Assembly (NCBI GenBank): GCA_903896535.1
Contig: CAITYE010000146.1
Coordinates: 1 to 40,683 of the forward strand
Origin: an uncultured Paracraurococcus sp.
Lineage (GTDB): Bacteria > Pseudomonadota > Alphaproteobacteria > Acetobacterales > Acetobacteraceae
Direction of reading: 5' to 3'
DNA length: 40,683 nt
The stretch's first letter is position 1. Every line of letters starts with the position of its first letter. The position numbers and the translations under genes are program-made. Below are positions 1 to 40,683 of this stretch, piece after piece. Below the pieces are notes generated by a model that was given only the letters and a program-made list of their open reading frames with translations, was not told the origin of the DNA and did not search any database.

Positions 1-182
1 ATGCGGGCCTCGATCAGCGCGCCCGCCATCTCATCTGGGGCGGCGTGCAGGGCGGCGAAGGCCTGTTCGAGTTCCGTCGCGCGCTGGGCGGAGCGGCCCG
101 ACGCGGCGGGCGGCGGGTCGGCGCCCAGGGCGGCCGGGCCGGCCAACAGCAGTGGGAGGAGGAGCAGGAGCTGGCGGTGCAT
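1..182 (-). CDS. Exported protein, N-terminal part, cut by window edge
   Basis: This reading frame runs off the left end of the window, so only about 60 residues are visible. It opens with MHRQ followed by a run of leucines and an AGPAALGA stretch, which is a typical Sec signal peptide with cleavage likely after ALGA. The mature part (TELEQAFAALHAAPDE) looks like the beginning of an alpha-helical repeat protein, and similar N-termini occur in tetratricopeptide-repeat proteins of Acetobacteraceae; that family call is recall and inference. It lies 46 bases after the small ORF upstream on the same strand and may belong to the same transcript as glcF. A weak GGGA sits a few bases before the ATG. 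Confidence 0.6.
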   Translation of the reverse strand, partial: MHRQLLLLLPLLLAGPAALGADPPPAASGRSAQRATELEQAFAALHAAPDEMAGALIEAR

Positions 183-228
183 CTGGTCCCAGCGTTGGGC
201 GGCGCGCGGCGGCCCGCAAGTCCCGAGG

Positions 229-360
229 TTATTGGCGCCCCAGGCGCAGGCCGGCCTGGGCGACGATGCCGCGAGCCAGGGGGGCAGCCGCCATCAACTC
301 TTCGGCGGCGGCTTCCTCAGCTATCGCTTCGGGTAGCGCGGCTTCCGCGCCGTCCTTCAC
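229..360 (-). CDS. Possible 43-residue hypothetical protein
   Basis: This short frame starts with a GTG that overlaps the TGA of the DUF2798 gene (GTGA) and ends at a TAA 46 bases before the exported-protein gene. It encodes a 43-residue acidic, alanine-rich peptide whose codons end mostly in G or C like its neighbours. It has no signal peptide, membrane segment or motif I recognise. The start/stop overlap repeats the one at the glcF–DUF2798 junction, which favours a real, translationally coupled gene, but at this length a chance frame cannot be excluded. No function is proposed. Confidence 0.4.
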   Translation of the reverse strand: MKDGAEAALPEAIAEEAAAEELMAAAPLARGIVAQAGLRLGRQ

Positions 361-578
361 CCGATCAGCCGCGCAACCAGTGCCCTCGCCACCGGCAGGG
401 CAAAGATCGCCACCGGAAAGGCGAAGCTCCAGGCCAGCATCCAGTTGGAAAGCCAGAGCCGCACGAAGCCTTCAATCAGCCCGACGCTGTTCAGCGTGAG
501 GAAGATCGAGAGGAAAAAGGTCATGAAGAAGGTCAGCACCAGCGGCACCAGCACCTTCTCCCAACGCCGGTGGATCAC
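357..578 (-). CDS. DUF2798-type small inner-membrane protein
   Basis: The 73-residue product is almost entirely two hydrophobic helices: one at about residues 7–27 (VLVPLVLTFFMTFFLSIFL) and one at about 44–64 (LAWSFAFPVAIFALPVARAL), linked by a short loop. This layout and the FFMTFFLS segment match the DUF2798 family of small membrane proteins of unknown function. I chose the GTG at 578 because it overlaps the glcF stop codon as GTGA and removes the long out-of-family extension that an upstream start would add. The gene is thus translationally coupled to glcF. Function is unknown; the neighbourhood alone does not show a role in glycolate oxidation. Confidence 0.75.
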   Translation of the reverse strand: MIHRRWEKVLVPLVLTFFMTFFLSIFLTLNSVGLIEGFVRLWLSNWMLAWSFAFPVAIFALPVARALVARLIG

Positions 579-1879
579 GGCAGCGTCGCTGGCTTCGGCC
601 CGCCCGCCATCCAGTCCAGCAACTCCACCGTATGGGCGACCGGCAGCGCATCGCCGGCCAGCTGTGTCAGGCAGCCGATATTGCCCGCAGCGATCAGATC
701 CGCGCCGGTGCGGTTGAGGTGGCCGAGCTTGCGCACCCGCAGTTGCCCGGCGATCTCCGGTTGCAGGATGTTGTAGGTGCCGGCCGATCCGCAGCAGAGA
801 TGCCCCTCGACTGGCTCGCGCACCGTGAAGCCGGCACGGGACAGCAGGGTCTTCGGCAGCGTCGTGATCTTCTGGCCGTGCTGTAGCGAACAGGCGCTGT
901 GGTAGGCGACCGTCAGGCCCGGCGGGGCCGCGCTCGGCGCATAGCCGAAGCTCTCCAGCACTTCCGTTATATCGCGGGCGAGGCCAGCGACGCGCGCCGC
1001 CTGGGCCGGCCAGTCGCCTGGCTCGTTGCGGAACATGAAGCCGTAATCCTTGACCGTGGTGCCGCAGCCGGACGCATTGATCACGATTGCGTCCAGCCCG
1101 GCACCGTCCATCTCGGCGCCCCAAGCGGCGATATTGGCGCGCGCCATGGCCATGGCCGGGTCGTGCTGGCCCATGTGATGCGCCAGCGCGCCGCAGCAGC
1201 CCTGGGCGCGGGTGATCACCACTTCGATCCCCATGCGTGTCAGCAGGCGGATCGTCGCCTCATTGATCGACGGTGAAAGCACCTGCTGGGCACAGCCCGT
1301 CAGCAGCGCCACGCGGCCGCGGCGGGTGCCCTGCGCCTTGTGCACCTGGGGCAATTCCAGCCGCCCGGGCGGCGGCAGGTCGCGCGGCGCCAGGCGCAGC
1401 ATGGCGCGGAGGCGCTGGCTGAGTAGCCCCTCGCCGGGGATCAGCCCGGCGAAGGGGCGCGCCAGCGCGGCGCCGGCCAGCGCCAGGCGGAAGCGCGTGG
1501 GATGCGGCAGGATCCGGGTCAGCAGCCAGCGCAGTGCGCGTTCGGGCGCCGGCCGGGTGTAGGTATCCTCGATATAGCTCCGGGCGTGATCGACCAGGTG
1601 CATGTAATTCACGCCCGAAGGGCAGGTCGTCATGCAGGACAGGCAGGAGAGGCAGCGATCGACATGGCGCACCACCTCCTCGGTGGCGGGCCGGCCGCTC
1701 TCCAGCATGTCCTTGATCAGGTAGATGCGCCCGCGCGGGCTATCCAGCTCGTCGCCCAGCAACTGGAAGGTTGGGCAGGTCGCCGTGCAGAAGCCGCAAT
1801 GGACGCAGGTGCGGAGGATGCCGTTGCTTTCGGCGATGTCCGGATCGCGCAGCTGGGCGGCGGTGAATTCGGTCTGCAT
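575..1879 (-). CDS. glcF: Glycolate oxidase iron-sulfur subunit GlcF
   Basis: The 434-residue protein has two N-terminal [4Fe-4S] motifs, with cysteines at 25, 28, 31 and 35 (CVHCGFCTATC) and at 76, 79, 82 and 86 (CLSCLSCMTTC). Two cysteine-rich CCG domains follow (GCCGALAHH and LCCGSAGTY). This is the architecture of GlcF, which passes electrons from the flavoprotein subunits GlcD/GlcE that oxidise glycolate to glyoxylate at the membrane. Length fits the family (about 400–440). It lies 27 bases after mtnP. No glcD or glcE gene is visible here, although the three are usually adjacent, so partners must be encoded elsewhere or the protein serves a related (S)-2-hydroxyacid oxidase. I see no clear ribosome-binding site before the ATG. 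Confidence 0.9.
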   Translation of the reverse strand: MQTEFTAAQLRDPDIAESNGILRTCVHCGFCTATCPTFQLLGDELDSPRGRIYLIKDMLESGRPATEEVVRHVDRCLSCLSCMTTCPSGVNYMHLVDHARSYIEDTYTRPAPERALRWLLTRILPHPTRFRLALAGAALARPFAGLIPGEGLLSQRLRAMLRLAPRDLPPPGRLELPQVHKAQGTRRGRVALLTGCAQQVLSPSINEATIRLLTRMGIEVVITRAQGCCGALAHHMGQHDPAMAMARANIAAWGAEMDGAGLDAIVINASGCGTTVKDYGFMFRNEPGDWPAQAARVAGLARDITEVLESFGYAPSAAPPGLTVAYHSACSLQHGQKITTLPKTLLSRAGFTVREPVEGHLCCGSAGTYNILQPEIAGQLRVRKLGHLNRTGADLIAAGNIGCLTQLAGDALPVAHTVELLDWMAGGPKPATLP

Positions 1880-1906
1880 GGGACAACGATAGGGCCGGAC
1901 GGCCGA

Positions 1907-2788
1907 CTATCCCAGCACCCGCCCCGCCACCGTCTGCAACTGGCGGAGGAAGGCCGGGTCGCGCGCTTCGGGGGCGGTGATGATGGCGTTGTCCAGCGCC
2001 CGGTCGCAGCCCGCCGGGCAGGGGCCCCGCGGCGCACCGAGCACCGGCACCACCGCTTTCACCAGCGCCCGCGCCTTTTCAGCATTGCTGTTCAGCACCC
2101 GCACCACCTGCTCGACGGTGACCGCATCATGCCCGGCTCGCCAGCAATCATAGTCGGTGACCATCGCAACGGTTGCGTAACACATCTCCGCCTCACGGGC
2201 GAGTTTCGCCTCCGGCATGTTGGTCATGCCGATCACGTCGCAGCCCCATTGCCGGTAGAGCAGGCTCTCCGCCCGAGTGCTGAACTGCGGCCCTTCCATG
2301 ACCAGGTAGGTGCCGCCCCGGTTGACCGGCAGGCCAAGCGCGTTGGCCGATCGTTGCAGGACATCGCCTAGGCGCGGGCAGACCGGGTCGGCCACCGAGA
2401 CATGGGCGACGCAGCCTGAACCGAAGAAGCTCTTTTCGCGCGCAAAGGTGCGGTCAATGAACTGATCGACGATCACAAAATGGCCGGGAGCCAATTCCTC
2501 ACGCAGCGAACCCACCGCCGAGAGGGAGAGGATCTCCGTCACACCCAGCAGTTTCAGCGCCGCGATATTCGCCCGGTAGTTCAGCTCCGAGGGGGGCTTG
2601 GGATGGCCGCGTCCGTGGCGCGGCAGGAAAACGCAGCGCACCCCCGACAGCCGCCCCGTCAGCAGCGCGTCCGAGGGCGCGCCCCAGGGCGTCGAGACCT
2701 CCTGCCAGGCCCGCTGCTCCAGCCCGTCGATGTCATATAGGCCGGAGCCTCCGATGAGGCCGATCACCGGTTCCACCAAAGCCGCCAT
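1907..2788 (-). CDS. mtnP: S-methyl-5'-thioadenosine phosphorylase
   Basis: This phosphorylase cleaves methylthioadenosine with phosphate to adenine and 5-methylthioribose-1-phosphate, salvaging the by-product of polyamine and homoserine-lactone synthesis. The N-terminus carries the phosphate-binding GLIGGSGLYD, followed by FLPRHGRGH, the MEGPQFSTRAES signature and GMTNMPEAKLAREAEMCYA. The VTDYDCW segment carries the aspartates that recognise 6-aminopurines and separates MTA phosphorylases from purine nucleoside phosphorylases of the same family. Length (293) is normal. Two ATGs are adjacent, at 2791 and 2788. I chose 2788 because the GGAGG before it then sits 5 bases away rather than 2; 2791 remains possible. 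It is the first gene of the leftward group continuing into glcF. Confidence 0.92.
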   Translation of the reverse strand: MAALVEPVIGLIGGSGLYDIDGLEQRAWQEVSTPWGAPSDALLTGRLSGVRCVFLPRHGRGHPKPPSELNYRANIAALKLLGVTEILSLSAVGSLREELAPGHFVIVDQFIDRTFAREKSFFGSGCVAHVSVADPVCPRLGDVLQRSANALGLPVNRGGTYLVMEGPQFSTRAESLLYRQWGCDVIGMTNMPEAKLAREAEMCYATVAMVTDYDCWRAGHDAVTVEQVVRVLNSNAEKARALVKAVVPVLGAPRGPCPAGCDRALDNAIITAPEARDPAFLRQLQTVAGRVLG

Positions 2789-2820
2789 CATCCCCTCCCC
2801 GCAAGGCGGCTCTCCCTATC

Positions 2821-2838
2821 CCAGCCCGGCCGGGCTGG
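2821..2838. repeat. Perfect 18-bp palindrome between divergent genes
   Basis: CCAGCCCGGCCGGGCTGG reads the same on both strands. It sits in the 105-base gap between the divergent mtnP and lipoprotein genes, 33 bases from the mtnP start. It could be an operator or a hairpin in the mtnP leader. The sequence is GC-only apart from one A/T pair, so it could also be chance in DNA of this composition. Confidence 0.4.
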
Positions 2839-2893
2839 CGAGGGGCGGCGCGGCGGGGCATAGGGACGTGGCGGCGCATAAGGGGATTAGGCG

Positions 2894-3043
2894 ATGCGGA
2901 TCGGGCTGCTCAGCCTCGGGGTCATGCTGGCGGGCGCGGGGTGCGGCGATGCGCCGCCGCGACCGATCCTTGATAAGCAAATCGTGCGCGGCACCGCGCT
3001 GCCGCCGCCGGGCATCACGCTCGGCCCCTCGGACGGCAAATGA
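2894..3043 (+). CDS. Small predicted lipoprotein (49 residues)
   Basis: The product starts MRIGLLSLGVMLAGAGCGD, a short signal peptide ending in a lipobox-like GAGC with the lipidated cysteine at residue 17. The mature part is only about 32 residues, proline-rich, with no domain I know. The stop codon overlaps the start of the next gene (ATGA at 3040), so the two are very probably co-translated. Tiny lipoproteins are often missed by gene callers; the signal peptide plus the start/stop overlap are the reasons for calling this one. Its role is unknown and any link to the dehydrogenase is only positional. Confidence 0.6.
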   Translation: MRIGLLSLGVMLAGAGCGDAPPRPILDKQIVRGTALPPPGITLGPSDGK

Positions 3044-3990
3044 GCCGCCCCGGTCTGCTGGTCGCCTTTCCGGTCGGGCGGCGGCTGCGCGCGGTGCTCG
3101 AGGAGCGCTACACGCTGCACGGTCCGCCGGCGGCCTGGGAGGCTGCGGCGATCCCCGCTGAGGCGCGGGATGTGCGGGCGGTGGTGACGCTGGGCGGGCT
3201 CCGCAACGATGCCGGCATGCTCGGCGCTTTGCCGGCGCTGGGCCTGCTGCATTGTTACGGCACCGGGCATGAGGGGGTGGACGCCGCCTATTGCGCCGGG
3301 CGGGGCATCGCGGTGACGCATGCAGGTGATGCCAATGCGACGAGCGTTGCCGAATTCGCGCTCGGCCTCATCCTCGCCACGCATCGCCAGATCCTGGTGG
3401 GCGATGCCTTTGTGCGGGCCGGAAAATGGGCGGATCAGCGGCTGGAGCGAATGCCCCTGGTCGGCGGGCTTTCCGGCGCCAAGCTGGGCATTTACGGGCT
3501 CGGCGCGATCGGGGAGCGACTGGCGCAACGCGCCGCGGCCTGTGAGATGGTGATCGGCTATCATAATCGCCGGCCCCGGCCCGGCTGTGCGCATGCCTAC
3601 TTCGAGAGCCTGGGCGCCCTGGCCGAATGGGCCGATGTGCTCGCGGTCTGCGTACGGGCAGGGCCGGCCAATCGCGGCGCGGTGGATGCGCATGTGCTGC
3701 GCGCGCTGGGTCCGCGCGGCGTCGTGGTGAACATCGCCCGCGGCAGCGTGATTGATGAGCCAGCGCTGATCGCCGCGCTGCAGGCCCAGGAGATCGCCGG
3801 CGCCGGGCTTGATGTCTTCGTGGCCGAGCCGGAGGTGCCGGCCGCGCTTCGGGAAATGCCGAATGTGGTGCTGACGCCGCACATGGCGGCGCACACCATC
3901 AGCGCGCAGCGGGCGCAGCAGCGCGCGCTGCTGGAGACGTTGGAGGCCTTCTTCGCGGGTCAGCCCCTGACGCGTCGCATAGCGGGCTGA
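3040..3990 (+). CDS. D-2-hydroxyacid dehydrogenase (glyoxylate/hydroxypyruvate reductase type)
   Basis: The 316-residue protein is a NAD(P)-dependent D-2-hydroxyacid dehydrogenase that interconverts a 2-keto acid and a D-2-hydroxy acid. It shows the nucleotide-binding GLGAIG (153–158), the NIARGSVIDE segment with catalytic Arg234, a Glu at 263 (FVAEPEVP) and the catalytic His281 (TPHMAAHT). Arginines after the second beta strand (YHNRRPR, about 174–180) suggest NADPH rather than NADH. The sequence resembles the glyoxylate/hydroxypyruvate reductase branch, but the substrate is not fixed by the motifs. It overlaps the lipoprotein gene by four bases and converges with the esterase gene, with 25 bases between the two stops. 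Confidence 0.88.
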   Translation: MSRPGLLVAFPVGRRLRAVLEERYTLHGPPAAWEAAAIPAEARDVRAVVTLGGLRNDAGMLGALPALGLLHCYGTGHEGVDAAYCAGRGIAVTHAGDANATSVAEFALGLILATHRQILVGDAFVRAGKWADQRLERMPLVGGLSGAKLGIYGLGAIGERLAQRAAACEMVIGYHNRRPRPGCAHAYFESLGALAEWADVLAVCVRAGPANRGAVDAHVLRALGPRGVVVNIARGSVIDEPALIAALQAQEIAGAGLDVFVAEPEVPAALREMPNVVLTPHMAAHTISAQRAQQRALLETLEAFFAGQPLTRRIAG

Positions 3991-4015
3991 GCGTGGCGGT
4001 GGGCCTGCAAGACCC

Positions 4016-5011
4016 TTAATCGATCACGCCGAAGAAGCGCGCGATCCGGCGGGTGGAATCGATCCCCACGGGCAGGAAATGCGGCCCCGGCCGGCCGGTC
4101 CGTCCGCCGAGCGGGACGCCATGCGCCAGACCGGCCACGGTATTGCGCTCCAGCACCGTGTTGCCGGCAGCGTCGCGCCATACCTCCAGGCGATGCGCCG
4201 GGGTGGCGCCGGGTAGCAATGAGGGGGTTTCCGGCAGCCCGTGCAGCAGCCGCCATTGCGCGACGATTCCGTCGGCGGCCAAGGGGTTTACCACCGGGTC
4301 GTGCGTCCCGTGCCAGATGCTGACGCGCGGCCATGGGCCGGCATGGGGGGAGGCGGCGCGCACCGCCGCGGCCCAGCTCTCATCCGGGCGCGGCGCGCCG
4401 GTCTGCATCGCCGTCAGCGCCCCCGCCACGTCCCCGGCGGCGCCGGCTGGCAGCCCGGCGAGAATGGCGCCGGCGGCGAAGACCTCGGGATAGGCGGCGA
4501 GGAGTTGGCTGGTCATGGCCCCGCCGGCTGAAAGCCCGGTGACATAGACCCGGGCCGGGTCGAGCCTATGGTTTGCGATCAGGGCCGCCACGCCGGCCAT
4601 GATGCTCGCCGCCTCGCCCTGGCCGCGGGCGGTTTCGGTGGGCAGGAACCAGTTGAAGCAGCGGCGTGGATTCTTCGCCTCGGTCTGCTGCGGCAGCAAA
4701 AGGGCAAAGCCGGCGGTTTCGGCGAGCGCGCCCCAGCCGGTGCCGTTGGCGATCAGGGCCGCGTTCTGGGTGCAGCCATGCAGCAGCACGACCAGGGGTG
4801 CGCCGGCCGCAAGCCCGGGCGGCAGCACGGCGAAGCTGTTTATCGCGCCGGGATTATCGATGCGCCCCGAAATGTCGAGCAGATGGGGCGGCGTCGCCAG
4901 GCCGAGCATGGCCCGCCCGAAGCGTCGGGCACGAAGGCGCAGTACGGCCAGGTTCCACGGCGGCACGAAAGATTTCCTCGCGGGAGGCGACGCGACATGG
5001 CGTATCGCCAT
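4016..5011 (-). CDS. PHB depolymerase family esterase
   Basis: This is an alpha/beta hydrolase of the extracellular PHB depolymerase type-1 / LpqC family. It shows the oxyanion-hole LLHGCTQN (77–83), the nucleophile elbow GLSAGG with Ser161, Asp238 in WHGTHDPVVNP and His297 in GLAHGVP, a complete triad. Family members hydrolyse short-chain polyhydroxyalkanoates or feruloyl/acetyl esters; the exact substrate cannot be read here. The first 40 residues are basic (RLRARRFGRA) with no clear signal peptide, so export is uncertain and the start may lie downstream; Met35 is an alternative. No good ribosome-binding site stands before the ATG at 5011. Other PHB genes are not present in the window. Confidence 0.85.
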   Translation of the reverse strand: MAIRHVASPPARKSFVPPWNLAVLRLRARRFGRAMLGLATPPHLLDISGRIDNPGAINSFAVLPPGLAAGAPLVVLLHGCTQNAALIANGTGWGALAETAGFALLLPQQTEAKNPRRCFNWFLPTETARGQGEAASIMAGVAALIANHRLDPARVYVTGLSAGGAMTSQLLAAYPEVFAAGAILAGLPAGAAGDVAGALTAMQTGAPRPDESWAAAVRAASPHAGPWPRVSIWHGTHDPVVNPLAADGIVAQWRLLHGLPETPSLLPGATPAHRLEVWRDAAGNTVLERNTVAGLAHGVPLGGRTGRPGPHFLPVGIDSTRRIARFFGVID

Positions 5012-5061
5012 ACAGCCGGCAGGCTATCGCTGTGCCATGGCAATGTCAGGTGGGCGGGGCT

Positions 5062-5136
5062 TGGTGGGCGCGACAGGGATTGAACCTGTGACCCTTCGCG
5101 TGTGAAGCGAATGCTCTACCGCTGAGCTACGCGCCC
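5062..5136 (-). tRNA. tRNA-Val (anticodon CAC)
   Basis: On the minus strand the sequence folds into a full cloverleaf. The acceptor stem is GGGCGCG paired with CGCGCCC, the D-arm is GCTC/GAGC, and the anticodon stem is TTCGC/GCGAA with loop TTCACAC, giving anticodon CAC. The T-arm is ACAGG-TTCAATC-CCTGT. The discriminator base is A, as expected for valine tRNAs, and CCA is encoded. The length is 75 bases including CCA. Confidence 0.96.
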
Positions 5137-5148
5137 GGTGAGGGGGGG

Positions 5149-5178
5149 GAGATAGAAGAGCGCGGCTTGGGGTGTCAA
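5149..5178 (-). promoter_or_regulatory. Sigma-70-type promoter of the tRNA-Val gene
   Basis: On the minus strand a perfect TTGACA (-35, 5173–5178) is followed after 18 bases by TATCTC (-10, 5149–5154). The -10 ends 12 bases before the first tRNA base, which leaves a leader of about five bases. The -10 matches consensus at only three positions, but the perfect -35 and the placement make this a convincing stable-RNA promoter. Confidence 0.65.
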
Positions 5179-5227
5179 CCCTGGCCCGATGCTTGCGGCA
5201 AGCGGCGGCCAGGGCCAGTATCCATCG

Positions 5228-6037
5228 ATGCTGCATCGCACCATGTTGGGTCACGCCCGTCCGCTCCTCGCCGGACTGCTGCTGCTATGCACCCTCGCCA
5301 GCCCGGCATCGGCGGAGCCACTGCGCGCCCGCTATGAGGTCCGCGCCGCCGGTCTGGCCGTGATGACCGTGCTCGCGCATCTCGATCTCGCTGCGGCCCA
5401 TTACCGGCTGCGGACGGAGGTCCGGGCGACCGGCTTGGCCGCCGTTCTTGGCGATAGTCGGCAGATGACCAGTATCGAAGGGACCTGGCGGGGCAGCGCG
5501 CCCCGGCCGCTGCGGTACCGGGCGGAAGGCATCTGGCGCGGCGCCCCAAGGCAGGTGGCGATGGATTGGCCGACCCCTGAGGAGCCCGTGGTGAGCCTGC
5601 TGGTGCCACCGAACGATGCGGAGCGTGAGGCGGTACCTCCAACGCTGCGGCGGGGCACCATCGATGGCCTGTCGGCGATCGTGCTGCTGGGCCGTGCTGC
5701 CGCCGAGAGCGGCCGCTGCGACGGCGTGGTGCCGGTCTTCGACGGCCGCCGCCGCGCCGATTACCACGCCGTGACCGAGGGACGCGAACGCTTGGCCGAA
5801 AGCGGCGGCTTCGCCGGCGAAGCCTTGCGCTGCACGGTCGAGGTGCGGGTCTTGGCCGGCCGCCTTAGCGATCAGGACGCGAACGAGGCGAAGACGCCGC
5901 AGCGCGCCACTGCCTGGCTGGCCAGGCTTTCGCCCGGCGGCCCGGTACTGCCGGTGCGGATCGACCTGCCGAGCCGCTGGTTCGGCACCGTCCGCATCCA
6001 TCTTTTGGGCGTCGAGCCGGATCCTTCAGCGAACTAG
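5228..6037 (+). CDS. DUF3108 domain exported protein
   Basis: The protein has an N-terminal signal peptide (hydrophobic LLAGLLLLCTLASPASA, cleavage after SASA-like ASA) and a mature part rich in beta strands. It begins EPLRARYEVRAAGLAVMTV, matching the DUF3108 family of periplasmic or outer-membrane-associated proteins of unknown function in Proteobacteria. I chose the ATG at 5228 because it gives a normal signal peptide; the in-frame codon at 5189 adds 13 unlikely residues, and ATG 5243 is also possible. The 3' end overlaps the oppositely oriented phosphatase gene by 12 bases. Function is unknown. No neighbouring gene suggests a partner. Confidence 0.75.
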   Translation: MLHRTMLGHARPLLAGLLLLCTLASPASAEPLRARYEVRAAGLAVMTVLAHLDLAAAHYRLRTEVRATGLAAVLGDSRQMTSIEGTWRGSAPRPLRYRAEGIWRGAPRQVAMDWPTPEEPVVSLLVPPNDAEREAVPPTLRRGTIDGLSAIVLLGRAAAESGRCDGVVPVFDGRRRADYHAVTEGRERLAESGGFAGEALRCTVEVRVLAGRLSDQDANEAKTPQRATAWLARLSPGGPVLPVRIDLPSRWFGTVRIHLLGVEPDPSAN

Positions 6038-6688
6038 CAGGGCCAGCATCCCAGGCAGTGCCTCTGGGCTGGCGGCGATGCCAGCGGCACCGGCGGCCAT
6101 CGCGGGCGCGCCATAGCCCCAGGCGGCGAAGATGCAGGGCAGCCCGGCACCCAGCGCGGCCTCCACATCATTCCGATGATCGCCGATCATCGCGGCCCGT
6201 TGCGGCGCGCCGCCGGCAGCGGCGATGGTGGCCAGCAGATGTCCGGGGTCCGGCTTGCGCATGGGGAAGCTGTCGCCGCCGCCGACTGCGGCAAAGCGCC
6301 CCTTCAGCCCCAGCACGGCGAGCAGCGTCTCCGTCGCCGCGACCGGCTTATTGGTGCAGATGGCCAGCCGCCACCCCGCAGCCTCCAGCGCGGCCAGCGT
6401 CGCGGCAATACCGGGGAAAAGCCGCGTCGCCTCTGCCGCGCGCGCGGTGTAATCGGTGCTGAAGGCGACAAGCCGGGCTTCGGTGAAGGGCAGGGCCCGG
6501 GCGGCGCTGGCGCGTTCCACCAGCACGCGTACGCCGTCGCCGATCATCGCCGTGACTTCGGCGCGGGCGAAGCCGGGGCGCCCTTCGGCCGCCATTAACC
6601 GGTCGAGCGCGGCGTGCAGGTCGGGCGCGCTATCGACCAGAGTGCCGTCCAGATCGAACACGGCGAGCGGAGGAGCGGGCGGAGCCAT
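6026..6688 (-). CDS. gph: Phosphoglycolate phosphatase (HAD family)
   Basis: The 220-residue protein is a haloacid-dehalogenase-type phosphatase. Motif I is VFDLDGTLVDSAPDLH with nucleophile and acid/base aspartates, motif II is the Thr in ICTNKP, the motif III lysine is in MRKPDPGHL, and motif IV is MIGDHRNDVEAA. The alpha-helical cap between motifs I and II and the DSAPDLH sequence place it with Gph, which removes phosphate from 2-phosphoglycolate, a product of DNA-repair and of Rubisco side reaction. I chose ATG 6688 because an upstream start would add 42 residues of arginine/proline-rich sequence outside the family. It is divergent from glmU and overlaps the DUF3108 gene tail to tail. Confidence 0.88.
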   Translation of the reverse strand: MAPPAPPLAVFDLDGTLVDSAPDLHAALDRLMAAEGRPGFARAEVTAMIGDGVRVLVERASAARALPFTEARLVAFSTDYTARAAEATRLFPGIAATLAALEAAGWRLAICTNKPVAATETLLAVLGLKGRFAAVGGGDSFPMRKPDPGHLLATIAAAGGAPQRAAMIGDHRNDVEAALGAGLPCIFAAWGYGAPAMAAGAAGIAASPEALPGMLALLVR

Positions 6689-6798
6689 ACCAGAAGCCCT
6701 AATGCGCGGCAGGGGCCTCGGCAAGGCCGCGGGCGCTTGCGTCCTTGCCGGCCCTTGGCCACAAGGCGCCAGACGCCGCGTGCCGTCAGGGAGTCCGT

Positions 6799-8124
6799 AT
6801 GCCCGCTGCCGCAATTATTCTCGCTGCTGGTCTTGGGACCCGTATGCGCAGTCGCTTGCCCAAGGCGATGCATCCCTTGGCCGGACGGCCGATGATCAAT
6901 CACCTCCTCGCCACCTGCGAAGGGGTGTTCGAGCGCATTGTCGTCGTCGTCGGGCCTGATATGGCGGTGCTGGAAGGCGCGGTCGCGCCGCATGCGACGG
7001 TGGTGCAGGCGGAACGGCTGGGCACCGGGCATGCCGCCCGCATGGCCGCGCCGCTGCTGCGCGATTTCGCCGGCGATGTCGCGGTGCTCTATGCGGATAA
7101 TCCGCTGATCGGCGAAGCGACCATCGCGCGGTTGCTGGCGCGGCGGCAGGCAGGCGCCGGGCTTGCGCTGCTGGCGATGCGCCCGACCGATCCAGGCCGC
7201 TACGGCCGCGTGATCGCCGAGGCCGATGGCCGGGTGCGGCGGATCGTCGAATGGGCTGATGCGAACGCGGCCGAGCGCGCCATCGGCCTGTGCAATGCTG
7301 GCGTTGTCTGCGCTCCGGCCGGTGATCTGTTCCGCTGGGTGGATGCGCTGGGCAACGCCAATGCCAAGGGCGAATACTACCTGACCGACATCGTCGCCGC
7401 GGCCGATGCCGAGGGCCGGGCGGTCTTCGCCGAGGAAGCGGCCGAGGCGGAGCTGGCCGGAGCGAATAACCGGGCCGAGCTGGCGGTGCTGGAGGCCGCG
7501 ATGCAGGCGCGGCTGCGCGCTGCGGCGATGGAAGGCGGGGCGACGCTGCAGGCGCCGGAGACCGTCTTCCTCGCCTATGACACCCGGCTTGGCCAGGATG
7601 TGACGATCGGCCCGAATGTGGTCTTCGGCCCCGGCGTGACGATCGACGACAATGTCGAAATCCGGGCCTTCAGCCATCTGGAAGGCTGCCGGGTGGCCAG
7701 CGGTGCGATCATCGGCCCCTTCGCCCGGCTGCGCCCGGGCAGTGAGATCGAGGCCGGCGCGCATGTCGGCAATTTCGTCGAGCTGAAGGCGACGCGGCTG
7801 GGTGCCGGGGCCAAGGCCAATCACCTCGCCTATCTGGGCGATGCGACGGTGGGGGCGGGCGCGAATATCGGTGCCGGGACCATCACCTGCAACTATGACG
7901 GCTACGCCAAGCACCGGACGGAAATCGGCGAGGGCGCCTTTATCGGCACCGATTCGGCGCTGGTCGCGCCGGTGAGGATCGGCGCCCGTGCGCTGGTCGC
8001 CGCCGGTAGCGTGATCACCGAAGACGTGCCGGACGACGCCCTGGCGGTCGCACGCGGCCGGCAGGAGATACGCCCGGGGCGTGGCATGACGGCGCGCAAG
8101 CCGGCGGCCAAGGAGAAGAACTGA
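6799..8124 (+). CDS. glmU: Bifunctional N-acetylglucosamine-1-phosphate uridyltransferase / glucosamine-1-phosphate acetyltransferase
   Basis: GlmU makes UDP-N-acetylglucosamine for peptidoglycan and lipopolysaccharide in two steps. The N-terminal uridyltransferase domain (about 1–225) has LAAGLGTRMRSRLPKAMHPLAG and the YADNPLI metal/nucleotide region. The C-terminal left-handed beta-helix (about 230–430) has hexapeptide repeats and the acetyltransferase segment NFVELKATRLGAGAKANHLAYLGD and CNYDGYAKH. The 441-residue length is usual. I chose ATG 6799 because AGGGAG lies a few bases upstream and the protein then begins MPAAAIILAAG, as in the family; an upstream ATG would add 18 odd residues. 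Its stop overlaps the start of glmS by one base (TGATG). Confidence 0.96.
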   Translation: MPAAAIILAAGLGTRMRSRLPKAMHPLAGRPMINHLLATCEGVFERIVVVVGPDMAVLEGAVAPHATVVQAERLGTGHAARMAAPLLRDFAGDVAVLYADNPLIGEATIARLLARRQAGAGLALLAMRPTDPGRYGRVIAEADGRVRRIVEWADANAAERAIGLCNAGVVCAPAGDLFRWVDALGNANAKGEYYLTDIVAAADAEGRAVFAEEAAEAELAGANNRAELAVLEAAMQARLRAAAMEGGATLQAPETVFLAYDTRLGQDVTIGPNVVFGPGVTIDDNVEIRAFSHLEGCRVASGAIIGPFARLRPGSEIEAGAHVGNFVELKATRLGAGAKANHLAYLGDATVGAGANIGAGTITCNYDGYAKHRTEIGEGAFIGTDSALVAPVRIGARALVAAGSVITEDVPDDALAVARGRQEIRPGRGMTARKPAAKEKN

Positions 8125-9947
8125 TGTGTGGCATCGTCGGCGTGGTGGGCAAGGCGGAGGCGGCGCCATTGCTGCTGGAAGCGCTGCGCCGCCTGGAATA
8201 TCGCGGCTATGACAGCGCCGGCATCGCCACCCTGGTGAATGGCCATATCGAGCGGCGGCGGGCGGAGGGCAAGCTCGCCAACCTCGCCGCGGTGCTGGAG
8301 CGGTCGCCGTTGTCCGGGACGACCGGCATCGGCCATACCCGCTGGGCAACGCATGGCGCGCCAACCGAGCGTAACGCCCATCCGCACAGCACGAATCGTG
8401 TCTCCGTCGTCCATAACGGCATCATCGAGAATCATGCCGAACTGCGCGCGGAGTTGGAAGGCAAGGGCGCGGTGTTCGAGACCGAGACCGACACCGAGAC
8501 CTTCGTCCGCCTGGTCGATGACTTCCTGCGCCAGGGCCTGCCACCGCGGGAGGCCTTCGCGGCGGCACTGAAGCGCGTGCATGGCGCCTTCGCGCTGGCG
8601 GCGATCTTCGCCGGGCATCCGAAGTTGTTGCTCGCCGCCCGGCAGGGCGCGCCGCTGGCCATTGGCTTCGGCGAGGGGGAGATGTTCGTCGGCTCCGACG
8701 CCCTGGCGCTGGCACCGCTAACCCGTCGGCTGGCCTATCTGGAGGAAGGTGACTGGGCCGCGTTGGATGAGACCGGCGCCACCTTCTTCGATGCTGCGCA
8801 TCGACCGGTGGAGCGCGCCATCGTGCTGAGCGCCGTGTCCGGCGCCGCGGTAGGGAAGGGGAACTACCGCCACTTCATGGAGAAGGAGCTGCACGAGCAT
8901 CCGGCGGTGCTGGGCGACACGCTGCGGCAATACCTCGATCCAAAGACGCTTTCCGTCCGCCTGCCGCGCCTGCCCTTCGACCCGGCCACGGTGCCGCGCC
9001 TTACCATCACCGCCTGCGGCAGCGCCTTCCTGGCTGGACAGGTCGGGCGCTACTGGATCGAGCAGCTGGCCCGGCTGCCGGTCGATGCCGATGTCGCCTC
9101 CGAATTCCGCTACCGCGACCCGCCTCTGGCCCCAGGCGGTGGCGCGATCCTGGTCAGCCAATCCGGCGAGACCGCCGATACCATGGCAGCGCTGGCCCTG
9201 CTGAAGGCGGGCGGGCAGAGCGTGCTGGCCGTGGTCAATGTCCCGGAAAGCTCGATGGCGCGGGGCTCTGATGCCGCCGTCCTGACCGTGGCCGGGCCGG
9301 AGATCGGCGTCGCTTCCACCAAGGCCTTCACGGCGCAGCTCGCGGTCCTGGCCTGCCTCGCGATCGGCTTTGGCCGGGCGCGCGGGACGCTCTCTGCCGA
9401 GGATGAACATAAGCTGACCGAAGCGTTGCTCGAAGTGCCGAGCCATGCTGCGGAGATCCTGGCGCAGGATGCCGAGTTGCAGGCGCTGGCGCGGGATGTG
9501 GCGCAGGCGCGGGATGTGCTGTTCCTGGGCCGCGGCAGCCTTTACCCGATCGCCCTGGAGGGCGCGCTGAAGCTGAAGGAGATCAGCTATATCCACGCCG
9601 AGGGCTACGCGGCCGGCGAGATGAAACACGGGCCCATCGCGCTGATCGACAGCCAGGTGCCGGTGATCGCCCTCTGCCCCTCCGGCCCACTGTTTGAGAA
9701 GACGGCGAGTAACCTGCAGGAAGCGGCGGCGCGCGGCGGGCGGATCATGGCCTTCACCGATGCCGCCGGCGCGCCAGCGCTGCGCGCTTTCGCTGAGCGG
9801 GTGATCGTGCTGCCGCAGGTCGGCGCTTTCTCGACGCCGATCCTCTACACCATTCCGGTGCAGCTGCTGGCCTATTACGTCGCGGTGCTGAAGGGGACGG
9901 ATGTGGACCAACCGCGGAATTTGGCCAAGAGCGTGACGGTGGAATAA
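8124..9947 (+). CDS. glmS: Glutamine–fructose-6-phosphate aminotransferase (isomerising)
   Basis: GlmS converts fructose-6-phosphate and glutamine to glucosamine-6-phosphate, the entry step of amino-sugar synthesis. Residue 2 is the catalytic cysteine (MCGIVG) exposed after Met removal. The glutaminase domain (about 2–220) shows GHTRWATHG and NGIIENH. Two SIS domains follow, with TACGSAFLAG, SQSGETADT, VASTKAFTAQ and the second-domain LKEISYIHAEGYAAGEMKHGP. The C-terminus KSVTVE is family-typical. Length (607) is normal. It is translationally coupled to glmU, with AAGGAG just upstream of the ATG. The intergenic sequence shows no glmS ribozyme, which is expected outside Gram-positive bacteria. 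Confidence 0.97.
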   Translation: MCGIVGVVGKAEAAPLLLEALRRLEYRGYDSAGIATLVNGHIERRRAEGKLANLAAVLERSPLSGTTGIGHTRWATHGAPTERNAHPHSTNRVSVVHNGIIENHAELRAELEGKGAVFETETDTETFVRLVDDFLRQGLPPREAFAAALKRVHGAFALAAIFAGHPKLLLAARQGAPLAIGFGEGEMFVGSDALALAPLTRRLAYLEEGDWAALDETGATFFDAAHRPVERAIVLSAVSGAAVGKGNYRHFMEKELHEHPAVLGDTLRQYLDPKTLSVRLPRLPFDPATVPRLTITACGSAFLAGQVGRYWIEQLARLPVDADVASEFRYRDPPLAPGGGAILVSQSGETADTMAALALLKAGGQSVLAVVNVPESSMARGSDAAVLTVAGPEIGVASTKAFTAQLAVLACLAIGFGRARGTLSAEDEHKLTEALLEVPSHAAEILAQDAELQALARDVAQARDVLFLGRGSLYPIALEGALKLKEISYIHAEGYAAGEMKHGPIALIDSQVPVIALCPSGPLFEKTASNLQEAAARGGRIMAFTDAAGAPALRAFAERVIVLPQVGAFSTPILYTIPVQLLAYYVAVLKGTDVDQPRNLAKSVTVE

Positions 9948-10112
9948 CGCTGTCAGTCGGCTCTTGCGCCGGCCGCCTGATCCGTGAAAGACTGATGGTC
10001 ATCGACGGCACACCAGGAATGCCGCGCAAAACGGGAGATCGCTGAGCAACGGCAAGCTAGGCCAGGAAAGGCTTGCTATGCGCCGTTTTGTCTCCAGTTT
10101 CGGGCAAGGCTG

Positions 10113-11534
10113 ATGCCCGATACCGCGATTGCCACCGATCCCGCCCGGCTTGGGCTCGCCGAAGCCGCGGCGCTGATTGCCCGCCGCTCGCTCTCGCCGG
10201 TCGAACTTGTTCGTGCCGTGCTGGATCGCATCGCCCGGCGCGACGCCGCGCTGCATGCCCATATCACCGTGTTGGCCGAGCCGGCGATGGCTGCCGCCCG
10301 CGCTGCGGAGGCAGAGATCATGGCCTCCGGCCCGCGCGGGCCGCTGCACGGCATCCCCTATGGGCTCAAGGATAATTACGACACGGCAGGGCTGCGAACG
10401 ACCGTGGCCTCGCGTGCCCGTTGGGACCACGTCCCGGCAACCGATGCCACGCTGCATGCGCGCCTCCAGGCGGCTGGTGGCATCCTGATCGGCAAGCACA
10501 ATACCTGGGAATACGGCACCGGCCTCGGCGATTTGCAGGATGATCTGCCGGTGCCCGCGCCGCGGAATGCCTGGAACCCCGACTACTACACGGCCGGGTC
10601 GAGCAACGGCACCGGCGTCGCAGTTGCTGCTGGCTTCTGCGCACTCGGCCTGGGGTCTGATACTGGCGGGTCGGTCCGCATGCCGGCCGCCGCGCATGGG
10701 CTGCATGGCCTGAAGCCGACCTATGGACGCCTCTCACGCGTTGGCATCCTGCCCAATGCCTATACGCTCGACGTCGCCGGTCCGCTGACACGGCGCGCGC
10801 GCGATGCGGCGTTGGCGATGAACGTGCTCGCCGGCCATGACCCGCTCGACCCCACCAGCCTGACGGCGCCGGTGCCCGATCACGCCGCCGGGATCGAAGC
10901 GGGCGTCGCCGGCCTTACCATCGGTGTGCTGCGCCGCTTCCATGAGCGTGATTTCGCGGCCGATCCGGAAGTGATGGCCGCCTTCGAAGGCGCGGTCGCG
11001 GTATTCCGTGCGCTCGGCGCGCGGCTGGTCGAGATCGATCTGCCTGATAGCGTGCAAAGCTATCGCGACTGCATGCGGCCGATCTCGGCAGCCGAGGCGC
11101 TGTCGATCCACGGCGCCGATGTGCGGGAGAAATTCCCGCTGATGGGCCGCGCCCTGCAGGACAAGTTTCTCGGCGCCGCCGCGGTGACCGGCGCCGAATA
11201 CGTCACGGCACAACGCTGGCGCCGCCAGATGGCCGCGACGACGGATGCCGCGATCCGGTCCTGCAACGCCGTCCTGATGCCCTGCGCCATGACCCGCGTG
11301 CCCCGCTGGTCTGAGGGCGAAGCGCGCTTCCGTGAGTTCATGATGGCCAGCGCCACCTGCGTGCTGAACGTCTCCGGCCATCCCGCGGCGAGCATCTGCG
11401 CCGGCTTCGATTCCGCTGGCCTGCCGCTCTCGCTGCAACTCGTCGCCCCCTATCTGGGCGAGCCGACCCTGCTGCGCGTCGCCCACGCTTTCGAGGAAGC
11501 CACCGGTTTTTGGCGGCGCCTGCCCGCCGAGTGA
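10113..11534 (+). CDS. Amidase signature family hydrolase
   Basis: The 473-residue protein has the amidase-signature catalytic set: Lys86 in YGLKDNYDTAG, the cis-serine in AGSSNGTG (163–164) and nucleophile Ser187 in GLGSDTGGSVRMPAAAHG. It hydrolyses a C–N amide bond; the substrate is not readable. The serine-rich loop reads SSNGTG where most members have SSGGS, a mild deviation. It is followed 9 bases later by a small AtzG/DUF4089-like gene and then by a peptide-type binding protein. That arrangement resembles AtzE (1-carboxybiuret hydrolase) with its small subunit AtzG rather than GatA, because no gatB or full gatC is near. The GCAAGG before ATG 10113 may serve as ribosome-binding site. Confidence 0.88.
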   Translation: MPDTAIATDPARLGLAEAAALIARRSLSPVELVRAVLDRIARRDAALHAHITVLAEPAMAAARAAEAEIMASGPRGPLHGIPYGLKDNYDTAGLRTTVASRARWDHVPATDATLHARLQAAGGILIGKHNTWEYGTGLGDLQDDLPVPAPRNAWNPDYYTAGSSNGTGVAVAAGFCALGLGSDTGGSVRMPAAAHGLHGLKPTYGRLSRVGILPNAYTLDVAGPLTRRARDAALAMNVLAGHDPLDPTSLTAPVPDHAAGIEAGVAGLTIGVLRRFHERDFAADPEVMAAFEGAVAVFRALGARLVEIDLPDSVQSYRDCMRPISAAEALSIHGADVREKFPLMGRALQDKFLGAAAVTGAEYVTAQRWRRQMAATTDAAIRSCNAVLMPCAMTRVPRWSEGEARFREFMMASATCVLNVSGHPAASICAGFDSAGLPLSLQLVAPYLGEPTLLRVAHAFEEATGFWRRLPAE

Positions 11535-11543
11535 GGAGAAACC

Positions 11544-11732
11544 ATGATGCCTGGCCCCAAGGATGCCGAAGCCCTTGCCCTGTTGCTCAGGGCCGGGATC
11601 GAGACTGCGGATCACGCGCTTGTCGCGCGCATGGTGATCGCCGCCGAGGCGATGCGCGCCGGCCTTGACCGCCAGCCGCGCGACCTGCCGGCCGGGCTTG
11701 AGCCGGCCTCGGCGTTCGTGGTGCGGCCATGA
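11544..11732 (+). CDS. AtzG-like / DUF4089 small amidase subunit
   Basis: The 62-residue product is helical and ends in DLPAGLEPASAFVVRP. From memory, DUF4089/AtzG proteins are about 60–70 residues, with two helices and a conserved C-terminal LEPA-x-x-F-type tail, and they sit next to AtzE-type amidases whose structure they stabilise in the manner of GatC. The pattern and the location directly after an amidase support this, but the call rests on short similarity. A GAGGAG stands 7 bases before ATG 11544. The stop overlaps the start of the binding-protein gene as ATGA. Confidence 0.65.
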   Translation: MMPGPKDAEALALLLRAGIETADHALVARMVIAAEAMRAGLDRQPRDLPAGLEPASAFVVRP

Positions 11733-13330
11733 GGTTCGCCCGGCGTAGCCTGGCGGCGCTGGCGGGCGCGCTCGGCCTGCCCGGTCCCGTCCGGGCGCAG
11801 CAGGAAAGCGTGCTGCGTGTGGCCATGACGCTGTCCGATATCCCGGCACTCGGCGGCCAGCCCGACCAGGGCGGGGAGGGCTGGCGCTTCATCGGCTGCA
11901 CCCTGTTCGAGACGCTGGTGAACTGGGACCTCAGCCGCGCCGACAAGCCGACCCGGCTGATCCCCGGCCTGGCGCAGGAGTGGGAAGCGGATCCGGCCGA
12001 TCGTCGCCGCTGGACCTTCCGGCTGATCCGCACCGCGCGGTTTCATGACGGCAGCCCCTTCAATGCCGATGCGCTGATCTGGAACCTGCAAAAACTCACG
12101 GACCGAAGCGCGCCGCAGTATGATCCGCGACAGGTCGCGCAGACCTTCGGGCGGATGAACGCGCTCTCCGGTTTCGAGAAGATCGACGACTTCACGGTGC
12201 GGATCGTCACCAAGTCGCCGGACAGCATGGTGCCCTATTATTTTGCCCGGATCATGATGTCCTCGCCGGCGCAGTGGGAAAAGGTCGGGCGCAACTGGGA
12301 AGCCTTCGGCCGCGCGCCGTCCGGCACCGGCCCCTGGAAGTTCGACCGGCTGACGCCGCGCCAGCGGCTGGAACTGGTCAAGAACACCGATTACTGGGAC
12401 CCGACGCGGATTCCCAAGACCGACCGGCTGGTGCTGCTGCCGATCCCGGATGCCAATACCCGCGTCGCCGCGCTGCTCTCCGGTCAGGTCGATTTTGTCG
12501 AAGCCCCGCCACCGGATGCGCAGGCCCGGCTGAAGGCGGCCGGCATGCGGATCGTCACCAACAGCTACCAGCATACTTGGCCCTGGTTCCTCAGCCGGGT
12601 CGATGGTGCGCCGACCAATGATATCCGCGTGCGCCAAGCCATGAACCTGGCGATCGACCGCGAGGGCATCGCTGGGCTGCTGCAGGGCTTCGGCGGGCCG
12701 GCAGTGGGCCACGTGCCGCCCGACCATCCCTGGTTCGGCAAGCCGCAATGGCAGATCCGCTATGACCCGGCGGAGGCGAAGCGGCTACTTGCCGCGGCCG
12801 GCTACGGCCCCGGCAAGCCCTTGCGCATCCGCGTCACCATCACGCCCTCCGGCTCCGGCCAGATGCAGCCCCAGGTCATGAACGAGGCGATCCAGGAGAT
12901 GCTGCGCGCGGTCGGCATCGAAGTGACCTTCGAGGTGATCGACTGGTCGACCATGACCCAGCGGCGCGGCCAGGGCGCCCAGGTGCCGGAACAGGCCGGC
13001 ATTGTCGGGCTCAATAATTCCTGGTCCTGGGTCGATCCGGATTTCGGTTTCCTCAGCGTGCTGGCGAGCGACAAGATTCCGCCGGCTGGGAATAACTGGG
13101 GCAATGTGCGGGTCGCGGAATTCGACCGGCTCTCCGCCGCCGTGCGGTCTGAATTCGACCAGGAAAAGCAGGATGCCCTGCTGGCGGAGTTGCACGCCCG
13201 GATGGTGGAGGACGCGACCTGGCTGTTTGTCGTGCACGACCTGAACCCGCGCGCGCTGAGCCCGAAGGTGAAAGGCTTCGTGCAGGCGCGCCACTGGATC
13301 CAGGATCTGACGCCGATTTCGATGGGCTGA
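11729..13330 (+). CDS. ABC transporter substrate-binding protein, family 5 (peptide/nickel type)
   Basis: The 533-residue protein is a solute-binding protein of the DppA/OppA type (SBP_bac_5). It begins with a twin-arginine-like signal (FARRSLAALAGALG, cleavage probably at VRA-QQ), so Tat export is possible. Typical family segments follow: LFETLVNWD, PGLAQEWE, FHDGSPFNADALIWNL, SGTGPWKFD, DANTRVAALLSGQVDFVEAPPP and IRVRQAMNLAIDREGI. It binds a peptide-like or amide ligand in the periplasm for an ABC importer. No permease or ATPase genes are present, so the rest of the transporter lies elsewhere or is shared. Its start overlaps the AtzG-like gene, which links the cargo with the amidase. Confidence 0.9.
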   Translation: MRFARRSLAALAGALGLPGPVRAQQESVLRVAMTLSDIPALGGQPDQGGEGWRFIGCTLFETLVNWDLSRADKPTRLIPGLAQEWEADPADRRRWTFRLIRTARFHDGSPFNADALIWNLQKLTDRSAPQYDPRQVAQTFGRMNALSGFEKIDDFTVRIVTKSPDSMVPYYFARIMMSSPAQWEKVGRNWEAFGRAPSGTGPWKFDRLTPRQRLELVKNTDYWDPTRIPKTDRLVLLPIPDANTRVAALLSGQVDFVEAPPPDAQARLKAAGMRIVTNSYQHTWPWFLSRVDGAPTNDIRVRQAMNLAIDREGIAGLLQGFGGPAVGHVPPDHPWFGKPQWQIRYDPAEAKRLLAAAGYGPGKPLRIRVTITPSGSGQMQPQVMNEAIQEMLRAVGIEVTFEVIDWSTMTQRRGQGAQVPEQAGIVGLNNSWSWVDPDFGFLSVLASDKIPPAGNNWGNVRVAEFDRLSAAVRSEFDQEKQDALLAELHARMVEDATWLFVVHDLNPRALSPKVKGFVQARHWIQDLTPISMG

Positions 13331-13349
13331 CCCCGGCCGGGTGCCTCAT

Positions 13350-13390
13350 ACCAGCGGTCAAATCCGTTGACCGCTGGTGTTGGCTTTTTT
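13350..13390 (+). terminator. Rho-independent terminator after the amidase operon
   Basis: A perfect 12-base stem, ACCAGCGGTCAA (13350–13361) and TTGACCGCTGGT (13367–13378), encloses a five-base loop. It is followed six bases later by a run of six T (13385–13390). It lies 20 bases after the binding-protein stop. On the other strand there is no T-run, so it is oriented to the plus-strand operon. Confidence 0.85.
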
Positions 13391-13400
13391 CTGCGATGCC

Positions 13401-13417
13401 GCCTCAAAGCATCCCGC
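13401..13417 (-). repeat. 17-base element shared with 26049–26065
   Basis: On the minus strand this reads GCGGGATGCTTTGAGGC. The plus strand at 26049 reads GCGGGATGCGTTGAGGC, 16 of 17 identical. Both copies lie in short gaps between convergent genes. The nature of the element is unknown. Confidence 0.4.
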
Positions 13418-13458
13418 TCTGGGCGCTCGGCACGAGTCAGTGCCGCCTGCCATTGGTA

Positions 13459-14706
13459 TCAGAACCGTCCGGCCCGATAGGGCTCCACCGGCACGAAGGG
13501 CTGCTCTCCGGCCATCATCTCCGCCAGCAGCCGCCCCGTGCTGGGCCCGAGCGTGAAGCCCTGGTGCGCGTGGCCAAAGGCGCCCCAGGCGCCGGGCATG
13601 CCGGGCAGCGGGCCGATCACCGGCAGCATGTCCGGCAGGCAGGGCCGCACGCCCATCCAGGGCTGCGCCTCCCGCGCCTCGCCCAACGGCAGCATGGCCC
13701 GCGCTACCGGTTCGGCGCGGGCCAGTTGCACCGGCGTGGGTGGCGCATCCAGCGCCGCGAATTCGATCCCCGTGGTCAGTCGGACCCCGGCCCGCATCGG
13801 CATCAGGGCGAAGCCGGCGGGCGCGTCGATCACCGGGTGGTGCAGCACGGCATTGCCGGTCAGCCCGTAATGCTTGTGATAGCCGCGCTTGCCGAACAGC
13901 GGCGGGGCGTAGCCGAAGCGCTGCGTCAGCGCCGCCGCATGGGCGCCGAGCGCCACGACCACCTCCGCCGCTTCCACGGGCCCGGCCGCGGTCGTCACCC
14001 GCCAGCCGGCACCGCTACGCGCCAGGGTCATGGCATCGCCGTGGGCGAAGCGCCCGCCCTCCCGCGCCAGCAGATCGGCATAGGCCATGACCAGCGCGTG
14101 CGGGTCACTGACCGATAGCGGATCGGTCCAGTGGATCGCGTGCGGCCGGCTGATCCGCAGATGCGGCTCGGCGGCCGCCAGTCCCGCGGCGTCCAGTGCG
14201 CGGAAGCCGACGCCATATTCCGCCCGGGCGCGCTCCGCCTTGGCCAGCGCCGGCCGGAAGCTCGCCGCATCAGCAAAGAGCCGCATCCAGCCGAGCGGGC
14301 GCAGCAGCGCATCCGCCGCCGGCCCGGCCGCTTGCGCCAACGCGCGATGTTCCTCGATGCAGGTGACGACCAGCGCTGCATGCGCCAGCGACAGAGCCTC
14401 GTAGCGCGCGGGGGCGGAGTTCCACCAATAGCGCAGCAGCGGCAGGGCGAGGCCGGGCAGGGCCGTCGGGTGGTAGTGCACTTCGCGCGTGCCATTGCCG
14501 GCGAAGCGCAGCAGTTCTTTCAACTCGCGCGGGAAGGGGGTGGGGAAGACCGCCTCGCGCTGGATCAGCCCGCCATTGCCGAAGGAGGCTCCCTCACCGG
14601 GGTCGCGGCGGTCCAGCACAAGCACATCGTATCCCCGCTGGCGCAGATGCAGCCCCACCGAGACGCCGACCATGCCGGCGCCGAGGATAATTGCTGAGCG
14701 GGGCAT
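13459..14706 (-). CDS. FAD-dependent D-amino-acid dehydrogenase-like oxidoreductase (DadA type)
   Basis: The 415-residue protein is a DAO-family flavoenzyme. The FAD-binding fold opens at residue 4 (AIILGAGMVGVSVGLHLRQRGYDVLVLDRRDPGEGASFGNGG) and the C-terminus has the second FAD contact MGVRPCLPDMLPVIGPLPG and GHAHQGFTLGPSTG. This matches the DadA small-subunit type that oxidatively deaminates D-amino acids or related amines into the respiratory chain. I chose ATG 14706 because it starts the FAD fold directly and sits 8 bases after the cyclase stop; an upstream start would overlap the cyclase gene in another frame. It is the last gene of a four-gene leftward operon. The true substrate is unknown. 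Confidence 0.87.
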   Translation of the reverse strand: MPRSAIILGAGMVGVSVGLHLRQRGYDVLVLDRRDPGEGASFGNGGLIQREAVFPTPFPRELKELLRFAGNGTREVHYHPTALPGLALPLLRYWWNSAPARYEALSLAHAALVVTCIEEHRALAQAAGPAADALLRPLGWMRLFADAASFRPALAKAERARAEYGVGFRALDAAGLAAAEPHLRISRPHAIHWTDPLSVSDPHALVMAYADLLAREGGRFAHGDAMTLARSGAGWRVTTAAGPVEAAEVVVALGAHAAALTQRFGYAPPLFGKRGYHKHYGLTGNAVLHHPVIDAPAGFALMPMRAGVRLTTGIEFAALDAPPTPVQLARAEPVARAMLPLGEAREAQPWMGVRPCLPDMLPVIGPLPGMPGAWGAFGHAHQGFTLGPSTGRLLAEMMAGEQPFVPVEPYRAGRF

Positions 14707-14714
14707 CGGGATGC

Positions 14715-15503
14715 CTATGCCTCGAAGATCGCGACGGCTCGCGTCCAGCCGGCCGAGCCGCGATGCACCTTCACCGGAAAGCAGGCCACCATGAAACCGT
14801 CGGCCGGCAGGCTCTCCAGGTTCGAGAGTTTTTCGATGTGGCAGTAGCCAATCTCCCGCCCCGCCCGATGGCCCTCCCAGATGATGTCGGGGGAGGCGCC
14901 CTCGGCAAGGCGCTGCTTCGTCACGCTGAAGGGCACGTCCCAGGACCAGGCATCCGTGCCCGCGACCCGCACCCCGCGTTCCAACAGCCACAGCGTCGCC
15001 GCCTTGCCCATGCCGCAGCCGGCATCGATGTAGTCATCCTCGCCATAGCGGCTGCCGGCGCGGGTATTGACCAGCACGATCTCCAACGGCTGGAGCGTGT
15101 GGCCGATGCGGGCGAGTTCCTTCGCCACATCCTCGGGCGTCACGGTGTAGCCATCCGGCAGGGCGCGGAAGTCGAGCTTCACGCCGGGTTGGAAGCACCA
15201 ATCGAGCGGCACCTCGTCGATCCGCATGGCAGGCCGCCCGCCCGGCGTCAGGCGTTCATCCTGGCGGGGGAAGAAGTGATAGGGGCTGTCCAGATGGGTG
15301 CCGGCATGGGTGCTGATGCGGACCTGTTCACGCGCCGCGTAATTACCCTCCGGCAGCGCATCCAGGCCGATGCCGAAATACTCGGCGATGGGCGGCGCCG
15401 TCATCTTGTGGTCGTGATAATCGATCTGCGGCAGCGCCCAGGGCGGGTCCGACTTGATGCCCTGCTTCAACGCGACCGAGATATCGACGATGCGGCGCGG
15501 CAT
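14715..15503 (-). CDS. Cyclase family protein (kynurenine formamidase-like metal hydrolase)
   Basis: The 262-residue protein carries the family signature HAGTHLDSPYHFF (about residues 66–78), in which histidines and aspartate bind metal. It also has the later segments NTRAGSRYGEDDYIDAGCGM and GTDAWSWDVPF. These metal-dependent hydrolases (PF04199) include kynurenine formamidase and isatin hydrolase and open amide or lactam bonds. GGAGG lies 7 bases before ATG 15503. It is 14 bases downstream of a Bug binding-protein gene and 8 bases upstream of the DadA-like gene. The context suggests that an imported carboxylate bearing an amide or lactam is hydrolysed and then oxidised. Confidence 0.88.
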   Translation of the reverse strand: MPRRIVDISVALKQGIKSDPPWALPQIDYHDHKMTAPPIAEYFGIGLDALPEGNYAAREQVRISTHAGTHLDSPYHFFPRQDERLTPGGRPAMRIDEVPLDWCFQPGVKLDFRALPDGYTVTPEDVAKELARIGHTLQPLEIVLVNTRAGSRYGEDDYIDAGCGMGKAATLWLLERGVRVAGTDAWSWDVPFSVTKQRLAEGASPDIIWEGHRAGREIGYCHIEKLSNLESLPADGFMVACFPVKVHRGSAGWTRAVAIFEA

Positions 15504-15517
15504 GCGCGGGCCTCCTG

Positions 15518-16453
15518 CTATTCCGGTTGCACGCCGAGCGATTTCAGCACCACGGCGTGGTCATCGTAATGCGCCCGCAGCCGCGCCGCAAAATCCGCCT
15601 GGCCCAGATATTCCGGCAGCACTGCCCAGCGTATCGCCATGGTCTTGAAGGCCTCGGTCCGCATCCCGGCGGCACAGGCGGCTTCCAGCCGGGCGAGAAG
15701 CGGCGCCGGCGTCCCGCGCGGCGCGTAGAGACCTCCCGCGGAGAGTTCCACCGCCTCGATCCCCTGCTCGCGCGCGGTCGGAACATCGGGGAAATCCGGG
15801 TGGCGGCGGAGGGAGAAGGTGCCGATCAGGCGCATCTCGCCATTCCGGACCATGGGCGCGGCGGAGGCGACGACGACCGCCCCGGCATCCAGCCGGCCCG
15901 CCCTTACTTCCAGCAACGCCTGGGCATCGGCGCGATAGGGCACATGCACATATTCGCCGCCCATCGCCCTGGCGATGCGGGCGATGCCGATGGCAGGCGC
16001 TGAATTCGGGCCGGGCGAGCCGTAGCTGACCGGCCGGCGCTTTGCTTCGGCGACCAGGTCGTTCAGCGATCGCCAGGGGCTGTCGGCGCGGACGGCGACG
16101 CCCAGGATATTCTCGGTCACGTTGCAGATCGGCGCGATCGCCTCCGGCCCCAGGCCAGTATCCTTCACCAGATGCGGCTGGATGGTCAGCGGCACCAGCG
16201 CGGAGAACGCCAAGGTGTAGCCATCCGGTGCGCTGGCCGCGAGGACGCGCAACCCGACCACGCCCGACCCGCCCTCTCGGTTCACCAGCACGACAGGCTG
16301 GCCGAGATCGGCTGCCATGCCCTCGGCCAAGGCGCGGCTGACCGCATCGGCCTGGCTCCCGGTGGCGTAGGGATTGATTAGGGTGATCGGCCGATCCGGC
16401 CAGGCCAGCGCGGGGGACGAGAGCAGCAGGCAGGCCAGCAGCCAACGCTTCAT
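15518..16453 (-). CDS. Bug family tripartite tricarboxylate transporter binding protein (second of a pair)
   Basis: The 311-residue protein begins MKRWLLACLLLSSPALAWPDRP, a signal peptide followed by the Bug-family opening PDRPITLINPYATGSQADAVSRALAEGMAADLGQPVVLVNREGGSGVVG. The AASAPDGYTLAFS segment is also typical. Bug proteins bind carboxylates in the periplasm for TctAB-type or other uptake. No tctA or tctB gene is in the window, as is common for orphan Bug genes. Its start overlaps the stop of the upstream paralogue (ATGA at 16450–16453). Both end in the same GVQPE tail, indicating a tandem duplication. Confidence 0.92.
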   Translation of the reverse strand: MKRWLLACLLLSSPALAWPDRPITLINPYATGSQADAVSRALAEGMAADLGQPVVLVNREGGSGVVGLRVLAASAPDGYTLAFSALVPLTIQPHLVKDTGLGPEAIAPICNVTENILGVAVRADSPWRSLNDLVAEAKRRPVSYGSPGPNSAPAIGIARIARAMGGEYVHVPYRADAQALLEVRAGRLDAGAVVVASAAPMVRNGEMRLIGTFSLRRHPDFPDVPTAREQGIEAVELSAGGLYAPRGTPAPLLARLEAACAAGMRTEAFKTMAIRWAVLPEYLGQADFAARLRAHYDDHAVVLKSLGVQPE

Positions 16454-17403
16454 TCGGGTTGCACCCCCATCGCCTGCAGGATTTTGCCGGCCGTGCCGTA
16501 TTCCCGCGCCAGCAGCGCCGTGAAGCCGGCGCGGTCGCGGTAATCGGCGACGATGCCGAAGCGTTCCACCGCGCGCTGCCAGGGCGCGGCGCGCATCGCC
16601 TCGGCGCAGGCGGCTTCCAGCTTGGCCAGGATCGGCGCCGGCGTCCCCTTCGGCGCCAGCATCCCGGCATAGGACATCTGCTCGGCCGCGATACCCTGTT
16701 CCGGGAAGGTCGGCGCGTTCGGAAAGGCCGGGTAGCGCCGGTCGGCGAAGACGCCGATCAGCCGCAATTGGCCGGCTTCGATCTGCGGCGTGGCGTTGGC
16801 CAGCATGGTCGCGGCGAAATCCAGCCGCCCGCCCAGCACATCCGCCAAGGACGCACCATCGCTGCGATAGGCGACGGAATCATATTCCCCGCCCGCCGCC
16901 TGTTGCAGCTTCACCACGCCGAGCGCCGAGAGTGAAAGTTGCCCGGTGGTGCCGTAGACCAGCCGCTTCGCCTTGGCCGCCGCGATCAGCCCGGCGCCGT
17001 CGCGGAAGGGGCTGTCCGCGCGCACCACCACGCCCAGCATATTGGCGGAGATGTTGCAGATCGGCGCCACCGCATCGGGGTTGAGGCCGGTATCCTTCAC
17101 GATCCAGGGCTGGGCGGTGATGGCGGTCATCGGCCCGATCAAGAGCGTGTAGCCATCGGGGGCGCTGGTCGCCAGCGCCCGGGTGCCGACCACCCCCGCG
17201 GCACCATCGCGGTTGACCACCGGGAAGGCTTGCCCGAAGCGGACGGCGAAGGCTTCGGCGATCGCCCGAGCGGTGGCGTCGGACGCCGTGCCCGGTCCGT
17301 AATTGTGAATGATCGTCACCGGCCGTTCCGGATATTCCGCTCTGGCCGGCAGGATGATGGCGGCAGCCAGCAGCAAGCTGGCCAGCATGGCCTGGGGTGG
17401 CAT
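16450..17403 (-). CDS. Bug family tripartite tricarboxylate transporter binding protein (first of a pair)
   Basis: The 317-residue protein has a signal peptide (MLASLLLAAAIILPARAEYPERP) and the Bug motifs YPERPVTIIHNYGPGTASDATARAIAEAF, NRDGAAGVVGTRALATSAPDGYTLL and GGRLDFAATMLANATPQI. It is the promoter-proximal gene of the leftward operon Bug–Bug–cyclase–DadA. AGGGAGAAGCGC precedes the ATG. Its binding-pocket loops differ from the downstream paralogue (for example PGTAS against ATGSQ), so the two may bind different ligands. It lies divergent from gabD across a 110-base gap. Confidence 0.92.
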   Translation of the reverse strand: MPPQAMLASLLLAAAIILPARAEYPERPVTIIHNYGPGTASDATARAIAEAFAVRFGQAFPVVNRDGAAGVVGTRALATSAPDGYTLLIGPMTAITAQPWIVKDTGLNPDAVAPICNISANMLGVVVRADSPFRDGAGLIAAAKAKRLVYGTTGQLSLSALGVVKLQQAAGGEYDSVAYRSDGASLADVLGGRLDFAATMLANATPQIEAGQLRLIGVFADRRYPAFPNAPTFPEQGIAAEQMSYAGMLAPKGTPAPILAKLEAACAEAMRAAPWQRAVERFGIVADYRDRAGFTALLAREYGTAGKILQAMGVQPE

Positions 17404-17436
17404 GCGCTTCTCCCTGTGTTCCTTGTGGTTGCCGCC

Positions 17437-17465
17437 AGCCTATGCCGATGCCTGCTGGCTGACAA
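17437..17465 (-). promoter_or_regulatory. Candidate promoter of the Bug–cyclase–DadA operon
   Basis: On the minus strand TTGTCA (-35, 17460–17465) is followed after 17 bases by TAGGCT (-10, 17437–17442). The -35 matches consensus at five positions and the -10 at three. Predicted transcription would start near 17430, about 27 bases before the ATG. Its -35 overlaps that of the divergent gabD promoter candidate. Confidence 0.4.
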
Positions 17466-17486
17466 AGTACCAACGCCTGCTATCCT
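17459..17486 (+). promoter_or_regulatory. Candidate promoter of the gabD operon
   Basis: CTGACA (-35, 17459–17464) is followed after 16 bases by TATCCT (-10, 17481–17486). The hexamers match consensus at five and four positions. Start of transcription near 17493 would leave a leader of about 20 bases containing GGAAGGAA, a good ribosome-binding site before ATG 17514. Confidence 0.45.
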
Positions 17487-17513
17487 CCAATCCAAAGGGA
17501 AGGAACCAGCCCC

Positions 17514-18992
17514 ATGCTCGACGCCATTGCCCAGCTGCCGCTGAAGGACTCCGCGCTGTTCCGCCAGGCCAATTACATCGACGGCCAATGGGTGCAGGCC
17601 GATAGCGGCCGCAGCATAGAGGTCCGCAATCCCGCCAATGGCGAATTGGTCGGCATGGTGCCGGCGATGGGCGCTGCCGAGACCCGCCGGGCGATCGAGG
17701 CGGCGCACGCCGCGCTGGCGGGTTGGCGGGCCATGCTGGCGAAGGACCGCGCCGCCATTCTGCGCCGGCTCTTTGACCTGATGATCGCCCATACCGACGA
17801 TCTGGCGGCGATCATGACTGCCGAACAGGGCAAGCCGCTGGCCGAAAGCAAGGGCGAGATTGCCTATGCCGCCAGCTTCATCGAATGGTTCGCCGAGGAA
17901 GCCAAGCGGGTCTACGGCGAGACCATCCCGCAGAATGCCAAGGGCCGTCGCATCATCGTGACGAAGGAGCCGATCGGCGTTTTCGCGGCGATCACGCCCT
18001 GGAACTTCCCCGCCGCCATGATCACCCGCAAGACCGGCCCCGGCTGGGCCGCCGGCTGCACCGGCGTGATCCGCCCGGCCAGCCAGACGCCGTTCTCGGC
18101 GCTGGCCATCGCCGTGCTGGCGGAACGGGCCGGCATGCCGAAGGGCGTCTGCAATGTGATCACCGGGCCGAGCGGCCCGATGGGCGATGAACTGACCGGC
18201 AATCCCCTGGTCCGCAAGCTGACCTTCACCGGCAGCACCGAGGTGGGCCGCACGCTGCTCGCCAAATGCGCTGCGACCATCAAGAAGACCTCGATGGAGT
18301 TGGGCGGCAATGCGCCCTTCATCGTGTTCGACGATGCCGATCTGGATGCCGCGGTGCAGGGGGCGATGGCGTCCAAATACCGCAACACCGGCCAGACCTG
18401 CGTCTGCGCCAATCGCCTGCTGGTGCAGGACGGCGTCTACGACGCCTTCGCCGCCAAGCTGCAGGCGGCGGTGGAAGCGCTGAAGGTCGGCAATGGGATG
18501 GAGCCGGGCGTCACCCAGGGCCCGCTGATCAATCCGGAGGCGGTGAAAAAGGTGGAGGAGCACATCGCGGATGCGGTGAAGCGCGGCGCGACGGTCGTCA
18601 CCGGCGGCAAGCGGCACGGCAATGGCGGCAATTTCTTCGAGCCGACCATCCTGGCCAATGTACCGACCGAGGCGATGATCTTCTCGGAAGAAACCTTCGG
18701 CCCGGTGGCACCGCTGTTCCGCTTCAAGACCGAGGAGGAAGCGATTCGGCTGGCCAATGACACCCCCTTCGGGCTCGCGGCCTATTTCTACGCCCGCGAT
18801 ATCGGCCGCATCTTCCGTGTGGCCGAGGGGATCGAGAGCGGGATGATCGGCATCAATGAAGGCATCATCTCGACCGAGGTGGCGCCCTTCGGCGGCGTCA
18901 AGGAAAGCGGGCTCGGCCGCGAGGGCAGCCTCTATGGCATCGACGAGTATCTGGAAGTGAAGTACCTGGCGCTGGGCGGCATCGGCACGTGA
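17514..18992 (+). CDS. gabD: Succinate-semialdehyde dehydrogenase (GabD type)
   Basis: The 492-residue aldehyde dehydrogenase closely follows E. coli GabD throughout, for example LTFTGSTEVGRTLL, MELGGNAPFIVFDDADLD, NTGQTCVCANRLLVQDGVYD and APFGGVKESGLGREGS. It oxidises succinate semialdehyde to succinate with NAD(P)+. Catalytic Asn164, Glu262 and Cys296 are present. One key position is unusual: the lysine of the LKPASQTP segment that contacts the cofactor is Arg187 (VIRPASQTP), and the preceding GPALAAG is GPGWAAG. This may alter cofactor use. A strong ribosome-binding site precedes ATG 17514. The stop overlaps the GTG start of the MaoC gene. Confidence 0.92.
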   Translation: MLDAIAQLPLKDSALFRQANYIDGQWVQADSGRSIEVRNPANGELVGMVPAMGAAETRRAIEAAHAALAGWRAMLAKDRAAILRRLFDLMIAHTDDLAAIMTAEQGKPLAESKGEIAYAASFIEWFAEEAKRVYGETIPQNAKGRRIIVTKEPIGVFAAITPWNFPAAMITRKTGPGWAAGCTGVIRPASQTPFSALAIAVLAERAGMPKGVCNVITGPSGPMGDELTGNPLVRKLTFTGSTEVGRTLLAKCAATIKKTSMELGGNAPFIVFDDADLDAAVQGAMASKYRNTGQTCVCANRLLVQDGVYDAFAAKLQAAVEALKVGNGMEPGVTQGPLINPEAVKKVEEHIADAVKRGATVVTGGKRHGNGGNFFEPTILANVPTEAMIFSEETFGPVAPLFRFKTEEEAIRLANDTPFGLAAYFYARDIGRIFRVAEGIESGMIGINEGIISTEVAPFGGVKESGLGREGSLYGIDEYLEVKYLALGGIGT

Positions 18993-19456
18993 CGCCGGCG
19001 CCGCTCTTTCTGGAAGACCTCGCCATCGGGCAGGTCTTCCAGGCGGGGCCGCTGACGGTGGCGGCGGAGGAGATCATCGCCTTCGCCCGCCAATACGATA
19101 ACCAGCCCTTCCACACCGACCCCGTGGCGGCCGCGGCGCATCCGGTCTTTCAGGGGCTGGCGGCCAGCGGCTGGCACACCACCGCCCTGATGATGTCCAT
19201 GGTGACGCAGGCGCTGGGCCATCTGGGCTGGGGCGTGATCGGCGGCGGCGGGGAGTTGTCCTGGGCGCGCCCGGTGCGTCCCGGCGATGCGCTGCGCCTG
19301 GAGATCGAGGTCAAGGAAGTCGCACCCTCTCGCTCTCGCCCCGATCGCGGCAGTGTGCTGGTGGAAAACCGGCTGATCAACCAGCACGGCGAGGTGGTGA
19401 CGCGCTTCACCCCGCGCCTTGTCGTCCCCACCCGCCCGCCTGAGGAACCGGCATGA
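18989..19456 (+). CDS. MaoC family dehydratase
   Basis: The 155-residue protein is a single hot-dog-fold MaoC domain. The active-site region reads FARQYDNQPFHTDPVAAAAHPVFQGLAASGWHT, with the Asp/His pair of R-hydratases, and the later ELSWARPVRPGDALRLEIEV is also typical. Such proteins hydrate enoyl-CoA or related substrates. The start is a GTG overlapping the gabD stop (GTGA), and the stop overlaps the start of the glutathione reductase gene (ATGA), so the three are translationally coupled. Its acyl substrate is unknown. Confidence 0.88.
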   Translation: MTPAPLFLEDLAIGQVFQAGPLTVAAEEIIAFARQYDNQPFHTDPVAAAAHPVFQGLAASGWHTTALMMSMVTQALGHLGWGVIGGGGELSWARPVRPGDALRLEIEVKEVAPSRSRPDRGSVLVENRLINQHGEVVTRFTPRLVVPTRPPEEPA

Positions 19457-20829
19457 GCTACGATTTCGACTTTTTCGTCATCGGCGGTGGCTCGGGCGGC
19501 GTGCGCGCCGCGCGCATCGCCGCGGGCCACGGCGCGCGCGTCGCGGTTGCCGAGGAACGCTTCTGGGGCGGCACCTGCGTCAATGTCGGCTGCGTGCCGA
19601 AGAAGATGATGGTGCAGGCCGCCGAATACGGCGCCTGGGCCGAGGAAGCCCCCGCCTTCGGCTGGGAGATCACCAAGGGCGCCTACGACCTGGCCAAATT
19701 CGCCGCCGTCCGCGATGCCGAAGTCGCGCGGCTTTCGGGCATCTATGGCCGCCTGCTGGAAGGCGCCGGCTGCACCCGGTTCGATGCGCGGGCAACACTG
19801 GTTGGTGCGCATGAGATCCAGGTGGGCGCGCAACGCGTGACCGCGGCACGCATCCTGATCGCCACCGGTGGGCGCGCCACCAAGCTCGACATTCCGGGTG
19901 CTGAGCTGGGCCTCATCTCGGATGACCTCTTTACCTTGCCGGCCATGCCGCGGCGCGTCGCCGTGCTGGGCGCCGGCTATATCGCGCTGGAGTTCGCCTG
20001 CATCCTGCGCGGCCTGGGTGCTGAGGTGGACCTGTTCTATCGCGCCGCCCTGCCGCTGCGCGGCTTCGACGAGGATATCCGTGTGGCGATGGTAGAAGCG
20101 CTCGCCGCCCAGGGCATCCGACTGCGCGCGGAAACCATGCCGGATCGGCTGGACCGCACAGGCCAGGGCATTGCGCTGCGCCAGGGTGGGGCCAGCCTGG
20201 CGGAGGTGGATGCTGTCTTCTTCTGCACCGGCCGGGTGCCAAATACGCGCGGCCTGGGGCTGGAAGCGGCCGGCGTCGCGCTGGCGGCCAATGGGGCGGT
20301 CACGGTCGATGACGACCACTGCACCAGCGTGCCGCACATCTTCGCCGTCGGCGATGCGATCGACCGGGTGAACCTGACGCCAATGGCCACCGCCGCCGGC
20401 CACGCCCTGGCCGATACCCTATTCGGCAACCGGCCGCGCCGCGTCTCCTACGAGAACGTGCCGACCGCGGTCTTCACCAGCCCGCCCATCGGCACGGTCG
20501 GGCTGACCGAGGAGCAGGCCGCCGTGCGTGGCCCGGTGGATGTCTACGTCACCCGCTTCACCCCGATGCGGCATACCATCAGCAAGCGGGAAGGGCGGAA
20601 GACGCTGATGAAGCTGGTGGTCTGCCAGCGCAGCCAGAAGGTGCTCGGCGCGCATATGCTGGGTGAGGACGCCGGGGAGATCATGCAGGGCGTTGGCATC
20701 GCGATCGTCGCCGGGGCCACTAAGCAGGATTTCGACCGGACCATCGGCATCCACCCGAGCGCGGCGGAGGAGTTCGTCACGCTGCGCACCCGGACGCGCG
20801 AGGCAGGCATCGCCAAGGCGGCGGAATAG
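19453..20829 (+). CDS. gor: Glutathione-disulfide reductase
   Basis: This NADPH-dependent flavoenzyme reduces oxidised glutathione. The FAD fold starts at residue 7 (FFVIGGGSGGVRAARIA). The redox-active disulfide is Cys42/Cys47 in GGTCVNVGCVPKK. The NADPH fold has VLGAGYIALEFACILRGLG, and the C-terminal dimer domain carries the catalytic His–Glu pair in IGIHPSAAEEFV. Length (458) is usual for alphaproteobacterial Gor. NADPH specificity is presumed from family. It is the third gene of the gabD–maoC–gor operon, overlapping maoC by four bases. Confidence 0.93.
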   Translation: MSYDFDFFVIGGGSGGVRAARIAAGHGARVAVAEERFWGGTCVNVGCVPKKMMVQAAEYGAWAEEAPAFGWEITKGAYDLAKFAAVRDAEVARLSGIYGRLLEGAGCTRFDARATLVGAHEIQVGAQRVTAARILIATGGRATKLDIPGAELGLISDDLFTLPAMPRRVAVLGAGYIALEFACILRGLGAEVDLFYRAALPLRGFDEDIRVAMVEALAAQGIRLRAETMPDRLDRTGQGIALRQGGASLAEVDAVFFCTGRVPNTRGLGLEAAGVALAANGAVTVDDDHCTSVPHIFAVGDAIDRVNLTPMATAAGHALADTLFGNRPRRVSYENVPTAVFTSPPIGTVGLTEEQAAVRGPVDVYVTRFTPMRHTISKREGRKTLMKLVVCQRSQKVLGAHMLGEDAGEIMQGVGIAIVAGATKQDFDRTIGIHPSAAEEFVTLRTRTREAGIAKAAE

Positions 20830-20904
20830 GCCAACCGGGGCTTTCCAGCCCGCCGCCCGGACCGCTATGGTCATCGCCCAGTCACATAACACATAGAGAC
20901 GACC

Positions 20905-22284
20905 ATGGTTGCGCGTCACTGGCACCCTGCCTCCTGGCGGGAGATGCCGATCCGGCAGGTGCCCGAATACCCCGATCCGGCGAAACTCGCCGAGGCTGAG
21001 ATGCGCTTGTCGCGCTTCCCGCCGCTGGTTTTCGCCGGTGAGGCGCGGCGCCTGCAAGCCTCGCTGGCCAAGGCCGGCGATGGTCAGGCCTTCGTGCTGC
21101 AGGGCGGCGATTGCGCGGAAAGCTTTGCCGATTTCACCGCCAACATCATCCGCGACACCTTCCGGGTGCTGCTGCAGATGGCGGTCGTGCTGACTTTCGG
21201 TGGCGGGACGCCGGTGGTGAAGCTCGGCCGCATGGCCGGGCAGTTCGCCAAGCCCCGGTCCTCGGATTCCGAGACGAAGGACGGCGTCACGCTGCCCTCC
21301 TATCGGGGCGACATCATCAACGGGCCGGATTTCTCCGCCGCCGCGCGCATCCCCGACCCGGCGCGCATGGAATTCGCCTATCTGCAATCGGCCGGGACGC
21401 TGAACCTGCTGCGCGCCTTCGCGACCGGCGGCTATGCCGACCTGCACCAGGTGCATCGCTGGAACCTCGGCTTTGTCGCGCGCAGCCCGCTGGCCGATCG
21501 CTACGCCGACCTTGCCAGCCGGATCGATGAGACGCTGGGCTTCATGCAGGCCTGCGGCATGTCCGACCTGCCGCAGGTGCGGGAGACGGATTTCTACACC
21601 AGCCATGAAAGCCTGCTGCTGCCCTATGAGCAGGCGCTGACCCGCGTCGATTCGACCACCGGCGATCACTATGCCTGTTCGGCGCATTTCCTCTGGATCG
21701 GTGACCGCACCCGTCAGCCGGATGGCGCACATGTGGAGTTCCTGCGCGGCGTGAAGAATCCCATCGGCATGAAGGTCGGGCCCAGCATGGACCCCGACGA
21801 ACTGGTGCGGCTGACCGAAATCCTCAACCCGGCCAATGCCAAGGGCCGGCTGACGCTGATTTCCCGCATGGGCGCGGACAAGCTGGAAGCCAAGCTACCG
21901 CCCCTGTTGCGGGCGGTGAAGCGAGCGGGGCGGGAAGTGGTCTGGCTGTCCGATCCCATGCATGGGAACACCACCACGGTCGGCCGCTACAAGACCCGGC
22001 CCTTCGATGCCGTGCTGACCGAGGTCCGCCGCTTCTTCGACTGCCACGCGGCGGAGGGCACCCAGCCGGGCGGCGTGCATGTCGAGATGACCGGCCAGGA
22101 GGTGACCGAATGCCTCGGCGGCGCGCACCGCTTGAGCGAGGCCGATCTGGCGCTGCGCTATGAGACCTTCTGCGATCCGCGGCTGAACGCCGAGCAATCG
22201 CTGGAACTCGCCTTCCTCATCGCCGAGGAGTTGAAGGCCCGCCGCGCCCCAAGCACCGGCCTGCCGGCGCAGGCCGCCCAGTAA
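20905..22284 (+). CDS. aroG: Class II 3-deoxy-7-phosphoheptulonate (DAHP) synthase
   Basis: The enzyme joins phosphoenolpyruvate and erythrose-4-phosphate in the first step of the shikimate pathway. The sequence is of the plant-like class II type: [19 protein letters not shown] at the N-terminus, [15 protein letters not shown] (metal/substrate cysteine), [25 protein letters not shown], the Asp/His-rich [16 protein letters not shown] and [11 protein letters not shown]. Length (459) is normal. ATG 20905 follows GAGACGACC, a weak ribosome-binding site. The stop shares a base with the next start (TAATG), so it is coupled with the nicotinate phosphoribosyltransferase gene. The symbol for class II enzymes varies between genomes. 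Confidence 0.93.
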
Positions 22285-23456
22285 TGGCCGCCGGCGCGTC
22301 GCCCGATCGCCGCATCGATGCGGCGATCGCCGCGCGCACGGATGCCTATTTCAACCGCACCCGCTCGATCGTGCAGCGCTTCGGCGACAGCCAGGTGACC
22401 TATGCCGTCTTCCTCCGTCGCCCGGTGGTCTCGGCCCCGCGGCTGATGCTGGATTGGCTGGCCGAGGTCGCGCAGGCACGGCAGACCGATTTCGAGATCG
22501 AGGTGATGCATCCGGAGGGCACCTGGGTGGGTGCCGGCGATCCGATCCTCTATCTCACTGGCAGCTTCGTCGCGCTGGCGGATCTGGAAACGCTCTTCCT
22601 CCAGAAGTTGGGCGCGCCCTGCGTGGCCGCGCACAACGCCTATCAGATGTGTCTGGAACTGCCGAAAACCGGCTTCCTGGCGATGGATGCGCGGCATTGC
22701 GCGGGCGCCGATATGGCGGAGATGATGGCCTATGCCGCTTCCGTCGGCAGCGCCGCCGCGCAGCAGGAAGGCGCCAAGGGCTTTATCGGCAACGCCAATG
22801 ACGCGACCGCGCATTGGTTCGGCGCCCCGCGCGGATTTGGCACCATGCCGCATGCGCTGATCGGCTATGCCGGCTCCACGCTGCGCGCCGCGGAGATGTT
22901 CCACGAGACCTTCCCGGAGGAAAACCTCACCGTCCTGGTCGATTATTTCGGGCGAGAGGTCACCGACGGCGTCGCGGTCTGCCATCGCTTCCCGGAACTG
23001 GCGGCGGCGGGGCGGTTGGCGGTGCGGCTGGATACCCATGGTGGGCGCTTCCTGGAAGGGCTCGACCCGGCGGCCAGCTATGCCGTGCTGGAACGCCACG
23101 CGCCCGGGGCCATCCGCCGCTATCGCAGTGAGACCGAGTTGCGCCACCTGGTCGGCACCGGCGTTTCGGCCAGCGCGGTCTGGAAGATGCGCGAAGCCCT
23201 GCATACCGCTGGCTTCCCCAAGGTGCGGATCGTCGCCTCCTCTGGCTTCAATACCCAGAAGTGTCGGGTGATGGCGGAAGCGCGGGCGCCGATTGATATC
23301 GTCGGCACCGGCAGCTTCATCCCTGAAATCTGGTCGGAGACCTACGCCACCGCCGATATCGTCGCCTATGACGGCAAGCCACGGGTCAAGATCGGTCGCG
23401 AATTCCTGCTGCGCCACAATGGCGAGCGCAAGCGCCAGGGGGGCGCGGTCGGCTGA
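22284..23456 (+). CDS. pncB: Nicotinate phosphoribosyltransferase
   Basis: The 390-residue protein matches the alphaproteobacterial nicotinate phosphoribosyltransferase type, which makes nicotinate mononucleotide for NAD salvage. Recognisable segments are RTDAYFNRTRSIVQRFGD (substrate tyrosine region), MDARHCAGADMAEM, GFIGNANDATAHWFG, GTMPHALIGYAG, VRLDTHGGRFLEG and GTGSFIPEIW near the phosphoribosyl-pyrophosphate site. It starts one base inside the upstream stop and is followed by a permease and then nadE, so two NAD-making enzymes flank a transporter. A role in a related base salvage cannot be excluded from sequence. Confidence 0.88.
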   Translation: MAAGASPDRRIDAAIAARTDAYFNRTRSIVQRFGDSQVTYAVFLRRPVVSAPRLMLDWLAEVAQARQTDFEIEVMHPEGTWVGAGDPILYLTGSFVALADLETLFLQKLGAPCVAAHNAYQMCLELPKTGFLAMDARHCAGADMAEMMAYAASVGSAAAQQEGAKGFIGNANDATAHWFGAPRGFGTMPHALIGYAGSTLRAAEMFHETFPEENLTVLVDYFGREVTDGVAVCHRFPELAAAGRLAVRLDTHGGRFLEGLDPAASYAVLERHAPGAIRRYRSETELRHLVGTGVSASAVWKMREALHTAGFPKVRIVASSGFNTQKCRVMAEARAPIDIVGTGSFIPEIWSETYATADIVAYDGKPRVKIGREFLLRHNGERKRQGGAVG

Positions 23457-23476
23457 CCGGCGCGGTTTCCCCCGCC

Positions 23477-24337
23477 TTGCTCGGCTGGGGCTTCGCCGGC
23501 GTTCAACTGCTTCTCTGGGTCGGCTTCCACCTGATCACCCGGCTCTATTCCAGGGATTCGCTGACGCCGTGGGACCTGCTGCTGCTGCGCGCGCTGGGCG
23601 GCTTCGTGGTGACCCTGCCGTTGCTGCTCTGGCGCGGCCCGCCCCGGCTGCCATCCCGCCAGATGATCGCCGTGGTGGCGCTTGCGGGGTTCGGCTTCCC
23701 GGTCGGCGCCTATGCCGGCTATGCGCTGGCGCCGACGGCGCATGGCGCCTTGCTGCTCGCTGGTTCCCTGCCCTTGGTCACGGCGCTGCTGGGTTGGGTG
23801 CTGGGCTGGACGCGCATCGGCCTGGGGCGGGGGCTGAGCCTCATCGGCATCGTCGCGGGCACGGCGCTGCTCACCCTCTCGGGCGGCACCGCCGCCGGGC
23901 CGGGGGCCTGGATCGGCGATCTGCTGTTCATCGCGGGCAATAGCGCCTGGGCGCTCTATACGCTGCTCGCCGCCCGCTGGCGGCTTGCGGCGGTGGATGC
24001 GGCGATGGCCTTCGGGCTTTGCGTGGCGCCGATCTATGTGCCGATCTTCCTGCTGTTCGATCTGCCCTCGAACCTCGGCCAGGTGCCCTGGTCGACGATC
24101 CTGTTGAACCTGGTCTTCCAGGGCATGCTGTCAGGAGTGCTGAACGGCATCGTCTACACCCAATGCGTCCGGCTGCTGGGGCCGGGGATGACGACGCTGG
24201 TGGGCGCCATGGTGCCGGCCATCGCCGCCAGCCTCGCCTGGCCCCTGCTGGGCGAGACGCTGGGCCCGCCGGCGATTGCGGGCATCGCCATGGTCACGCT
24301 GGCGACCTTGGCCGGGGCGCGCTGGGCCGGACGGTGA
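23477..24337 (+). CDS. DMT superfamily (EamA) transporter
   Basis: The protein is about 286 residues and nearly all hydrophobic, with about ten transmembrane helices in two EamA repeats: the first begins GWGFAGVQLLLWVGFHLI, the second WIGDLLFIAGNSAWALYTLLAA. The ATGTALLTLSGGT and MVPAIAASLAWPLLGETLGPPAIAGI segments are typical. Cargo is unknown. The annotated start is a TTG at 23477, which has no ribosome-binding site; an in-frame CTG at 23453 overlaps the pncB stop (CTGA) and lies 9 bases after AGGGGGG, so translation may begin there. It sits between pncB and nadE, 45 bases before the latter. Confidence 0.85.
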   Translation: MLGWGFAGVQLLLWVGFHLITRLYSRDSLTPWDLLLLRALGGFVVTLPLLLWRGPPRLPSRQMIAVVALAGFGFPVGAYAGYALAPTAHGALLLAGSLPLVTALLGWVLGWTRIGLGRGLSLIGIVAGTALLTLSGGTAAGPGAWIGDLLFIAGNSAWALYTLLAARWRLAAVDAAMAFGLCVAPIYVPIFLLFDLPSNLGQVPWSTILLNLVFQGMLSGVLNGIVYTQCVRLLGPGMTTLVGAMVPAIAASLAWPLLGETLGPPAIAGIAMVTLATLAGARWAGR

Positions 24338-24382
24338 AGCGGGCGCGTTGACCCCTTGGGCCGGCGTCCTTAGCTTCCTCCC

Positions 24383-26047
24383 ATGTCCGATACGCTCCGC
24401 ATCGCCCTCGCTCAGATCAACCCGCATGTCGGCGACGTCCGCGGCAATGCCGACAAAATCCGCAAAGCGCGGGTGGAGGCGGCGCGGCTGGGTGCCGATC
24501 TGCTCATCACGCCGGAATTCTCCATCGGCGGCTATCCGGTCGAGGATCTCGTCCTCAAGCCCGCCTTCAACGCCGATGCCCTGGCCGAGATCGAGAAGCT
24601 GGCCACCGAGACCGCCGATGGCGGCCCGGGCGTCGTGCTCGGCGGCCCCTGGCTGGAGGGGGAGAAGCGCTATAACGGCCTGTTCGTGCTGGATGGCGGC
24701 AAGGTGTTGGCCCGGCGCGCCAAGCATGAGCTGCCGAATTACGGCGTCTTCGACGAAAAGCGGGTCTTCGATGCCGGTCCGGCGCCCGGCCCCATCGCCT
24801 TTCGCGGCTTCCGCCTGGGGCTGATGATCTGCGAGGATTGGTGGTACCCGACGGTCTCCGAGACGCTCGCGGAATCCGGGGCGGAGGTGCTGATCAGCAT
24901 CAACGGCTCCCCCTTCGAGGTGGGCAAGCCGGAACGCCGGGTGGATCTGGCGGTGCCACGCGTGGTCGAGACCGGGCTCGGCTTTGTCTTCCTCGGCCAG
25001 ATCGGCGGCCAGGACGAGCTGGTTTTTGAGGGCGGGAGCTTCATCCTGAACCCCGATCGCCGCCTGGCCCTGCAGATGCCGCTATTCGTCGAAGCGGTGA
25101 CGCTGACCGAATGGCGGCGCGAGGGCGGCAAGCTGGTCTGCGCCCCGCAGCCGCTGCCCGCCCCGATGCCGCAGCTGGAGCAGATCTACCGCGCCATGGT
25201 GCTGGGGCTGGCCGATTACGTGAACAAGAACCGCTTCCCCGGTGTGGTGCTGGGCCTTTCGGGCGGGATCGATTCCGCGATCTCGGCGGCCGTGGCCGCC
25301 GATGCGCTGGGGCCGGACCGGGTGCGCTGCGTGATGATGCCCTCGCCCTATACGTCGCAGGAGAGCCTGGAGGATGCGGCCGGCTGCGCCGAGTTGCTGG
25401 GCATCCGCTACGAGACGATCAATATCGGCCCGGCGATGCAGGCCTTCGGCGCCATGCTGGCGCCCGCCTTCGCCAATCGCCAGGCCGATATCACCGAGGA
25501 GAACATCCAGTCCCGCGCCCGCGGGCTGACGCTGATGGCGCTCTCCAACAAGTTCGGTGACATGGTGCTGACCACCGGCAACAAGTCGGAGATGTCGGTC
25601 GGCTACGCCACGCTTTATGGCGATATGTGCGGCGGCTATTCCGTGCTGAAGGACCTGTACAAGACCACGGTGTTCGAGCTGTGCCGCTGGCGCAACGCGC
25701 ATGTCCCAGCGGGGCTGCTGGGTCCGCAGGGTGGGGTGATGCCGGAGCGGGTCATCACCAAGCCGCCCTCGGCCGAACTGAAGCCCGACCAGAAGGACCA
25801 GGACACGCTGCCGCCCTATGACGTGCTGGACGCGATCCTGGAAGGGCTGGTGGAGGGCGAGCGCTCGGTCGATGCGCGGGTCGCGGAGGGGCAGGACCGC
25901 GCCACCGTGGTGCGGGTGTGGAAGATGCTGGACCGCGCCGAATACAAGCGCCGGCAGGCGCCGCCGGGGGTGAAGATCGGGTCGCGCGCCTTCGGCCGCG
26001 ACCGGCGGTATCCCATCACCAATGGCTATACCGGGTTGGTGCGGTAG
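24383..26047 (+). CDS. nadE: Glutamine-dependent NAD+ synthetase
   Basis: The 554-residue enzyme completes NAD synthesis by amidating deamido-NAD. The N-terminal nitrilase-fold glutaminase domain has the full triad Glu45 (TPEFSIGGYP), Lys114 (RAKHELPNYGVFDE) and Cys150 (MICEDWWYP). The C-terminal synthetase domain has the pyrophosphate-binding SGGIDS at 293–298, TTGNKSEMSVGYATLYGDM and the KPPSAELKPDQKDQD tail region. The length fits glutamine-dependent enzymes, so ammonia-only activity is unlikely. It is the last gene of the aroG–pncB–DMT–nadE group and converges with prpE. Confidence 0.95.
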   Translation: MSDTLRIALAQINPHVGDVRGNADKIRKARVEAARLGADLLITPEFSIGGYPVEDLVLKPAFNADALAEIEKLATETADGGPGVVLGGPWLEGEKRYNGLFVLDGGKVLARRAKHELPNYGVFDEKRVFDAGPAPGPIAFRGFRLGLMICEDWWYPTVSETLAESGAEVLISINGSPFEVGKPERRVDLAVPRVVETGLGFVFLGQIGGQDELVFEGGSFILNPDRRLALQMPLFVEAVTLTEWRREGGKLVCAPQPLPAPMPQLEQIYRAMVLGLADYVNKNRFPGVVLGLSGGIDSAISAAVAADALGPDRVRCVMMPSPYTSQESLEDAAGCAELLGIRYETINIGPAMQAFGAMLAPAFANRQADITEENIQSRARGLTLMALSNKFGDMVLTTGNKSEMSVGYATLYGDMCGGYSVLKDLYKTTVFELCRWRNAHVPAGLLGPQGGVMPERVITKPPSAELKPDQKDQDTLPPYDVLDAILEGLVEGERSVDARVAEGQDRATVVRVWKMLDRAEYKRRQAPPGVKIGSRAFGRDRRYPITNGYTGLVR

Positions 26048-26048
26048 G

Positions 26049-26091
26049 GCGGGATGCGTTGAGGCAGAAGCGCCGAAACGCTGCATCCCGC
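26049..26091 (+). repeat. Inverted repeat between convergent nadE and prpE
   Basis: GCGGGATGC (26049–26057) and GCATCCCGC (26083–26091) form a perfect nine-base inverted repeat with a 25-base loop. The first 17 bases match the element at 13401–13417 on the other strand. No T-run follows on either side, so it is not a standard terminator, although a hairpin here could still help to end convergent transcripts. The rest of the 104-base gap holds no gene that I can see. Confidence 0.45.
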
Positions 26092-26151
26092 GACCAACCA
26101 AACGTCAGAGCAGGGTGCGGGAGCGAATGCGAAGCAGCATGCTCCAACGTC

Positions 26152-28032
26152 TCACCGTGCCCGTAGCGCCGCCTCCACCTCGCCCAGAATGCTGGCATCG
26201 TCGATGGTTGGCGGCACGGTGTAGCTTTCGCCATCGGCGATCTTGCGCAGCGTCGCCCGCAGGATCTTGCCGCTGCGCGTCTTCGGCAGCCGCGCCACCA
26301 CCATCGCATCCTTGAAGGCAGCGACCGGGCCGATCCTCTCTCGCACCAGGCTGACCAGCTCCTGGCAAATTGTCGCATCCGGCTTCGTTACGCCGGATTT
26401 CAGGACGACGAGGCCGAGTGGCACTTGCCCCTTCACCGTATCGGCGATGCCGATCACCGCGCATTCCGCGACATCGGGGTGGCCGGCCAGCACCTCCTCC
26501 ATCGCCCCGGTGCTCAGGCGATGGCCGGCGACATTGATGATGTCGTCGGTGCGGGACATGACGGAGACATAGCCCTCCGTATCCACCACCCCGGCATCGG
26601 AGGTGTTGTACCAACCGGGGAAGGTGGTGGTGTAGCTCTCCCGGAAGCGGTCATCGGCCTGCCACAGTGTCGGCAGGCAGCCGGGCGGCAGCGGCAGCTT
26701 TACGGCCAGCGTGCCGGATTGCCCGCGCGGCAGCGGCTTTCCCGCCTCATCCAGCGCGTGCACCTGATAGCCGGGGGACGGCTTGCCGCCGGAGCCGAAG
26801 CGGGGTTCGAACAGGCCATAGCCGCGGAAATTGCCGGTGATGGGCCAGCCCGTCTCGGTCTGCCACCAATGGTCGATCACCGGCTTGCCGAGCAGCCCGG
26901 CCGACCATTCCGCCGTCGGCGGATCGCAGCGTTCGCCCGCCAGGAACAGCGCCTCCAGCCGAGAGAGGTCGTGCGTCTTGAGCAGCTTGCCCTCGGGGTC
27001 GTCGCGCTTGATGGCGCGGATCGCCGTCGGCGCGGTGAACATCACCTTCACCTGGTGCTGCTGGCAGACACGCCAGAAGGTGCCGGCATCGGGCGTGCCC
27101 ACGGGCTTGCCTTCGAACAGGATGCTGGTGGCGCCCGCTAGCAGCGGCGCGTAGACGATGTAGCTGTGCCCCACCACCCAGCCGACATCGGAAGCGGTGA
27201 ACATCACATCCCCCGGCCCGACGCCATAGAGAGTGTCCATGGATTGCCGCAGCGCGACAGCGTGCCCGCCATTGTCGCGCACCACGCCTTTGGGTTTGCC
27301 GGTGGTGCCGGAGGTATACAGGACATAAAGCGGATCGGTTGCTGCCACTGGCACGCAGGGATGCGGCGTGCCGGCCGCTTCCACCGCGGCCCAATCCTCG
27401 TCCTGGCCGGGGATCAGCGTCGCCGGCGCCTGTTCGCGCTGCGCCACGATGACACCGGCCGGCTTGTGCGGAGAGAGCGTGATCGCCGCATCGAGCAGCG
27501 GCTTGTAGGCAACGACCCGCCCTGGCTCCAGCCCGCAACTGGCTGAGAGGATCAGCTTGGGTTCCGCATCGGCGATACGGGCGGCGAGTTCCGCCGCGGC
27601 GAAGCCGCCGAAGACGACGGAATGGACGGCGCCGAGCCGGGCGCAGGCCAGCATGCCGACCACGGCTTCGGGGATCATCGGCATATAGAGCACGACGCGA
27701 TCGCCGGCAGTGACACCGCGTGCCGCCAGCGCGCCAGCCAGCTTGGCCACCCGCTGCAACAGCGCCGCATAGGTAAAGGTCTCGCACCGTCCGGTCATCG
27801 GGCTATCCCAGATGAGGGCCGGCTGCGCCCCGCGCCCGGCCGCGACATGGCGGTCCAGCGCATTGGCGCAGGTGTTCAGCCGGGCATCGGGGAACCAACG
27901 ACCATAGGGGCCGGCGGCGGCATCGAAGATACGGGTGGGCGGCACGTCCCAGTCGATCAACCGGGCGGCTGCACGCCAATAGGCTTCGGGGTTTGCCGCC
28001 CAGGCAGCATAGGCTTCGTCGTATCCGGGCAT
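26152..28032 (-). CDS. prpE: Propionyl-CoA synthetase (acetyl-CoA synthetase family)
   Basis: The 626-residue protein is an AMP-forming acyl-CoA synthetase. It has the P-loop YTSGTTGKPKGVVRDNGGH, the adenylate motif DHWWQTETGWPI, the hinge MSRTDDIINVAGHRLSTGAMEE and the C-terminal LPKTRSGKILR whose lysine is catalytic and commonly regulated by acetylation. The N-terminus (YDEAYAAWAANPEAYW) and the RDNGGH segment are typical of PrpE rather than Acs. It activates propionate to propionyl-CoA. GGGGGAGG precedes the ATG by five bases. No 2-methylcitrate or methylmalonyl genes are adjacent. Acetate or another short acid could also be a substrate. Confidence 0.9.
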   Translation of the reverse strand: MPGYDEAYAAWAANPEAYWRAAARLIDWDVPPTRIFDAAAGPYGRWFPDARLNTCANALDRHVAAGRGAQPALIWDSPMTGRCETFTYAALLQRVAKLAGALAARGVTAGDRVVLYMPMIPEAVVGMLACARLGAVHSVVFGGFAAAELAARIADAEPKLILSASCGLEPGRVVAYKPLLDAAITLSPHKPAGVIVAQREQAPATLIPGQDEDWAAVEAAGTPHPCVPVAATDPLYVLYTSGTTGKPKGVVRDNGGHAVALRQSMDTLYGVGPGDVMFTASDVGWVVGHSYIVYAPLLAGATSILFEGKPVGTPDAGTFWRVCQQHQVKVMFTAPTAIRAIKRDDPEGKLLKTHDLSRLEALFLAGERCDPPTAEWSAGLLGKPVIDHWWQTETGWPITGNFRGYGLFEPRFGSGGKPSPGYQVHALDEAGKPLPRGQSGTLAVKLPLPPGCLPTLWQADDRFRESYTTTFPGWYNTSDAGVVDTEGYVSVMSRTDDIINVAGHRLSTGAMEEVLAGHPDVAECAVIGIADTVKGQVPLGLVVLKSGVTKPDATICQELVSLVRERIGPVAAFKDAMVVARLPKTRSGKILRATLRKIADGESYTVPPTIDDASILGEVEAALRAR

Positions 28033-28148
28033 GCGGGCCTCCCCCAGGCGTTACCGGGAAGCTTGCAGGCCGGCCCGGCCAGGGCAAGCCGCACCAGCTG
28101 GGGCGGCGGTGCTTGCGCTGGATGAAGCCCGCGGAGAGGGGGCTGGCC

Positions 28149-29228
28149 TCAGGCGGCCAGCTTCACATGGCTCCGGCAGCGCATCAGCGGCTGGATGCGG
28201 GTGCCGAAATTATGCATGCCGAGGAGGAAATCGTCGAAGGTGAGCATGATGCCCTTCACCCCCGGCATGGTCGCGACGTCGTCCAGCAGCTTCGCGCAGG
28301 TGGCGTAGCTGCCAACAATGGTGCCCATGTTGAAATTGATGGGGGAGGCAGAGCGCTGGATGCTAGCGGCCATGGAGGTCGCCTGGGTATTCACGTCATC
28401 GGCGGCATGGCCCAGCAGGTGCGCCAGCGCTGCCTTGTCCGCCCCCTGGTTGTAGAGGTCCCATTTCGCCAGGGCCGCCGCATCGGTTTCATCGGCGATG
28501 ATCATGTAGAGCATATAGCTGCCGACATCACGGCCGGCCTTGGCCGCGTGTTCCAGCATGCGCCGCGGCACATCGGCCGCCTTCTTCGGCTCGTTCACCC
28601 CCTCGCCGAGGGCGAAGTTGAAATCGCAATACTCCGCGGCGAACTCCATGCCGCGGTCGCTCTGCCCGGCGGAGACGAGCTTGACTGGCACCTGCGGGCG
28701 GGGGGAGAGCTGGCACTGGTCCATCTGGAAGTACTCGCCCTTGAAGTCAGAGGTCCCGGTCTCCCACAACTGCTTCATGATGGTGACGTATTCGGTGCTG
28801 TAGTCGTAGCGCTTGCCGAAATGCGCATCGCCGGGCCAGAGGCCCATCTGGGTGTATTCCACCTTGTGCCAGCCGGAGACGATGTTGACCCCGAAGCGCC
28901 CGCCCGAGATGTTGTCGATGGTGCTGGCCATGCGCGCCACCATGGCCGGCGGCAGGGTGAGAACAGCGGTCGAGGCATAGAGCCGGATGCGCTTGGTGAC
29001 GGAGGCGAGGCCGGCCATCAGGGTGAAGCTTTCCAGCCCGTGATCCCAGAATTCGGTCTTCCCGCCGAAGCCGTGCAGCTTGATCATGGAGAGGGCGAAT
29101 TCTAAACCGAAGGCTTCGGCCTTTTCCACCACCTGGCGGTTCAGCTCGAAGCTCGGCATGTATTGCGGCGAGGTGGCGGAGATGATCCAACCATTATTGT
29201 TGATCGGGATAAAGACGCCGATATCCAT
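28149..29228 (-). CDS. RutA-like FMNH2-dependent pyrimidine monooxygenase (LLM class)
   Basis: The 359-residue protein follows E. coli RutA along its whole length: [79 protein letters not shown] and the tail [22 protein letters not shown]. RutA opens the uracil ring at N3–C4 with a flavin peroxide intermediate and needs reduced FMN from the reductase RutF. No rutB, C, D, E, F, G or R is present in the window, so the partner reductase and the downstream steps differ or are elsewhere. AAGGAG lies 7 bases before ATG 29228. It is divergent from the deacetylase gene by 65 bases. Substrate may be uracil, thymine or a related ring. Confidence 0.85.
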
Positions 29229-29293
29229 CCTGCCGCTCCTTGCCGTTGGGGTGATGGATGCTGAGCAACCCGCGTGCCAGAGGAGATGACGCC

Positions 29294-30190
29294 GTGACCG
29301 AGAAGAAGCAGCCCTGGGAATTGGCCGAAGGGGAATGGCGGAAGATCATCGGCAATGCCCGCGCCGGACGCAGCCTACGCCCGAATTCCTGGCCGGGCGG
29401 GGCGCGCTGCTGCGTCACCCTTTCCTTCGACGCGGATCACGAGACCATCCCGCTGCGCGATGCTGATGACAGTCCGATGCGGATCAGCCAGGGGCAATAT
29501 GGCCATCGCCAGGGCATCCCCCGCATCCGCAAGCTGCTAGCCCGCCACGACATCCGCGCGAGCTTCTACTACCCGGCGGTCTCGGCGCTGATCTATCCCG
29601 AGGAAGTGCGCTCGGTCGCCGATGAGGGCCACGAGATCGGCATCCATTCCTGGATCCATGAGGCGAACACCACCCTGCCGCCGGGGGTGGAGCGGGAGCT
29701 GACGTTGCGCGCCGCTGACGTGCTGGAGAAGACCTCGGGCCGCCGGCCTGTGGGCATGCGGACGGCGAGCTGGGATTTCTCGACCGAGACCATGGCGATC
29801 ATCCGCGAGCTGGGCCTGCTCTATGACAGTTCGCTGATGGCCGATGACGACCCCTATGAGCTGCTGGACCAGGGCGAGCCGACCGGGATCATCGAGCTGC
29901 CGCCGGAGTGGATCCGCGACGACATGGCCTATTTCAACTTCCTGCGCTTCTCCGCGCTGCGCCCCTACACCCCGCCGTCCGCGGTGGAGGAGATCTTCCG
30001 CGAGGAGTTCGACGGCGCTTGGGAGGAGGGCGGGCTCTATCTGCTGACCATGCACCCGCATTGCATCGGCCATCGCAGCCGGATCAGCCTGCTGGCGCGG
30101 CTGATCGAGCATATGAAGGCCAAGGGCAGCGTCTGGTTCGCGACCCATGAGGAAGTCGCGCGGCATGTGAAGGCCCAGGCGGGGCTGTAG
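29294..30190 (+). CDS. Polysaccharide-deacetylase (NodB) fold hydrolase, allantoinase/imidase type
   Basis: The 298-residue protein has the metal site of the family: LSFDADHET (first aspartates, about residue 44), the two-histidine motif GIHSWIHE, and the later MRTASWDFS and MHPHCIGH. There is no signal peptide, so it acts inside the cell, unlike true polysaccharide deacetylases. Intracellular members of this subfamily include PuuE allantoinase and cyclic imide hydrolases, which open cyclic amides; the neighbouring hydantoinase and carbamoylase genes favour such a role. I chose GTG 29294 because GAGGAG lies eight bases upstream and the protein then starts [10 protein letters not shown]; an ATG at 29258 would add 12 residues. 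It converges with the next gene, with 5 bases between the stops. Confidence 0.82.
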
Positions 30191-30195
30191 CCCCG

Positions 30196-31650
30196 CTAAA
30201 CCCGATTGCGCCGGATCAGGCGGCCGGGGGTCTCCCCGGTCATGCCCGCGCCGGCGCGGAAGACCGGGCGGCCATTGGTCCAGACTTCGTCGATGCCGAG
30301 GGATTCCTGCTTCGGCACCTCGAAGGTGGCCGCGTCCATGACCCGCGCCGGGTCGAACAGCACCAGGTCGGCATAGGCGCCCTCTCGCAGCACACCGCGG
30401 TCGATCATGCCGAACAGCGAGGCAGTCCGCCCGGTCATTTTATGGATCGCCTCCTCCATGCTCAGCAGGCCGAGCTGGCGGGAATAGAGCCCCAGCACGC
30501 GGGGGAAGGTGCCCCAGAGGCGCGGATGCGGGTGCGCGTCGTGCGGAATGCCGTCCGAGCCTATGACCGACATCGGATGCGCCATGATCCGCCGCACATC
30601 CTCCTCATCCATCTGGAAGGTGATGGCGCCGGCCGGCAGCAGTTTTTCCGCCGCCGTGCGGATATCGGTATTCCAGCCGCGCGCCACCTCCTTCAGGTCC
30701 TTGCCCGCGAATTCCGGATGTGGGATCGACCAGGTGATGATCACCCGCACATCGTCGCGCAGCCGATCCGGCATCAGCACGGTGGAGCCGGCGGGGTAGG
30801 GGTACATGTCGAAGGCCACTTCCTGCAGCGAGGCCGAGGCTTCGAGCAGCGCCAGGGTCTGCACGCTGCGGCCGTAATTCTCCGGCATCGAGCATTTATG
30901 GTGGCTGATCCAGGCCGGCACGCCGATCCGCTTGCCGATCTTCAGTGTCTCCTCGATCGAGGCGCAGACGCGGTCGGCCTCATCGCGCATATGGGTGAAG
31001 TACATCCCCCCCGCGGCCTTCAGCGGCTCGCCCACCGCGATCACCTCCTCGGTCGTCGCGTGCATGTTGGGCGGGTACCAAAGGCCGGTGGAGAAGCCGG
31101 AGGCGCCTTCGGCCAGGCTTTCGGCAACCAGGCGGCGCATCTCCGCAATCTCGCGGTCGTTCGCCGGGCGGGCGAGGTCGCCGCCCATGCAGCGCACGCG
31201 CAAGGTCTGGTGGCCGACAATGGCATAGGTGTTCACCGCCGCCGGCGTCTTGCGGATGGCGTCGGCATATTCGGCGAAACTGTCGAAGCGCCACCAGCCA
31301 TCCTCGCCGATCAGGTCGAGCGGGGCGGGCGGGCGGGCCGTGGTGGTCAGCGGTGCGAGGCTGACGCCGCAATTGCCGACGACGACGGTGGTGACGCCCT
31401 GGCTGGATTTGCAGCGGAGGCAGTCGCACCCCATCAGCACGGCGCGGTCGTCATGCGTATGGGCATCGATGAAGCCGGGCGCGAGCGCCCGGCCGGTGGC
31501 CATCACCTCCCGGTCCGCAGTGGCGCCGCCGAGGTCGCCGACGCCAGTAATGCGGTCGCCGGTGACGCCGACATCGCCGACGCGGCGCGGCGCGCCGGTG
31601 CCGTCGAAGAGCGTGGCATCACGGATGATGAGGTCGCAGCGCAGGGCCAT
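30196..31650 (-). CDS. N-acyl-D-amino-acid deacylase family amidohydrolase
   Basis: The 484-residue protein is an amidohydrolase-superfamily enzyme of the D-aminoacylase type. It shows LIIRDATLFDGTG at the start, the metal-binding GFIDAHTHDD, VVVGNCGVSLAPL with the zinc-ligand cysteine, ISHHK with a zinc histidine, and the catalytic aspartate in VIGSDGIPHDAHPHPRLWGTFPRVLG. It hydrolyses N-acyl-D-amino acids or related amides. I chose ATG 31650 because GGAGG lies seven bases upstream and it starts two bases after the hyuB stop; a longer frame upstream is only the hyuB antisense-frame extension. It is the last gene of the leftward five-gene operon. A carbamoyl- or formyl-amino acid substrate is possible here. 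Confidence 0.88.
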   Translation of the reverse strand: MALRCDLIIRDATLFDGTGAPRRVGDVGVTGDRITGVGDLGGATADREVMATGRALAPGFIDAHTHDDRAVLMGCDCLRCKSSQGVTTVVVGNCGVSLAPLTTTARPPAPLDLIGEDGWWRFDSFAEYADAIRKTPAAVNTYAIVGHQTLRVRCMGGDLARPANDREIAEMRRLVAESLAEGASGFSTGLWYPPNMHATTEEVIAVGEPLKAAGGMYFTHMRDEADRVCASIEETLKIGKRIGVPAWISHHKCSMPENYGRSVQTLALLEASASLQEVAFDMYPYPAGSTVLMPDRLRDDVRVIITWSIPHPEFAGKDLKEVARGWNTDIRTAAEKLLPAGAITFQMDEEDVRRIMAHPMSVIGSDGIPHDAHPHPRLWGTFPRVLGLYSRQLGLLSMEEAIHKMTGRTASLFGMIDRGVLREGAYADLVLFDPARVMDAATFEVPKQESLGIDEVWTNGRPVFRAGAGMTGETPGRLIRRNRV

Positions 31651-31652
31651 GA

Positions 31653-33326
31653 CTAAACCTCCACCCCATACAAATCCCGCGCCGCCTGCTTGCTGATCAG
31701 CCCATCGGCCACGTCGCGCTTCACCAGGTCCGGATCGCGCGCCTTGGGGTCGCCCATGCCGCCGCCGCCCGGCAGTTTCAGCAGCAGCCGCCTTCCCTTG
31801 GGGATGATCTGGAAGCCCTTGGTGCGCAGCGGCGTGCCATTGGCATCGTTCAGCCCGACCCAGCCGGCCGCGCCCTCGCCGCCGCCCTCGCGCCCCTTGG
31901 GCGGGTTGGCGACGCGGTCGAAGATGGCATTCACGGCGTATTCGGCATCGCCCTTGGCGCCGATTTCCATGATCTGCCCGAAGCCGCCGCGGGTGCGCCC
32001 GGCGCCGGCGGAATCCGGCCGCAGTTCCTTCTTCCAGAAGATCACCGGGGCGACGTTCTCCGTCGCCTCCACCGGCATGGTGCGGACGCCGGACGGGAAG
32101 GCGATGCCGTCCAGCCCGTCCTTGCCCGGCCGCGCGCCGGTGCCGCCGGAGTTGAAGGTGATGATCTCGAAATCCTCGACCTCCGCCGCCGGGCCGGAGA
32201 CCTGGGAGCCGCCGCGCAGCGGTGGGTTCCACAGCGCGGAGGAGCCTTCCGCATTCACCCGCCCCGGCACCGCCTGGTGCAGGCAGCCCATCATCAGGTC
32301 GGGGATCAACTGCCCGACCACGTGCCGGACAGATACCGGATACGGCCGCGGGGCGTTCAGGATGCAGCCTGTCGGAATCTCCATCCGGAAGGGGGCGAGG
32401 GAGGCCCAGTTATTCGGCACCTCCGGCGCCACCACGCATTTGATCCCGAAGCAGGAATAGGCCCGGCAATAGGCCGGCGGCACGTTGATGCCGCGCGTCG
32501 AAAGACCTGATGTGCCGGCGTAATCGACGACGATCTCATCCTCATGCACCGTCATCGCCGCGTGCAGCGTGACCGGCGCCTCATACCCGTCGGAGCGGAT
32601 TTCGGACCGGTAGGTGCCCTTCGGCAGCTTGCGGATTTCATCGAGCGTCGCCTGCCGGCTGCTTTCGAAGATGAAGGCGCCCAGCGGGTCGATGCTGTCC
32701 ATGTCGAACTCGTCCAGCATCTCCACCAGCCGCTTGGCGCCGGCGTCGTTGCAGGCACAGAGGGAGTAGATATCCCCCTCCAGCTCGATCGGGGTGCGAG
32801 AGCCCGCGCGGATGAAGTCGAAGAAGGTCTCGTTCGCCACGCCGCCCGCCTCAAAGCAGCGGACGATGGGGATGAAGAGCCCTTCCTCGAACACCGAACG
32901 CCCTTCCGGCCCCATGCCGAGCCCGCCGATATCGATGATATGCGCGGTATTGGCAAACAGCCCGACGATCTTGCCCTTGCGGAAGGCGGGGGAGACGACG
33001 GTGAGGTCGTGCAGATGCCCGGTCGCCAGCCAGGGATCATTGGTGATGTAGTGCTCCCCGGGCTTCATGGTGTGCGCCGGGAATTTCTTCAGGAAATGCC
33101 CGACGCTTTCGGCCATGGAGTTCACATGGCCGGGCGTGCCGGTCACGGCCTGGGCCAGCATCCGCCCTTGCAGGTCGAAGATGCCGGCGGAGAGATCGCC
33201 GGCTTCGCGCACCGTGGTGCTGAAGGCCGTGCGGATCATGGTCTGCGCCTGTTCCTCGACCACCGCGATCAGGCGGTTCCACTGGATCTGGCGCTGGATT
33301 TTGGTGAGGGCACCGGTCTGTTGCAT
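31653..33326 (-). CDS. hyuB: Hydantoinase B / oxoprolinase family subunit
   Basis: The 557-residue protein is a HyuB-type subunit (N-methylhydantoinase / acetone carboxylase / 5-oxoprolinase superfamily). It shows RTAFSTTVREAGDLSAGIFD, GTPGHVNSMAESV, YITNDPWLATGHLHDLTVVSP and a C-terminal GGGGMGDPKARDP. With HyuA it opens a cyclic amide with ATP. The start overlaps the hyuA stop by one base (TGATG), as expected for a stoichiometric complex. The substrate among hydantoins, N-methylhydantoin or oxoproline is not given by the sequence. Confidence 0.92.
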   Translation of the reverse strand: MQQTGALTKIQRQIQWNRLIAVVEEQAQTMIRTAFSTTVREAGDLSAGIFDLQGRMLAQAVTGTPGHVNSMAESVGHFLKKFPAHTMKPGEHYITNDPWLATGHLHDLTVVSPAFRKGKIVGLFANTAHIIDIGGLGMGPEGRSVFEEGLFIPIVRCFEAGGVANETFFDFIRAGSRTPIELEGDIYSLCACNDAGAKRLVEMLDEFDMDSIDPLGAFIFESSRQATLDEIRKLPKGTYRSEIRSDGYEAPVTLHAAMTVHEDEIVVDYAGTSGLSTRGINVPPAYCRAYSCFGIKCVVAPEVPNNWASLAPFRMEIPTGCILNAPRPYPVSVRHVVGQLIPDLMMGCLHQAVPGRVNAEGSSALWNPPLRGGSQVSGPAAEVEDFEIITFNSGGTGARPGKDGLDGIAFPSGVRTMPVEATENVAPVIFWKKELRPDSAGAGRTRGGFGQIMEIGAKGDAEYAVNAIFDRVANPPKGREGGGEGAAGWVGLNDANGTPLRTKGFQIIPKGRRLLLKLPGGGGMGDPKARDPDLVKRDVADGLISKQAARDLYGVEV

Positions 33327-35398
33327 CAGCTGCGCTCCTGCGTCAGGTCGAGATATCCCAGGCTATCCATCCGGCAGGTCCAGCCGGGGCCGACCAGCGT
33401 GCTCGTCTCCGCTTCCGCGATGATGCAGGGGCCGGGCACCTTGGCGCCTGGGGCCATGGCGGCGCGGTCATAGACCGCCCAGTCCGCGACCTCCCCGGTC
33501 ACGGTATCGCGCACCTGCTGCACGCGGATGGGCGGCGGGGCCGGGCTGTCGGCGGCAGGGGCGGCCGGCAGCACCTCCTCGGTCCTGGTGGCGACGGTGA
33601 CGGCGAAGCTCATCACCTCCACATCGCTGCCGGGCACGGGGCGGTCGTAGAAGCGGCTGTATTCGGTATCGTAGGCGGCGCGGATCGCGGCGATGTCCTC
33701 GGCGCCGAGGTCGCGCGGCGGCAGCGGTACGGCAATCTCATGCCCCTGGCCGACATAGCGCATATAGGCCAGCCGGCTTTCGCGCACCGGCGCGCCGAAG
33801 GCGCCTTCGGCGACCACGGCGCGGGCTTCCGCCGCCATGCCCGCCAGCAGCGCATTCACCGCCACCGTGTCGAAGGTGGCGAAACGCTGATAGAGGCTTT
33901 TGACGACCTCATAGGCCACCGGCGCGCGCAGGAAGCCGATGGCGCTGCCCACCCCGGCGCCGGAGGGGACCAGCAGCCGCTTCACGCCGATCTTCTCCGC
34001 CACGCGATAGCCATGCACCGGGCCGCCGCCGCCGAAGGCGATGATGGTCCGCCCGTCATAGCCCTTGCCGCTTTCAATGGCGTGGACGCGGGCGGCATTG
34101 GCCATGTTCTCATCGACCATCTCGACCACGCCGAGGGCGGCCATATCCGCCGGCAGGCCCAGCTTGCCGCCCACTTCAGCGGCCAGCGCCGTGCGCGCAT
34201 GTTCGGGGTACAGGCGCAGCGCGCCGCCCGCGAAGGCCACCGGGTCGTAGCGGCCAAGCGCGAGGTTGGCGTCCGTCACCGCCGGCTTGGCGCCGCCGCG
34301 CCCGTAGCAGGCCGGCCCCGGATCGGCGCCGGCGCTTTCCGGGCCCACGGTGATGCGGCCCATGCCATCCACGGCGGCGATGGAACCGCCGCCGGCGCCG
34401 ATCTCTACCATCTCGATCACCGGGATGCGCAGCGGCAGGCCGGAGCCCTTCTTGAAGCGGCCGACGCGGGCCACTTCGAAGGTGCGGCTGGCCTGCGGCT
34501 GGAAGGCGTCGATCAGGCAGATCTTGGCCGTCGTGCCGCCCATGTCGAAGGACAGCACTTCCGAAAGCCCGCGTTCGCGCGCGACATGGGCGGAGAAGAT
34601 CGCCCCGCCCGCCGGGCCGCTTTCCACCAGGCGGATCGGGAAGCGCGCCGCGGTCTCCAACGTCGTCAGCCCGCCGCCCGAGAGCATCATGAACAGCGGG
34701 CAGGTCAGCCCTGCCGCGCGCAGCCCCACTTCCAGCCGCTTGAGGTAGCTGGCCATCAGCGGCTGCACATAGGCATTGGCGACGGTGGTGGAGAAGCGCT
34801 CCCATTCCCGCATCTCCGGCGAGACCTCGGAGGCGAGGGAGAGCGGCACCTCCGGCCAGAGCCGACGAACGATCTCGGCCGCCTGCTTTTCGTGCACGGG
34901 ATTCACGAAGCCGTGCAGAAAGCCGATCGCCACCGCCTCGATGCCCTCGGCGCGCATGAAGGCGACGTGCTGCTCAACATCACGGGGCTCAAGGGGGATC
35001 AGCACCTTGCCGGTATTGTCCAGCCGCTCCGTCACCGGCAGGCGCCAGCGGCGTGGCACCAGGGGTTGCGCCAGTTCGATGTTCAGATCGTACTGGTCGT
35101 ACCGGCTCTCATTGCCCAGGGCCAACACGTCGCGGAAGCCCTCGGTGGTCAGCAGGGCGGTCTTGGCGCCCTTGCGTTCGATCACCGCATTGGTCGCCAG
35201 CGTGGTGCCGTGGATGACCAGCGCAATATCGGCGGGCGCCAGCCCGGCCTTCTGCAGCACCATCCGCACGGCTTCCAGCACGCCGAGTTCCGGTGCGTGC
35301 GGCGTGGTCAGGACCTTGCCGGTCCAGCGTTCATCTTCCGTCTCCACCGCCACATCGGTGAAGGTGCCGCCGATATCGACTGCCAGTCTTGCCGTCAC
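33326..35398 (-). CDS. hyuA: Hydantoinase A / oxoprolinase family subunit
   Basis: The 690-residue protein is the ATP-using HyuA subunit. The N-terminal ASKHA-type fold has LAVDIGGTFTDVAVE, followed by VIHGTTLATNAVIERKGAKTALLTTEGFRD, SFDMGGTTAKICLID and EIGAGGGSIAAVDGMGRI. It phosphorylates the cyclic amide while HyuB completes hydrolysis. The start is a GTG at 35398 that overlaps the stop of the carbamoyl hydrolase gene (GTGA). All three genes carbamoylase–hyuA–hyuB are coupled, linking ring opening with removal of the carbamoyl group. Confidence 0.92.
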   Translation of the reverse strand: MTARLAVDIGGTFTDVAVETEDERWTGKVLTTPHAPELGVLEAVRMVLQKAGLAPADIALVIHGTTLATNAVIERKGAKTALLTTEGFRDVLALGNESRYDQYDLNIELAQPLVPRRWRLPVTERLDNTGKVLIPLEPRDVEQHVAFMRAEGIEAVAIGFLHGFVNPVHEKQAAEIVRRLWPEVPLSLASEVSPEMREWERFSTTVANAYVQPLMASYLKRLEVGLRAAGLTCPLFMMLSGGGLTTLETAARFPIRLVESGPAGGAIFSAHVARERGLSEVLSFDMGGTTAKICLIDAFQPQASRTFEVARVGRFKKGSGLPLRIPVIEMVEIGAGGGSIAAVDGMGRITVGPESAGADPGPACYGRGGAKPAVTDANLALGRYDPVAFAGGALRLYPEHARTALAAEVGGKLGLPADMAALGVVEMVDENMANAARVHAIESGKGYDGRTIIAFGGGGPVHGYRVAEKIGVKRLLVPSGAGVGSAIGFLRAPVAYEVVKSLYQRFATFDTVAVNALLAGMAAEARAVVAEGAFGAPVRESRLAYMRYVGQGHEIAVPLPPRDLGAEDIAAIRAAYDTEYSRFYDRPVPGSDVEVMSFAVTVATRTEEVLPAAPAADSPAPPPIRVQQVRDTVTGEVADWAVYDRAAMAPGAKVPGPCIIAEAETSTLVGPGWTCRMDSLGYLDLTQERS

Positions 35399-36660
35399 GC
35401 CCCATACTCCGCCGCAAATCGCTGCATCACCGCGCAGGCCATCTCGAAATCATCCATTCGCATCGCTTCCTTGGGGTTATGGCTGCCATTCTGGTTGCGC
35501 ACGAACAGCATGCCCGCGGGAATGCCGGCCAGCGCGAAGGCCGCCGCATCATGCCCGGCGCCGGAGGCCATGGGCCGATGCGCGATGCCGAGGCCATCCG
35601 CCGCGCGGCCCAGCGCTGCGCGCACCCCGGCATCCATCGGCGCCGCCCGGCTGCCGGTTTCGGTGCCTAACTCGAAGGTCACGCCGCGCCGCGCCGCGAT
35701 CTCGGGGATCGCCGCGTGCAGCACATCGAAGATCGCATCCACCGCGGGCCCTTCGACACTGCGGACATCCAGCTGGAAGCGGGCCTCGCCGGGAATTTTC
35801 GTGAAGCCCGCGGCCTCCGTCGTCGCCAGTTCGCAGAAGGTGCAGACCAGCGCATGGCCCTTGGCGTCCAGGCGGCACCAGGCCTCATCCAGCGTCACCG
35901 CCAATTCGGCCAGCGCGATGGCGGCGTCGCGGCGATATTTGCGCGGCGTGGCACCGGAATGATTATACTCCCCGACCACCCGCGCCTTGCGCAGGCGGCG
36001 GCTGCCGGGGATGCCCGTGACGATGCCGAGCGGAATGCCCTCCGCCTCCAGCACCGGGCCCTGTTCGATATGGATTTCGAGATAGGCAGCGGTGTCCTTG
36101 GCGCTCAGCGCGCGGCGGCCGGCGCGGGCGAAGTCGGGGTCAAAACCCTCCTCGCGCATATGCGCCTCCAGCGTCCGGCCGCTATCCAGCCGCTTCACGT
36201 CAAGCTCCTCCGGCCGCAGCAGGCCCAGCGCGCCGCGGCTGCCGGGGTAGCTGGTCGGGAACCAGGCGCCCGCTTCCTCAGCGCGGATCGCCATCACCGT
36301 GATGTCGCGCGCCGGCACGAAGCCGGACTGCTTCATGCCCGCGACCGCGGCCAGCCCCGCCAGCACCCCGGCCGCGCCATCGAAATTGCCGCCCTCCGGG
36401 ACGGTATCGAGATGGCTGCCGAGGACGACCCGCTTCGCCCGGCGGTCCGTCCCCGGCAGGGTCAGATACAAGTTGCCCAGCGGATCGACCTTGCGTTCCA
36501 GCCCCAGCGCCTCGCCGGCCTCCGCCACCAGCGCATGCGCCATCCGTTCCCCCGGGCCGTAGGCTTCGCGGGTGATTCCAACGCCGTCGAAGCTCTGCTC
36601 GCGCAGCGTGTCGAACAGGCGCTGGGCCAGCGCGGTATCGGGGGTCAGGTTGGGCAGCAT
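35395..36660 (-). CDS. N-carbamoyl-amino-acid hydrolase / Zn-dependent M20 amidase
   Basis: The 421-residue protein belongs to the hydantoinase/carbamoylase amidase branch of the M20 metallopeptidases. Metal ligands are visible in LGSHLDTVPEGGNFDGAAGVLAG, AIRAEEAGAWF, LEIHIEQGPVLEAEG and the late SGAGHDAAAFAL. Members remove the carbamoyl group from N-carbamoyl-L-amino acids, N-carbamoyl-beta-alanine or allantoate. I chose ATG 36660 because AAGGAA lies upstream and it begins MLPNLTPDTALAQRLF; the longer frame overlaps the SDR gene. It follows the SDR gene by 43 bases and overlaps hyuA. The exact substrate is not readable. Confidence 0.9.
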   Translation of the reverse strand: MLPNLTPDTALAQRLFDTLREQSFDGVGITREAYGPGERMAHALVAEAGEALGLERKVDPLGNLYLTLPGTDRRAKRVVLGSHLDTVPEGGNFDGAAGVLAGLAAVAGMKQSGFVPARDITVMAIRAEEAGAWFPTSYPGSRGALGLLRPEELDVKRLDSGRTLEAHMREEGFDPDFARAGRRALSAKDTAAYLEIHIEQGPVLEAEGIPLGIVTGIPGSRRLRKARVVGEYNHSGATPRKYRRDAAIALAELAVTLDEAWCRLDAKGHALVCTFCELATTEAAGFTKIPGEARFQLDVRSVEGPAVDAIFDVLHAAIPEIAARRGVTFELGTETGSRAAPMDAGVRAALGRAADGLGIAHRPMASGAGHDAAAFALAGIPAGMLFVRNQNGSHNPKEAMRMDDFEMACAVMQRFAAEYGA

Positions 36661-36703
36661 GGCGGGTTCCTTCAGCGCGGAGACCAAGCGAAAGCCATGC
36701 CGG

Positions 36704-37495
36704 TCAGAACATGCTCCGCACCCGGCCGCCATCGACGCGGATCAGGCTGCCGGTGATGTAGCCGCCCTTCTCGCTGGCGAGGAAGGCCCCCATCGGGCCG
36801 TAATCGTCGGGCGTGCCCAGCCGGCCCGCCGGGATCTCCGCGGCTGCCTCGGCCAGGGCCTGATCGAAGCTGATGTTGCGCTGCTGCGCGCGGACGGTGG
36901 TGGTCTGGGTGACCCGGTCGGTCAGGATGGTGCCGGGGGCCAGGATGTTCATGGTGACGCCGTCCCTGGCCACTTCGCCCGACAGCGTCTTCAGCCAGCC
37001 CCAGATGGCGCTGCGCAGCGTGTTGGACAGCGCCAGTGTGGGGATCGGGGTCTGCAGCCCGGTGCTGCCCACCACGATGATCCGCCCCCAGCCGCGTTCG
37101 CGCATGGCCGGCAGCAGCGTGTTGGTGATGCGGATGGGGGAGGCGACGATGTGCTGGAACCATTCGAACAGCGCCGGTTCGGTGATCTGGCTGGCGGTGC
37201 AGGGCGGCGGGCCGCCATGGTTCAGCACCAGGATATCGACGCCGCCCATGGCCTTGATCGCCGCCGCGGCCAGCCGGTCCATATCGGCGCCTTGGGCGAC
37301 ATCGGCGACGATGCCGACCGCACTCGCCGCGCCCTTGGCACGCAACGCCGCCGCGGCCTCGTCCAGCCTGGCCTGATCGCGGCCGCTGATGACGATGGCA
37401 GCCCCTTCTTCGGCCAGGCTATCGGCGATCGCCCGTCCCAGCCCCTTGGTGCCGCCCATGACCAGCGCGCGCCGTCCCTTCAACCCGAGATCCAT
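36704..37495 (-). CDS. SDR family oxidoreductase lacking the catalytic tyrosine
   Basis: The 263-residue protein has the short-chain dehydrogenase fold: the nucleotide-binding MGGTKGLGRAIA (13–24), DVAQ after the third strand, the LNHGGPPP segment in place of NNAG, and the C-terminal ILAPGTILTDR. The active-site serine Ser144 is present, but the YxxxK motif is missing: alignment puts Ser157 in place of tyrosine and Arg161 in place of lysine. A subgroup of BKR-like SDRs shows the same loss. Its catalytic role is therefore unclear. I chose ATG 37495 because GGGAGG lies five bases upstream. It is the first gene of the operon leading to the carbamoylase and hydantoinase genes. Confidence 0.85.
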   Translation of the reverse strand: MDLGLKGRRALVMGGTKGLGRAIADSLAEEGAAIVISGRDQARLDEAAAALRAKGAASAVGIVADVAQGADMDRLAAAAIKAMGGVDILVLNHGGPPPCTASQITEPALFEWFQHIVASPIRITNTLLPAMRERGWGRIIVVGSTGLQTPIPTLALSNTLRSAIWGWLKTLSGEVARDGVTMNILAPGTILTDRVTQTTTVRAQQRNISFDQALAEAAAEIPAGRLGTPDDYGPMGAFLASEKGGYITGSLIRVDGGRVRSMF

Positions 37496-37541
37496 CTTCG
37501 CCTCCCCAATGCCATTCGCGCAGCAAAGCAAAAAATCGGCG

Positions 37542-37574
37542 GGGTGTATCCCCCCGGGGACCGCTGCTACACCC
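37542..37574. promoter_or_regulatory. Possible operator: 7-base inverted repeat in a divergent gap
   Basis: GGGTGTA (37542–37548) and TACACCC (37568–37574) are perfect inverted arms spaced by 19 bases, in the 110-base gap between the divergent SDR operon and the hydroxyacid dehydrogenase. A palindromic CCCCGGGG sits between them. The spacing of arm centres is 26 bases, compatible with a dimeric regulator, but no regulator gene is in the window. I could not identify -10/-35 elements beside it. Confidence 0.3.
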
Positions 37575-37605
37575 GACGCGTCCGCCGCGACGGAGAAGCG
37601 CACCG

Positions 37606-38583
37606 ATGGCCAAGCCCGCCCTGCTCGTCACCCGCAAGCTGCCCCCGGCGGTGGAGGCGCGCGCCGCGCGTGACTATGCCGCGACGCTGAACGCCGATGA
37701 CCAGCATTGGGCGACGGATGGGGCGGAGATCATCCGCCGCGCCACGGCGCTCGGCGCCGCCGGCATCCTCTGCGCCGCGGGGGATCGGCTGGATGCCGCC
37801 TGCATCGCCGCGCTGCCGGGCAGCGTGAAGGCCATCGCCACCTTCTCGGTCGGCTTCGAGCATGTGGATCTTGCCGCGGCCAAGGCACGCGGCATCGTCG
37901 TCGCGAATACGCCGGACGTGCTGTCCTTCGCCACCGCTGAGATCGCCTTCACCCTGATGCTGATGGCCGCGCGCCGGGCCGGAGAGGGGGAGCGCATCCT
38001 CCGCGCGGGGCAATGGATGGGCTGGGCGCCGACCCAGTTGATGGGCGTGACGCTGGAAGGCAAGCGCCTCGGCATCCTCGGCATGGGGCGCATCGGGCGG
38101 GAGCTGGCGGGCATGGCGCGCGGCTTCCGCATGGAAGTGCATTACCGCAACAACCGCCGCCTGCCGCCGGAGCTGGAAGCCGGGGCGATCTATCACGAGA
38201 CCGAGGCGGGCTTCCTGAGCAGCGTCGATGTCCTTTCCATGCACATCCCCGGCGGGGCGGCGACGCGGCATTGGCTGAACGCGGCGCGCATCGCGCAGTT
38301 GCCCCGGGGCGCCATCGTGGTGAATACCGGGCGCGGCGGCACGGTGGATGATCTGGCACTGATCGCGGCGCTGCGCTCCGGCCATCTCCGCGCCGCCGGC
38401 CTTGATGTCTATGACGGGGAGCCGCGGGTGAACCCCGGCTATCTGGAGCTGGAGAACGTCGCGCTGCTGCCGCATCTGGGCTCTGGCGCCATTGAGGCGC
38501 GGGACGCCATGGGGTTCCGGGCGCTCGACAATCTCGATGCGGTGCTGCGGCATGGCCGGGAGGCGCCGCATCGGATCGCCTGA
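37606..38583 (+). CDS. D-2-hydroxyacid dehydrogenase (glyoxylate reductase-like)
   Basis: The 325-residue enzyme has the nucleotide-binding GMGRIG (159–164), catalytic Arg243 (NTGRGGTVDD), Glu272 (VYDGEPRVNPG) and His290 (LLPHLGSG). The YRNNRR segment after the second strand (180–185) suggests NADPH. It resembles glyoxylate/hydroxypyruvate reductases of the GyaR type and is distinct in sequence from the enzyme at 3040. GGAG precedes the ATG. It is divergent from the SDR–hydantoinase operon and may share its regulatory region, in which case it could reduce a keto acid made by that pathway; this is inference. Confidence 0.9.
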   Translation: MAKPALLVTRKLPPAVEARAARDYAATLNADDQHWATDGAEIIRRATALGAAGILCAAGDRLDAACIAALPGSVKAIATFSVGFEHVDLAAAKARGIVVANTPDVLSFATAEIAFTLMLMAARRAGEGERILRAGQWMGWAPTQLMGVTLEGKRLGILGMGRIGRELAGMARGFRMEVHYRNNRRLPPELEAGAIYHETEAGFLSSVDVLSMHIPGGAATRHWLNAARIAQLPRGAIVVNTGRGGTVDDLALIAALRSGHLRAAGLDVYDGEPRVNPGYLELENVALLPHLGSGAIEARDAMGFRALDNLDAVLRHGREAPHRIA

Positions 38584-38621
38584 GCGCCAGGGTTAAGACC
38601 AGGGCAAGGAATGTCTCGCCG

Positions 38622-38641
38622 TTAAGAAATTTTTTACGGGC
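38622..38641. other. AT-rich patch upstream of the cyclic-di-GMP gene
   Basis: The sequence gttaagaaattttttacgg stands out against the surrounding high-GC DNA and lies about 45 bases before the start of the GGDEF–EAL gene. It may contain or activate that gene's promoter. A second TTAAGA lies at about 38595. No convincing -10/-35 pair was found, and no hairpin precedes the T-run, so it is not called a terminator. Confidence 0.3.
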
Positions 38642-38684
38642 TGACCGGTAAACCGATCTCACATCTGTTTTTCGAGATTCGGGC

Positions 38685-40502
38685 ATGGGTTTGGATTGGT
38701 TTGCTGGCCTTGCGCGGCAGGCGGTCGCGCTCGGTTTTTATCGGCCCGCGGTGCGGGCGGCGCCGCCGCCGGTGATGGTGCCGGAACTGGCCCGGGCGGC
38801 GAGCGCTGTCTGGCGGCAGAACCGGCGGCTGAACGCGGCCCTGACCGGCCTGCCGCAGGCCGTGCTGCTGGTGGATTCCGAGGGGCGGCGCGCCTGCGGC
38901 AATCCCCGCTTCGCCAAATTATTCGGCGTTTCGCCCGGGGCTGTCTCCCCCGGCCTGCCGGTGGCGGCGCTGCTTCGCCAGCTGCGCCGGGCCGCGCCGG
39001 CCATGCGCGCCGATCTATTGGCCGCGCTGCGAGAGTTGCGCGCGCTGAACCGCGCCACGCAGGCTGCTGGCGGCCTGCGTGAGACGGCGGATGGCCGGAC
39101 CTTCGCCTTCGACTTCCGTCCGCTGCCCGATGAAGGCTGGCTGCTGGCGCTGGAGGATGTGACCGAGCGCCGCCGGGCGGAGGCGCGGGTCGTGCATCTG
39201 GCGCAGCACGACCCCCTGACCGGCCTGTCGAACCGCGCCTTGTTCGATGCCCGGCTGGAGGCGGCCGCGGCGCAAGCGGCGGCGGGGGAGGCGGTGGCGC
39301 TGCTCTGTCTCGATCTCGATGGCTTCAAGGCGGTGAACGACAGGCTGGGCCATGCCGCCGGCGACGCCTTGCTGCGGGCCGTCGCCGGCCGGCTGCTGGC
39401 CCAGGCGCGAGAGGGGGATACCGTCGCCCGGCTGGGCGGCGATGAGTTCGCCATCATCCAGACCGGCCCCGCCCGCGCCGCCGAGGCCGAAGCGCTGGCG
39501 GCCCGGCTGATCGAAGTGCTGGCCGCGCCTTTCGAGCTGCATGGAGAGCGGGCCCGGATCGGCGCCAGCATCGGCATCGCCCTGCTGCCGCAGGATGGCG
39601 CAACGCCGGCCGATGCGCTGCGGCATGCGGACCTCGCGCTCTATCGCGCCAAGGCGGAGGGGCGGAACCGCGCCCGGCGCTTCGCCCCGGCTTTGCGCAC
39701 GGCGATGCTGGCCCGGCAAAGGTGGGAAAATGAGCTGCGTCAGGCCATCGACCAGGGCGAGTTCGAGTTGCATTACCAGCCGCAGATGACGCTCCAGCCG
39801 CGTGCCGTGGTTGGCTTTGAGGCGCTGCTGCGCTGGCGGCATCCGCAACAGGGCCTGCTGGCACCGGCCGCCTTCATGGCGCGGGCCGAAGAGAGCGGGC
39901 TGATCGGGCCGCTCGGCGCCTGGGCGTTGCGGCGGGCCTGCCAGGACGCCGCCCATTGGCCCGGCTCGCTCGGCGTCGCGGTCAATCTTTCGGCGGGACA
40001 GGTGGGGCACTCTCGGCTGCACGAGGAAGTCGCCGCGGTGCTGACCGAAAGCGGCCTCGCACCACGGCGCCTGACGCTGGAGATCGCGGAGGCGTCCTTC
40101 GCGCAGGATCAGGCGTGCCGGATCGCGATGCTGCACCAGGTACGGGCGCTGGGGGTGGGCATCGCGCTGGATGATTTCGGCGCGGGCTCCACCTCGCTCG
40201 GCTTCCTGCGGCGGCTGCCGGTGGACAAGGTGAAGATCGACCGTTCCTGTATCGAGGGGCTTGGTGCGACGGCCGATGCCGAGGCGATCGTCGGCGCGCT
40301 GACCGGCTTGTGCCGGGCGCTGGGCGTCACGGCCGCCGCCGAGGGGGTGGAGACGCCGGCGCAGCTTGCCCGGCTGGGTGCGCTGCTCTGCCCGGAGGCG
40401 CAGGGCTTCCTGTTTGCCGCGCCGCAGCCGGCCAGCGCGGTGCCGGCGCTGGCCCGGCGGCTGCGGGCGGCGGCGGTGGCCGGGCCAAACGGGCGAGTAT
40501 GA
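38685..40502 (+). CDS. PAS–GGDEF–EAL cyclic-di-GMP synthase/phosphodiesterase
   Basis: The 605-residue protein has a degenerate PAS-like sensor (about 45–165), a GGDEF domain (about 170–330) and an EAL domain (about 345–590). GGDEF is intact at 251–255 and the inhibitory I-site RxxD (R242–D245) stands five residues before it. In the EAL domain, Glu379 of EAL, NLS (434–436), Glu466, Asp496–Asp497, Lys517 and Glu553 are all present, although EITE reads EIAE and DDFGTGYSSL reads DDFGAGSTSL. Both activities may be real. No transmembrane segment is obvious, so it is probably cytosolic. The stop overlaps the next gene as ATGA. Confidence 0.9.
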   Translation: MGLDWFAGLARQAVALGFYRPAVRAAPPPVMVPELARAASAVWRQNRRLNAALTGLPQAVLLVDSEGRRACGNPRFAKLFGVSPGAVSPGLPVAALLRQLRRAAPAMRADLLAALRELRALNRATQAAGGLRETADGRTFAFDFRPLPDEGWLLALEDVTERRRAEARVVHLAQHDPLTGLSNRALFDARLEAAAAQAAAGEAVALLCLDLDGFKAVNDRLGHAAGDALLRAVAGRLLAQAREGDTVARLGGDEFAIIQTGPARAAEAEALAARLIEVLAAPFELHGERARIGASIGIALLPQDGATPADALRHADLALYRAKAEGRNRARRFAPALRTAMLARQRWENELRQAIDQGEFELHYQPQMTLQPRAVVGFEALLRWRHPQQGLLAPAAFMARAEESGLIGPLGAWALRRACQDAAHWPGSLGVAVNLSAGQVGHSRLHEEVAAVLTESGLAPRRLTLEIAEASFAQDQACRIAMLHQVRALGVGIALDDFGAGSTSLGFLRRLPVDKVKIDRSCIEGLGATADAEAIVGALTGLCRALGVTAAAEGVETPAQLARLGALLCPEAQGFLFAAPQPASAVPALARRLRAAAVAGPNGRV

Positions 40503-40683
40503 ATCGCCCCGGCCGCGGCGCTCACCGGCGCCTGTGGGGGCGGCCATCGCCGCTGACGGCGGAGAGCATCTGGCGGGTCACGGCCGCGATCCTTGCCGGC
40601 TTGCAGCTGCTTGGCGCACGCGACCCGGCGCGGCTGCACCAGCCAAAGGGTCCGGGCGCAACGGTGCCGGCTGTGCCTGGCTG
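40499..40683 (+). CDS. Unknown protein, N-terminal part, cut by window edge
   Basis: The frame starts with an ATG overlapping the GGDEF–EAL stop (ATGA) and stays open for 61 codons to the end of the window. The visible part begins MNRPGRGAHRRLWGRP and has a short hydrophobic stretch (VTAAILAGLQLLGA) that is too weak to call a membrane segment. No motif is recognisable. Coupling to the cyclic-di-GMP gene is the main reason for calling it. Confidence 0.45.
   Translation, partial: MNRPGRGAHRRLWGRPSPLTAESIWRVTAAILAGLQLLGARDPARLHQPKGPGATVPAVPG

Follow-up and report, generated by a model that had tools for sequence, protein, structure and literature searches.

Three adjacent genes of an uncultured Paracraurococcus sp. 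(Acetobacteraceae; assembly GCA_903896535.1, contig CAITYE010000146.1) quite probably function as a scavenging unit, in which a binding protein is combined with an amidase and its 62-aa non-catalytic subunit. The enzyme pair is best read as a two-subunit amidase derived from GatCA, placed in a clade of its own and accompanied by an uptake protein. In the window, i.e., the whole analyzed stretch of 40,683 nucleotides, the amidase gene, the 62-aa ORF and the binding protein gene form a single compact unit closed by a strong hairpin, with the following features:

10113 to 11534, forward strand: amidase-signature enzyme of 473 aa (ATG at 10113, TGA ending at 11534; PF01425 match), the proposed catalytic subunit
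11535 to 11538, forward strand: GGAG, by direct reading of the sequence, likely to serve the small ORF as ribosome-binding site
11544 to 11732, forward strand: putative GatC/AtzG-like small subunit of 62 aa (orthologs at the equivalent position, pN<pS, profile links, structural model)
11729 to 13330, forward strand: peptide-type ABC solute-binding protein (SBP) of 533 aa (PF00496; ATGA overlap; recurrence beside amidases and small proteins)
13348 to 13390, forward strand: hairpin with T-rich tail, likely terminator (14 pairs; folding energy)

The small ORF starts at the ATG at 11544 or 11547, comprises 62 codons and ends with the TGA at 11730-11732. It shares the reading frame of the amidase, from which it is separated by one TGA and three codons, and its stop is overlapped by 4 nt (ATGA) by the binding protein gene starting at 11729. 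The 62-residue frame with ribosome-binding site and overlap, which a preliminary description of this DNA had placed between amidase and binding protein, was confirmed in its coordinates, as was the described LEPA-x-x-F ending, the protein terminating with LEPASAF plus four residues. Likewise, the strong terminator reported behind the unit was recovered as a hairpin (13348-13380 plus T tail) of -29.1 kcal/mol with z = -7.0, none of 200 shuffles being equally stable.

In the proposed mechanism, the periplasmic binding protein would capture an amide-bearing nutrient of the kind handled by peptide/nickel-class SBPs, which a peptide-type ABC permease encoded elsewhere would import. In the cytosol, the amidase would cleave the amide with a Lys-cis-Ser-Ser triad, while the 62-aa protein, as its non-catalytic subunit, would have its two helices and LEPA-x-x-F tail wrapped around the large subunit. 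By analogy with the role of AtzG for AtzE, this subunit may keep the amidase folded and soluble, and it would belong to subunits encoded upstream, downstream or as fusions in one large amidase clade distinct from AtzE. We infer a physical complex of both proteins, a need for the small subunit, and the uptake and hydrolysis of one compound. AtzG is described as non-catalytic, as part of an obligate heterotetramer with AtzE and as necessary for AtzE to be soluble, and nitrogen-compound and ABC transport genes are named among the neighbors of AtzE/AtzG elsewhere (PMC6219798).

The binding protein matches PF00496 (SBP_bac_5) with 260.3 bits (cut-off 32.4) over residues 77-441, its best NCBIfam model is GsiB, far under the cut-off, and its N-terminus resembles a signal sequence by eye. 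It is thus like the peptide/nickel-class SBPs (SBP_bac_5, GsiB/DppA-like) in its PF00496 match, whereas its position in an amidase unit, without a PF00528 permease on the contig, is unlike them. The permease-free contig, the 33 SBP_bac_5 matches in the genome and the 21 of 30 SBP relatives with no amidase within 1.5-kb flanks would be consistent with a functionally unlinked neighbor, i.e., an orphan member of a large SBP family that has expanded. This explanation is unlikely, though it deserves consideration, since the gene overlaps the small ORF by 4 nt and the remaining nine SBP loci, which do have an amidase in their flanks, are all among the ten most similar, one per genome. Moreover, the linkage recurs in three gene orders (amidase-small-SBP, SBP-amidase-small-amidase and divergent SBP/small-amidase), and in one relative, L154, a peptide-type permease and two ATPases come after a related SBP, and pairs of small protein and amidase lie on both sides. 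The earlier suggestion that the substrate is brought in by the co-transcribed peptide-type ABC protein was supported in part, namely in the association of binding protein and amidase, but not in the transport step, for which this contig encodes no PF00528 permease.

The position of the small ORF is conserved in each of the four orthologous loci that are informative (L001, L002, L003, L064), L020 being left out as cut by the contig end, and L063 and L123 as repeats of the L001 locus. In an ungapped core of 47 codons, pN was smaller than pS in 10 of 10 pairs, whereas the +1 frame of the same core gave pN > pS in 10 of 10. As this positional conservation in four related genomes and the purifying selection evident from the sequence comparison show, the small ORF is a real gene.

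The assignment of its product required more than single searches. In Pfam, neither the window protein nor the orthologs from L002, L003 and L064 matched PF13318 (DUF4089/AtzG) at E<=10; the window protein showed no GatC match either, its sole match being UPF0758_N below the threshold (E 0.035), and in NCBIfam nothing matched. Among eight small proteins of the wider set scanned in Pfam, only that of L018 reaches a cut-off (GatC, 23.0 vs. 23). A profile of five sequences (window and orthologs) was not significant against the AtzG set by direct HMM comparison and hhalign (Prob 1.4 to 3.0). The DUF4089 profile search, by which the preliminary description had proposed to verify the AtzG-like nature of the protein, was hence negative for the protein alone and for the 5-sequence ortholog profile (Prob 3.0).

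Iterated searches link the small protein with AtzG; the link is clear when the search starts from the small protein and marginal when it starts from AtzG. Seeded with five window-type proteins, the iterated HMM took up the first PF13318 proteins in iteration 2 (E 3.6e-4 to 5.3e-3) and recruited the remaining PF13318 set in later iterations. In the reverse run, the first window-type protein (L002) entered in iteration 4 at E 0.0048, the same value as that of L061; the window ORF, at 0.05 in that iteration, later reached 6.9e-6, dependent on L002 being in the model. Both runs finish at 90 segments, in which genes from overlapping loci are counted more than once, and in the forward run 87 of the 90 were flagged as amidase-adjacent vs. 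1110 of 11,536 background segments. A check for profile drift in the forward run, covering the segments kept at E<0.01, left three flagged as non-adjacent (L071, L097, L061). L071 and L097 do adjoin an amidase and were missed by the distance rule of the script; L061 is probably a false inclusion.

In hhalign, the window type matched the other 24 rows of the family with Prob 97.7 (score 57.3), a value that is not independent, as these bridging rows were gathered by window-type similarity. The 24 bridging rows in turn matched AtzG with Prob 94.9 (score 38.8), and all 29 rows (profile A2) matched AtzG (A3) with Prob 94.3 and E 1e-7 (score 37.2), the top score among 200 column shuffles per comparison being at most 16.7. 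At the profile-profile level, common descent with AtzG is reached only via this wider family, the window type alone staying at Prob 3.0. The small protein is called AtzG-like because the bridging relatives connect the window type to AtzG in profile searches, and its status as an AtzG/GatC-like amidase partner is supported by this remote homology. Across the 29 family rows, E53 is invariant and P54 nearly invariant. Among PDB chains, the AtzG profile matches AtzG of 6c62 at 2.5e-9; A2 matched no AtzG or GatC chain, and its best matches, haloacid dehalogenases (E 0.005), look like chance.

The predicted model of the small protein features helices at residues 5-16 and 24-42 and a C-terminal tail (mean pLDDT 84), and Foldseek returned no significant match for it. 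Re-alignment of the top 20 Foldseek chains with VIA-align 2 ranked AtzG 6c62_C first (Z 4.6, weak; rmsd 3.2; 52 aligned residues, 4-56 on 4-56), level with a chain of an unrelated fold, the histone fold (Z 4.4), and followed by 3kfu_G (Z 4.0), 86 residues long and presumably GatC, and values of Z under 5 may reflect only a shared helical arrangement. In a tethered model of amidase and small protein, confidence in the small part was only moderate, with a pLDDT of about 61-67 and of 43-48 at its ends.

The amidase matches PF01425 with 301 bits over residues 31-454. Lys86, Ser163 and Ser187, which we take to be its catalytic residues, are present in GLKDN, AGSSNG and DTGGS motifs, and the Ser-Ser spacing of 24 equals that of S131 and S155 named in the titles of malonamidase E2 mutants, which we assume to be the counterparts in catalytic role. 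In a tree of 126 rows (quick tree, SH-aLRT only), 30 AtzG-associated rows form one clade with support 100, and the window amidase falls in a separate clade of 62 rows with support 99, in which the small partner occurs upstream, downstream or fused.

A search with the family profile over 289 genomes yielded 41 matches in 17 genomes, and each of the 30 matches retrieved adjoins or is fused to an amidase. Separately from this search, 19 fusion lines were counted, corresponding to about 17 distinct genes. In addition, the loci of 27 of 30 retrieved amidase relatives contain a small-protein match, and a small subunit in the broad sense, i.e., beside or fused to an amidase, was found in the window and in four of four informative orthologs. 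The small protein belongs to a wider set of amidase partners that Pfam and NCBIfam mostly miss, and no description of this set was found in the open-licence literature searched. Besides, a set of 'single-subunit' amidases in the databases may on balance be two-subunit scavengers, each for a different amide: a large unnamed alphaproteobacterial branch of GatCA-derived amidases would consist of heteromers or natural fusions with GatC/AtzG-like subunits, several of them each linked with a peptide-type binding protein of its own.

Many enzymes with the amidase signature function without a partner, and so might that of the window, with the small protein as a vestigial or optional GatC-like remnant, kept yet dispensable for activity. 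Rows without a small partner account for 25 of the 126 in the tree and for 5 of the 62 in the window's clade, and the window-type small protein alone fails to reach AtzG. Nevertheless, the purifying selection on the small ORF, the retention of the partner throughout the clade, whether encoded upstream, downstream or as a fusion, and the 30 of 30 loci that were found from the small protein itself and lie beside an amidase render a lone amidase rather improbable. If an amidase of this clade does need the neighboring small subunit, the correct expression construct comprises two genes instead of one, the second being short enough to escape annotation; the insolubility of AtzE without AtzG is a precedent (PMC6219798). 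Moreover, the link to the binding protein offers a route to the substrate, as the ligand of the latter can be given to the enzyme pair, and the known reuse of GatCA would be widened from AtzE/AtzG to a whole clade.

With AtzE/AtzG, the 1-carboxybiuret hydrolase of Pseudomonas sp. ADP (PDB 6c62; PF13318), the proposed pair shares the combination of a large amidase-signature subunit and a non-catalytic one of 60-70 aa, as well as the EPA-type tail present in most of the analyzed AtzG set. Unlike there, the window amidase lies in a separate clade, the small protein stays below PF13318 detection, the small gene follows the large one, whereas AtzG precedes AtzE, and the window contig carries no AtzD. 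A true AtzG, and with it an AtzE-family carboxybiuret hydrolase, might be suggested by the LEPA-x-x-F tail, the stepwise profile link and the cyanuric acid hydrolase (AtzD) encoded in the genome outside the window. This is very improbable: AtzE identity of the amidase was ruled out by scores under the cut-offs (216.4 vs. 425.75 for TIGR02715; 232.5 vs. 461 for PRK09201) and by its placement outside the AtzG-associated clade, the gene order is reversed, and on contig C303 the genome already has, next to a PF13318 AtzG, a true AtzE that scores 645 against a cut-off of 461. The presence of AtzD and of this true AtzE/AtzG elsewhere in the genome is therefore a further argument that the window pair does another job. 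The previous statement that no cyanuric-acid genes are present holds within the window but not for the genome, and of the two-subunit AtzE/AtzG-like amidase postulated before, the AtzG-like partner is retained by remote homology via bridging relatives, whereas AtzE/AtzG proper is not.

HpxX (oxalurate catabolism protein, NF033624), which pairs with the amidase HpxY, is likewise a small AtzG-type protein, and one member of the AtzG set gives a weak match to it, of 21 bits against a cut-off of 70; unlike this member, neither the window protein nor the window-type ortholog tested (L002) gave an HpxX match. The nearest PDB sequences of the amidase are six GatA chains followed by AtzE 6c62_A, GatA chains are also its nearest folds, and 3kfu_G, presumably GatC, is the third of the chains aligned to the small model. 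Still, that the pair is a further GatCA of the transamidosome kind, which would work on charged tRNA together with GatB, is hardly credible, as the amidase misses the GatA cut-off (TIGR00132; 252.4 vs. 481.1), the small protein has no PF02686 match, no GatB partner is found at the window, and GatCAB membership was rejected on account of the genome's sole GatB match, which is located on contig C132 and adjoins the best amidase match of the genome, taken to be GatA.

The window carries a three-gene unit:

10113-11534, plus strand, amidase (PF01425, 301 bits)
11544-11732, plus strand, small ORF (no Pfam match above cut-off, no NCBIfam match)
11729-13330, plus strand, peptide-type solute-binding protein (SBP_bac_5, 260 bits)

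Lys86, Ser163 and Ser187 of the amidase are located within the expected amidase motifs. The small ORF lies in the amidase's frame behind a spacer of one TGA and three codons. The good ribosome-binding site and the overlap with the next start reported in the preliminary description were both seen, with GGAG read from the sequence 5 nt ahead of the first ATG and the small-ORF stop overlapping the binding-protein start as ATGA. A hairpin of 14 pairs and its T tail (-29.1 kcal/mol, z -7.0) are positioned 3' of the binding protein. Sequence conservation indicates that the small ORF is a genuine gene. Orthologous units of amidase, small ORF and binding protein were found in Siccirubricoccus phaeus (L001), a Belnapia MAG (L002), Belnapia arida (L003) and a genome of the same family (L064), while a contig end cuts locus L020 before the small-ORF position. 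Within the ungapped 47-codon core, non-synonymous differences per site were lower than synonymous ones in all ten pairs of the five small ORFs (window versus L001: 0.19 versus 0.59), a relation which was inverted in a shifted frame of the core.

The small protein is a distant relative of AtzG (PF13318, DUF4089). The AtzG-like partner proposed previously is thus retained as a remote link by iterated and profile-profile searches, whereas a direct match to PF13318 was obtained neither for the protein itself, which alone reached nothing above cut-off in Pfam and nothing in NCBIfam, nor for a profile of the five window-type proteins. This five-protein profile reaches other small ORFs adjoining or fused to amidases. 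In the forward iterated search, the first PF13318 proteins entered in iteration 2 (E 3.6e-4 to 5.3e-3) and the rest later. Entry of the window type from the AtzG side, in a reverse search seeded with 31 PF13318 proteins, was marginal: L002 entered first in iteration 4 at E 0.0048, a value shared by a probably false L061 segment, the window ORF then standing at 0.05 and reaching 6.9e-6 and finally 1.8e-10 after L002 had joined the model. Both searches converged on 90 of 11,536 segments, copies of one gene in overlapping loci being counted. In the forward run, 87 of the 90 were flagged as amidase-adjacent against a background of 1110/11,536, which is a fair comparison because the loci were picked for amidases, AtzG or close relatives. 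Profile-profile comparison within the 29-row small-subunit family (A2) linked the window type to the other 24 rows, themselves earlier gathered by likeness to it, with Prob 97.7; these 24 rows matched AtzG with Prob 94.9, and all 29 rows, containing zero AtzG rows, with Prob 94.3. The observed scores were 57.3, 38.8 and 37.2, and 200 column shuffles in each comparison never exceeded 16.7. The solved AtzG chain 6c62_C was matched by the AtzG profile at 2.5e-9 and gave no match with the A2 profile.

A tethered chain, read through the amidase stop, was modeled with a mean pLDDT of 83, its small part forming a short and a long helix (pLDDT about 61-67; ends 43-48) and its top PDB folds being GatA chains, with AtzE tenth. 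The small protein modeled with the A2 alignment features helices at 5-16 and 24-42 (mean pLDDT 84). Foldseek returned no significant match for this model; upon re-alignment of its top 20 chains, AtzG 6c62_C ranked first (Z 4.6, residues 4-56 on 4-56), tied with a histone-fold chain (Z 4.4) and 3kfu_G (Z 4.0), which we take to be GatC. The modeled fold would agree with the profile link, being insufficient by itself.

The enzyme itself, judged from its sequence, is not AtzE. For the AtzE/AtzG-like amidase suggested previously, membership of AtzE proper was not supported, as AtzE scores (216.4 and 232.5) were far under the cut-offs and the amidase falls outside the AtzG-associated clade; the GatA score (252.4) was likewise far under its cut-off. 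Dropping 4 overlapping copies from 130 amidase rows left 126 for a tree (some same-gene pairs from two loci remaining), built by a quick method with SH-aLRT support only. The 30 AtzG-associated rows formed a single clade (support 100) and the window amidase was placed in a separate 62-row clade (support 99). Of these 62 rows, 27 have the small partner upstream, 9 have it downstream and 16 carry it as a fusion; another 5 show none, and in 5 a locus edge leaves the matter undecided. The closest non-orthologous set to the window row has downstream and fused partners, with two rows lacking one.

Among 289 whole genomes of the class, not picked for amidases and with up to 22 candidates scored per genome, the A2 profile gave at least 41 matches (E <= 1e-5) in at least 17 genomes. 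An amidase adjoined or was fused to the small protein in all 30 loci fetched from 41 matches, three from the window's own genome and 27 from other families, possibly including A2 rows under other names. A small-protein match lay within the locus for 27 of 30 fetched amidase relatives. Natural fusions place the small domain C-terminally (L012:854-4146, L037, L039, L004, L006-L008, L021, L068, L073, L084), beginning 15-33 residues past the amidase domain (19 lines, at least two repeating a gene); some stand directly 5' of a second amidase, and that of L022 is interrupted by a frame change. In two Minwuia MAGs (L018, L029), small ORFs precede the amidase at about 5823-5981. The L018 protein is borderline for GatC (23.0 bits against a cut-off of 23) and AtzG (21.0 bits against 24) and is possibly an intermediate of the two.

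AtzG is described in PMC6219798 as the non-catalytic subunit of an obligate heterotetramer with AtzE, whose solubility depends on it. By analogy, the small protein would most likely stabilise the amidase. It may bind the enzyme, the amidase may require this partner, and the imported compound may be the amidase substrate.

The binding protein is likely functionally coupled to the amidase pair, since their linkage recurs in differing layouts; the coupling suggested earlier thus gains from several gene orders but lacks a PF00528 permease on the window's contig. In a similarity-ranked survey of 30 binding-protein loci, each from a different genome, an amidase occurred in the 1.5-kb flanks of nine, all within the ten most similar, and the small protein in five. 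The order amidase-small-binding protein (window, L001, L002, L003, L064) is accompanied by binding protein-amidase-small-amidase (L009, L011 and L152, with L155 repeating the L009 locus) and by binding protein-amidase-amidase with fused small domain (L004). Divergent arrangements with small-amidase occur in four of the 30 fetched A2 loci (L160, L172, L173, L175; binding protein 403-678 bits). In L154, a peptide-type permease and two ATPases come after a related binding protein, and small-amidase pairs flank both sides. Four relatives of the binding protein contain one in-frame TGA each (G140:C13:4100-5683, G160:C252:3568-5181, G165:C35:23036-24589, G016:C42:373534-375138) and may be pseudogenes or sequencing errors.

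The genome (G000, 4.5 Mb) shows a marked expansion of both families, with 27 matches to the amidase family, some of them partial, and 33 to SBP_bac_5. It also harbors a cyanuric acid hydrolase (NF052395, 551 versus cut-off 360) at G000:C255:4440-5516 (L187) and a genuine AtzE (645 versus cut-off 461) with AtzG on G000:C303 (L188); therefore, the stated absence of cyanuric-acid genes applies to the window and not to the genome. Convergent to the unit, the minus strand of the window (13459-17403) encodes an FAD oxidoreductase (DAO) and a putative cyclase (PF04199), together with a tandem pair of TctC-type binding proteins. Further along this strand, a hydantoinase A-type protein (PF01968, 33326-35398) is immediately followed by a large ORF (31653-33326), and 31653-35398 is possibly a further amide or imide catabolic unit.
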